Made by a program: the position numbers and the translations under genes | From: Selenomonadaceae bacterium | Lineage (GTDB): Bacteria; Bacillota; Negativicutes; Selenomonadales; Selenomonadaceae | NCBI GenBank assembly: GCA_017406175.1 | Contig: JAFQZB010000229.1 | Span: forward strand, 1-43,641 | DNA: 43,641 nucleotides | Direction of reading: 5' to 3' | In this document: in pieces, positions 1 through 43,641 of the stretch | Layout of the letters: the number at the start of each line of letters is the position of its first letter | Numbering within the stretch: the first letter of the stretch is position 1 | The notes under the pieces: model-generated | What the model was told of the DNA's origin: nothing | The model's database searches: none | The model's input: only the letters and a program-made list of their open reading frames with translations

Positions 1-663
1 CTCGAACTTCACGCGGGAATTGAACGCAATCGACGCTAGGATAGCAATCTTGCGGGCGGCGTCCTTGCCCTCAACGTCGGCTTCTGGATTGCGTTCGGCG
101 TAGCCGTGAGCTTGAGCCTCCTTGAGGACGGTATCATAATCCGCGCCGCTGTCGCTCATCTTAGTCAGCATGTAATTGGTCGTGCCGTTGACTATGCCGA
201 GAACTTCCGTAATCTTATTGGCAGTCAAGGAACGTTTAAGCGGCATGATGATTGGAATGGCTCCGCCGACTGCCGCCTCGAACAGGAAATCAATTTGATG
301 AGCGTCCGCCGCGTCGAAGAGTTCATGCCCGAATTGCGCGACGACATCTTTGTTAGCCGTGACGACGTGTTTACCGTGCGCCATTGCTTGAAGGATAAAA
401 TCTTTCGCGGGTTTGACGCCGCCCATTAGCTCGACGACGATTTTAATCTCTGGGTCGTTCAAAATTTCGTCGTAATCGTTGGTTGCGGGCAAGCCGCGTT
501 CTTGCAGGGCGGGTATCTCCCTCGGCAGGACGAGAATTTTTTTAATTTCAATGGCGGTGTTCGCCCGCTGAGTGATGATGTCGCGATTGCCTTGCAAAAC
601 CTCGATGACGGAGCCGCCGATTGTGCCCGCGCCCAACAGTCCGATTTTTACAACGTTGTCCAT
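1..663 (-). CDS. hom: Homoserine dehydrogenase, N-terminal part (cut by window edge)
   Basis: Catalyses NAD(P)H-dependent reduction of aspartate semialdehyde to homoserine, the branch point to threonine and methionine. Reading the minus strand from ATG at 663 gives MDNVVKIGLLGAGTIGGSVI, a Rossmann fold with the GxGxxG nucleotide loop. About 220 residues follow without a stop and include VTANKDVV, the family's catalytic-lysine region, and NGTTNYML, its signature substrate-binding motif. The C-terminal catalytic part and any ACT domain lie outside the window. A purine-rich site (GGAAGGAATG) precedes the start. It follows the broken CitMHS transporter gene on the same strand after an 84-bp gap with no clear terminator, so read-through is possible. 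Family assignment is secure; only completeness is unknown. Confidence 0.95.
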   Translation of the reverse strand, partial: MDNVVKIGLLGAGTIGGSVIEVLQGNRDIITQRANTAIEIKKILVLPREIPALQERGLPATNDYDEILNDPEIKIVVELMGGVKPAKDFILQAMAHGKHVVTANKDVVAQFGHELFDAADAHQIDFLFEAAVGGAIPIIMPLKRSLTANKITEVLGIVNGTTNYMLTKMSDSGADYDTVLKEAQAHGYAERNPEADVEGKDAARKIAILASIAFNSRVKFE

Positions 664-747
664 AAAAATTTTTCATTCCTTCCGAATTTGATTATCAATG
701 GGATATTCTGCCGCCGAAAATTTTTTCCTGCAATGATATTGCCAACG

Positions 748-2098
748 TCACAGCGGAATAATTTTTATCAGCGCGGCGAAGCCCAGACAGATTATCGACA
801 AAAGCCATGCGAAGCCGAAAGAGGATTTGATATGCTCTTTTATGTCGACTTCGGCAAGCCCGACGCCCAACAGTGCGGCAGGAACCATCGGGCTGATAAA
901 CGTCGCGCAGTTGCGGCAAATCAGCATGACGGCGGTTATGCTTTCGGCACTGACGCCAAAATTTTCACCGATACCAATCATGACGGGCAACATACCGTAA
1001 AAATAGCTGTTGGTATCGAAAATCAAAGCCAACGGTACACTGAGCGCGCCGATTATAACAGGCAGATGTTCTCCAAAAGTTTCGGGCAAAATCAGCGTGG
1101 CAAGATTGGACATGCAGTTAATTACGCTGGGGATTTTCGCGCCGTCAACCGTCACTTCCTTAACAAAGATGCCCATCAAAACTGCCGCCGCCAAAAGTGT
1201 CGAACACATCATGAGCGCGGGCGCAGCGTGTGCATTTATGATTTTCTTGTGAGTCTTCGCGTCGAGTCCGTAATTCGCAATGAGTGCCAACGATAAGCCG
1301 ACCATGAACGGCACGTAATCGGGAATTTTTGTGACAATCAGCGTGGCGATAACGGCAAGCGTCAACAGCATATTGAAGATAAAAATTTTTTTGTCGCGTG
1401 GAGATTTATCGTCGACTTCGGGCGATTTAAAATTTTGTTCGCGAACGAGACCTGCGCCGAGCTGTTTTTCTTGAATGCCCGCAAGTACGCCGTGAGCCAA
1501 ACAGATTATGACGCCGAATATTTGCACGGGCAGAATCATTTGCCAAAGGTCGCCCGCCTCCACGTCCAAAACAGTTGCCGCACGCACCGTCGGACCTGCC
1601 CACGGCATCAAGTTCATTATTCCCATCGGCAAAACCATGACGCGCAAAAGTGTCGTCGTGCGCATGTTCATCTTCCGATAAATCGGCAACATTGCGGGGA
1701 TAACGATTAGGAATGTCGAGGCACCGCTGCCGTCCAAGTGCGCGACAATCGTTAAAATCGTCGTCATCATTGTCACGCCGATAACGCTTGTGCCGATATG
1801 CCTCGTCAAGGCGTCAACCATAACGGCGAACATGCCCGCCTCGTTCATCACGCTGAAATAAAGCACGCTGAACATAAACAGCGCGGCAGTCGGTGCGGTA
1901 CTGTTGAATCCCTCCTTGATTAAGGTGCCGAGGTCTGTAATGCTGTAGTACCCCCCCCCCCCATGTCATCAGAAATATTCCAAGGATTGTCGGGAACAAG
2001 ATAAATGCAACGGCAGGCACAGTTTTACTTTTGAACAGCGACAGCATTATTGCCGCCATGCACAAGAAGCCGCATATGCCGATAAGCGTTTGATTCAT
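748..2098 (-). pseudogene. CitMHS-family citrate/divalent-metal transporter, frameshifted at a G12 tract
   Basis: Two overlapping minus-strand frames together make one CitMHS-type secondary transporter, a family importing citrate with Mg2+ or Ca2+. The first frame starts at 2098 (RBS AGGAGTGCTGCTC) and gives one hydrophobic segment, then MTWGGGV, and runs out of frame. The second carries the rest: NSTAPTAALFMFSVLYFSVM, HLDGSGASTFLIVIPAMLP, MNLMPWAGPTVRAA and several membrane spans to the stop at 748. The switch lies exactly in the run of 12 C on the plus strand (1951-1962). With 11 G the frame would read MTWGGGYYSITDLGTLIKEG and give about 449 residues, the normal family length. It may be a sequencing or assembly slip, a phase-variable switch, or a recent null mutation. 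No other lesion is visible. Confidence 0.88.
1951..1962. repeat. Homopolymeric C/G tract of 12
   Basis: Twelve consecutive C on the plus strand (G on the coding strand) sit within codons 46-50 of the CitMHS gene. Removing one base restores the full-length frame. Tracts of this length are prone to slipped-strand mispairing and also to sequencing error. Confidence 0.97.
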
Positions 2099-2120
2099 TG
2101 AGCAGCACTCCTTAACTCAT

Positions 2121-2151
2121 AAAAAATAAAAGCCGCCTGACATTGAGCGGC
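2121..2151 (-). terminator. Rho-independent terminator after the lytic transglycosylase gene
   Basis: On the minus strand GCCGC (2151-2147) pairs with GCGGC (2136-2132) across a 10-nt loop, followed by TTTTATTTTTT. It lies 19 bp past the transglycosylase stop and before the CitMHS start, separating the two genes. Confidence 0.8.
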
Positions 2152-2169
2152 GCGCTTACGAAAAAATTT

Positions 2170-2715
2170 TTACGACTGAATCAAGTTTAAAAGATTTTTG
2201 TAATTGTTGGCGACCTTGATGACGTAATGGACGGTCTCGGAGTAATTTGGAACGCCACCATGCTTTTCGACGGCACCAGGACCAGCATTGTATGCAGCAA
2301 CCGCGTCCGTCACGGAATAGGCTCCCCAATCCTTGAAGCGTCCAAGCTGATTCTTAATGTAAATCGTGCCGCCGATGATATTTTCAAGCGGGTTATGAGG
2401 ATTGACGCCCAAGCCCGCCGCCGTACTCGGCATGAGCTGCATTAAGCCGACTGCACCGACCGGACTTATTGCATGGAAGTTGAATTCGCTTTCCGCCTCC
2501 ATTATCGACGTAATCAAAATCGGGTCGACCTGATATTCACTCGACGCATAAAGAATCGCCCGCGTTATCCAGTCGCACTCGACCTCGTTGCCGTTGTAGC
2601 GATTGACCGTCTGATAAATCGCGCTGTAGTAGTCAACTGCCTCCGCCTCGCCGCCGCCTATCATAAGCGTTGCACTCATCATCACCGCTATAAAAATCTT
2701 CTTAAGTGATTTCAT
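2170..2715 (-). CDS. Secreted lytic transglycosylase (SLT domain)
   Basis: Predicted exported murein lytic transglycosylase, cleaving the MurNAc-GlcNAc bond with formation of 1,6-anhydro-MurNAc. The 181 residues start with a signal peptide (KK, hydrophobic stretch, then AEA at about residues 23-26). An SLT/lysozyme-fold domain follows from about residue 48. It shows the ES of ITSIMEAESEFN (catalytic Glu), the family block GAVGLMQLMPSTA, the AAYNAGPGAV motif, and a closing YV-type helix. RBS GAGGAGTTGGAGAC precedes the ATG. It is a single-gene unit with its own promoter (2746-2773) and terminator. The small size suggests a soluble or loosely attached enzyme for wall remodelling or for passage of a surface apparatus; this role is inferred. 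Confidence 0.93.
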   Translation of the reverse strand: MKSLKKIFIAVMMSATLMIGGGEAEAVDYYSAIYQTVNRYNGNEVECDWITRAILYASSEYQVDPILITSIMEAESEFNFHAISPVGAVGLMQLMPSTAAGLGVNPHNPLENIIGGTIYIKNQLGRFKDWGAYSVTDAVAAYNAGPGAVEKHGGVPNYSETVHYVIKVANNYKNLLNLIQS

Positions 2716-2745
2716 GTCTCCAACTCCTCGTTAAAAATTTTTCCG

Positions 2746-2773
2746 ATTATAACACATGACTTTCATATTGTAA
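2746..2773 (-). promoter_or_regulatory. Promoter of the lytic transglycosylase gene
   Basis: Minus strand: TTACAA (2773-2768), 16-bp spacer, then extended -10 TGTTATAAT (2754-2746) followed by CGG. It lies 31 bp upstream of the start codon. Confidence 0.75.
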
Positions 2774-2784
2774 AAAAATTAGCG

Positions 2785-2806
2785 TTGTGGCAAAATGCTA
2801 CCACAA
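2785..2806. promoter_or_regulatory. Inverted repeat upstream of the TIGR04076 gene
   Basis: TTGTGG (2785-2790) and CCACAA (2801-2806) form a perfect 6-bp inverted repeat with a 10-bp spacer, just before the RBS of the next gene and between two divergent genes. It could be an operator or a small hairpin in the leader; function unknown. Confidence 0.4.
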
Positions 2807-2827
2807 AATTTTTAGGGAGCGATTAGC

Positions 2828-3154
2828 ATGATGAAGAAATGCAAGATTACAATCCTTAAAACGACGTTGCAGAAAGATTTGGCGGCTGAATATGGCGTGC
2901 CGAACCTGTCAACGTGCCCGATGATGAAGGAAGGGCAAACTTTTTACGCGTCGTGGGCTAAGCCCGAAGGTTTTTGCGACGAAGCCTGGAAAGCGGTTTA
3001 TCAATACGTCTTCGCACTGGCGCACGGGGCTGACGGTTGGTATTACGGCGACTGGATTGACGAAAAACATAAAGGCGTTGCAATTTGCTCGTGCAATGAC
3101 GGTTTGCGCCCCGTTATCATGAAAATTGAACGGACTGATGAAGATGCAGACTGA
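2828..3154 (+). CDS. TIGR04076 family small protein
   Basis: The 108-residue product matches my memory of the TIGR04076 family of uncharacterised small soluble proteins common in anaerobes: MKKCKITILKTTLQKDLAAEY near the start, CP near residue 31, KPEGFCDEAW, and the closing block ICSCNDGLRPVIMKIERTDE. Conserved cysteines (about residues 31, 50, 87 and 89) suggest metal binding or redox chemistry, but no function is established. The start has two ATGs in a row with GGGAGCGATTAGC upstream. It is transcribed divergently from the transglycosylase and precedes cbiA by 133 bp. The intervening DNA contains palindromes. Confidence 0.85.
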   Translation: MMKKCKITILKTTLQKDLAAEYGVPNLSTCPMMKEGQTFYASWAKPEGFCDEAWKAVYQYVFALAHGADGWYYGDWIDEKHKGVAICSCNDGLRPVIMKIERTDEDAD

Positions 3155-3269
3155 TTTCCCCCGAATAATCATCGCGGGCAACGTGACGTTGCATCCAGTG
3201 GTCGCGATTGAATCATCAATGATTCGGGCATTATTCCCGCGTTCGTACGAAGTGCCTGCGCATTTCTAG
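3138..3269 (+). other. 43-codon open frame echoing the 5' end of cbiA; doubtful gene
   Basis: From ATG 3138 the frame reads MKMQTDFPRIIIAGN and ends at TAG 3269. It overlaps the end of the TIGR04076 gene. Residues MQTDFPRIIIA closely echo the CbiA start MQKNFPRIIIA 144 bp downstream, and the DNA shares GAATAATCATCGC. The remainder resembles nothing I recognise and coincides with strong palindromes. It may be a remnant of a partial duplication of the cbiA start rather than an expressed gene. Confidence 0.3.
3173..3241 (+). other. Palindrome-rich element upstream of cbiA (possible three-way junction RNA)
   Basis: CGCGGG (3173-3178) and CCCGCG (3236-3241) can pair and enclose two further perfect hairpins: GCAACG-TGA-CGTTGC (3178-3192) and GAATCA-TCAA-TGATTC (3210-3225). 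The arrangement is that of a multi-branched RNA or a compound palindromic DNA element. It lies 46 bp before the cbiA start. I do not recognise it as a known riboswitch; in particular no cobalamin-riboswitch core is visible. Confidence 0.45.
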
Positions 3270-3287
3270 TTTCGTAAAGGATTTGAC

Positions 3288-4670
3288 ATGCAAAAGAATT
3301 TTCCAAGAATAATCATCGCAGCGACGCAAAGCGGCTCTGGCAAGACAACTTTAACCGTCGGATTGCTCGCGGCTTTGAAAAATCGCGGCTTAAACGTTCA
3401 AGCGTACAAAATCGGCCCCGATTATATCGATACGGGCTGGCATGAGCTCGCAAGCGGTAAAATCTCCCACAATCTCGATAGCTGGCTCGTCGGGAAGGAT
3501 AAACTCAAAAAAATTTTCGTTGAGACCGCTCAAGGCGCAATTTCAATCGTCGAAGGCGTCATGGGGCTTTATGACGGCGGGCAAGGCGGCATTTCTTCCA
3601 CGGCGGAGATTTCTAAGCTCCTAAACGCGCCAATCGTCCTGATTATCGACGCAAAAAGCATGGGAACTTCTGCGGCGGCGGTCGCATTGGGTTTTAGAGA
3701 CTTTGATAGGGAAATTAACCTCGCGGGCGTGATTCTTAATCGTATCGGCTCGGATTCGCATAAAAAAATTATCGTCGATGCACTCGACGCGCTCGGAATT
3801 AAATGTTTCGGCGCAATCAATCGCAACGACGACTTTTTTTTGCCCGAACGTCATCTAGGGTTGGTTCCTACGGCTGAAAATCATTCCGTCGACGTGATTA
3901 ATAAGGTCTGCGCGGCGGTCGAGGCTCAAATCGACCTTGACGCCCTGATTAACCTCGCTAAAAGTGCTCCGCCCCTTGAAAAAGCTAATTCCCTGCTTCC
4001 CTACTTCCCTAATTCCCTAACAATCGCCGTCGCTCGTGATGAGGCGTTCAATTTCTACTACGGCGCAAGCCTTCGGGAGCTTGAGAGGCTCGGAGCGGAA
4101 ATTATTTACTTCAGCCCCCTGAATGATGAACATTTGCCCCAAGTCGACGGTCTGATTATCGGCGGCGGCTTCCCTGAGATGTTCGCGGAGCGTCTTGAAC
4201 AAAATAAAAGCCTCCGCAATGAAATTTTCATCGCTGCGGAAGCTGGTTTGCCGATTTTCGCGGAATGCGGCGGCTTTATGTATTTGATGAACCGTCTGAT
4301 TGACTTCGATGGCAATTCCTTCGAGATGTGCGGAATTCTTGACGGCGCGGCGACTATGACCAATCGTTTGCAGACTGTCGGCTACGTCGAGGCGGAAATT
4401 TTATCTGATTGCATTATCGGCAAGGCGGGCGATACTCTTCGCGCTCACGAGTTCCATTTTTCCACCGCCCAGACCTCTGACACCAATATTTTCCGCTGTC
4501 GACGCTTGAGAACCGGTAAAGAGTATTTCGCCGGCGTAATCAAAAAAAATATCGTCGCCTCGTATCTGCACATTCACTTTGCAGGCTGTCCGAAGGCGGC
4601 GAGTAACTTTTTCCAGGCTTGCAAGGCTTATTCGTCGTCTTCCAAGTCAAATTCCTCGTGCAAGGTCTGA
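3288..4670 (+). CDS. cbiA: Cobyrinate a,c-diamide synthase
   Basis: ATP- and glutamine-dependent amidation of the a and c side chains of cobyrinate in anaerobic cobalamin synthesis. The N-terminal domain has the P-loop SGSGKTTL (about residues 15-22), YKIGPDYIDTG and VEGVMGLYDG. The C-terminal domain is a class I glutamine amidotransferase with the nucleophile in FAECGGFMYL and the conserved histidine in ASYLHIHFAG. RBS AAAGGATTTGAC precedes ATG 3288. The natural end is probably near NFFQACKAY. The last dozen residues (SSSSKSNSSCKV) are read from the reverse complement of the opposing gene's acidic tail, so the original stop has been lost and the two genes overlap tail to tail by 43 bp. No other cobalamin genes are in the window, although the phosphatase at 9848 could be related. 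Confidence 0.95.
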   Translation: MQKNFPRIIIAATQSGSGKTTLTVGLLAALKNRGLNVQAYKIGPDYIDTGWHELASGKISHNLDSWLVGKDKLKKIFVETAQGAISIVEGVMGLYDGGQGGISSTAEISKLLNAPIVLIIDAKSMGTSAAAVALGFRDFDREINLAGVILNRIGSDSHKKIIVDALDALGIKCFGAINRNDDFFLPERHLGLVPTAENHSVDVINKVCAAVEAQIDLDALINLAKSAPPLEKANSLLPYFPNSLTIAVARDEAFNFYYGASLRELERLGAEIIYFSPLNDEHLPQVDGLIIGGGFPEMFAERLEQNKSLRNEIFIAAEAGLPIFAECGGFMYLMNRLIDFDGNSFEMCGILDGAATMTNRLQTVGYVEAEILSDCIIGKAGDTLRAHEFHFSTAQTSDTNIFRCRRLRTGKEYFAGVIKKNIVASYLHIHFAGCPKAASNFFQACKAYSSSSKSNSSCKV

Positions 4671-5560
4671 TAACTGTTCAACAAGACGATTTGCATTGCT
4701 AATTCCGGTATATCCTCCCGAAAACGATACGCCTTCATGACTTCGCGGTCGTTTTCAGTGTGCGCCTTCCTTAAATCTGCCGGCATTGATACTTCGTCGT
4801 ACAAATCGGCGTAAGTCGCGTTCGGATAGTTGGCTCTCGCGTCCAAAATCGCTTGCGCGGTCGCCTCTATCCTTTTTTGTTGCTCGTCGGTGTAGAATAG
4901 CGGCCACGGGAACGGATTATAACATATCGTCGCCGAATATCTGTAATCGCTCTTCAATCTGCCCGCGACCATTCGCACCCATGCCATATGAACCGAACTT
5001 GTTAGCACTCCGAAATGAAATAAATTCGCGTCGGGCACTGTTAAACCTTGAGCGGCAATAAATTCGGGTGACAAATAGCCAATCGGAATAAATCGGCGGC
5101 GACTGGAGCTAACTTGCGGAATAAAAATGTAATTCGTCGTCGGCTGTCGTCTTTCAGCAAAAAGGGTCGGCGTATCTGCTTTTTTACGAGTTTCGGCTTT
5201 CTTACTTTGCAAACGATATTCACGGACATTTTTAACGCGTTCATAGACGAGTGGCATTTTTCTAAGCTCATCGGGCTGACAACCTTCAAGCCAGAGGCAA
5301 TAGCGAGGAATTCTGTTAATAAATTCTCTTCCACCAACAAACGGACGAATCCACTTGGCGGCAAGAGGATTTTTTTTGACTAAATCGCCGCGTTCGTCTG
5401 GTGTAAGCAATAAATTTCCGCCGTCAACAGGTTTACTGCCAGCACTCATCTCCGGCACGTTGAAAAATGGCGTTGCGCGTTTCATGACGTAAATATCTGG
5501 GGCATTGGGCATAAGATAGCCGTTGATGTGGTCGACGATGATAAAATTTTCGTTCGCCAT
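4628..5560 (-). pseudogene. Truncated MmeI-like (type IIL) restriction-modification protein: TRD and C-terminal part only
   Basis: The 310 residues match the end of MmeI-type fused methyltransferase-endonucleases. They start inside the target-recognition domain (HINGYLMPNAPDIYV, DGGNLLLTPDE) and include KWIRPFVGGREFINRIPRYC, the family-typical MPLVYERVKNVREYR, ADTPTLFAERRQP, FIPIGYLS, FHFGVLTSSVHMAWVR and GRLKSDYRYS. A helical C-terminal domain follows, with AILDARANYPNATYADLYD. Full proteins are about 900 or more residues; the nuclease, helical and SAM-methyltransferase domains (with NPPY) are missing. The ATG lies 2 bp after the gatB stop without its own strong RBS, which looks like a deletion or recombination joint. 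It ends inside cbiA. Most likely a remnant; a role as a separate specificity subunit is possible but no partner is present. Confidence 0.82.
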
Positions 5561-5562
5561 GA

Positions 5563-7005
5563 TTAAGCGTCCAATTTCTTAGCGAGCAACTGATTTACAA
5601 GCTGAGGATTCGCCTTGCCGCGTGTGAGCTTCATAACTTGTCCGACGAGTGCGCCGATAGCTTTTTTCTTGCCGCCGCGATATTCTTCGACCGCCTTAGG
5701 ATTTTTGGCAATAACTTCGTCGATAACGCCTTCAATCGCGCCGGTGTCGGTGATTTGCACCAAACCTTTATCCTTAACGATTTTTTCGGGCGAGTCGGGC
5801 GACTTCCACATCTCAACAAAGACCGTTTTAGCGATTTTGCCGCTGATAGTGCCGTTGGCAATCAGTTTAATCATCTCGGCGAGGCGGCGGGCGTCGACAG
5901 GCGAATTTTCAATCGTCAAGCCTTCCGCGTTCAGATTTTTGGACAGGTCGCCCATAATCCAATTAGCAGCAGCCTTAGCATCGGCTCCATTAGCAATCAC
6001 GGCGTCAAAATACTCCGCCATAGCCCGCGAACTCGTGATAATGCCCGCGTCGTAGTCGCTTAGCCCGAAATCTTTAATCAAACGGGCGCGGCGGGCGTCA
6101 GGCAGTTCCGGAAGAGACTTTCTAAAGGCTTCAATCTCCTCATCAGTCGTCACAATCGGCGGCAAGTCGGGTTCGGGCATGTATCTGTAGTCGTGGGCGT
6201 CCTCTTTACTGCGCATTGATTGCGTTATGCCCTTTTCGGGGTTCCAAGTGCGCGTCTCTTGAATAATTTGCCCGCCGTCGTCCAAAACTTCAGCTTGCCG
6301 TTCGATTTCGTAGTTAATCGCGTCTTCGAGTGCCTTAAACGAGTTAATATTCTTCATTTCAGTTCGCGTGCCGAGCTTATCACTGCCAATCGGGCGCAAG
6401 GAAACGTTTATATCAGCGCGGAGATTGCCTTCCTCCATGCGGCAGTTGCTCACGTCGATATATTCGAGAATCGACTTGATTTTTTCCATATAGGCGCGGG
6501 CTTCGGCGGCTGAATGCATATCTGGTTCGCTTACAATTTCAATCAGCGGCACGCCCGTCCGATTATAATCAACATTCGAGCTTGCAGAGTCTTTAATCGT
6601 GGTTCCGGAGTGTATAAGCTTGCCTGCGTCCTCTTCCATATGAATTCTTGTAAGGCGAACGGTCTTTTTTGTGCCGTCAACGTCAATTTCGACGTGTCCA
6701 GCGTATGCAATCGGCAAATCGTATTGGGAGGTCTGCCAATTCTTAGGCAAATCGGGATAATAATAGTTTTTGCGGTCGAATTTGCTGTACTTGTTGATTT
6801 TGCAGTTTGTAGCAAGCCCGGCTTTGATTGCGAACTCGACGACGCGGCGATTTATTGTCGGCAAGACGCCTGGAAGCCCTAAACACACCGGGCAAACGTG
6901 CGTATTCTGTTCCGCGCCGAAGGTCGTAGCACATCCGCAGAAAATTTTAGTGTTCGTCTTCAATTCGCTATGAATTTCAAGACCGATTACAGCTTCATAC
7001 TTCAA
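5563..7005 (-). CDS. gatB: Asp-tRNA(Asn)/Glu-tRNA(Gln) amidotransferase subunit B
   Basis: GatB of the GatCAB complex that converts Glu-tRNA(Gln) and Asp-tRNA(Asn) to the amides; it binds tRNA and hosts the kinase site. Seen: [12 protein letters not shown], zinc-type cysteines (FCGCA and [12 protein letters not shown]), [26 protein letters not shown] and the [17 protein letters not shown] signature. The GatB/Yqey tail extends to the C-terminus. I choose TTG at 7005 (480 residues) because AACGAGGTGATTAA sits just before it and [12 protein letters not shown] is the usual start. An upstream ATG at 7035 would add 10 unlikely residues. gatC and gatA are not adjacent. The truncated MmeI fragment follows after 2 bp. 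Confidence 0.97.
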
Positions 7006-7036
7006 ATTAATCACCTCGTTAAATTTTTCGTGCAAA

Positions 7037-7065
7037 AGTTTATCGCACTTGCTTTAAATCGTCAA
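7037..7065 (-). promoter_or_regulatory. Probable gatB promoter
   Basis: Minus strand TTGACG (7065-7060), 17-bp spacer, TAAACT (7042-7037). The same TTGACG-N17-TAAACT pair occurs upstream of rfbC. An alternative -10, GATAAA with an upstream TGC, lies two bases nearer the -35. Confidence 0.55.
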
Positions 7066-7071
7066 CGCAAC

Positions 7072-7110
7072 AAAAAAATCCCTGCCGAGTAGCTAGGGAT
7101 TTATTTTTTT
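7072..7110. terminator. Bidirectional terminator between brnA and gatB
   Basis: AAATCCCT and AGGGATTT arms surround a short loop, with an A-run on the left and a T-run on the right of the plus strand. It can end the brnTA transcript on the minus strand, just past the brnA stop. Confidence 0.8.
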
Positions 7111-7294
7111 AGCTTGCGAGCTTATTTTTTTGTCTACGGAGCCGCGCTGGTTTCATTTTGGCTAATTCTTCATCTGTAAGCGGTGGAATGTCGCTGTAAT
7201 CAATTTCATCGTCTTTAAGCTCTTTAATTTCTAAAATTCGCTTTTGTTGCTCAGGACTTATTTTCATTCCCTTATAAACGACCATTTCGCCCAT
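7109..7294 (-). CDS. brnA: BrnA-like antitoxin
   Basis: Small 61-residue protein encoded directly behind, and overlapping, a BrnT toxin gene, as in type II brnTA operons. It has the acidic segment DDEIDYSDIPPLTDEELAKM seen before the C-terminal DNA-binding part in BrnA-type antitoxins, and ends with a basic tail (KPARLRRQKNK). It is shorter than many BrnA proteins (about 80-100 residues), so the DNA-binding half may be minimal or truncated. The start ATG lies within the last codons of brnT, with AAAGGAGCAAG as its RBS. Expected to bind BrnT and, with it, repress the promoter at 7593-7620; that role is by family analogy. Confidence 0.75.
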   Translation of the reverse strand: MGEMVVYKGMKISPEQQKRILEIKELKDDEIDYSDIPPLTDEELAKMKPARLRRQKNKLAS

Positions 7295-7574
7295 AATACT
7301 TGCTCCTTTCTCTTTTATTCGCGTTTCTTGCCGATATGAGCCGATATTTTTCGCCGCGTTCGGTATAAATTACTACAAGAACCTTTCCGACAAGCCCTAT
7401 AACTTTTATTCGGTCTTCGTAATCGCTATGCTCCTCATCGTAGTCATCAATCAAATTATTATCAAGAAAAATCAACGCGGCGTCCTCAAAGTGTATTTTA
7501 TGCTTTTTCCAATTCAATTCGGCTTTATTATCGTCCCATTCGACAAAATACTCTCCAACTTCCATCTCGCCCAT
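7272..7574 (-). CDS. brnT: BrnT family toxin
   Basis: Type II toxin of the RelE-like BrnT family, a ribosome-independent RNase that blocks translation. The 100 residues show the family pattern: VEWDDNKAELNWKKHKIHFE at the start, AALIFLDNNLIDDYD, a central DRIKVIGLVGKVLVVIYTER, and the C-terminal RLISARNANKRERSKYYG with the conserved R, SAR and E. The start at 7574 has GAGGTGATTTT upstream and a good promoter. It overlaps brnA by 23 bp. Both genes open with near-identical codons for MGEM, so the first residues of the toxin may be an extension and the true start could be the second Met. Confidence 0.88.
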   Translation of the reverse strand: MGEMEVGEYFVEWDDNKAELNWKKHKIHFEDAALIFLDNNLIDDYDEEHSDYEDRIKVIGLVGKVLVVIYTERGEKYRLISARNANKRERSKYYGRNGRL

Positions 7575-7592
7575 AAAATCACCTCAAAACGA

Positions 7593-7620
7593 ATCTTAAC
7601 AGAAAAATTTTCCTTGTCAA
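7593..7620 (-). promoter_or_regulatory. brnTA promoter
   Basis: Minus strand TTGACA (7620-7615), 16-bp spacer, extended -10 TGTTAAGAT (7601-7593). A near-consensus promoter 19 bp before brnT. Confidence 0.75.
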
Positions 7621-7662
7621 ATCAAAAAATCCACGCTGATTGTATTTTTATAGCTGTGAAAG

Positions 7663-7866
7663 TGATTTTGGAGTCTCGAAACTGCTTTTGGAGCTTTGAA
7701 ACGGGTTTTGAAGGCGATTTTGAGGCGCAAATTACGAAATCCAAAATACAGGATTTTGTATCGCGCCGTTATGCGGTTTTTTCGGCGATTACAAAAATCA
7801 GGGGTGATTTGGACGTGTGATTTACGTTTTCCAATATATTGGATTTTGTAAAATGGGCAAAAAAAA
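7663..7866. repeat. Dispersed ~205-bp repeat, copy 1
   Basis: Most of the 347-bp gap between brnT and the condensation gene is a sequence that recurs at 21691-21896 in the same orientation. Shared blocks include GAAACGGGTTTTGAAGGCGA, GTATCGCGCCGTTATGCGG, TGTGATTTACGTTTTCC and TTTGTAAAATGGGCAAAA. Each copy holds two modules flanked by TAC and GTA with an inverted repeat inside. Here these are AAATCC/GGATTT (7737-7756) and the perfect palindrome TCCAATATATTGGA (7830-7843). On the minus strand the repeat follows a terminator. I see no coding gene in it. Confidence 0.9.
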
Positions 7867-7881
7867 TCGCCTCGAAAGGCG
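7859..7881 (-). terminator. Terminator after the condensation-domain gene
   Basis: Minus strand CGCCT-TTCG-AGGCG (7881-7868), a stem with a stable TTCG tetraloop, followed by A and a run of T. It lies 40 bp past the stop at 7922 and abuts the repeat. Confidence 0.88.
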
Positions 7882-7921
7882 TTTTGAAGTTCTGAAGGGC
7901 AAATTCTCATAAATGATAATT

Positions 7922-9727
7922 TTACGATTGGAGCCAGAGAGATTGATAACGTTCCATTTGTTGCAGGGCGAAATTCATCACAGCCGCCGCGACCTCGGTA
8001 TTTTTGCGAATCGCCTCAATCAGCACGTCACGCGGAATCAGTAGCAGGTCGACTTGTTCGGTTAAGACTTCGGCGGAAAGTGTGAGCCGTTGCTTGTCCA
8101 GAAGGTTTGCGGGATTGACGAAAGAATTTTTCCTGACGACATCAAGCGGATTATACCAACCGTCGCCAGTATCCACGTTGCGAACGAGCTTGCCAGCCAC
8201 CACGAAGATAAAATCTTCCTTGAGCATGTCGCCGGAAATCCTATCGCCCTCGTAGCACGTGATAAGTTCCGCATTGCCCTCGAACAGTCCGATTGTCCCT
8301 TCGTAGCGTCCCTGCAAAATCGGTAGCTGTGATAGGAAGTCGCGAATCCTTTTGCGCTCGTCGGTAGGCTTTTGAACGTCAGAAAGGATTTGGATTCGTT
8401 TGGCAAGGCTTTCACGGAACGCGGGATACTTTGCATTCCAATCCGTGAGCACTTGCTTAAGGACGGCTTCATAAATTGAGCAAAGACGTTCAACGCCCGA
8501 CTTCATGAAGTGCCGCTCGTCGTAAAGGAATGTAATCGACAAATTTTTTTCGGAGTAGCGGAAGTAAACGCCTAACTTCATGCCTTGCGCGTCCCAAGAG
8601 TTACGGGAAATGATTTTGCCTTGCGACGTGGCGGGCGTCTCGACGTAATTAAGTTCGCTAGATTGAAATTCTTTAAAGCTGAGGAAGTGCCCGAAGTATT
8701 TTCTGCCAGTCAAGCCCTCAAGAGTTGTCCAATCGACGCAACTATACGGTTGAGAAATGACGAGTTGCCGAAATTGCCCGCGAACGATTTGTTCAACGGT
8801 CAAATTGTTGCTACTGGTTAGGCGAACGGGAATGACATTGAGTGACGAGCCGCCAGCAGAAATAATTTGGCAGAAGAGACAATCATTGCGTCCATTTTTG
8901 TTTTGAAGCATGAACCCCCACGCACTTTGCAAAATCGCAGTGAGCATGACGCGGTTAGATTGAGCGTGCCAGCGCAAATCGGAGAGAATATCGGCGGGAA
9001 TGTTCATATGTAACGATTTTTGACGATATGCGCCCAATCCGTCGCGTTCATAGGGCAATCTATCGGGCGGCGGGGCTTTGTCGAGGACTTTAGCCCAATA
9101 ATCGCGGATTGCGTCCTGATTCTTCGGCGGCAAGTCGTCTTGAGGCTTCTCCGTCTTGAATTCGTCTGGAATTTCCAAGACATCGGCAAAAAATTTCTCG
9201 GCAACGAAATTGTCCGCGATTAATTGAGGAAAAGTCACGAGCACGGCGAATTCACTCGGACTTGTCTTGTACACCGCGAATCTAATCAACGGGTCGTGCC
9301 TAAAGTCGCAATCGCGGCGCATATCGGCTTCCAAAATCTTCCTGAACTCGTCGTCAAGCTCATCCGCGTCTGATTGAGTAAGGTTGCGGAAGATGACTTC
9401 GGGTTTGACGGTCGTAGCGGCGCGAATAACTTTAATCGTGCGCGTTCCGACGTTGCAGAAGTTTGCGCGGAGGTTTTCGTTGTGATTTATCAACCTAGCA
9501 ACCGCCATATTGAATTTAATCGGGCTGACGGTGCCGCGAACCTTATAAAGCGTCTGAACGAAGAAATGCGGCGATACAAAATTTTTTTCCGTGAAGAATT
9601 TTTTCTCTTGGGCGTTCAAATCCTTAATCGCTTCGAGTTTCCGAGGATTGTAAGCATCGCCCTGACGCCCATAAACGCTTTCCAAAATATTTTTTTCAGC
9701 GGTCGTGAGTTCCAAAATCGTTTCCAT
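7922..9727 (-). CDS. Degenerate condensation-domain protein with C-terminal cyclic-nucleotide-binding-like domain
   Basis: A 601-residue protein with no close family I can name. Residues 1 to about 430 look like a stand-alone condensation (C) domain of the NRPS/acyltransferase superfamily: LTTAEKNI start, NENLRANF in the early helix, and a later region resembling the NTLPLRV segment (LNVIPVRLTSS). The catalytic HHxxxDG is replaced by PQLIADN (residues 167-173). Asp is kept but both histidines are lost, so classical catalysis is unlikely. From about residue 475 a beta-rich segment (DFIFVVAGKLVRN, NSFVNPANLL, VDLLLIPRDVLIEAI) resembles a Crp-like cyclic-nucleotide-binding fold. The start at 9727 is set by AGGAGAAATTGAA; the upstream ATG at 9772 lacks an RBS. 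No adenylation or carrier domain is adjacent. Function unknown, possibly ligand-controlled scaffold or inactive acyltransferase. Confidence 0.72.
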   Translation of the reverse strand: METILELTTAEKNILESVYGRQGDAYNPRKLEAIKDLNAQEKKFFTEKNFVSPHFFVQTLYKVRGTVSPIKFNMAVARLINHNENLRANFCNVGTRTIKVIRAATTVKPEVIFRNLTQSDADELDDEFRKILEADMRRDCDFRHDPLIRFAVYKTSPSEFAVLVTFPQLIADNFVAEKFFADVLEIPDEFKTEKPQDDLPPKNQDAIRDYWAKVLDKAPPPDRLPYERDGLGAYRQKSLHMNIPADILSDLRWHAQSNRVMLTAILQSAWGFMLQNKNGRNDCLFCQIISAGGSSLNVIPVRLTSSNNLTVEQIVRGQFRQLVISQPYSCVDWTTLEGLTGRKYFGHFLSFKEFQSSELNYVETPATSQGKIISRNSWDAQGMKLGVYFRYSEKNLSITFLYDERHFMKSGVERLCSIYEAVLKQVLTDWNAKYPAFRESLAKRIQILSDVQKPTDERKRIRDFLSQLPILQGRYEGTIGLFEGNAELITCYEGDRISGDMLKEDFIFVVAGKLVRNVDTGDGWYNPLDVVRKNSFVNPANLLDKQRLTLSAEVLTEQVDLLLIPRDVLIEAIRKNTEVAAAVMNFALQQMERYQSLWLQS

Positions 9728-9760
9728 TTCAATTTCTCCTATGCAAAATGATTCTTGCAC

Positions 9761-9789
9761 ATGATAACACACACGCGAGCGATTTTCAC
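9761..9789 (-). promoter_or_regulatory. Candidate promoter of the condensation-domain gene
   Basis: Minus strand GTGAAA (9789-9784), 17-bp spacer, extended -10 TGTTATCAT (9769-9761), 34 bp before the start at 9727. Moderate match. Confidence 0.45.
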
Positions 9790-9791
9790 GG

Positions 9792-9820
9792 TTGCTTTTA
9801 GAAAATTTTTTTGCTATCTT
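9792..9820 (+). promoter_or_regulatory. Promoter of the histidine phosphatase gene
   Basis: TTGCTT (9792-9797), 17-bp spacer, extended -10 TGCTATCTT (9812-9820). It is the likely start of the plus-strand unit running to 14640, as later gaps are short and each gene has an RBS. Confidence 0.6.
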
Positions 9821-9847
9821 AGTTCAAAACGTCGAGGAGCGGATAAT

Positions 9848-10459
9848 ATGTTGAGGATTTTTTTAATCAGGCACGGCGAGACGGAATGGAATAAACAAAA
9901 TCGCTTGCAAGGCAATTCAAACATTCATTTATCGCCCGAAGGCTATCATCAAGCGATAACTTTGGCTGACCACCCGCCTTTTCAACACATCGACGCGATT
10001 TATTCAAGCGATTTGTCGCGAGCAATGGAAACGGCAGGAGTTATCGCGGAAAGATTTAATTTGGGCGTAAAATTGATGCCTGAGTTGCGCGAGACGAATT
10101 TTGGCGACTGGGAAGGGCGCGGGATAAGCGAATTAGCAATGGAATCGCCTAAAGCCTTCGGAAAGTTCTTCACTGACCCGGAAAGATGCCATCCGCCGCA
10201 CGGAGAAACTTTTTTGGAGTGTCAAGCCCGCGTGATGATTGGAATACGGGAAATCATTGCGAATCACGAAAATCAGAACGTTGTAGTTGTTTCACACGGC
10301 GCGGCAATTCGATTGATACTCGGCGCGGCTTTGGATATGCCGATTCACAAAATGTGGGCGATTGGGCAATTCAACATGGCGTTAAACATTTTGCGCGTCG
10401 ACGACGGGGAATTTACAGTTGAACTCATGAACAGCACCGAACATCTCCGCCACCATTGA
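9848..10459 (+). CDS. Histidine phosphatase family protein (phosphoglycerate mutase-like)
   Basis: 203-residue member of the histidine phosphatase superfamily. It has the phosphohistidine motif LIRHGETEWN at residues 6-15, the substrate-contact segment SSDLSRAMETA, ELRETNFGDWEGR, and the second catalytic histidine in VVVSHGAAIRLIL. This pattern is typical of GpmB/CobC-like small-molecule phosphatases. Alpha-ribazole phosphatase (CobC) is one possibility given cbiA nearby, but the sequence alone cannot separate that from broad-specificity phosphatases. The start at 9848 is preceded by GAGGAGCGGATAAT; the longer frame from 9755 has no RBS and begins before the promoter. First gene of a co-directional run to the argC-argJ genes. 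Confidence 0.92.
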   Translation: MLRIFLIRHGETEWNKQNRLQGNSNIHLSPEGYHQAITLADHPPFQHIDAIYSSDLSRAMETAGVIAERFNLGVKLMPELRETNFGDWEGRGISELAMESPKAFGKFFTDPERCHPPHGETFLECQARVMIGIREIIANHENQNVVVVSHGAAIRLILGAALDMPIHKMWAIGQFNMALNILRVDDGEFTVELMNSTEHLRHH

Positions 10460-10471
10460 GGAGGGCACGTC

Positions 10472-10741
10472 ATGTACTATTACTCGACTGTCGACGATAT
10501 TATCATGACGCACAGTGCCCTTGAGACCGATGAATATTCTATGCCGTGCGTGCGCGTTCACTTTGAGAGACCGAATCAAAATAACGGCTTCGACTTCGCT
10601 GACGGCAGGATTCCACACTTCACATTTCAAAAGGCGTTCGGCTTCTCCGAGAACGAGCTTTTCAAACTGCGTGACTACATGCGGAACAATTCCTTCTTGA
10701 TTTGGGAGTTCGCGCAAAAGGGCGGTGGCGTTAATGCCTAA
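10472..10741 (+). CDS. Small uncharacterised protein, partner of the DUF4160 gene
   Basis: 89-residue soluble protein that I do not recognise. It begins MYYYSTVDDIIMTHSALETD and contains CVRVHFERPN and a final helix FSENELFKLRDYMRNN. A strong RBS (GAGGAGGGCACGTC) precedes it 12 bp after the phosphatase gene. Its stop overlaps the start of the DUF4160 gene (ATGCCTAA), indicating translational coupling. DUF4160 proteins are often paired with a small second protein (DUF2442 in many genomes), so this may fill that slot, but the sequence is not clearly DUF2442. No membrane segments or signal peptide. Confidence 0.7.
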   Translation: MYYYSTVDDIIMTHSALETDEYSMPCVRVHFERPNQNNGFDFADGRIPHFTFQKAFGFSENELFKLRDYMRNNSFLIWEFAQKGGGVNA

Positions 10742-10991
10742 GGTCTTGCAAGATTTTTTAGGATACGCGATTTACTTCTGGACGAATGAGCAAGGCGAGC
10801 CTCCGCATGTTCACGTTTCAAAGGGTAGACAGACGGCGGGCGCAACAAAGTTTTGGATACGGCGCGACGGCGTGGAATTGGCGTACAACGACGGACAAAT
10901 CCCCGCTAAGGACTTGCGCAAGATTGAAGCATACCTTCTGGCGAATCAGGACAGTATCCTTGCCGCGTGGTTTAGGTTCTTCAACATGTAA
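10734..10991 (+). CDS. DUF4160 domain-containing protein
   Basis: An 85-residue protein with the DUF4160 pattern: early aromatic YAIYFWTNEQGEPPHVHV, then KFWIRRDGVELAYNDGQIPAKDLRKIEAYL and a C-terminal helix ending in AAWFRFFN. The PPHVHV histidines are the family hallmark. The start is taken at 10734 (MPKVLQDFLGY), overlapping the end of the previous gene; the alternative GTG-like start three codons earlier adds nothing conserved. The family is uncharacterised but often occurs in small two-gene units with toxin-antitoxin-like behaviour. Here the pair sits between a phosphatase and a secreted protein in the argCJ unit. Toxin-antitoxin function is only an inference. Confidence 0.82.
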   Translation: MPKVLQDFLGYAIYFWTNEQGEPPHVHVSKGRQTAGATKFWIRRDGVELAYNDGQIPAKDLRKIEAYLLANQDSILAAWFRFFNM

Positions 10992-11003
10992 GGAGGGCTT
11001 ATC

Positions 11004-11327
11004 ATGAAAAAATTTATTGCGTTGGTCGTCGTGCTGTGCGCGGTGATGATTACGTCTTCGGCGTCGGCGGCTAAAGGCGTCGTCGTGTTTTATGGCGAAC
11101 GCTCGAACAAGATTATCATCAAGACGGACTGGGAACGCTACACTTGCGGCGAGGTTTCTGGCTTGCCATTTCGATTGAGGCGCGGCGATGAGGTTGCGGG
11201 CGAATTGGAAAGCACTGGCTCCCATGAACTGTACAACATCACCGAGGACGAAAGCTTTTACGTTTGGATTAGTGATTATTGGCTGAGCAAGGAACGGGCT
11301 TTTGATTGGCTCGAACGTAATTCTTAA
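11004..11327 (+). CDS. Small secreted protein of unknown function
   Basis: 107 residues beginning with a clear signal peptide (MKKFIALVVVLCAVMITSS, cleavage likely after ASA near residue 23). The mature part, about 84 residues, is probably beta-rich (KGVVVFYGERSNKIIIKTDW) and has one cysteine in YTCGEV. The C-terminal segment is aromatic and charged (FYVWISDYWLSKERAFDWLE). I recognise no family. RBS AAGGAGGGCTTATC; 12 bp after the DUF4160 gene and 13 bp before argC, so co-transcription is likely. Nothing links it to arginine synthesis other than position. Confidence 0.8.
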   Translation: MKKFIALVVVLCAVMITSSASAAKGVVVFYGERSNKIIIKTDWERYTCGEVSGLPFRLRRGDEVAGELESTGSHELYNITEDESFYVWISDYWLSKERAFDWLERNS

Positions 11328-11340
11328 GGAGGCAAAGTAA

Positions 11341-12378
11341 TTGGTAAAAGTAAGTGTAATCGGGGCGACGGGCTACGCGGGGGCGGAGCTACTGTCGATA
11401 CTCAATCGGCACCCGCAAGCTCAATTGGCGCATATAACGTCCGAGAGCCACACGGGCAAAAAAATCTCGGAGCTGTATCCGCACCTGCGCGGCATATGCG
11501 ACCTAACGTTAGAATCACTCGCGGACATTGAGGCAATTGGCAAGAACAGCGACTTCATCTTTATAGCCCTGCCGCACGGACACGCAATGGACGTTGGATT
11601 AAAGCTAGAGGCGTTGCCCGTGAGAATCATAGACTTGGGCGCGGATTATCGGTTCAGCGACACCGACATTTACGAGGCGTGGTACAACGTGCCGCACAAG
11701 CACAAGGACGCTAAGCGGGTTTACGGGCTGGCGGAAATTTACCGCAACGAAATCCGCGACGCAAAGATTATCGGCAATGCGGGCTGTTTCACGACGGCTT
11801 CAATCCTCGCGCTGGCTCCTCTTGTCAAGCATCACTTAATCGACAGCAACTCAATCATCGTGGACGCGGCGTCGGGCGTTTCGGGCGCGGGCAGAGGTCT
11901 TAAGCTCGGCAATCACTTCCCCGAACTCTACGACAACTTCAAGGCTTACAACGTGGCTCATCATCGTCACACGCCGGAGATTGAACAAGCTCTTAAAGAC
12001 CTAAGCGGAGAAGAGACGGTTATTAACTTCACGCCACACCTCGTGCCAATGTCCCGCGGAATTCTGGCGACGTGCTACGCGACGATTAAAGAGAACGTTT
12101 CGGCGGAGATGATTGACGCCGCGTTTCAGAAGATGTTTGGCGCGGAAAAGTTTATCCGACTGCTCGGACGCGGCGCATACCCCGAAACTAAATTTGTTCG
12201 CGGCTCCAACTACTGCGACCTAGGCTGGCACATTGACGAGCGGACGCAACGTGTTATAATTCTCTCCGCGATTGACAACCTAGTTAAGGGCGCGGCGGGA
12301 CAAGCCGTCCAGAACTTCAACATAGCGGCGGGCTTCTATGAAGGCGTTGCCCTAGACGTTGTTCCACTCTATCCCTAA
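11341..12378 (+). CDS. argC: N-acetyl-gamma-glutamyl-phosphate reductase
   Basis: Third step of arginine synthesis: NADPH-dependent reduction of N-acetylglutamyl phosphate to the semialdehyde. The 345 residues match the family length. Visible are VIGATGYAGAELLSIL (nucleotide-binding loop), FIALPHGHAMDV, LGADYRF, the catalytic cysteine in GNAGCFTTASI, GVSGAGRG, and the late block FTPHLVPMSRGIL. Translation starts with TTG at 11341, set by a perfect AAGGAGGCAAAG. argJ follows after 12 bp with its own RBS, so argC and argJ are co-transcribed. argB and argD, frequent downstream neighbours, are missing; a GIY-YIG gene occupies that position. Confidence 0.97.
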   Translation: MVKVSVIGATGYAGAELLSILNRHPQAQLAHITSESHTGKKISELYPHLRGICDLTLESLADIEAIGKNSDFIFIALPHGHAMDVGLKLEALPVRIIDLGADYRFSDTDIYEAWYNVPHKHKDAKRVYGLAEIYRNEIRDAKIIGNAGCFTTASILALAPLVKHHLIDSNSIIVDAASGVSGAGRGLKLGNHFPELYDNFKAYNVAHHRHTPEIEQALKDLSGEETVINFTPHLVPMSRGILATCYATIKENVSAEMIDAAFQKMFGAEKFIRLLGRGAYPETKFVRGSNYCDLGWHIDERTQRVIILSAIDNLVKGAAGQAVQNFNIAAGFYEGVALDVVPLYP

Positions 12379-12390
12379 GGAGGCAAAAAT

Positions 12391-13602
12391 ATGTTCAGCG
12401 ATAAACACAAAGCGGCGGGCGTCTGCTATCCGCAAGGTTTCACGGCGGCGGGTGTTCGTGCAGGTATCAAGAAAAATGGCAATCTCGACGTGGCAGTCAT
12501 CTACACGCAAAAGGAAGCGGCGGTCGCGGGCGTCTTCACGAAAAATTTAGTTGCGGCGGCTCCAGTTCACTTGAGCAAGATAGTCGTCGGCACGGGCACG
12601 GCTCATGCTGTCGTTGCCAATGCGGGTTGTGCAAATGCTTGCACGGGCGAACAGGGAATCCGCGACGCCGAGGAGATGGCGTCCATTACCGCCAACGAAC
12701 TTGGCTGTCGTCAAGATGATGTTATCGTCGCGTCCACGGGGCTTATCGGCTCCAATATCCCAATGGACAAAATGACTTCTGGCATTAAAGACGCCGTTAA
12801 GAATCTGTCCCGCGAAGGCTCCGTTAATGCCGGCAACGCAATCATCACGACGGACACCTACTCCAAGGCTTGCGCGACTGAAGTTACGATTGGCGGCGTG
12901 GAGGTTCGTTTCGGAGCAATCGCTAAAGGTTCTGGCATGATTCGACCCGATATGGCTACGATGCTTTGCTTTATCACGACCGACGCCGACATTGACCAAA
13001 AACTTTTGCAGGAGGCTTTGCGCGACGCTACCGAGGTCAGCTTTAACTGCATGACGGTTGATGGCGACATGAGCACCAATGATTCAGTCGTCGTCTTGGC
13101 GAATGGCGCGGCGGGCAATAAAAAAATCGTCGACAAGGGCGCGGACTACCAGACATTCTACGAGACCTTGAAGACGATTTGCATTGAGCTTGCCAAACGC
13201 ATTGCCGCTGATGGCGAGGGCGCGTCTAAGTTCCTTACGATTAACGTAACGGGCGCAGAGAGTTTCGCGGACGCTAAAAAGGTCGGCATGAGCGTTGCAA
13301 ATTCCCCGCTCGTTAAAACAGCCTTCTTTGGACAAGACGCTAACCCAGGTCGCACAATATGTGCTGTCGGCTATTCGGGCGTTCACGTCGTCCCAGAAAA
13401 GATTACTATCAAGTTCGGCGGGCTGACCGTCTACGATAAAGGTCTCGTGACGAAGTTTGACGCTGACGAAATGCGCAAAGTCTTAATAGAGCACGACATC
13501 ACCGTTGACATTGATATAAACATTGGCAAAGAATCAGCAACTATATATACATGTGATTTATCATATCGCTATGTTGCAATCAACGCAGAGTACGTCAGCT
13601 AA
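12391..13602 (+). CDS. argJ: Bifunctional ornithine acetyltransferase / N-acetylglutamate synthase
   Basis: Recycles the acetyl group from N-acetylornithine to glutamate (and may make N-acetylglutamate from acetyl-CoA). The 403 residues show GFTAAGVRAGIK, VANAGCANACTG, STGLIGSNIPM, ITTDTYSK and the self-cleavage site KGSGMIRPDMATMLCF, where Thr of ATML becomes the nucleophile of the beta chain. RBS AAGGAGGCAAAAAT. The final stretch reads ATIYTCDLSYRYVAINAEYV where most ArgJ proteins have ATAWGCDLTYDYV. Its last codons (ATA, TAT, ACA, TGT, TTA, TCA) are more AT-rich than the GC-ending codons that dominate the gene. This change adjoins the GIY-YIG gene 21 bp downstream. Confidence 0.96.
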   Translation: MFSDKHKAAGVCYPQGFTAAGVRAGIKKNGNLDVAVIYTQKEAAVAGVFTKNLVAAAPVHLSKIVVGTGTAHAVVANAGCANACTGEQGIRDAEEMASITANELGCRQDDVIVASTGLIGSNIPMDKMTSGIKDAVKNLSREGSVNAGNAIITTDTYSKACATEVTIGGVEVRFGAIAKGSGMIRPDMATMLCFITTDADIDQKLLQEALRDATEVSFNCMTVDGDMSTNDSVVVLANGAAGNKKIVDKGADYQTFYETLKTICIELAKRIAADGEGASKFLTINVTGAESFADAKKVGMSVANSPLVKTAFFGQDANPGRTICAVGYSGVHVVPEKITIKFGGLTVYDKGLVTKFDADEMRKVLIEHDITVDIDINIGKESATIYTCDLSYRYVAINAEYVS

Positions 13603-13623
13603 CAAATTCAGAGGATAAAGGGC

Positions 13624-14640
13624 ATGGCTAAGAAGATTATCGGCATTTACATGATTACCTGCCTAGCGAACAGCAAAAGGTACATCGGGCAGAGTATCGA
13701 CATCAAGCGGCGATTTTCTCAGCATAGACGTAAGTCGCCCAATCAAATGCTGGCGGATTTTGAACAATACGGCGTGGACGCTTTCAAGTTTGAAATCCTC
13801 GAAGAGTGCGCCGCTAATGAACTCGACAAAAAAGAAACGGCTTACATGAACGAGCTACAGCCCGAATATAACATAAGGTCTGAAGGTCACGGCATATCCG
13901 ATGAGGCTCGCGAAAAGCTCCGTAAACTTCAAACAGGAAGAAAACATCCAACTATAAGCCGCCAAGTCAAATGCGTTGAGACCGGCGAGGTATTTGAAAG
14001 CATATCCGCCGCCGCTAAGTGGTGCAAAGTTCCTACTCCTAATCTTGTTATGTTGCTCAAGGGCAAGGGGCGAACTTTAGGAGGCTATCATTGGATTTAC
14101 GCGGACGAAGACGAGGAAGCGGCTCTAGAAAGAATTCGCCAAATGCCTGAAGGTCGGCAACGTACGGAAGAATCTAAAGAAAAACAACGTAAAGCCATGA
14201 CTGGCAAGAAACATACGCCTGAACACTGCGATAAAATCCGCCAATCTCATATCGGGCAAGGTTGGAAGTCTTCGACTTATGAAAAACTTTGCCGAAAAGT
14301 TCTCTGCGTCGAGACTGGCGAAGTTTTTCCCAGCATAAAAGCCGCCGCTGAATTTTATAACTTGAAACGCCCGAACATTTCAGCTGTATTGAACGGCGAT
14401 AGTAAAACTTGCGGCGGGTTTCATTGGGAATACGTCGACGGGCAACCGCCTCAAGCTCGTTCCGAAGCGTTCCGCAATAAAATCGGTAAGCCTGTTCGTT
14501 GCATTGAGACGGGTATCATCTACTCAAGCATAAGCGCGGCGGCTGAAACATTCGGCGTCACGGATGCGGCGATTGGCAATGTCTTAAGTGGACGTAATGA
14601 AAAATCTTGCGGCTACCATTGGGAATTCCTCACGGCTTAA
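13624..14640 (+). CDS. GIY-YIG endonuclease with NUMOD repeats (homing-endonuclease-like)
   Basis: 338-residue free-standing homing-type endonuclease. The N-terminal nuclease domain (residues 1-95) has GIYMITCLANSKRYIGQS (GIY and YIG), the conserved arginine in IKRRFSQH, and a glutamate in KKETAYM. NUMOD3-like basic helices follow (DEAREKLRKLQTGRKHP and a second at about 185-215). Three NUMOD1-like DNA-binding repeats contain the pattern V-C-V-E-T-G-E-V-F-x-S-I-x-A-A-A, near residues 118, 234 and 297, each ending in GGYHW or a variant. RBS AGAGGATAAAGGGC, 21 bp after argJ. Codon use is like the host, suggesting long residence. No intron boundaries are visible. A terminator follows directly. 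Confidence 0.93.
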   Translation: MAKKIIGIYMITCLANSKRYIGQSIDIKRRFSQHRRKSPNQMLADFEQYGVDAFKFEILEECAANELDKKETAYMNELQPEYNIRSEGHGISDEAREKLRKLQTGRKHPTISRQVKCVETGEVFESISAAAKWCKVPTPNLVMLLKGKGRTLGGYHWIYADEDEEAALERIRQMPEGRQRTEESKEKQRKAMTGKKHTPEHCDKIRQSHIGQGWKSSTYEKLCRKVLCVETGEVFPSIKAAAEFYNLKRPNISAVLNGDSKTCGGFHWEYVDGQPPQARSEAFRNKIGKPVRCIETGIIYSSISAAAETFGVTDAAIGNVLSGRNEKSCGYHWEFLTA

Positions 14641-14649
14641 GAAGTTTTA

Positions 14650-14678
14650 TCCTCTGCAACTAAGCGGAGGATTTTTTT
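14650..14678 (+). terminator. Terminator of the argCJ / GIY-YIG unit
   Basis: TCCTCTGC and GCGGAGGA arms (one mismatch) with a short loop, followed by seven T. It lies 10 bp past the GIY-YIG stop. Confidence 0.85.
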
Positions 14679-14679
14679 G

Positions 14680-14688
14680 TGCTATAAT
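14680..14688 (+). promoter_or_regulatory. Extended -10 promoter of the Tat flavoprotein gene
   Basis: TGCTATAAT, followed by CGGGCGCGAGG, lies immediately downstream of the terminator and 20 bp before the ATG. No good -35 is visible, since the T-run occupies that area; the TG extension may compensate. Confidence 0.65.
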
Positions 14689-14708
14689 CGGGCGCGAGGT
14701 GATGATTT

Positions 14709-16193
14709 ATGGGAAAAAGTTTCTCCATACCGATTTCACGGCGAGACCTATTCAAGTTGGCGGGCGTGACGGCGGCGGGCGTAGTCCTTAGCGGCGGCTC
14801 AAGTCCCGTCGACGCGGCAGAAAATACTTCGGGCGACACGATTAAATACGCTGATAAAAAAATTCCAGTGCTCGGCTCGGTGGACGTTTGCATTTGCGGC
14901 GGAGGACCGGCTGGCACGGCGGCGGCGGTCAATGCGGCTCGCAACGGTGTCAGCGTCGGTCTGATTGAACGCGGCATTGCTCTCGGCGGGCTGGGCGTCC
15001 TAGGTTGCGTCTATCCCTTCATGGACACGCACGCCCCCGACTCCGACACTCCTTATCTTGCCGAAGTCAAAGAGCGTCTTCGCGGCTATGGCATTGAACC
15101 TTTCGACGGCGTTACGGGTCAGACGTGGCACAATCCCGAAACCTTAGCTCTGATTCATGATGAGATGTGTGCCGAGGCGGGCGTCAACATTCTCTATCAA
15201 GCTGTCTTGGTCGACGCACTCAAGAGCGGCAATGAAATCACGGCAGTAATCGTCCAGACAATCGCGGGGCTTGCGGCGGTTAAGGCTAGAACTTTCATCG
15301 ACGCGACGGGCGACGCTTACCTTGCCAGAGCGGTGGGTGTCGACTATGAACGCGGCTACGAAAAGACTGGTAACAATCAGCCACTGAGTTTTCGTTTCGA
15401 GATGGGTGGCATCGACACCGAACGCCTTTATCAATACGTGGCGATTGACCTTAAAGAGGACTGGTGCAAGTCGAAGCTCCCCTACTTTGAAATCGCCGAG
15501 GCAATGCACCGTAAGCAACGTTATAAGTTGGAAGAGTTTATGGCTCGCGGCGTCGAGACTGGCGAACTCACTCAAGACGAGGCGGAGTACATGCAAGCCT
15601 ATACAATCATCGGCAAAAACGGCGTGATGAGCATGAACTGTCCAGAAATCCCCGTTAAGTTCAGCGCGACCGACCCCGTCAGCTACAGCAAGGCAGTTAC
15701 CTTCGGACGCAAAATGATGAGAAATATTGCCCGCTACTTGATTAAGCACTTGCCCGGCTTCGAGAAGGCTTTTATCAGCCGGGAAGCAGTCATGCTCGGT
15801 GCCCGCGAGTCGTGGCGCATTAAAGGCAAGTACTACATGGTCGAGGACGACTATCACAATCAAAGCCGTTTCCCCGATGCCGTCTGCCGCACGGCATGGT
15901 TTATCGATGCGCACGGCGAAAAGGTCTCGGAAAAACTTCCAGCGGGCGGTTTCTATGAAATTCCCTATCGCGCACTCGTCACGGATAAAATTTCTAATCT
16001 CATCGTTGCGGGTCGTTGTATCAGCGCAAGCTTTATCCTGCAGGCGTCGATGAGGATTCAGCCCACGTGCATTAGCATTGGAGAGGCGGCGGGCATTGCG
16101 GCGGCTTACGGTCTGCAAAATCGCATTGACGCCAACGAAATTGATTGGGCGAACATTCCAGCTTACAAGCGCAGTTACGTCAGCCAAGGCTAA
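14709..16193 (+). CDS. Tat-exported FAD-dependent oxidoreductase
   Basis: 494-residue flavoprotein of the FAD_oxidored group (PF12831-like). The N-terminus carries a twin-arginine signal: ISRRDLFKLAGVTAAGVVL, then small residues and a probable cleavage site near VDAAE. The mature part opens with VDVCICGGGPAGTAAAVNAA (dinucleotide-binding GxGPAG), then GLIERGIALGGLG. It closes with the second FAD contact LIVAGRCISASFILQASMR and GEAAGIAAAYG. The protein would act outside the membrane with cofactor loaded before export. The substrate is unknown. RBS GAGGTGATGATTT. It is a monocistronic unit with its own promoter and terminator. No heme or FMN partner is encoded beside it. Confidence 0.9.
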   Translation: MGKSFSIPISRRDLFKLAGVTAAGVVLSGGSSPVDAAENTSGDTIKYADKKIPVLGSVDVCICGGGPAGTAAAVNAARNGVSVGLIERGIALGGLGVLGCVYPFMDTHAPDSDTPYLAEVKERLRGYGIEPFDGVTGQTWHNPETLALIHDEMCAEAGVNILYQAVLVDALKSGNEITAVIVQTIAGLAAVKARTFIDATGDAYLARAVGVDYERGYEKTGNNQPLSFRFEMGGIDTERLYQYVAIDLKEDWCKSKLPYFEIAEAMHRKQRYKLEEFMARGVETGELTQDEAEYMQAYTIIGKNGVMSMNCPEIPVKFSATDPVSYSKAVTFGRKMMRNIARYLIKHLPGFEKAFISREAVMLGARESWRIKGKYYMVEDDYHNQSRFPDAVCRTAWFIDAHGEKVSEKLPAGGFYEIPYRALVTDKISNLIVAGRCISASFILQASMRIQPTCISIGEAAGIAAAYGLQNRIDANEIDWANIPAYKRSYVSQG

Positions 16194-16206
16194 GCGGAAA
16201 AAATTT

Positions 16207-16240
16207 TTAATCTCGTCGCGGGCAACGGCGGGATTTTTTT
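16207..16240 (+). terminator. Terminator of the flavoprotein gene
   Basis: An 8-bp stem with some G-T pairs (ATCTCGTC against GGCGGGAT) followed by eight T, 14 bp after the flavoprotein stop. Confidence 0.7.
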
Positions 16241-16248
16241 TGTGCGTG

Positions 16249-16257
16249 TGGAATAAT
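16249..16257 (+). promoter_or_regulatory. Candidate extended -10 for miaB
   Basis: TGGAATAAT followed by GCGCGGC, matching the TGn-(T)ATAAT plus GC-rich pattern of other promoters here. The ATG at 16265 would fall at or near the transcription start. Confidence 0.4.
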
Positions 16258-16264
16258 GCGCGGC

Positions 16265-17566
16265 ATGGATAAGAAACTTAAAATCATAACGTACGGTTGC
16301 CAAATGAACGTCGCCGACTCCGAGCGCATGGCGGGACTGCTTAAGGCAATCGGATACAGCTTGACGGACGACCTTGACGCGGCGGACTTGCTTTTGATTA
16401 ATACCTGTTGCGTGCGTGCCACGGCGGAGGATAAAGTCTTCGGGCAAATCGGCAGGTTCAAGACTCTCAAGCGGCAAAAGCCCGCGCTTATCCTCGGCGT
16501 GACTGGTTGCATGGCGCAGAAGGAAGGAGCCGACTTAATTAAGCGTGCGCCGCATGTCGATTTCGTCTTGGGCACGGGGCAAAGCTCGGAGGTCGCCCGC
16601 GTCGTCCAAAGCATCGAACTCGAACGCAAACACGTCGTCGATACCTCAAACGTCAGCGGAGATATTCCCACGGAAGTTTATCCGTTAAGAGGCGGGCAAG
16701 TCTCAACGTTCGTTCCGATTATGTACGGCTGCGACAACTTCTGCACCTATTGTATCGTCCCCTACGTCAGAGGTCATGAGCGTTCCCGCAAGCCTGAAGA
16801 GATTATCGCGGAGGTTAGGCAAGCAGTCGCCGAAGGTTTCAAGGAGATAACGCTCCTTGGGCAGAACGTGAACTCCTACGCGGGCGGCATGACCTTCGCC
16901 GAGCTGTTGGCGGCTGTCGATAAGGTCGCGGGCGTTGAACGGTTGCGTTTCATGACCAGTCACCCGAAAGATTTATCCGATGAACTCATAGCGGCTATCG
17001 CGGGCGGCGAACACATTTGCGAACATATTCATCTGCCCGTTCAATACGGTTCGGACAAAATCTTGCGGCGCATGAATCGCGTTTACAGCGTCGAAGGTTA
17101 TCTTAGGCTCGTGGAAAAGATTCGTGCCGCCCTGCCGAACGTGAGCTTGACGACTGATTTAATTGTTGGCTTCCCTGGCGAGACGGAAGAGGACTTCAAA
17201 GAGACGCTCAACTTTATCCAAGCTGTTGAGTTCGATGCGGCGTTCACGTTCATTTATTCCAGACGCAGTGGGACGCCCGCCGCCACGTTCGACAAGCAGA
17301 TTGACGACGAGACTAAGCACCGCCGCCTTAACGAGCTGATGAAGGTTCAGAACGCAATCAGCTTAGATAAAAATCGTGCGATGATTGATTCGGTCGTTGA
17401 AGTCCTAGTCGAGGGCGCGAGCAAGACTGATGATAAGATTTACACGGGGCGGACGCGTTCAAACAAATTGATTCTCTTTGAACACTGTAGCGAGCGGGCA
17501 GGAGACCTAGTCAACGTGCGAATCACTCAGGCGCAGACGTGGCTACTTAAAGGCGACGTGATTTAA
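16265..17566 (+). CDS. miaB: tRNA-2-methylthio-N6-dimethylallyladenosine synthase
   Basis: Radical SAM methylthiotransferase that adds the 2-methylthio group to i6A37 in tRNAs reading UNN codons. Domains in order: N-terminal UPF0004 domain with three cluster cysteines (ITYGCQMN, NTCCVR, GVTGCMAQ); radical SAM domain with CDNFCTYC and VPYVRGHERSR; and a C-terminal TRAM domain. Length 433 matches the family. ATG 16265 gives MDKKLKIITYGCQMN; ATG 16256 would overlap the candidate -10. No Shine-Dalgarno is visible before either start, so the mRNA may be leaderless or nearly so. It lies between a terminator and ispH, from which it is separated by 121 bp. Confidence 0.95.
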   Translation: MDKKLKIITYGCQMNVADSERMAGLLKAIGYSLTDDLDAADLLLINTCCVRATAEDKVFGQIGRFKTLKRQKPALILGVTGCMAQKEGADLIKRAPHVDFVLGTGQSSEVARVVQSIELERKHVVDTSNVSGDIPTEVYPLRGGQVSTFVPIMYGCDNFCTYCIVPYVRGHERSRKPEEIIAEVRQAVAEGFKEITLLGQNVNSYAGGMTFAELLAAVDKVAGVERLRFMTSHPKDLSDELIAAIAGGEHICEHIHLPVQYGSDKILRRMNRVYSVEGYLRLVEKIRAALPNVSLTTDLIVGFPGETEEDFKETLNFIQAVEFDAAFTFIYSRRSGTPAATFDKQIDDETKHRRLNELMKVQNAISLDKNRAMIDSVVEVLVEGASKTDDKIYTGRTRSNKLILFEHCSERAGDLVNVRITQAQTWLLKGDVI

Positions 17567-17593
17567 AACTTTGAAAAAAATTTCTCAAAGGTA

Positions 17594-17622
17594 TTGCCAA
17601 TATTTGCAGATAATGATAGATT
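17594..17622 (+). promoter_or_regulatory. Candidate ispH-rpsA promoter
   Basis: TTGCCA (17594-17599), 17-bp spacer, TAGATT (17617-17622), in an AT-rich gap after a weak CTTTGA/TCAAAG inverted repeat downstream of miaB. Confidence 0.4.
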
Positions 17623-17687
17623 AATTAATGATTATCGGCAGGTTGAGGATTTTCATTTGCCGGGGTCAATCAGACAGGTGGTAGAGA

Positions 17688-18509
17688 ATGGAAGTAATCT
17701 TGTCGGAGTATTTGGGATTTTGTTACGGCGTCAAGCGGGCGATAAAAATTGCCAGGGAACACGCGGATGGAAAGAGTTGCACGTTGGGACCGATAATCCA
17801 TAATCCGCAGATGGTAGAGCGACTGAAAGCCGAAGGCGTTGGCTCGGTCGAAGATTTGACGGCGATGAAGGAGGGCACGATAATAATTCGCTCACACGGC
17901 GTAGGACCACAAGTTTACAAGGACGCTGAGGCAAAGGGATTGACAATCGTCGACGCGACTTGTCCACACGTAAAGAAGGCGCAACTATCCGCCAAGGAAC
18001 TCTTGGAAGACGGTCGACAAGTCATAATCATCGGCGAGAGGAATCATCCCGAAGTTAAAAGTATCTTCGAGTGGTCGGACAAGCGAGCAGTTATTCTGGA
18101 GACGGAAGAGGACGCTAAAAACTTCGCGCCCTGCCCAAAGCTCGGAATAGTTTCTCAAACAACCGTGAGCGGCGAGAACTTTGTAAAAATGGTAGCGCAC
18201 CTGCTTAGTAAGTCACAAGACATAAGAATTCTACGAACTATCTGCACAGCAACGGATCAAAGACAATCGGCGGCACTGGAGCTGGCAAGCAAGGTTGATG
18301 TCATGCTGGTAATCGGCGGACGCAACAGCGCAAATACCACGCGGCTTGCTCAGCTCTGCGAAGAGAAATGCCGGACTTACCACATAGAAACAGCGCAGGA
18401 GTTATCGCCTGACTGGTTAGACAAAGCCAACACAGTTGGTATAACAGCCGGAGCCTCAACGCCGGACTGGATTATCGGGGAGGTTTATAAAAAGTGTCAG
18501 AGGATTTGA
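17688..18509 (+). CDS. ispH: 4-Hydroxy-3-methylbut-2-enyl diphosphate reductase
   Basis: Last enzyme of the MEP isoprenoid pathway, an iron-sulfur reductase making IPP and DMAPP. The 273 residues have the three cluster cysteines in LGFCYGVKRAI, DATCPHVKKAQ and ICTATDQRQSA, plus RSHGVGP, the catalytic glutamate in RNHPEV, VSQTTVS, and the end block GITAGASTPDWIIGEV. RBS AGGTGGTAGAGA. Its last 16 bp overlap the start of rpsA, which also uses an RBS within ispH, so the two are translationally coupled. ispH beside or fused to rpsA is a known Firmicutes arrangement; here they are separate proteins in different frames. Confidence 0.97.
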   Translation: MEVILSEYLGFCYGVKRAIKIAREHADGKSCTLGPIIHNPQMVERLKAEGVGSVEDLTAMKEGTIIIRSHGVGPQVYKDAEAKGLTIVDATCPHVKKAQLSAKELLEDGRQVIIIGERNHPEVKSIFEWSDKRAVILETEEDAKNFAPCPKLGIVSQTTVSGENFVKMVAHLLSKSQDIRILRTICTATDQRQSAALELASKVDVMLVIGGRNSANTTRLAQLCEEKCRTYHIETAQELSPDWLDKANTVGITAGASTPDWIIGEVYKKCQRI

Positions 18510-19699
18510 AGAACGAAGAGATGGGTAGTTGGCTTGACGAGGCGGAGAGTTTAAAAGACCTTCAGCCGGGCATGGTAGTAGAAGGCACAGTCGTCTTGGT
18601 CAATCGCGACGAGGCTTACGTCGACATCGGTTATAAGCAGGAGATTGCCATTCCGAAACGTGAATTGGCGATACCCGAACCCGACTCGGCGGAAGATGTC
18701 GTTAAGCAGGGCGACGTTATCAAAGTTTATATCCAAAGTCTTGGCGGCGAAAATGGCGGAGTCTTGTCGAAGGTCAAAGCCGATGCCGAAGTCGTTTGGG
18801 ACGAGTTGCGGGCGATTAAGGCTCACAACGACGACCCCGAAGCTACGGACTTGCAAACGGTCGACGCACGCATTAATAGCGTTGTCAAAGGTGGCTTGTC
18901 GGCTACGGTAAACGGATTGCGCGGTTTTATTCCGGCGTCGCAAATGGAATTGCACTTCGTCAAAGATTTGGGCGTTTATGTCGGGCAGACGGTTAAGGCG
19001 TTGCCGATTGAAATTGAATCGTATAAGCGTCGCCTCGTCCTCAGCCGTCGTCAGCACCTTGAACGCGAACGCGACATTAAGCAAAAAGAAATTTTCAGCA
19101 CACTGCACGAAGGAGATATTCTTAAAGGCACGGTCAAGCGTATTGTCGACTACGGAGCATTTATTGACGTGGGCGGCGTCGACGGGCTGGCGCATATCTC
19201 GGATTTGTCGTGGGAACGCGTCGCGCACCCTTCAGACGTGCTCAAAGTCGGCGAAGAGACCGATGTTTACGTTAAAAACGTCGACCCCGAAGCCCGCAGG
19301 ATTTCTCTTTCCATTAAGCAGACTCAACGCGACCCCTGGCTTGATAGAGCAGAAAATTATCGCGAAGGCGAATTTATCGAAGGCAAAATCGTTAAGCTTG
19401 CGAAATTCGGCGCGTTCATGGAGATTGAGCCGGGATTTGATGGTTTGATTCCTATGGGCGAGCTTAGCGACCACCGCATTGACAACGCGGAAGATGCGGT
19501 TGCCGTCGGCGACATCGTTAAGGTTAAAATCTTGCGCATCGACCTCAAACGCAAACGCATTTCCCTTTCCATTAACCGCGCCCGCCGCGAAGGTGCCCGC
19601 GCAACTTTTAGGCGTTATCAGCCCGCCCCAGTCGAACCAGAAGAAGCACCTAAGACTGAAGAGACGCCTAAAACGGAAGAATCGACCGAAGAACAATAA
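18494..19699 (+). CDS. rpsA: 30S ribosomal protein S1
   Basis: RNA-binding protein with four S1 domains, assisting mRNA binding and translation. The repeats begin near residues 19 (GMVVEGTVV), 105 (VDARINSVVKGGLSATV), 193 (GDILKGTVKRIVDYGAFIDV, DGLAHISDLSW) and 278 (EGKIVKLAKFGAFMEI, DGLIPMGELS). The last two have the canonical acidic/aromatic RNA-contact pattern. The C-terminal tail is acidic with repeated PKTEE units. At 401 residues it is the usual short Firmicutes form rather than the six-domain proteobacterial S1. Start GTG 18494 follows GGGGAGG inside ispH. A strong bidirectional terminator follows. Confidence 0.96.
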   Translation: MSEDLKNEEMGSWLDEAESLKDLQPGMVVEGTVVLVNRDEAYVDIGYKQEIAIPKRELAIPEPDSAEDVVKQGDVIKVYIQSLGGENGGVLSKVKADAEVVWDELRAIKAHNDDPEATDLQTVDARINSVVKGGLSATVNGLRGFIPASQMELHFVKDLGVYVGQTVKALPIEIESYKRRLVLSRRQHLERERDIKQKEIFSTLHEGDILKGTVKRIVDYGAFIDVGGVDGLAHISDLSWERVAHPSDVLKVGEETDVYVKNVDPEARRISLSIKQTQRDPWLDRAENYREGEFIEGKIVKLAKFGAFMEIEPGFDGLIPMGELSDHRIDNAEDAVAVGDIVKVKILRIDLKRKRISLSINRARREGARATFRRYQPAPVEPEEAPKTEETPKTEESTEEQ

Positions 19700-19716
19700 A
19701 AAAAAATTGATTTACA

Positions 19717-19760
19717 TAAAAAAAGAGCGAGTAACGTGAAATTACCCGCTCTTTTTATTT
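19717..19760. terminator. Bidirectional terminator between rpsA and the DNA glycosylase gene
   Basis: AAAAAGAGCG-A-GTAA against TTAC-C-CGCTCTTTTT, with A-runs and T-runs on both sides. It serves convergent rpsA (+) and the glycosylase gene (-). Confidence 0.93.
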
Positions 19761-20560
19761 TATTTATTCGTCCGCTTGTGATAAAAGACGTATTGTTGCA
19801 GTATGCCCGCGTTTTTGCCGAAATTTAGGAAAATATTTTCGCCGCCAAAGTCCTCATCAATCGCACGCTTAATCCAAACGTCCACCGGCGCACGATTTAC
19901 CCGATGATAGGCAAATAACGCCACGCAATTAGCAATTTTATCGCCAACGCCGTTAATCAGCTTCAATTCCTCGATAAGCTCGCTGTCAGTAAAATTTTCT
20001 AGCTCTTTTAGGTCAGTCATGCCGATTTTTACCTTTTCTAACGCGTCGCGAATGTAATTCTTCCGATAAGCAAGCCCCAACCCCGTCAAATCGTCCGTAA
20101 AGTCTTCGACATGCGGAAAAAGATAAATTTCGCCGACACGCCGCCCAAATCGCTCGCAAATTCGCTCAACTGAAGTCCTAATCGACGGAATACTTTTCCT
20201 TTGGCTGATTATGAAGCTAATTAACGTCTCAAACGGGTCTTGACGCAAAATCCGAATCCCTTTTCCAAATTCCGCCGCGTCAATTAATTTTTGCTCGTAA
20301 GGCTTGCCAATCGCAAAATTTTTTATGTCGCGGCGAATTTCCGCGTAGTTCGTCGCCAAATCAAAGTAATTTTTCCATACATTTTCCCATTCTTGCGCCG
20401 TGCAATCGACATTAAAAACGCCTTCGCCGCCGCTGATGTGCAAAATATTTTCGCCGACGATAAAACGGTAAATCCCAGTCGAAATCTCTTTTGGACGAAA
20501 ACATTGCCCGCTGTCGACGATTTTTTTTATGTCAAAGTCATCTTTAATCCTAATTTTCAT
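19760..20560 (-). CDS. ogg: OGG1-type 8-oxoguanine DNA glycosylase / AP lyase
   Basis: Excises 8-oxoguanine from DNA. The 266-residue protein has an OGG N-terminal domain (SGQCFRPKE near residue 18, a family mark) and an HhH-GPD domain. The hairpin LINGVGDKIANCVALFAY contains the catalytic lysine, and the catalytic aspartate is in NRAPVDVWIKRA. SQRKSIPSI marks the helix that contacts DNA. No iron-sulfur cysteines are present, as expected. Start 20560 is set by TAGGAGGTTATGTA, which lies inside the last codons of aroB; the stop of aroB overlaps this start by 11 bp, so the genes are coupled. The longer frame from 20635 is only aroB sequence in another frame. Confidence 0.93.
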   Translation of the reverse strand: MKIRIKDDFDIKKIVDSGQCFRPKEISTGIYRFIVGENILHISGGEGVFNVDCTAQEWENVWKNYFDLATNYAEIRRDIKNFAIGKPYEQKLIDAAEFGKGIRILRQDPFETLISFIISQRKSIPSIRTSVERICERFGRRVGEIYLFPHVEDFTDDLTGLGLAYRKNYIRDALEKVKIGMTDLKELENFTDSELIEELKLINGVGDKIANCVALFAYHRVNRAPVDVWIKRAIDEDFGGENIFLNFGKNAGILQQYVFYHKRTNK

Positions 20561-21599
20561 TACATAACCTCCTAAAAACTTTTTTAACAATATTCTCTGG
20601 CACGTCGCTTGAAACTTCCACCGAACCAAAATCACGCATTAAAACCCAATTTACCACGCCGCCGACGGTTTTTTTATCGCGAAAAGTCACGGAATAAAGT
20701 TTATCGGCGTCAAGTCCCGCGCAATTCGTCATCATATCGAATTTTTTTAGCAAAGATTCAATCCGATTGACATTTTCCGCAGAAGTTTTGCCTAATTCGC
20801 AACTTATTAACGCCGCCGCCATAATTCCAATCGCAACTGCCTCGCCATGTCGAAATTTTTTATATCCGGTCTGTTCTTCGATTGCGTGCGCTAAAGTGTG
20901 TCCAAAATTTAAAATTCGACGCAATCCGGATTCTTTTTCGTCAGCACTAACGACTTTTGCTTTAATTTCGCATGAATGCTTGACGATTTGCGCCAAAATA
21001 TTTAAATCGCGTTGCAAAATCTTATCAGCGTTGTCCTCAAGATAACTGAAAAATTTTTCGTCGCTAATCACGCCATATTTTACAATTTCGCCGAGTCCAG
21101 ATTTAATTTCGCGTTCAGGAAGCGTTTTAAGGAAATTTAAATCGATAAAAACGGCTTTTGGTTGATGAAATGCGCCGATTAAATTTTTTCCGAGCATATG
21201 ATTGACAGCAGTCTTGCCGCCGACGCTTGAATCGACTTGCGCAAGGAGAGTTGTAGGGATTTGAATCAAATTTATGCCGCGCATGAAGGTCGCCGCCACA
21301 AATCCTGCCAAATCGCCGACGACGCCGCCGCCTAATGCAATAATTACTGATTTTCTATCGAGACCAGCCTCAATCGCCCGCGTATAAAGTTTTTCTGCCT
21401 CGAAAAGACTTTTTGAGGTCTCGCCATCTGGAATAAAAGCAATTTCGCAAGGAAAATTAACTTCGCACAAGTTAAAAACATTTTTCTGGGTGACGAGCAG
21501 AGATTTTCCAGTTAAAAACTTCTTTACGCCGTCCAGAATGCCTTTTCCGATAAAAATTTCATAACTCGCCGCGCCCAAGTCAACAAAAACCTTTTCCAT
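20550..21599 (-). CDS. aroB: 3-Dehydroquinate synthase
   Basis: Second step of the shikimate pathway: DAHP to 3-dehydroquinate, NAD+ and divalent metal dependent. Of 349 residues, those seen include PDGETSKSL, IIALGGGVVGDLAGFVAATFMRG, PTTLLAQVDSSVGGKTAVNH, KNLIGAFHQP, EIVKYGVI and the metal-binding histidines in LNFGHTLAHAIE and FRHGEAVAIG. The start at 21599 follows GTGAGGAAGGATTTTGTT. An in-frame extension to 22064 is fortuitous because it runs through the noncoding repeat and antisense to aroK. aroB is separated from aroK by a terminator and the repeat, so it may have its own promoter. Confidence 0.97.
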   Translation of the reverse strand: MEKVFVDLGAASYEIFIGKGILDGVKKFLTGKSLLVTQKNVFNLCEVNFPCEIAFIPDGETSKSLFEAEKLYTRAIEAGLDRKSVIIALGGGVVGDLAGFVAATFMRGINLIQIPTTLLAQVDSSVGGKTAVNHMLGKNLIGAFHQPKAVFIDLNFLKTLPEREIKSGLGEIVKYGVISDEKFFSYLEDNADKILQRDLNILAQIVKHSCEIKAKVVSADEKESGLRRILNFGHTLAHAIEEQTGYKKFRHGEAVAIGIMAAALISCELGKTSAENVNRIESLLKKFDMMTNCAGLDADKLYSVTFRDKKTVGGVVNWVLMRDFGSVEVSSDVPENIVKKVFRRLCNEN

Positions 21600-21690
21600 A
21601 ACAAAATCCTTCCTCACAAAGCCAAAATTGATTAAAAATCTGCTTTCGCGGCAAGTATAACAAAATATATGCCGAAAAAAAAGTGCTGAA

Positions 21691-21896
21691 TGATTTTGGA
21701 GCTTCAGAAATGATTTTCGGAGCTTGAAACGGGTTTTGAAGGCGATTTGGAGGTTCAAATTACGTTTTCCGGAATAACGGAATTTGTATCGCGCCGTTAT
21801 GCGGGTTTTTCGGCACATACAAAAATTAGGGGTGATTTTGGAGGTGTGATTTACGTTTTCCGGAATAGCGGAATTTGTAAAATGGGCAAAAAAAAA
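21691..21896. repeat. Dispersed ~205-bp repeat, copy 2
   Basis: Fills most of the 328-bp gap between aroK and aroB and matches 7663-7866 along its whole length in the same orientation. Its two inverted-repeat modules are TTCCG-GAATAA-CGGAA (21767-21782) and TTCCG-GAATAG-CGGAA (21858-21873), each inside TAC...GTA. The arms differ from copy 1 (AAATCC/GGATTT and TCCAATA/TATTGGA) yet still pair, so pairing is preserved through sequence change. It is placed just past a minus-strand terminator, as is copy 1. Confidence 0.9.
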
Positions 21897-21917
21897 GCCC
21901 CCGATTTTTTTGGGGGG
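21888..21917 (-). terminator. Terminator after aroK
   Basis: Minus strand CCCCC (21916-21912), 9-nt loop, GGGGG (21902-21898), C, then nine T. Strong; it also has a T-rich flank on the plus strand. Confidence 0.88.
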
Positions 21918-21927
21918 TGTTTTTTGT

Positions 21928-22449
21928 TTAACTTCTGAACTGGCGCAAGTATTTGCAGATGTCGTCGATGATTTGGAGCGGCGACCATTCCGTCGTATCG
22001 ACTTGATAATCTGCGCGGTCGTAAAATTGTTTGCGTTCGGCGAGGAGGCGTTTAATCGTCTCAAGGCGTTGATTGCCGCCGCCGTCTAGGACTGGACGTT
22101 CACCGCGTCGCGCCGTCCGATTGAAAATTTCTTCAGGCTCGGTCGTCAGGCAAATCAGCACGCCCGAACTTTTCAGCAATCGCAAATTTTCTTCGTCTTT
22201 AATGGTGCCGCCGCCAGTCGCAATGACTAATCCGCGTCGTTCGCTGAGTTCTTTGACGGCGAGGCGTTCGAGTTCGCGGAAGTGTTCTTCGCCGTAGCGT
22301 TCAAAGATTTTCGGAATGGACAGCTTAGTTTCGTCCTCAATTTTTTTGTCAATGTCGACGAACGGACGCCCAAGCCGCGTCGCCAAAAGTTTTCCAAGGC
22401 TCGTTTTGCCGGTGCCCATAAAGCCGGTTAATATAACGTTGTCTCTCAT
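21928..22449 (-). CDS. aroK: Shikimate kinase
   Basis: ATP-dependent phosphorylation of shikimate at the 3-hydroxyl. The 173 residues are of family length, with Walker A GFMGTGKTSLGK (residues 9-20), the shikimate-binding aspartate and arginine in FVDIDKKIE and HFRELERLA, IATGGGTI, and the lid arginine in RTARRGERPVL. The ATG overlaps the aroC stop (ATGA), so the pair is coupled. Followed by a strong terminator. Confidence 0.97.
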   Translation of the reverse strand: MRDNVILTGFMGTGKTSLGKLLATRLGRPFVDIDKKIEDETKLSIPKIFERYGEEHFRELERLAVKELSERRGLVIATGGGTIKDEENLRLLKSSGVLICLTTEPEEIFNRTARRGERPVLDGGGNQRLETIKRLLAERKQFYDRADYQVDTTEWSPLQIIDDICKYLRQFRS

Positions 22450-23525
22450 AAGCCGAAATCCTCTGCAAGTCGTGCGCGATAATTTTTTAAGTTAGCAAGG
22501 GTATCGCACAGGGCATCGCCGCCGAATTTATCAACGAAGGCGTCCGCCGTGACGATAGCCGCCATAGCCTCGCCGACGACGCAAGCCGCCCATATCGCGC
22601 AGGTGTCTGAACGTTCTTTGCTCGCCGTCGTAGCAATTTTCGTGGCAATGTCGACGGTTTGCAATGGTTTCATCAAAGTTGGAATAGGTTTCATCGCCGC
22701 CCGAATGATTAAAGGCTCGCCGTTAGTCATACCGCCTTCAAAACCGCCGGCGCGATTAGTTTTGCGGAAAATTTTGCCGTCACTGATAAAAATTTCGTCG
22801 TGAACTTCGCTACCGAGTTTTTTAGCGTTTAAAAAGCCGTCGCCGAGTTCGACAGCCTTAATTGCCTGAATTGACATGAATGCCGCCGCAAATTTCGCGT
22901 CAAGCCGCCTATCCCACTGAATATGACTGCCCAAACCGGCTGGGACGCCCGAAATTTTAATTTCAAAGACGCCGCCGACGGTATCGCCCAAAGATTTTGC
23001 CTCGTCGATACGGTCTTTAATCTTATCGCCACACACGCCGCCCACGCTTAGGACTTCGCCGGAGATGTTTACGCCGCAATTTTTTAAGAAAATCTTGCAT
23101 AATGCGCCCGCGGCGACTCTCATAGTAGTTTCGCGAGCACTTGAGCGTTCTAAAATGTCGCGAACGTCCGAACGAGCGAATTTAGCCGCGCCAATCAAGT
23201 CAGCGTGCCCTGGGCGGGCGTTTGTGACTTTTTCGCCGGAAATTTTTCCTTCTGGACTCATTTTATCCGCCCAATTCTGCCAATCGCGATTTTCGACGCT
23301 CAAAGTTATCGGAGAGCCGATAGTTTCGCCGAAACGAATGCCAGAAATAAAATTTACGCGGTCGGATTCGATTTTCATGCGTCCGCCGCGCCCATAGCCG
23401 CTTTGACGGCGTTTAAGTTCCGCATTTACGAATTCGCTAGAGACTTTGACGCCAGCGGGCAGTCCTTCCAATATGCAAACCAATCGCGAGCCGTGACTTT
23501 CGCCGCCGCTAATGTATCTAACCAT
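22446..23525 (-). CDS. aroC: Chorismate synthase
   Basis: Final shikimate step: EPSP to chorismate with reduced FMN. The 359 residues begin MVRYISGGESHGSRLVCILE and contain RRQSGYGRGGRM, GSPITLSVENRDW, RPGHADLIGAAKF, RSSARETTMRVAAGALC, and the late block IATTASKERSDTCAIWAACV. The ATG at 23525 has GGGGTGATTTG upstream; a TTG one codon earlier is in frame but unlikely. It lies 12 bp after the SDR stop on the same strand, so it is probably part of the transcript that begins at the acyltransferase gene. Confidence 0.97.
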   Translation of the reverse strand: MVRYISGGESHGSRLVCILEGLPAGVKVSSEFVNAELKRRQSGYGRGGRMKIESDRVNFISGIRFGETIGSPITLSVENRDWQNWADKMSPEGKISGEKVTNARPGHADLIGAAKFARSDVRDILERSSARETTMRVAAGALCKIFLKNCGVNISGEVLSVGGVCGDKIKDRIDEAKSLGDTVGGVFEIKISGVPAGLGSHIQWDRRLDAKFAAAFMSIQAIKAVELGDGFLNAKKLGSEVHDEIFISDGKIFRKTNRAGGFEGGMTNGEPLIIRAAMKPIPTLMKPLQTVDIATKIATTASKERSDTCAIWAACVVGEAMAAIVTADAFVDKFGGDALCDTLANLKNYRARLAEDFGL

Positions 23526-23537
23526 CAAATCACCCCG

Positions 23538-24317
23538 TCAAGCATAAGAACCGACGATATAACCGCCGTCCACGAAAAAATTTTGCCCCGTAATCCAGGC
23601 GGCGCGGTCGCTCAGCAAAAATAAAATCATTCCGGCGACGTCGCGAGCCGTTCCCAAGCCTAGCAGGTGTCGCGAAATAATTTCTTCGCTCGGCGCGTAA
23701 AGTTCGTTAGTCATCATCTCCGTTTTGACTATCGCGGGTGCCACAGAGTTTATCCGGTGCTTGCCGCGAATGATTTCCGCCGCGAACGATTTAACCGCCG
23801 ATTGCACAGCCGCCTTTGCCGCCGAGTATGCAAACAGACTTTTGCCGCTGAAGTCGCCCGCAATCGAACTCATCAGCACGAACGACCCGCCGCCGTCCGA
23901 AAATTTTTTGCGCGTCGCCGTCTGCACGAAGTTGACTGCGCCCCAAAAGCTCGTTGCGAAAATTTTATGGGCAAGGCTCTCGTCGAAGGAATTAAGCGGC
24001 GTCAAGCCCCAAATGCCAGCCGTGTACACGCCGCCATTAATCCGACCGACAACGCTCGTGAAGTTCTCCAAGACCCGCGACCAATCGTCAGCCGTCGCCG
24101 CGAGAACGTCTAGTTGCTCCGTAAAGATTCGCGGCGGGTGCTTGATTAAACTTATCGGCGAACACCTCTTAAGCTCGTCGAGGCGTTCCAAGTTCCGACC
24201 GATTGCCAAGACGTTCGCGCCGCTCTGTGATAACTCCAAAGCCGTTTGACGACCAATGCCACTCGACGCGCCGACTACTACAAAATTTTTTCCGCTGAAA
24301 TCAAATTTCACACTCAT
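23538..24317 (-). CDS. Short-chain dehydrogenase/reductase of the ACP/UxaA cluster
   Basis: 259-residue classical SDR, NAD(P)-dependent. The cofactor motif is VVVGASSGIGRQ (about residues 11-22), the catalytic Ser lies in VLMSSIAGDF, the catalytic YxxxK is YSAAK, and the C-terminal GQNFFVDGGY is typical. It resembles 3-oxoacyl-ACP reductase-like SDRs, which is notable beside an acyl carrier protein, but substrate cannot be set from sequence. The start at 24317 is set by GGGGAGAACCTTTG, overlapping the end of the dehydratase large-subunit gene by 14 residues out of frame? No: the stop of that gene is at 24331, so there is a 13-bp gap. aroC follows after 12 bp. Confidence 0.88.
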   Translation of the reverse strand: MSVKFDFSGKNFVVVGASSGIGRQTALELSQSGANVLAIGRNLERLDELKRCSPISLIKHPPRIFTEQLDVLAATADDWSRVLENFTSVVGRINGGVYTAGIWGLTPLNSFDESLAHKIFATSFWGAVNFVQTATRKKFSDGGGSFVLMSSIAGDFSGKSLFAYSAAKAAVQSAVKSFAAEIIRGKHRINSVAPAIVKTEMMTNELYAPSEEIISRHLLGLGTARDVAGMILFLLSDRAAWITGQNFFVDGGYIVGSYA

Positions 24318-24330
24318 CAAAGGTTCTCCC

Positions 24331-25491
24331 CTAAACGAATCTGCACACGTGGTCAACGGCGACATCAGAGAAGCCATAAGCCTCCGCCTTAGTCAGCCGC
24401 CCGTTTAACACGTCTTGAACTTTATCAAGCAACAAGTCGCCCGCACCGTCAATCGTCAACGCGCCGTCGATTATGCCGCTCAAGTCCACGTCGATATTGT
24501 CTTCCATCCAAGAATACGTTTGGGCATTGGCAGTGACCTTGAGGACAGGAACAATCGCGTTGCCCGTGGGAGTGCCGCGCCCCGTCGTGAAGATTATCGC
24601 ATTGCAACCCGCCGCCGCCATCGAAGTAACCGACGATATATCATAGCCCGCCGTGTCCATGACGATTGCCCCGCGCTTAGTCGGTCGCTCCGCCTGATTC
24701 AAGACCTCGACAATAGGACGCGTGCCGCCTTTGCGAATACAGCCTAAGCTTTTCTCGTCGATAGTCGACAAGCCGCCGAGTTTATTGCCGGGCGTCGGCT
24801 GTCCTGCTCTGCAATCTTGACCCGCCGCCTTGAGATGTGCTTCATAGTCCGCACAAATTTGGATTATCCGGTTGTGAAGTTCAGGAGTCGCCGCACGTTT
24901 GGCAAGGACATGTTCGCCGCCAATCCACTCGATTGACTCGCTCATCAAAGTCGACGCGCCCAGGTCAACGAACTTATCGCTGAGCTTGCCGACCGCAGGA
25001 TTAGACGCAATGCCCGAAGTCGCGTCCGAGCCGCCGCACTCAATGCCCAGTAGCAGTTCCGATATATCGCACGGTTCTTTCTGTTGAAGATTAGCCGCCG
25101 CCGACAAGTCACGAGCCGCACGAACCGCCTTTGCTATCGTCTTGAGGGTGCCGCCCTCCTCTTGAATGCCGAACGACACGACGGGCTTGCTAGTCATCGC
25201 CTTAATCTTGTCGCGTAGTTTGTCATGAGGAACCGTTTCACAGCCCAGACCGATTATCACGACGCCGAAGACGTTAGGATTGCACGCAAAGCCCGTTAAG
25301 ACTTTTTGCGACAACGCAGTATTCGCCGCCACGTCTGAACAGCCCGTGTTAAAAATTATGTTGACTGCGCCGCGAACCTGACTTGCCACAATCCGAGCCG
25401 TCTCCGAGCCGCAAGCACACGTAGGAAGAATCAAGACGTGATTGCGAATGCCAGCTCGACCGTCCGCCCGCTTATAGCCGTAGAAATTCAT
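24331..25491 (-). CDS. UxaA-family dehydratase/lyase, large (C-terminal) subunit
   Basis: 386-residue UxaA C-terminal-type protein, a family that includes altronate and galactarate dehydratases and the beta subunit of sulfolactate sulfo-lyase. Seen: GYKRADGRAGIRNHVLILPT at the start, FNTGCSDV, VIIGLGCETVP, GIECGGSDATSGIASNPA, IRKGGTRPI, MDTAGYDISSVTSMAAAGCN and IFTTGRGTPTGNAIVPVLKV. Several cysteines probably bind iron. Fused homologues carry an N-terminal SAF domain; here that part is the next upstream gene, overlapping by ATGA. The substrate is probably a small hydroxy- or sugar acid but is unknown. Context with an ACP and SDR is not the usual hexuronate catabolic setting. Confidence 0.88.
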   Translation of the reverse strand: MNFYGYKRADGRAGIRNHVLILPTCACGSETARIVASQVRGAVNIIFNTGCSDVAANTALSQKVLTGFACNPNVFGVVIIGLGCETVPHDKLRDKIKAMTSKPVVSFGIQEEGGTLKTIAKAVRAARDLSAAANLQQKEPCDISELLLGIECGGSDATSGIASNPAVGKLSDKFVDLGASTLMSESIEWIGGEHVLAKRAATPELHNRIIQICADYEAHLKAAGQDCRAGQPTPGNKLGGLSTIDEKSLGCIRKGGTRPIVEVLNQAERPTKRGAIVMDTAGYDISSVTSMAAAGCNAIIFTTGRGTPTGNAIVPVLKVTANAQTYSWMEDNIDVDLSGIIDGALTIDGAGDLLLDKVQDVLNGRLTKAEAYGFSDVAVDHVCRFV

Positions 25492-25775
25492 CTAATCATC
25501 TCGCTTTCGTAATCGCGTGGCACGGAGAAAATATTTTCGTGCGACACCCACGCGCCCTTAGCAATATCCTTTGACGCCTCGCCGATTATCTCCCCGTACT
25601 TGAAAACTTTGTCGCCCTTAGCAATGTCCTTTAACGCGACCTTATGCCAAATGGGAACGTTCTCGACGCAATGAACCGAACCGCCGCCGAGCACTTGAAT
25701 CATATCGCCCGCCTTCGCCGCCGCCGTACAAGTCGCCACGTTGTCTTTATCGTCAAGCAAGATTGCGTTCGTCAT
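25488..25775 (-). CDS. UxaA-family dehydratase, small (SAF domain) subunit
   Basis: 95-residue SAF-domain protein equivalent to the N-terminal part of altronate dehydratase or the alpha subunit of sulfolactate sulfo-lyase. It has the family pattern VPIWHKVALKDIAKGDKVFK followed by YGEIIGEASKDIAKGAWVSH. The histidine in HKVAL and a later one are candidate metal ligands. Its stop overlaps the large-subunit start, and its own start overlaps the ACP stop by 4 bp, so ACP, small and large subunits are tightly coupled. Confidence 0.88.
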   Translation of the reverse strand: MTNAILLDDKDNVATCTAAAKAGDMIQVLGGGSVHCVENVPIWHKVALKDIAKGDKVFKYGEIIGEASKDIAKGAWVSHENIFSVPRDYESEMIR

Positions 25776-25996
25776 GCTTTGCCCTCCGCCAGCTTGAATA
25801 AGTCTTCGACAGTCAACGCGGCTTTAATCTGTTCAGGGTCGAGGCGCCGATTGAGTGTCGAATTGCAGAACGAGAAGAACGACACCATGCTAAGCGAGTC
25901 CCAATCCTCAACGTCCGCCAGCTTCGTTGATAACTTTAATTCGGCGTCCGTGTCCATTAACTCCGCGAGTTTTTTAACGAATTCTTCTGCTGTCAT
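25772..25996 (-). CDS. Acyl carrier protein
   Basis: 74-residue acyl carrier-like protein: acidic, helical, with the phosphopantetheine attachment serine in DVEDWDSLSMVSF (DSL motif). The start at 25996 is set by AAGGAGGAAAGATTA. It differs from the housekeeping AcpP (no EEFD or DSLDTVELV block) and is embedded among modification genes, so it is probably a dedicated carrier. No 4'-phosphopantetheinyl transferase, ligase or ketosynthase is in the window to load it. It lies 13 bp after the acyltransferase gene. Confidence 0.88.
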   Translation of the reverse strand: MTAEEFVKKLAELMDTDAELKLSTKLADVEDWDSLSMVSFFSFCNSTLNRRLDPEQIKAALTVEDLFKLAEGKA

Positions 25997-26009
25997 TAAT
26001 CTTTCCTCC

Positions 26010-26645
26010 TTAAATTTCGACGGCGGGATTGCCAAAGACAGTTGCACCCGCCCGAATCTTTTTCAAAACGACACAACCCGCCCCGACCGTCGCACAGTCC
26101 TCGACCTTTGCTTTGGGCAAGATGATTGCGCCCGTGCCAAGGAAGACCTCCGAGCCGACGCGAGCCTTGCCGGCAATGTTGGCTTGCGGCATGACGCAAC
26201 TAAACTTCCCAATCGTCGCATCGTGCCCGACAATCGTCAGCGCATTCAACGCCGCGAAGTCATCAACCGCCGCCCTGTCGCTTATGCCGACGTAAGGGGA
26301 GACTATCACGCCGCGTCCGAGCCGAGCCGTCGGGATAATCTTCGCGAGCTTGCTGATTAGGTTAATGAACTCTGCGCCGCGAGCCGAAATCTTTTCCACG
26401 AGATGACGACGAACCTTAGGAGAACCAACCGCACATGTAAAAACGTCGTCCGCGCAAATTTGGTAGCCGTCCACGTCGCCGAGCACTTCAGCGGGCAAAA
26501 GCTCATACTCCGCCGCCGCAAGCTTAACATCACCGTCGAGGAAACCTTTAATCGTCCAGTCGACGCCGTAGCCAATGGAGTCCTTCGCGTGCCAATACAC
26601 TTCGCGAGCAAAGCCGCCGACGCCGATTATTATCAAGTTCTTCAT
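26010..26645 (-). CDS. NeuD/PglD-like sugar O/N-acyltransferase
   Basis: 211 residues with the two-part NeuD/PglD build: a Rossmann-like N-terminal domain beginning MKNLIIIGVGGFAREVYWHA, and a left-handed beta-helix from about residue 105 made of hexapeptide repeats (ARLGRGVIVSPYVGISDRAA, ANIAGKARVGSEVFLGTGA). NALTIVGHDATIG contains the likely catalytic histidine. The ending GNPAVEI is also typical. These enzymes transfer acetyl from CoA to sugars such as sialic acid or bacillosamine precursors; an ACP-linked donor is conceivable here given the next gene. RBS GGGTGATGATTC, with a promoter just upstream; first gene of the long minus-strand unit. Confidence 0.9.
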   Translation of the reverse strand: MKNLIIIGVGGFAREVYWHAKDSIGYGVDWTIKGFLDGDVKLAAAEYELLPAEVLGDVDGYQICADDVFTCAVGSPKVRRHLVEKISARGAEFINLISKLAKIIPTARLGRGVIVSPYVGISDRAAVDDFAALNALTIVGHDATIGKFSCVMPQANIAGKARVGSEVFLGTGAIILPKAKVEDCATVGAGCVVLKKIRAGATVFGNPAVEI

Positions 26646-26664
26646 TGAATCATCACCCGCCGCG

Positions 26665-26673
26665 ATTATAGCA
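26665..26673 (-). promoter_or_regulatory. Extended -10 promoter of the acyltransferase/ACP/UxaA/SDR/aro unit
   Basis: Minus strand TGCTATAAT (26673-26665) followed by CGCGGCGGG, 19 bp before the first ATG and directly after the T-run of the terminator at 26676-26698. Confidence 0.65.
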
Positions 26674-26675
26674 AA

Positions 26676-26698
26676 AAAAGAAGCCCCGCAACAGGGAC
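26676..26698 (-). terminator. Terminator after the DUF4405 gene
   Basis: Minus strand GTCCC-TGTTGC-GGGGC, then TTCTTTTTTT, 12 bp past the stop at 26710. It ends the rfbC-addA-dapB-DUF4405 unit. Confidence 0.7.
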
Positions 26699-26709
26699 AG
26701 GAAACTTTT

Positions 26710-27366
26710 TCATTCCTTGAAGACTTTCTTAACGACGAAATGAGTTACCACCGCAAAGAACGTGATACTGCCGACGAGCAAGAAGGCAAACATTGGCGCG
26801 GGCAAATCGGTCGCTGGCGTCGAGAAAATGTGCTTCATTAGGATTCGGTCGAAGAAACGATTCAAGAACAGACCCACGACGCCGAACGCCGCCACGGTAA
26901 AAACTATCGCGTCGAAGACAATTTTCCAACGCTTAAAGAATTCTTCTGCTCTCAATAGCCTTAGTACTTTCTGCCTAAGTTCGCGCCCATGAAGTCCGAT
27001 ATGCATTCCGATTAAGATTGTCATGATGTAAGGCGATGAGGTGTGCAAGTTGTGAATTGTCATGTTGCGCCGCAGTATTGCGTTCGCGAGGTCGGGGCAA
27101 AGGTAATTTGATTGACATAGGCCCGTAAGCAAAATTAAAAGCGTGCAGAGTGCTAAGGCTAGGTTCACTTCGATAGCAAAAAATTTCCGCGTCGTTATTT
27201 TGTAGGTCAGCGCGATGAGCCGCTTAAAGTTTATGGCGAAGTGCACGAGGATTGCCGCCACCAATGTCACGCCTAGGATTTCATGAAGCTCCTTCGGTAG
27301 GTAGTTAAAGCTAAGCTCCGCGACGAACAGCGCGACTAATACCGCGTCGATTGCAAGGCGTATCAT
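26710..27366 (-). CDS. DUF4405 / cytochrome b-like membrane protein
   Basis: 218-residue integral membrane protein with about five hydrophobic segments. Paired histidines sit at membrane edges: H in LHEILGVTL and in LVHFAINFKR early, IHNLHTSSPY and GMHIGLHGRELRQK later. This resembles DUF4405 and cytochrome b561-type proteins, suggesting two hemes and a role in transmembrane electron transfer. Heme binding is inferred from the histidine pattern only. The start overlaps the dapB stop (ATGA). No partner oxidoreductase is adjacent; the Tat-exported flavoprotein at 14.7 kb is a conceivable but distant partner. Confidence 0.8.
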   Translation of the reverse strand: MIRLAIDAVLVALFVAELSFNYLPKELHEILGVTLVAAILVHFAINFKRLIALTYKITTRKFFAIEVNLALALCTLLILLTGLCQSNYLCPDLANAILRRNMTIHNLHTSSPYIMTILIGMHIGLHGRELRQKVLRLLRAEEFFKRWKIVFDAIVFTVAAFGVVGLFLNRFFDRILMKHIFSTPATDLPAPMFAFLLVGSITFFAVVTHFVVKKVFKE

Positions 27367-28124
27367 AGGAGCTTGTCCAAGCCGACAGTCAAGCCTTTAA
27401 GCCCGCGAACCTTTTTGCAAGCAAGCACGACGCCCGGCATAAAAGAATCTCTGCCCGTCGAGTCGTGGCGGATTGTGAGCGTCTGCCCCAAGCCGCCGAA
27501 GATAACTTCTTGATGAGCGACGTAACCAGGAAGTCTTACGCTGTGAATTCTTATGCCGTCGACCTCGGCTCCGCGCACATGTTCTAAGCGTTCGACCTCT
27601 TCGGGGTGTCCTTGCTTATGCGGCGGGCGGACTTCGGAAATCATTTTAGCTGTAAGTTCGGCGGTACCCGATGGCGCGTCAAGTTTCTTGTCGTGGTGGA
27701 GTTCGATAATCTCGACTTCGGGCATATAGCGGGCAACCGTCTGGGAAATCAACATCATCAGCACCGCGCCCAATGCAAAGTTCGGAGCGATAAAAGCGGG
27801 CGTGTCATAGAGTTCAGCGAGCTTGCGAATCTTTTCCTTAGCGTCGTCACTTAGACCAGTCGTGCCAACCACGGGCGAGACTTTGTTAGCCAGAGCGGTC
27901 ATCACGTTATCGAAGACGACAGCCGGGCGCGTGAAGTCAACCATAACATCGGGCGTCAACCTCTTCAAGGCGGCGTCAAGGTTCGTCTCGACCGTCAAGC
28001 CTTCGACCTCGCCCGCGATAACGTCAACCGCCCCGACGAGTTCTAATTCATCGTCCGCCTTAACAGCACTGCAAACCGTGCGCCCCATGCGTCCAAGTGC
28101 GCCGTTCACCAAAACTTTAATCAT
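27363..28124 (-). CDS. dapB: 4-Hydroxy-tetrahydrodipicolinate reductase
   Basis: NAD(P)H-dependent step of lysine and diaminopimelate synthesis. The 253 residues have VNGALGRMGRTV (nucleotide-binding), VDFTRPA, VVGTTGLS, APNFALGAVLM, and the catalytic and substrate block ELHHDKKLDAPSGTAE (HH and K). The end LKGLTVGLDKLL is standard. RBS TAGGAGGTTTTAAG overlaps the end of addA (stop 11 bp upstream); its own stop overlaps the DUF4405 start. dapA is not adjacent. Confidence 0.97.
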   Translation of the reverse strand: MIKVLVNGALGRMGRTVCSAVKADDELELVGAVDVIAGEVEGLTVETNLDAALKRLTPDVMVDFTRPAVVFDNVMTALANKVSPVVGTTGLSDDAKEKIRKLAELYDTPAFIAPNFALGAVLMMLISQTVARYMPEVEIIELHHDKKLDAPSGTAELTAKMISEVRPPHKQGHPEEVERLEHVRGAEVDGIRIHSVRLPGYVAHQEVIFGGLGQTLTIRHDSTGRDSFMPGVVLACKKVRGLKGLTVGLDKLL

Positions 28125-28135
28125 CTTAAAACCTC

Positions 28136-31100
28136 CTACATCTTAACCAATCGTCCGCCGTTTAGCAGGTACAAATACTTTTCGGCGACGTTTATTTTTA
28201 GTAGAGCCTCCGCCGCCTGCGCGTAAAGTTCAATCTGCACTCGATAGCGTTCGGCAATGTCCGCTGAATCACGGTCGGTCTTGTAGTCTAGCAGAACCCA
28301 CCTCCCTGCCGCGTCTTTGAAGAGCAAATCGATTATGCCTTGGATAAAAATTTTCTCGTCGACGTGGAAGAATCTTTGCGCGTCAATCAGTCGGCTGAAC
28401 GGTAGCTCGCGATAAAATTCTTGAGCCGTGACTAATCGCTTGCCAAGTTCACTGGCGAAGAACCTTGCGACCTTCTCCGGCTTGATTAATTTAACATGCT
28501 CCGACGAGATGACTTCACGGCGGGCAAGCTCCGCGACCTGCGCGGCGATTCCCTTTGCCGATAAGTCGCCGTCGAGGTTCAAACTCTGCATGACCTTGTG
28601 CATTAGCGAGCCGAACTCCGCGCCAGAAATTTCTTTGCGTTGCATAAAATCTGGTCGTCGATAGATAAACTTCCTCTGCACGAAGTCAGCCGCTTGCGAC
28701 AAGTTGTCTTGCTCGGCGCGGCGTTTAAGTTCCGTGACGGATAACTTAGCTGGGATTGATTCAAGCCTCGTCGGGAGCTGTTCGGGCGGCTGTGAAACTT
28801 TCTTCTGCGCCTGGTCTAGTGTTCGTTCTTTAATCAATGCAACGTCGTCGAGTGTGACTAGCCGCGACTTGATGACGGGTTCTAACGCGTCCCGTATCGG
28901 CAGTAGCCAACTCATGAACTTGCTAGCCGATAAAATGTCGTAATCGCTCGGCACGTCGACGGCTCGCACCTTATCCAATACGCCTTGACTTGTACACCCG
29001 ACTAAAAATAATTTTTCCTCCGCCCGCGTCAATGCCACGTACAAAAGCCTAAGCTCTTCGGCAAGTGATTCGTCGCGGATTTTTTTGGAGACAGCCGCCG
29101 TCGCCAACGTCTTGACTTTAAGTAGAGAACCCTTCGGCGTGCGATATGCCCCGATACCAAATTCACGGTGCATGAACAGATTAGCCCTTGCATAGTCTTC
29201 CATGTTGAACTGCTTGCCGACGCCCGCCACGAACACAACGGGATATTCCAAGCCCTTGCTCCTGTGAATGGTCACGACTCGCACGACGTTTTCATTTTCG
29301 CCGAGAGTGGTCGCCGTCGATAGGTCGTTGCCTAGCTGCTTAAGCTTGCTGATGAACTCGATAAACCTGGACAAGCCGCGGGCATTGGTCGATTCAAAGT
29401 TAGCGGCGCGGTCAATCAAAATCCGCAAATTCGCCTGACGAGCCTCGCCGCGTTCCTCTTGCCCGACCGAATCATAATAGCCCGTCTCGCGATAGAGATT
29501 GCTCAAAAGTTCCGCCACGCCCAGTTGCCGAGCCGTATCCCGCCAAAGATTGAGCTTAGCTAGGAAGGCTTTGCATTTGTCCGAGCCGTTCGCGACCGCC
29601 GTATAAAAATCGACGTTCGGATTGTCAATCCGAAGCTCGGCAAGCTCCTCCGCACTGAATCCGCCAATCGAACTCATCATCACGGCGGCAAGCGGTATGT
29701 CCTGCCTTGCGTTGTCCAGTAGAGTCAGCAAACTCATCACGACTTGGATTTCATTCGCCCGAAAATAATTTTCCTCGTCGGGCACGTAAGCGGGCACTCC
29801 AAACTTTTTCAGCGTGTCGAGGATTTCAAAGGCGGTTGTCTTCGGCGAGCGGTGCAGAATAACAATATCCCTGAACTGCACAGGACGATAGCCCTCGTCG
29901 TCGCGCACGAGTTTACCCGACGCAATCAGCTCGTGAATCTTGCCCGCAATGAAACGCATCTCAAGTTCAATGTCCTTGCTCTCGTCGTCGCGTTCGGTCT
30001 GTATGTAGAAAAATTCCGGACGCTCGTCGAAGTAATTGCTGCCAGTCTCGTAGCTTGCCCCGAATTGGAGCCTTGCCGCCGCGTCGTAGTCAATCTCCGT
30101 TGCCCGTCGATTCATCAGCCGCTTGAATATTTCATTGACCGCCGCGATAATCTTTTCTCGACTGCGGAAGTTCTTCGACAGATTTATACAGCGGTAGGAA
30201 TTCATCTTGTCCTTGAAATTCGCTGAGTCGACGAGCCGGAACCGATAAATCGACTGCTTAACGTCGCCGACAAAGAACAGATTATCGCCGTGAGAAATCT
30301 TCTGGACAATCGCCTCCTGCACGCCGTTAGTATCCTGATACTCGTCGACCATGATGAACTTGAACTTGTCGCGATAGGCGGCGGCGACTTCGGGGGCGGC
30401 GTCGAAGATATTCAAGGCAAGGTGCTCCATGTCCGCAAAGTCGATAATGCCGCGTTCGCGTTTGGCGTCGGAAAACTTCTGGGCAAAAGCTTTCGTGACT
30501 CGGATAAGCTCCTTAATCGGCTCGTGAAGTCCTCGAACGTCAGCAATCATGCGGGCTTCGTCACCAAGGAAATAATTATCGCGCAAAGTCTCCAGTTTCT
30601 TCTTGTAATCGTCGTGGAGATTTTTAATCGCCTCCTTGGCAAGCTTCTTATCCTCCGCCACGCGCCCAGGCATCCTCCCGAACGTGAACGCCCAAATCTT
30701 ATCGTAAAGCGTGTCCCAATCGTCGAGGGCGGTCTTCAAGTCGTTTAGCTGATTGAACTCGCCGCGAATGACATTGACAGCAACGTTGTTCTCTTCGGCA
30801 ATGCGATAAACCTCGGCACACTCCGCGAAAATTTTTTCTAGCGTCTGGAAGATGTGCGGCTTGAGGAATTTGAACCAGCGTGTATCCTCAAGGCGTGCGT
30901 CTTCGGGCAAGTCGTAAGGCTCGGCAAGCGAATCAAGCCACGCGCTAGGATAGGGCATACTCAACGAGAAGTCGTGCAAGCCGATAATCATCTCGTGAAT
31001 CTTATCGTCGCCGTGAACCGTGCCGCCGAACTCGTCCGCGAACGCCTTAAAGGTTTCGTTGCCGCCCGCGTAGTTGTCCTCGAAAAGCTCCTCAATGACC

Positions 31101-31510
31101 TCGCGCTTTAAGATTTCAAGTTCGTTGGTGTCGCCCGTGCGGAACTTCGGGTCAAGGTCGATTCGTGCAAAGTTCCGCCGCAGAACCGTTTGGCAGAAAG
31201 AATGGAACGTTGAGATTTGCGCGCCGCTTAGAAGGATTATCTGCTTTTCCAGGCGGATTTGCTTATCGGCGTCCAGCTCGGTCTCAAGGCGTTTCATCAG
31301 TGCTGCTTGAATTCGTGAGCGCATTTCTTGCGCCGCCGCGTTGGTGAAGGTCATGATTAACAGCTCGTCGACTTCGCAAGCCTCATCCTCAAGCAGAGTT
31401 ACGACCCGTTCAGTTAGCGTTCGAGTTTTGCCCGCGCCCGCCGCCGCCGCGATTAATAAGTTTTCGCCGCGTGCCTCGACTGCCTCTTGTTGTTCGCGTG
31501 TCAGTTCCAT
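28136..31510 (-). CDS. addA: ATP-dependent helicase/nuclease subunit A
   Basis: UvrD-like helicase with C-terminal RecB-type nuclease, the AddA part of the AddAB complex that resects double-strand breaks. Of 1124 residues: Walker A AAAGAGKTRTLTER (about 19-32), IMTFTNAAAQEMRSRI, Walker B MVDEYQDTN, GDVKQSIYRFR, VTIHRSKGLEYPVVFVAG and LLYVALTRAEEKL. The nuclease core has GSLMHKVMQ, IQGIIDLLF and VLLDYKTDRDS (metal-binding D and catalytic K). It looks complete, if a little shorter than some homologues. The start at 31510 lies 2 bp after rfbC. addB, normally immediately upstream, is absent here. Confidence 0.96.
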   Translation of the reverse strand: MELTREQQEAVEARGENLLIAAAAGAGKTRTLTERVVTLLEDEACEVDELLIMTFTNAAAQEMRSRIQAALMKRLETELDADKQIRLEKQIILLSGAQISTFHSFCQTVLRRNFARIDLDPKFRTGDTNELEILKREVIEELFEDNYAGGNETFKAFADEFGGTVHGDDKIHEMIIGLHDFSLSMPYPSAWLDSLAEPYDLPEDARLEDTRWFKFLKPHIFQTLEKIFAECAEVYRIAEENNVAVNVIRGEFNQLNDLKTALDDWDTLYDKIWAFTFGRMPGRVAEDKKLAKEAIKNLHDDYKKKLETLRDNYFLGDEARMIADVRGLHEPIKELIRVTKAFAQKFSDAKRERGIIDFADMEHLALNIFDAAPEVAAAYRDKFKFIMVDEYQDTNGVQEAIVQKISHGDNLFFVGDVKQSIYRFRLVDSANFKDKMNSYRCINLSKNFRSREKIIAAVNEIFKRLMNRRATEIDYDAAARLQFGASYETGSNYFDERPEFFYIQTERDDESKDIELEMRFIAGKIHELIASGKLVRDDEGYRPVQFRDIVILHRSPKTTAFEILDTLKKFGVPAYVPDEENYFRANEIQVVMSLLTLLDNARQDIPLAAVMMSSIGGFSAEELAELRIDNPNVDFYTAVANGSDKCKAFLAKLNLWRDTARQLGVAELLSNLYRETGYYDSVGQEERGEARQANLRILIDRAANFESTNARGLSRFIEFISKLKQLGNDLSTATTLGENENVVRVVTIHRSKGLEYPVVFVAGVGKQFNMEDYARANLFMHREFGIGAYRTPKGSLLKVKTLATAAVSKKIRDESLAEELRLLYVALTRAEEKLFLVGCTSQGVLDKVRAVDVPSDYDILSASKFMSWLLPIRDALEPVIKSRLVTLDDVALIKERTLDQAQKKVSQPPEQLPTRLESIPAKLSVTELKRRAEQDNLSQAADFVQRKFIYRRPDFMQRKEISGAEFGSLMHKVMQSLNLDGDLSAKGIAAQVAELARREVISSEHVKLIKPEKVARFFASELGKRLVTAQEFYRELPFSRLIDAQRFFHVDEKIFIQGIIDLLFKDAAGRWVLLDYKTDRDSADIAERYRVQIELYAQAAEALLKINVAEKYLYLLNGGRLVKM

Positions 31511-31512
31511 GA

Positions 31513-32070
31513 TTAGAACTTCAGCTCGCCGCGTGTCAGACGTTCCCTAAGCGTCGGGGCTTTAGCGTCTTTATCGGCAAGGATAGTCGGCGGGAACGGC
31601 CAATCAATATTAATCTCCGCGTCGTTCCAACGAATATTCCCGTCGCAGTTCGGGGCGTAGAAGGCGTCGGCTTTGTATTGAATCTCAACATCGTCAGTCA
31701 AGGTTATAAAGCCATGAGCAAAGCCGCGGGGAATCAGCAACTGCTTTTTATTATCGGCGGTGAGTTCGACGGCAACCCACTGGGCAAAAGTCTCGGAGCC
31801 TTCGCGAATATCAACTGCCACGTCCAAGAGTTTGCCGCGTGTGCAACGAACGAGTTTAGCTTGAGCAAAAGGAGCCGTCTGATAGTGCAAGCCGCGGAGC
31901 GTGCCGCGTTGAGCCGAATAGGATTGATTATCCTGCACGAAATTGAAGTTAAGCCCCGCCGCCTCGAACTTGCGAGCCGACCACGTCTCCATAAACCAGC
32001 CGCGAGCATCGCCAAAAACTTTCGGCTCCAAAATCAATACGCCTTCGAGTTTCGTCTTTGTAACCTGCAT
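31513..32070 (-). CDS. rfbC: dTDP-4-dehydrorhamnose 3,5-epimerase
   Basis: RmlC-type cupin that epimerises dTDP-4-keto-6-deoxyglucose on the way to dTDP-L-rhamnose. The 185 residues match family length, with GVLILEPKVFGDARGWF, FVQDNQSYSAQRGTLRGLHY (active-site histidine in RGLHYQ), AKLVRCTRGKLLDVAVDIR, PRGFAHGFITL and YKADAFYAP. RBS TAAGGAGGAATTCTC. rfbA, rfbB and rfbD are not beside it, so the rest of the rhamnose pathway is elsewhere. It is placed ahead of addA and dapB, which is functionally unrelated. Rhamnose could feed the glycosyltransferases at the right end of the window. Confidence 0.95.
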   Translation of the reverse strand: MQVTKTKLEGVLILEPKVFGDARGWFMETWSARKFEAAGLNFNFVQDNQSYSAQRGTLRGLHYQTAPFAQAKLVRCTRGKLLDVAVDIREGSETFAQWVAVELTADNKKQLLIPRGFAHGFITLTDDVEIQYKADAFYAPNCDGNIRWNDAEINIDWPFPPTILADKDAKAPTLRERLTRGELKF

Positions 32071-32098
32071 GAGAATTCCTCCTTAATGTTTTGTGTGC

Positions 32099-32127
32099 AG
32101 TTTATATTCTTTGCGATTGACCGTCAA
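32099..32127 (-). promoter_or_regulatory. Probable rfbC-addA-dapB promoter
   Basis: Minus strand TTGACG (32127-32122), 17-bp spacer, TAAACT (32104-32099), the same pair as upstream of gatB; an overlapping TATAAA is two bases nearer the -35. It is divergent from the rpsB promoter. Confidence 0.6.
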
Positions 32128-32151
32128 GCCGCACTTTTTTTATCGATAGCC

Positions 32152-32180
32152 TTGCTGTGTAAAAGTCCGTGTGATATAAT
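32152..32180 (+). promoter_or_regulatory. rpsB-tsf promoter
   Basis: TTGCTG (32152-32157), 17-bp spacer, extended -10 TGATATAAT (32172-32180) followed by GCGCCGCG. This leaves a leader of about 95 nt before rpsB. Confidence 0.8.
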
Positions 32181-32183
32181 GCG

Positions 32184-32272
32184 CCGCGTCACAAATTCAC
32201 GCGGAAACGGAGCGTCGCCTGTTCCCTAGGGTTAATCGGCGCGAGAATGTTCCGCGAATGCAAAACAGGAGG
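32184..32272 (+). promoter_or_regulatory. Structured rpsB leader
   Basis: The leader begins with a perfect stem CCGCGT/ACGCGG (32184-32204) and is GC-rich, with further pairing options such as CCCTAGGG. Length and position would suit an S2 autoregulatory leader, but I do not recognise a described motif. Confidence 0.4.
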
Positions 32273-32280
32273 TTATTCAA

Positions 32281-33000
32281 ATGGCAGTTATCTCAATGAA
32301 GCAGCTGTTGGAAGCGGGCGTGCACTTCGGGCACCAGACGCGGCGTTGGAATCCTAAGATGGCGCGTTACATCTTCACGGAACGCAACGGCATTTACATC
32401 ATCGACTTGCAGAAGACCGTTCGCAAAGTGGACGAGGCTTATAGCTTCGTCCGTAGTGTCGCCGAATCGGGCAAAACGATTTTGTTCGTCGGCACCAAGA
32501 AGCAAGCTCAAGAGGCAGTCAAGGAAGAGGCAATCCGCGCCGGTCAATTCTTCGTCAATGAACGTTGGCTCGGCGGAATGCTCACGAACTTCCAGACGAT
32601 TCAAAAGCGTATCAACCGCCTTAAAGAGCTTGAGACCATGTCGCAGGACGGAACCTTTGAAGTCCTTACCAAAAAGGAAGTCATGCAGCTCCGTCACGAA
32701 ATGGCACGGCTCGAAAAGTATTTGGGCGGAATCAAGGAAATGAACAAGTTGCCCGGCGCATTGTTCGTCGTCGACCCGCGCAAAGAACGTATCGCCGTGG
32801 CTGAGGCTCGCAAGCTCGGTATCCCGATTGTCGCGATTGTCGACACCAACTGCGACCCCGACGAGATTGATTACGTTATCCCTGGCAATGATGATGCGAT
32901 TCGTGCCGTGAAACTGTTGACGGCTAAGATTGCTGATGCGATGCTCGAAGGCAACCAAGGCGCGGAGAGTGCCGAAGCCGCCGAAGAGAACGAAGATTAA
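32281..33000 (+). CDS. rpsB: 30S ribosomal protein S2
   Basis: Small-subunit protein needed for S1 docking and initiation. The 239 residues are standard: [78 protein letters not shown] and [13 protein letters not shown], then an acidic tail. RBS AACAGGAGGTTATTC. tsf follows after 15 bp in the conserved pair. Confidence 0.98.
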
Positions 33001-33015
33001 TGAGGTGAACGATAA

Positions 33016-33894
33016 ATGGCTATTAGTGCTAAGACTGTTAAGGAACTGCGCGAGAGAACCGGCGCGGGCATGATGGATTGCAAGAAGGCTTTGACTGCCA
33101 CCGATGGCGACATGCAAAAGGCGATTGATTGGCTCCGCGAAAAGGGCATTGCTAAGGCGGCTAAAAAGGCTGGACGCACAGCGGCGGACGGTGCAGTTGC
33201 CGCTTACATTTCCGACGACGGCAAGACTGGCGTCCTTTTGGAAGTCAACTGCGAAACCGACTTCACGGCGAACAACGAAAACTTCCGCGCACTCGAAAAG
33301 AAAGTTATCGAACACATTGCCGCAACTAAACCCGCTGACCTCGACGCCCTAAACGACAGCGAGATTGACGGCAAGAAAGTTTCCGAACTCGTCACGGAAG
33401 CGACTGCCACTATCGGCGAAAAAATTTCGATTCGTCGTTTCACCGTTTACGAGACCGAAGGCAAGCTCACGACTTATATTCACATGGGCGGAAAAATCGG
33501 CGTTCTCGTCGAGATGACTGGCGGCTCTGATGAACTCGGCAAAGATGTCGCTATGCAAATCGCCGCGGCTAATCCTTCCGCTGTTGACCGCGCTGGCGTC
33601 GACGCCTCCGAACTCGAACACGAAAAGGAAATCCTCCGCAAGCAGGCTCTCGAAGAAGGCAAGCCCGAAAAAATCGTTGAACGCATGGTTGAAGGTCGCA
33701 TTAACAAATTCTACAAGGAAGTCTGTCTCGTTGAACAAGACTTTGTTAAGGCGGAACCGGGTAGCAAGACGACTGTTAAAGACATCCTCGGCAAAGAAAA
33801 AGTTTTGAGGTTCACGCGCTATCAGCTCGGCGAAGGCATCGAGAAGAAAGAAACCGACTTCGCGGCAGAGGTCGCGGCTCAAGCCGGCATTTAA
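33016..33894 (+). CDS. tsf: Elongation factor Ts
   Basis: Guanine nucleotide exchange factor for EF-Tu. 292 residues with the N-terminal UBA-like block [19 protein letters not shown], then [11 protein letters not shown] and [12 protein letters not shown] (EF-Tu contact TDFTAN). A core with the second subdomain follows, ending near [34 protein letters not shown]. The gene uses strongly biased codons, as expected for high expression, which also creates long spurious antisense frames. Confidence 0.98.
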
Positions 33895-33907
33895 GACTTA
33901 ACAACGC

Positions 33908-33958
33908 ATAAAAAAAATCCTCCACAGTCCAAACGGATTGCGGAGGATAATTTTTTTG
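33908..33958. terminator. Bidirectional terminator between tsf and the GH1 gene
   Basis: ATCCTCC and GGAGGAT arms with an inner pairing (TCC/GGA), an A-run on the left and a T-run on the right. It serves convergent tsf and the glucosidase gene. Confidence 0.88.
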
Positions 33959-33960
33959 CT

Positions 33961-36594
<2,634 letters not shown>

Positions 36595-36632
36595 TCTAAA
36601 TACAAATTACGCGCTAGAACGAAGCCGAAGAC

Positions 36633-36737
36633 CGGCCGCCATGGACGGCGGCCGCCCCGCGTCTGAATCATGGCTGATTCATAGCGGGGACGCCCTTTTC
36701 TTTTGTAACTTTTCTTTTGGGCGAGCAAAAGAAAAGT
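36633..36737. repeat. Three-hairpin intergenic element
   Basis: Three perfect or near-perfect hairpins lie in a row between convergent genes. CGGCCGCC-ATGGAC-GGCGGCCG spans 36633-36654. A second has outer CCCCGC/GCGGGG and inner GAATCA/TGATTC (36655-36689). The third, ACTTTTCTTTTG-GGCGAG-CAAAAGAAAAGT, spans 36708-36737 and has a 12-bp perfect stem. The last resembles widespread intergenic repeats with CTTTTCTTTTG...CAAAAGAAAAG arms that I recall from other bacteria. It may act as a bidirectional terminator or be a mobile non-coding repeat. Confidence 0.75.
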
Positions 36738-36750
36738 TTGCCACAAAAAG

Positions 36751-37638
36751 TCACTGCAGAGCCTTCGCGAGCGTCACGACATTGTTTAGCATTCTCTCCA
36801 CGTAGTCGAGCAAGTTTTCTGGCTTAGCCTCGCCCGTTACGATTGGGTCGAGTTCAAAGAGTTTCGCGCCAGTCTCGCGGGCAATGGTCTCCGCCGCCTT
36901 TGGCGAGTACTGCGGCTCCGTGAAGATGACTTTGACGGGCAGGGCGTTTATCTTGTCAATCGTGTCTGCAAGCTCCTGCGGCGTCGGCTCGGTGCCTGGT
37001 TCGCGTTCGATGACTGCCACGACGTTAAGCCCCAATTCCTTTGCTAAGTAAGGGAACGCCTCATGGAACGTCACGATGTCTTTGTTCGGTAGCAGGGCAA
37101 GCGATAGTTGCAGTTCGTCGCGCAAGGTTGTCAGCTCGTCGACGTAATCTAGCGTGTGCCGTTTATAGGCGTCAACGTGCTTGGGGTCGAGTTCGCACAG
37201 CTTAGACGAAATATTTTTCACCTGCTCAATCGCGTAAGTTATGCTAAGCCATACATGCGGATTGGGCGTGCCCTCTTCCATTATCGGGACGATTTTGGGC
37301 GTGTCGCTTGCGTCTATGATTTTAAGATTCGGACGCGCCTCGATGACCTTATCCATAAAGCTTTCCATGCCCAGCCCGTTGATAACGAAGATGTCAGCTG
37401 TCTCCAAAGTCTTCATGTCTTCGGGCGTCAACTGGTAATCGTGCAAGCAACCAGTCTGCGGCGGCGTCATGTTCACGACCTCCACGCCTTCGACGCCGCG
37501 AGTTATGTTCATCACTTCCAAATACATTGGATAAAACGACGTGACGATTTTTAAGTTGCCGTCGTCTTTTTTATCGGAGCCGCAACCCATAAGCGCACTC
37601 GTCAGCACAATCAGCGCGAGGCAAATAATCTTCTTCAT
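36751..37638 (-). CDS. Metal ABC transporter substrate-binding lipoprotein (ZnuA/MntA type)
   Basis: 295-residue extracytoplasmic binding protein of the cluster A-I (TroA) family, expected to capture Zn2+ or Mn2+. An N-terminal lipoprotein signal (MKKIICLALIVLTSALMGC) gives lipidation at Cys. Probable metal ligands are the histidines in GCLHDYQLTPED, PNPHVWLS and TFHEAFPYLA, plus an acidic ligand near the end (FELDPIV). There is no long His-rich loop. ATG 37638 is chosen with GGAGTATTGCTC; an in-frame TTG two codons upstream is possible. It starts inside the last codons of the aminotransferase gene. No ABC ATPase or permease gene is adjacent, so the partners lie elsewhere. Confidence 0.9.
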   Translation of the reverse strand: MKKIICLALIVLTSALMGCGSDKKDDGNLKIVTSFYPMYLEVMNITRGVEGVEVVNMTPPQTGCLHDYQLTPEDMKTLETADIFVINGLGMESFMDKVIEARPNLKIIDASDTPKIVPIMEEGTPNPHVWLSITYAIEQVKNISSKLCELDPKHVDAYKRHTLDYVDELTTLRDELQLSLALLPNKDIVTFHEAFPYLAKELGLNVVAVIEREPGTEPTPQELADTIDKINALPVKVIFTEPQYSPKAAETIARETGAKLFELDPIVTGEAKPENLLDYVERMLNNVVTLAKALQ

Positions 37639-38807
37639 GAGCAATACTCCGCAGCGAGCCTCTTGAACAGCGGCAGGGAACGTTCTATAGTCTCAGTCTT
37701 TATGCAGTAAGCCGCACGGAAATAACCGGGAGCACCAAAGTCCGCGCCTGGCACTAACAGCAAGTCATACTTCTTGGCGCGTTCGCAGAAAGCGTAATCG
37801 TCCGTCTCCAAAGCCTTAGGGAACAGATAGAACGCACCTTGGGGCTTAACGCACTCAAAGCCCGCCGCAATCAGTCCGTCGTAAAGGAGCTTGCCGTTTA
37901 GTTCATAGGGCGTAATGTCGACAGCCTTGCCCGCGCACTTAGCGACGACCAACTGCCACAAGCTCGGCGCATTGACATGAGTTAGGACACGCGCCGCACC
38001 CGCCACGGCTCCGAAAACCTTATCGAAGTCGGCGACCTCATCGGGCACGACGATATAGCCAATGCGCTCGCCGGGCAGGGAAAAGCTTTTGCTGTAGGAG
38101 TAGCAAACGAGAGTATCTTTGTAAAAGCTCGGCACCCAAGGCACCTCTACGCCGTAAGCAAGTTCGCGATAAGGTTCGTCGCATATCAGGAAGATGTTCT
38201 GCCCTTGAGCCTTAAGAATGTCTGTAAGCTTAGCAATCGTCTCTTTGGAGTAGACCGCGCCGCTAGGGTTGTTCGGCGAATTGATTATGACTGCTTTGGT
38301 CTTTGGCGATAAAAGCCTTTGGAAGTCGTCGAAGTCAATCTGCCAATCAGCGGGGCGCGGCTTGACGACTTTTAGTTCAGCCCCGACCGACTCGACGAAA
38401 ACTTTATATTCGGGGAAGTACGGCGCAAAGGTTATGAACTCGTCACCAGGCTCCGCCAACGCCTTAAAGCAGATTGTAATCGCCGCCGCCGCTCCGCTCG
38501 TGACGAAAAGATTTTTCCCGGCAAATTGCGTTCCGAAGCGTGCGTTAATGCTTTGGGCTAGCGTCTCGCGCACGATTGGATTGCCGGGCGCGACTGTGTA
38601 GCCATGAACCTTTGCCGGTTCGTAAGTCTTGAGAATTTCAATCGCGGCGTCGCGCACAAAGTCTGGCGTCGGCACATTGGGATTGCCTAGGCTGAAGTCG
38701 AAAATATTTTCCTCGCCGACCTGAGCCGCCCGCTTGCGCCCGAACTCAAATATCGTGCGGATTGTCGATTTCTTCGTTCCCAGCTCATACATCTTGCTTG
38801 ATACCAT
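37635..38807 (-). CDS. Class I/II pyridoxal phosphate aminotransferase
   Basis: 390-residue fold-type I aminotransferase of the aspartate aminotransferase-like group. Features include FSLGNPNVPTPD, HGYTVAPGNP, VTSGAAAAITICFKAL, NSPNNPSGAVYSKE, LICDEPYRELAYG, the PLP lysine in CYSYSKSFSLPGERIGY, and the C-terminal arginine in GYFRAAYCIK. Proteins of this kind are often annotated as aspartate or broad-specificity aminotransferase; the actual substrate is open. RBS AAGGAGTGATTAGTAA. It lies directly after a glycosyltransferase gene (7-bp gap) and overlaps the metal-binding lipoprotein gene, so it belongs to the GT transcript. Confidence 0.93.
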   Translation of the reverse strand: MVSSKMYELGTKKSTIRTIFEFGRKRAAQVGEENIFDFSLGNPNVPTPDFVRDAAIEILKTYEPAKVHGYTVAPGNPIVRETLAQSINARFGTQFAGKNLFVTSGAAAAITICFKALAEPGDEFITFAPYFPEYKVFVESVGAELKVVKPRPADWQIDFDDFQRLLSPKTKAVIINSPNNPSGAVYSKETIAKLTDILKAQGQNIFLICDEPYRELAYGVEVPWVPSFYKDTLVCYSYSKSFSLPGERIGYIVVPDEVADFDKVFGAVAGAARVLTHVNAPSLWQLVVAKCAGKAVDITPYELNGKLLYDGLIAAGFECVKPQGAFYLFPKALETDDYAFCERAKKYDLLLVPGADFGAPGYFRAAYCIKTETIERSLPLFKRLAAEYCS

Positions 38808-38814
38808 TTACTAA

Positions 38815-39867
38815 TCACTCCTTAGCTTTTAATTTGTCCTCCAATTCGGCAATTCGTCGTTGCGCCCGTGAAAATTCTTTTTGTTGCGCGTCAATCACGC
38901 TGAAGAAAAACGGCACCGCCGAGGAAGCCTCGAACTTACGATACAAAGCCTCATAGATTTCTTGCGTATCAAGGCGCGTCCGCTCTTCGGAACAACAGCC
39001 GAGGCAATAATTAAAATGAAGGCTCAACGCTTGACAACAATAAAGCGGGTTCTGCTTAAGGATTGCTGTCGTCTTCAAGAGCTCGTCAAAAGCCTCAAGC
39101 CAAAAAACAAACGCCGCGACCCAATGTGAAACTTGTTCGGGCGGCGTGCGTTTCTTGTTCGAGACCGACTCGGCATTATATCTCCTGTAAAAGTAAAGCG
39201 GGATAGGGAGCGTCAGCAATCTCTTTGCACGGCAGTAAACGTTAATAACCCAGATGAAGTCGCCGCCGGAAATTATCTTCGGGAAGGCGATTCCGTTTTT
39301 GATAAGGAAATCGCGCCTAAGAAACTTCGTCCACGGATTGCGGAAGGCTCCCCTAAACAAAAGCCGTTGAAGATTTTTATTTGGGTCATTGATTGTTAAG
39401 GTCGGCTCGTCGCCCGTGCCTTTTTCTTTGGCAAGCGCACTTTCCAAATCCAGCATTTGCATGAGTTCTCCGCCAGCGTCGCGAGTGTAATAAGCGGAAG
39501 TGTAGACCACGTCGGCTTGAGTTTGCATCGCCGTCGCGTACAGAATCTCTAGCGCACGCTCAACAATGAAGTCGTCGGCGTCCACGAAGAAAACATATTC
39601 CCCGCACGAGAGATTCAGTCCGATGTTCCGAGGCACGTAGCCACCGCCGCCCGAATTCTCTTCCGTCCGAGTGAGCCTTAGCCCGCCGCCGAACTTGGGC
39701 GCGTACTCTTCGACGACGGCAACGCTGTTATCGGTCGAGCAATCATCAACCACGATGACTTCAAAGCTTTGGAAGGTCTGCGCTAAGAGACTGTCGAGGC
39801 ACTCGCCGATATAGTCTTGCACGTTGTAGAGCGGGATAATCACCGAGACCGCTGGATTGTTTTCCAA
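38815..39867 (-). CDS. Family 2 glycosyltransferase
   Basis: 350-residue inverting GT-A glycosyltransferase. The catalytic domain (1 to about 125) begins AVSVIIPLYNVQDYIGECLD, with FEVIVVDDCSTDNS and an intact DxD in VFFVDADDF. A characteristic C-terminal extension follows, shared by all GT2 genes of this cluster: LTINDPNKNLQRLL, NPWTKFLRRDFLI, GGDFIWVINVYCRAKR, LYFYRRYN and EQVSHWVAAF, ending in a helical tail with AELEDKLKAKE (short coiled coil). The start is TTG at 39867 with AAGGAGTGATTC. No membrane segments, so it acts in the cytoplasm on a soluble or membrane-associated acceptor, probably for surface or flagellar glycan. Acceptor and donor unknown. Confidence 0.92.
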   Translation of the reverse strand: MENNPAVSVIIPLYNVQDYIGECLDSLLAQTFQSFEVIVVDDCSTDNSVAVVEEYAPKFGGGLRLTRTEENSGGGGYVPRNIGLNLSCGEYVFFVDADDFIVERALEILYATAMQTQADVVYTSAYYTRDAGGELMQMLDLESALAKEKGTGDEPTLTINDPNKNLQRLLFRGAFRNPWTKFLRRDFLIKNGIAFPKIISGGDFIWVINVYCRAKRLLTLPIPLYFYRRYNAESVSNKKRTPPEQVSHWVAAFVFWLEAFDELLKTTAILKQNPLYCCQALSLHFNYCLGCCSEERTRLDTQEIYEALYRKFEASSAVPFFFSVIDAQQKEFSRAQRRIAELEDKLKAKE

Positions 39868-39871
39868 AGAA

Positions 39872-42800
39872 TCACTCCTTAGCTTTGAGCTGATTGATTT
39901 CCTTCTGCTGCGAAATTATCGCACTGCACAGGCAAGACACTAAGACAGCGTGTTCGCCCAAATACTCGCCGAAATGTCCGCGCAAGAGTTCATAAAGCTC
40001 GAACGCTGACATATTATCGCTTTGCTTCAAGACTCGTCCAAGCTCCGTCTTTATAAAGAGATTGAGCAGGTCATAACGATAGCGCGGATTGGCTTTAAAG
40101 AAATCGATTCCGCCCATGAAGTCATCCATTTCCTTTACGCCGCAAATCGTCCGGCTCATCCATCTGTGCACGTCGCTGGGCGTAGTCTCATGGACGCGCT
40201 TAACGTAACAAGCATTCGGGATTCGCAAAAACTTTTTAGAACACAAGAGCACCGCGAACGCCCAACCGACGTTGTTTGATTCGCTGGCAAAGTTTATGTT
40301 GTTCTCGATTAGCAGATTCCGCGACACCAACCTTAGCCACGGCATCAACGCATCATTTTGCCTCAGGGCTTTATCGAAGCGTGCTGTTAAGTCCTCCGTC
40401 TCAAGGGCGGGTTCATGTGTCTTATCGTCAGTTTCAGGAGCAGTAGCTCCCAAAGTCAGGAAGTTTTCGCAATAGACCGTATCGGCGTCGAATTGCTTAG
40501 CGGCGTTGTACATCGTCTCCAGCCCCGTCCGCGTGAGCGTGTCATAGGCGTCCATGAACAAGACATATTCGCCTTTGCAGAAGAACAAGCCTTTATTGCG
40601 TGGCACGCCCGAACCGCCCGAATTGCTACTCGTCCTTGTGAGCTTAAGTCGCCCGCCGAACTTTGAAAGATACTTCCTGACGACTGCAACGGAATTATCA
40701 GTTGAGCAATCGTCCACCACGATTACTTCAAAGTTTTTAAACTTTTGCGCCCGAAGACTGTCCAAACACTCGCCGATATATTTTCCTGCATTGAACAGAG
40801 GAATAACCACGGACACGCCATAAGATGACGGCGCAGGCTCAGAGGTCGAATAGTCCGCTTTAATGTCACTTGTCGGCGGCTCAGGCTCAACGGTCGAATC
40901 ATCTGCTTTAATTTCAATCGTCGGCTCAATCAATTGGCAAAGATACTCCGTCAAGTCGTCAATCTCTTCACCGCGCAGAGCCTTGTAAATTTCTTGTCTA
41001 TCCTTAGCTTTCAAAGCAAGGGAATCAAAGTAAGTCTTCGCGACCTTTCGACAGAGCGTAGGATTTTCTTCAAGGAACTCAATTCTATTTGCAATGTCCC
41101 TGAACGCCTTAAACCACGCAATAAAATCCGAAGTGCTCGCTTTCAAGGCTGGACGCTGGCGCATAAAATAAATCGTAGAGGGCAAGCGCAAAAATCTATT
41201 TGCCTTAGCACAGATAAGCAACGTCCAAAGCTCCTCGCCCTTAGCTATTTCGGGGAAAGTGATTTCATTCTCCGTAAGAAGACTGCGCCGAACAAGTTTT
41301 GTGCACGGCTCACAGAGCTGGTCTTTGAAAAGCACGTCTTGCAAGAGCTTATCGGGCGCGTTGACAGTTAAAAGTTTCTTGTCTTTTTCGCCGTCCATGC
41401 GTAACCTTTTGCCCGTGCCGTCACGCTGGAGGAGGCTTTCATTGGAGCTGTTTACCAAACGATAACGCGAGAGATAGACGACATCGGCATTGCTTTCCCT
41501 TGCCGCTCTATAAAGCGTCTCGATTGCGATTCTGTCTACGAAGTCTTGCGCGTCCATGAAAAAGACGTATCTACCACTCGCCAAGCTCAAGCCGACATTG
41601 CGCACAGCACAAACGTTGCCTAAATGATTTTCCGTCTGGGTGAGCGTGAGTTGCCCTTTAAACTTCGGCGCGTAGTCTTCGACGATTTTAAAGCTACCGT
41701 CCGTGGAGCAATCATCAACCACGATTACTTCAAAGGCTTTGAATGACTGAACAAGGAGACTGTCGAGGCACTCGCCGATATAATTCTTTGCGTTGTGCAT
41801 CGTGACGATAACTGAGATTACGCTCTTTAGTTGCTTAATCTCCTTGCGAAGGTCATTAATCATTTGCAAATGCGTCGAACGAGCTTTTCTTGCCGCTTCA
41901 GTCAATGTTAAAAAGAACGGCATAGCTAAAAGGGAAGCGTCTTCCTCTTGCGCAAACTTTTGATATAAAAGCTCGTACATCTCTTGATTGTTTAAAGGCG
42001 TCAAACCTTCGCGACTACGGAAGCGGCACCAATCGAATTCCAATTTCAAAGCCTGATAGCAATAAGCGGAGTTGTTCTTTAGCAGGTCAATTTCATTGGC
42101 GAGCTTGCTGAAATGCTTAGCCCAAGCGACAAAGACCGAAGTCCAATGCGATAGTTGCTCTTGCGGCGACCGTTTCTTTTGCGTAATGGAGCTTTCGTTA
42201 TAATTCCTGTAGAAGTGGAGCGGCATCGGGTGGCGCAGAAATCTTTTGGCGTGGCAATAGAGTTTGATGACCCAAAGGAAGTCTTCGCCGGAACGTATGT
42301 CGGGGAAGAAGTGCCCGCCCTCAATCAAAAACTCCCGCCGAACAAAGGCTGTCCACGGCGTGTGGAAATTCCCGTTCACGAGGAGTTTAGCAAGATTTTT
42401 CTGCGGGTCGTCGACTGTCAGCGCGGGTTCGTCCTCCAGCCCCTCTTCAAGAAACTTTTTGCCTTCGCCGTCCTTTATAGTCTTAACGTCGTCGGGGTTC
42501 TTCATCAGGTAATGCGCCGCTGAATAAACAACGTCTGCATCATATTTCTTTGCCGCAGTGTACAGAGCCTCAAGCGCGTGCAAAATCATAAAGTCATCGG
42601 CGTCCAAGAACTGGATATACTCGCCGCTAGCCAGCTCAATGCCCTTGTTGCGGGGCTTGCCCGGCGTGCCCGTATTCCTTTCCATGCTGAAGAGCTGGAG
42701 CCGCCCATCAAACTTGGGCGCGTACTCTTCGACGATTTTAACGCTGTCATCTGTGGAGCAATCATCGACGACGATTACTTCATAATCTTGGAACGTCTGT

Positions 42801-42883
42801 AAAAGGACGCTTTCTAAACACTCGCCGACGTAACTTTCGACATTGTACATCGGGATAATCACTGAGACTGCTGGATTTTTCAT
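39872..42883 (-). CDS. Triple-domain family 2 glycosyltransferase
   Basis: 1003-residue protein with three GT2 domains starting near residues 1, 354 and 686. Each opens with an SVIIPMYN-like strand and carries IGECL or VGECL and VIVVDDCSTD. Domain 1 has DADD near residue 94 and the full C-terminal extension (TVDDPQKNLAKLL, TPWTAFVRREFLI, LHFYRNYNESS). Domain 2 has FMDAQDF near 440 and domain 3 FMDAYDT near 775, so the second Asp of DxD is lost in both. A linker with a duplicated IKADxST-EPxP unit joins domains 2 and 3. ATG 42883 follows TAGGGGGTAATCAA. It lies between two single-domain paralogues. Domain 1 is likely active; 2 and 3 may be inactive or altered. Confidence 0.92.
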   Translation of the reverse strand: MKNPAVSVIIPMYNVESYVGECLESVLLQTFQDYEVIVVDDCSTDDSVKIVEEYAPKFDGRLQLFSMERNTGTPGKPRNKGIELASGEYIQFLDADDFMILHALEALYTAAKKYDADVVYSAAHYLMKNPDDVKTIKDGEGKKFLEEGLEDEPALTVDDPQKNLAKLLVNGNFHTPWTAFVRREFLIEGGHFFPDIRSGEDFLWVIKLYCHAKRFLRHPMPLHFYRNYNESSITQKKRSPQEQLSHWTSVFVAWAKHFSKLANEIDLLKNNSAYCYQALKLEFDWCRFRSREGLTPLNNQEMYELLYQKFAQEEDASLLAMPFFLTLTEAARKARSTHLQMINDLRKEIKQLKSVISVIVTMHNAKNYIGECLDSLLVQSFKAFEVIVVDDCSTDGSFKIVEDYAPKFKGQLTLTQTENHLGNVCAVRNVGLSLASGRYVFFMDAQDFVDRIAIETLYRAARESNADVVYLSRYRLVNSSNESLLQRDGTGKRLRMDGEKDKKLLTVNAPDKLLQDVLFKDQLCEPCTKLVRRSLLTENEITFPEIAKGEELWTLLICAKANRFLRLPSTIYFMRQRPALKASTSDFIAWFKAFRDIANRIEFLEENPTLCRKVAKTYFDSLALKAKDRQEIYKALRGEEIDDLTEYLCQLIEPTIEIKADDSTVEPEPPTSDIKADYSTSEPAPSSYGVSVVIPLFNAGKYIGECLDSLRAQKFKNFEVIVVDDCSTDNSVAVVRKYLSKFGGRLKLTRTSSNSGGSGVPRNKGLFFCKGEYVLFMDAYDTLTRTGLETMYNAAKQFDADTVYCENFLTLGATAPETDDKTHEPALETEDLTARFDKALRQNDALMPWLRLVSRNLLIENNINFASESNNVGWAFAVLLCSKKFLRIPNACYVKRVHETTPSDVHRWMSRTICGVKEMDDFMGGIDFFKANPRYRYDLLNLFIKTELGRVLKQSDNMSAFELYELLRGHFGEYLGEHAVLVSCLCSAIISQQKEINQLKAKE

Positions 42884-42887
42884 TTGA

Positions 42888-43641
42888 TTACCCCCTACCC
42901 TTGAAGCGTCTAACTTCTGCCTTGAGGTTGCTAATTTGTTGCAAACGCTCCGCACGCGCTTTTCTCTCGGCATTTATCATGCTAAAGAAGAAAGGAATCA
43001 TCAAGCTAGCCGAATCGCCTGCTTTGTTAAATTCGCGGCTCAATAGCTCGTAGATTTCTTGACTGGTTAATTGATTGCGCACCTCGTTTAGCAGAACCAT
43101 GCGATAATTGAAGTCCCCTTCCAACGCTTGATAGCAGCGATACAAGTTCTGCTGAAGGATTTCCGTCTTGTTGACTAGCTCCGTTAAAGCCTTTATCAAA
43201 GCTAGGAACGCCGAGACCACGTAATAAACTTGCTCAGGGGAATTTCTATTCTTTGTCGAGACCGACGCCGAAGAATACCGCCTGTAATAGTAAAGCGGCT
43301 CCTGAATCCGCAAGAAACGTTTCGCACGGCAATAGACATGAATGCCCCAGATAAAATCGCCGCCAACTACTATCGTCGGGAAAGTGATTTCGTTTTCAAG
43401 GAGAAAGTCGCGCCGGAGGAATTTCGTCCACGGCGTTTTGAAGTTCCCGACATCCAGGAGCCTGTCAATATTTTTCTGCGGGTCATTAATCGTCAAAAGC
43501 GGCGTGTCCTGAATGTTATTTTTAACTAAGTATTGGTTTTCTTTGTCCCTTAGCACGCGCATTTCATTTGGGCTCGTCAAGTCGTAGTGGGAGGCGGTGT
43601 AGACAACATCAGCGTCATATTCTTTTGCCGCATTATAGAAA
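42888..43641 (-). CDS. Family 2 glycosyltransferase, partial (runs off right edge)
   Basis: About 250 residues of a third paralogue. The frame is open to the window edge (FYNAAKEYDADVVYTASHYD), so the true start and the nucleotide-sugar-binding half lie outside. The C-terminal extension is nearly the same as in its neighbours: LTINDPQKNIDRLL, TPWTKFLRRDFLLENEI, GGDFIWGIHVYCRAKRFL, LYYYRRYSSASVS, LTSQEIYELLSREF, and a basic helical end. It ends 4 bp before the triple-domain gene starts, consistent with one transcript. Confidence 0.9.
   Translation of the reverse strand, partial: FYNAAKEYDADVVYTASHYDLTSPNEMRVLRDKENQYLVKNNIQDTPLLTINDPQKNIDRLLDVGNFKTPWTKFLRRDFLLENEITFPTIVVGGDFIWGIHVYCRAKRFLRIQEPLYYYRRYSSASVSTKNRNSPEQVYYVVSAFLALIKALTELVNKTEILQQNLYRCYQALEGDFNYRMVLLNEVRNQLTSQEIYELLSREFNKAGDSASLMIPFFFSMINAERKARAERLQQISNLKAEVRRFKGRG

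Follow-up and report, generated by a model that had tools for sequence, protein, structure and literature searches.

What does a split UxaA-type dehydratase, from a family that acts on sugar acids, do between the genes for an acyl carrier protein (ACP) and a putative reductase? The arrangement is found in the window, the whole stretch of 43,641 nucleotides analyzed here. This contig, C178, belongs to a 3.5 Mb MAG (96% complete, 8% contaminated) of a Selenomonadaceae bacterium, a rumen Quinella. The nearest named kin of this host are the rumen Quinella species, and the large UxaA subunit (UxaC) is 98% identical to that of Quinella sp. 1Q5. Among the papers searched, none joins altronate dehydratase, ACP, LPS, and acetyltransferase, and the Quinella genome paper mentions neither altronate nor dehydratases. 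On balance, it appears that the acyltransferase, the ACP, and the reductase form a module for the hydroxyacylation of surface sugars. The split UxaA would be a captured accessory, probably co-transcribed with the module and not needed by it.

Gene content and organization

Seven genes run head to tail on the minus strand from 26645 to 21928. They encode, in order, a NeuD-type acyltransferase, an ACP, a SAF protein, a GD_AH protein, an SDR oxidoreductase, AroC, and AroK. The sequence-only reading had described the first five as a coupled set, and all of them are indeed present on one strand with overlaps or short gaps. The set proper occupies 23538-26645; the range given earlier, 22446-26645, also takes in aroC. 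There are 4-base overlaps at the ACP/SAF, SAF/UxaC, and aroC/aroK junctions, and the gap between UxaC and the SDR gene is about 13 bases. An extended -10 promoter-like site, TGCTATAAT (26665..26673, minus strand), was read in the sequence upstream of the acyltransferase gene. This is a consensus match only, without a good -35, and the sigma-70 scan did not report it. A terminator-like site (26698-26683, a pattern match) lies before it, and a terminator-like hairpin, found by a scan for the consensus only and not assigned to a strand, lies past aroK (21898..21916). Given these sites, which are pattern matches of a kind no more frequent overall than in shuffled sequence, the genes from NeuD through aroK could plausibly be read as a single transcript. 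The genes that flank the operon in the window are housekeeping genes, and it is in relatives that cassettes of this kind are found in polysaccharide loci.

The first gene (26010..26645, minus strand) encodes a predicted NeuD/PglD/VioB-type sugar N-acyltransferase of 211 aa. It scores 161.3 bits against TIGR03570 (NeuD/PglB/VioB), barely over the cut-off of 160.8, and also matches PglD_N (PF17836) and Hexapep (PF00132). Its closest solved relative is VioB (7txp), followed by PglD and PerB. The next gene (25772..25996, minus strand) encodes a stand-alone protein of 74 aa. Its score against Pfam PP-binding is 14 bits, under the cut-off of 20.8. Its WDSLS motif is invariant across 13 relatives in an alignment, its AlphaFold model has a pLDDT of 91, and its Foldseek matches are almost exclusively ACPs (best E 0.017, probability 1.00). 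The alignment and the model thus indicate that this is a real, dedicated ACP despite the low Pfam score. A second, stronger ACP is encoded on contig C228 of the same genome and could be the carrier for fatty-acid synthesis.

The two halves of UxaA follow. The small subunit (25488..25775, minus strand, 95 aa) has the SAF domain (PF08666) and matches the N-terminal part of TIGR03248. The large subunit (24331..25491, minus strand, 386 aa) matches GD_AH_second (PF20629, 299.6 bits), GD_AH_C (PF04295, 127.8 bits), and the GarD structure 6u7l (E 1.1e-56). These are the same three domains as in the UxaA/GarD superfamily dehydratases for altronate, galactarate, and D-arabinonate, which have the conserved cysteines Cys134/173/208/276 (PMC6336799). 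In the large subunit studied here, four candidate iron-site cysteines, at positions 51, 84, 152, and 251, recur in 48-50 of 50 sequences. The pair differs from the fused forms in being encoded by two genes, in sharing only about 33-35% identity with them, and in being embedded in an ACP operon. One such fused UxaA-type protein of the same family (locus L155, about 33% identical) stands beside a UxaB-like gene, a name read from its sequence; no hexuronate genes were seen near UxaA within the window. The sulfolactate sulfo-lyase SuyAB is likewise a two-subunit form of the superfamily, but it lacks the four conserved cysteines (PMC6336799). The window protein has the four candidate cysteines named above, and on this ground membership in SuyAB, which is known here by that description, was rejected. 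A fusion of ACP to UxaA was also considered and rejected, as the extended UxaC frames are SAF-UxaC fusions or upstream read-through and none contains an ACP. A single-sequence search for a virus-borne origin found no relative among viral contigs.

The SDR (23538..24317, minus strand, 259 aa; PF13561 and PF00106) most likely starts at 24317. FabG-type models match it, all under their cut-offs, and a PDB sequence search gave no relative at E 1e-30. Its orthologues directly follow ACP or a ketoacyl-ACP synthase (KASIII) in relatives. From these matches and this position, it is a probable ketoacyl-ACP reductase. The operon in the window encodes no ketoacyl-ACP synthase, and no KASIII C-domain was found anywhere in the MAG. 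The presumed housekeeping donor, FabH, is therefore missing there as well, perhaps owing to incompleteness; KASIII is present in close relatives.

The last two genes, aroC for chorismate synthase (22446..23528, minus strand, PF01264) and aroK for shikimate kinase (21928..22449, minus strand, PF01202), had earlier raised the option of a link to shikimate-type acids. This link was rejected, since the flanks vary in many genomes. Numerous related cassettes have no aroC in their surroundings; related cassettes adjoin argC-argJ, minC-minD, the rapZ-yvcK-whiA group, or dapB instead (names taken from sequence). A cassette without UxaA in genome G085 also leads into aroC-aroK. The two genes are positional neighbors, downstream passengers by an accident of the chromosome.

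Conservation within the genus

Among the 66 genomes compared, 32 encode the UxaA large subunit. Most of these 32 also encode the ACP (28), the SDR (29), and NeuD (27). In 24 of the 32, no more than 1 kb separates UxaA from ACP or SDR, so the set that the sequence-only reading proposed to look for elsewhere is kept in the genus. These counts hinge on the thresholds used, and MAGs are incomplete. Judged from the linkage counts, the genus-wide linkage appears to be far above chance adjacency. Of the remaining eight genomes, three are incomplete or fragmentary (G068, G107, and G113), one carries a UxaA that stands alone and belongs to another lineage (G103), and four hold all of the parts scattered in the assembly (G056, G099, G100, and G102). 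NeuD adjoins the ACP gene in 23 of the 27 UxaA-bearing genomes that have both, and it is on a different contig in G062, G066, G069, and G110. The flanks of the cassette differ between genomes and the order ACP-UxaA-SDR is mostly stable. A minority of cassettes carry inserts, such as the DNA-methyltransferase-like gene between ACP and SAF in loci L033, L040, and L048.

Versions without UxaA are also present. In G085, the same chromosomal site reads dapB...NeuD-ACP-SDR-aroC-aroK, with 82, 75, and 89% identity for NeuD, ACP, and SDR, and exactly the SAF and UxaC pair is absent. In the DNA alignment, identity of about 80% resumes on both sides of the missing pair, and UxaA was found neither at this site nor elsewhere in the G085 assembly. 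In G074 and G061, too, the three genes are accompanied by neither UxaA nor a dedicated KASIII, and in G061 they sit in a polysaccharide-export locus. The SDR tree places G074 together with the UxaA-bearing G114 and G104 (99/99). As G074 is nested beside UxaA-bearing genomes, it has probably lost UxaA and retained the module.

In seven other genomes (G058, G076, G088-G091, and G098), NeuD, ACP, KASIII, and SDR stand together, with KASIII between ACP and SDR, the slot that UxaA has in the window. In G084, ACP-KASIII-SDR stands without polysaccharide-type neighbors, and NeuD is found on a different contig. Where flanks of the KASIII versions were read (loci L113-L118), they are mostly genes for glycosyltransferases, glf (UDP-galactopyranose mutase), and Wzm/Wzt. 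In these diverged relatives, NeuD-ACP-KASIII-SDR within polysaccharide-export loci follows the scheme known from O-antigen hydroxyacyl modules. In the rest of the family, ACP-KAS-SDR recurs in glycan regions, and locus L207 reads NeuD-KAS-SDR-ACP-KAS.

UxaA outside the genus

Members of this UxaA subfamily, about 80-85% identical, are also found in Clostridia, Synergistota, and Succinivibrionaceae. There, a divergent LysR gene lies within 1 kb of UxaA in 40 of 51 loci. Other neighbors are a CitMHS-type permease (17/41), a PHB-type esterase (16/41), and a Na+:dicarboxylate symporter (7/41), and no ACP was near UxaA in the loci compared. By its sequence contexts, UxaA outside the genus is a widespread catabolic lyase, usually linked to LysR. 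The gene often stands with the regulator alone, and this hints at a product that passes straight into central metabolism. In Quinella, LysR was found at none of 23 UxaA loci, and ACP and SDR were each found at 14 of 18. In those further genera of the family where a similar ACP and this UxaA both occur, a comparison of coordinates never put the two close together. The UxaC sequences from cassettes fall into a single clade (98/96) inside the pan-phylum subfamily, which fits a single capture event. Since the large subunit is still so similar to its free-standing catabolic relatives, the substrate of the Quinella enzyme is probably unchanged.

The start and stop codons of UxaA and ACP overlap in many genomes, the LysR neighbor is gone, and the linkage of UxaA to ACP or SDR persists at several different places in the chromosome. 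Taken together, these features favor a functional link of UxaA to the module.

Relation to known systems

There is precedent for surface sugars that bear acyl groups from an ACP (PMC6519341). In Flavobacterium psychrophilum, the wfpC-wfpG set was put forward as the source of the 3,5-dihydroxyhexanoyl R-group in the O-polysaccharide, and the PglD homologue WfpG was predicted to draw the acyl group from ACP (PMC6519341). Like that set, the window has a hexapeptide acyltransferase of the PglD/NeuD type, a stand-alone ACP beside it, and a putative 3-ketoacyl-ACP reductase. Unlike that set, it has no ketoacyl-ACP synthase, has the UxaA pair instead, and has housekeeping flanks. The synthase is present in G088-G091 and at L207, and the gene content of the latter is that of the wfpC-G set (PMC6519341). 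The O-antigen 3-hydroxybutanoyl transferases FdhC and QdhC likewise place a short hydroxy acid on an amino sugar and can be likened to the window NeuD by its predicted function; in the part drawn on here, that account gives them neither a dedicated ACP nor a dedicated reductase (PMC4869667).

Proposed function and alternatives

The observed gene content, the co-directional order, the conservation, the empty site in G085, the KASIII in the slot of relatives, and the changed context of UxaA are the basis for the favored reading. By analogy with the protein families and with the relatives, the ACP would bear a short acyl chain. The starting condensation may be carried out by the housekeeping FabH, with the dedicated KASIII now gone. 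The SDR would reduce the keto group to a hydroxyl on the ACP chain, for example acetoacetyl-ACP to 3-hydroxybutyryl-ACP, and the NeuD-type enzyme would move the hydroxyacyl group onto an amino sugar nucleotide for a surface glycan. As acceptor pathway, a GDP-sugar aminotransferase operon on contig C380, RfbH/ColD-like in appearance, was considered and rejected; it is in 14 of the 66 genomes and does not track NeuD. UxaA would be a catabolic sugar-acid dehydratase acting separately. A probable single capture, in some ancestor within the genus, would have placed it between the ACP gene and the SDR gene, and one lineage or more would have lost it later. For a conserved, co-directional set with a dedicated ACP and a sugar N-acyltransferase type, the transfer of an acyl group to a sugar that the sequence-only reading proposed stands as the best reading of NeuD-ACP-SDR. 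The part of that proposal that made UxaA a necessary step is not supported, as UxaA is absent in G085, G074, and G061, KASIII fills its slot in relatives, and it stands alone with LysR and transporters outside the genus.

A different role for UxaA has some appeal and is nonetheless rather unlikely. It could be a working step that converts a small hydroxy acid by dehydration into a 2-oxo acid, which the SDR reduces, the ACP carries, and NeuD transfers to the sugar; a tetronic acid, for instance, would give a 3-deoxy-tetronyl group. The tight junctions, the linkage in so many of the UxaA-bearing genomes, the loss of the LysR neighbor and transporters, and the precedent of ACP-borne acyl groups on surface sugars all agree with this. 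In addition, no cassette-bearing genome was found to have both UxaA and a dedicated KASIII, as if the two were swapped. The overlap with ACP, the lost LysR, and this exclusion leave room for a functional role of UxaA. The exclusion may be purely phylogenetic, since both genes track clades. Three genomes, however, do with neither enzyme, the large subunit remains about 82-85% identical to free-standing catabolic relatives, and the acid:ACP ligase that was looked for as a neighbor, one that would load a free acid onto the ACP, is not in the operon. The narrower proposal that UxaA took over from the ketoacyl synthase as the acyl source, with a sugar acid passing through a 2-oxo acid, the SDR, and ACP/NeuD to an amino sugar, is improbable.

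Pure hitch-hiking, in which an independent catabolic UxaA has merely inherited its adjacency and shares not even regulation with the module, is also held to be improbable. The single clade of cassette UxaA, its loss while the module stays, its catabolic context elsewhere, and the presence of UxaA, ACP, and SDR on separate contigs in G102 and G099 can be explained in this way. It does not account well for an ACP-UxaA-SDR order that is mostly kept as flanks change, with inserts in a minority only, nor were catabolic partner genes of the UxaA type seen near the cassette. It is very doubtful that NeuD only acetylates from acetyl-CoA and that ACP and SDR make another product, such as a lipid. In their records, the characterized near relatives VioB, PglD, and PerB are named as acetyltransferases, but NeuD usually adjoins ACP, the two genes lie within polysaccharide-export loci in relatives, and the prediction for WfpG is of an ACP-dependent enzyme.

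The favored reading describes a small cassette for acyl decoration in a rumen genus that is abundant and uncultured. As versions with KASIII, UxaA, or neither of them exist in nature, the role of the slot enzyme is directly testable. A pan-phylum lyase, usually linked to LysR, has here left its regulatory neighbor behind and moved into a biosynthetic operon. Should UxaA prove to supply the acyl group, biosynthesis would be a new role for a catabolic enzyme family, and the surface of these bacteria would bear a new acyl group.

Several Quinella genomes possess a large gene inserted into the acyltransferase-ACP-UxaA-SDR cassette, between the ACP gene and the UxaA pair (for example, L033:5491-8235). 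It encodes a DNA-methyltransferase-like protein of about 910-955 aa. UxaA is absent in G078, where the interval between ACP and SDR is occupied by a gene resembling Rpn-type nuclease/transposase proteins (L112:4538-5368). In the window, the gene at 26710-27366, flanked by dapB and the cassette, encodes a small membrane protein that may be cytochrome b561-like; both this gene and dapB are retained next to the cassette in several genomes. Elsewhere in the window (17688-19699), an IspH-like gene leads directly into an S1-domain (RpsA-like) gene, their ends overlapping.

Apart from the cassette, the window's own genome contains a glycan-like locus on contig C67 (L173:7316-15627). A second small ACP is encoded there, together with a DegT aminotransferase, an adenylation-type enzyme, a FabG-like SDR and a LuxE-like ligase. 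The locus also holds an acyltransferase-like gene, transketolase-like halves and a gene that is LuxC-like as judged by its sequence. On contig C380 of this genome, L174:4099-6222 encodes a 707-aa protein in which a GDP-fucose-synthase-like reductase is fused to an RfbH/ColD-like aminotransferase. The aminotransferase portion has homologues in 14 of the 66 genomes of the genus.
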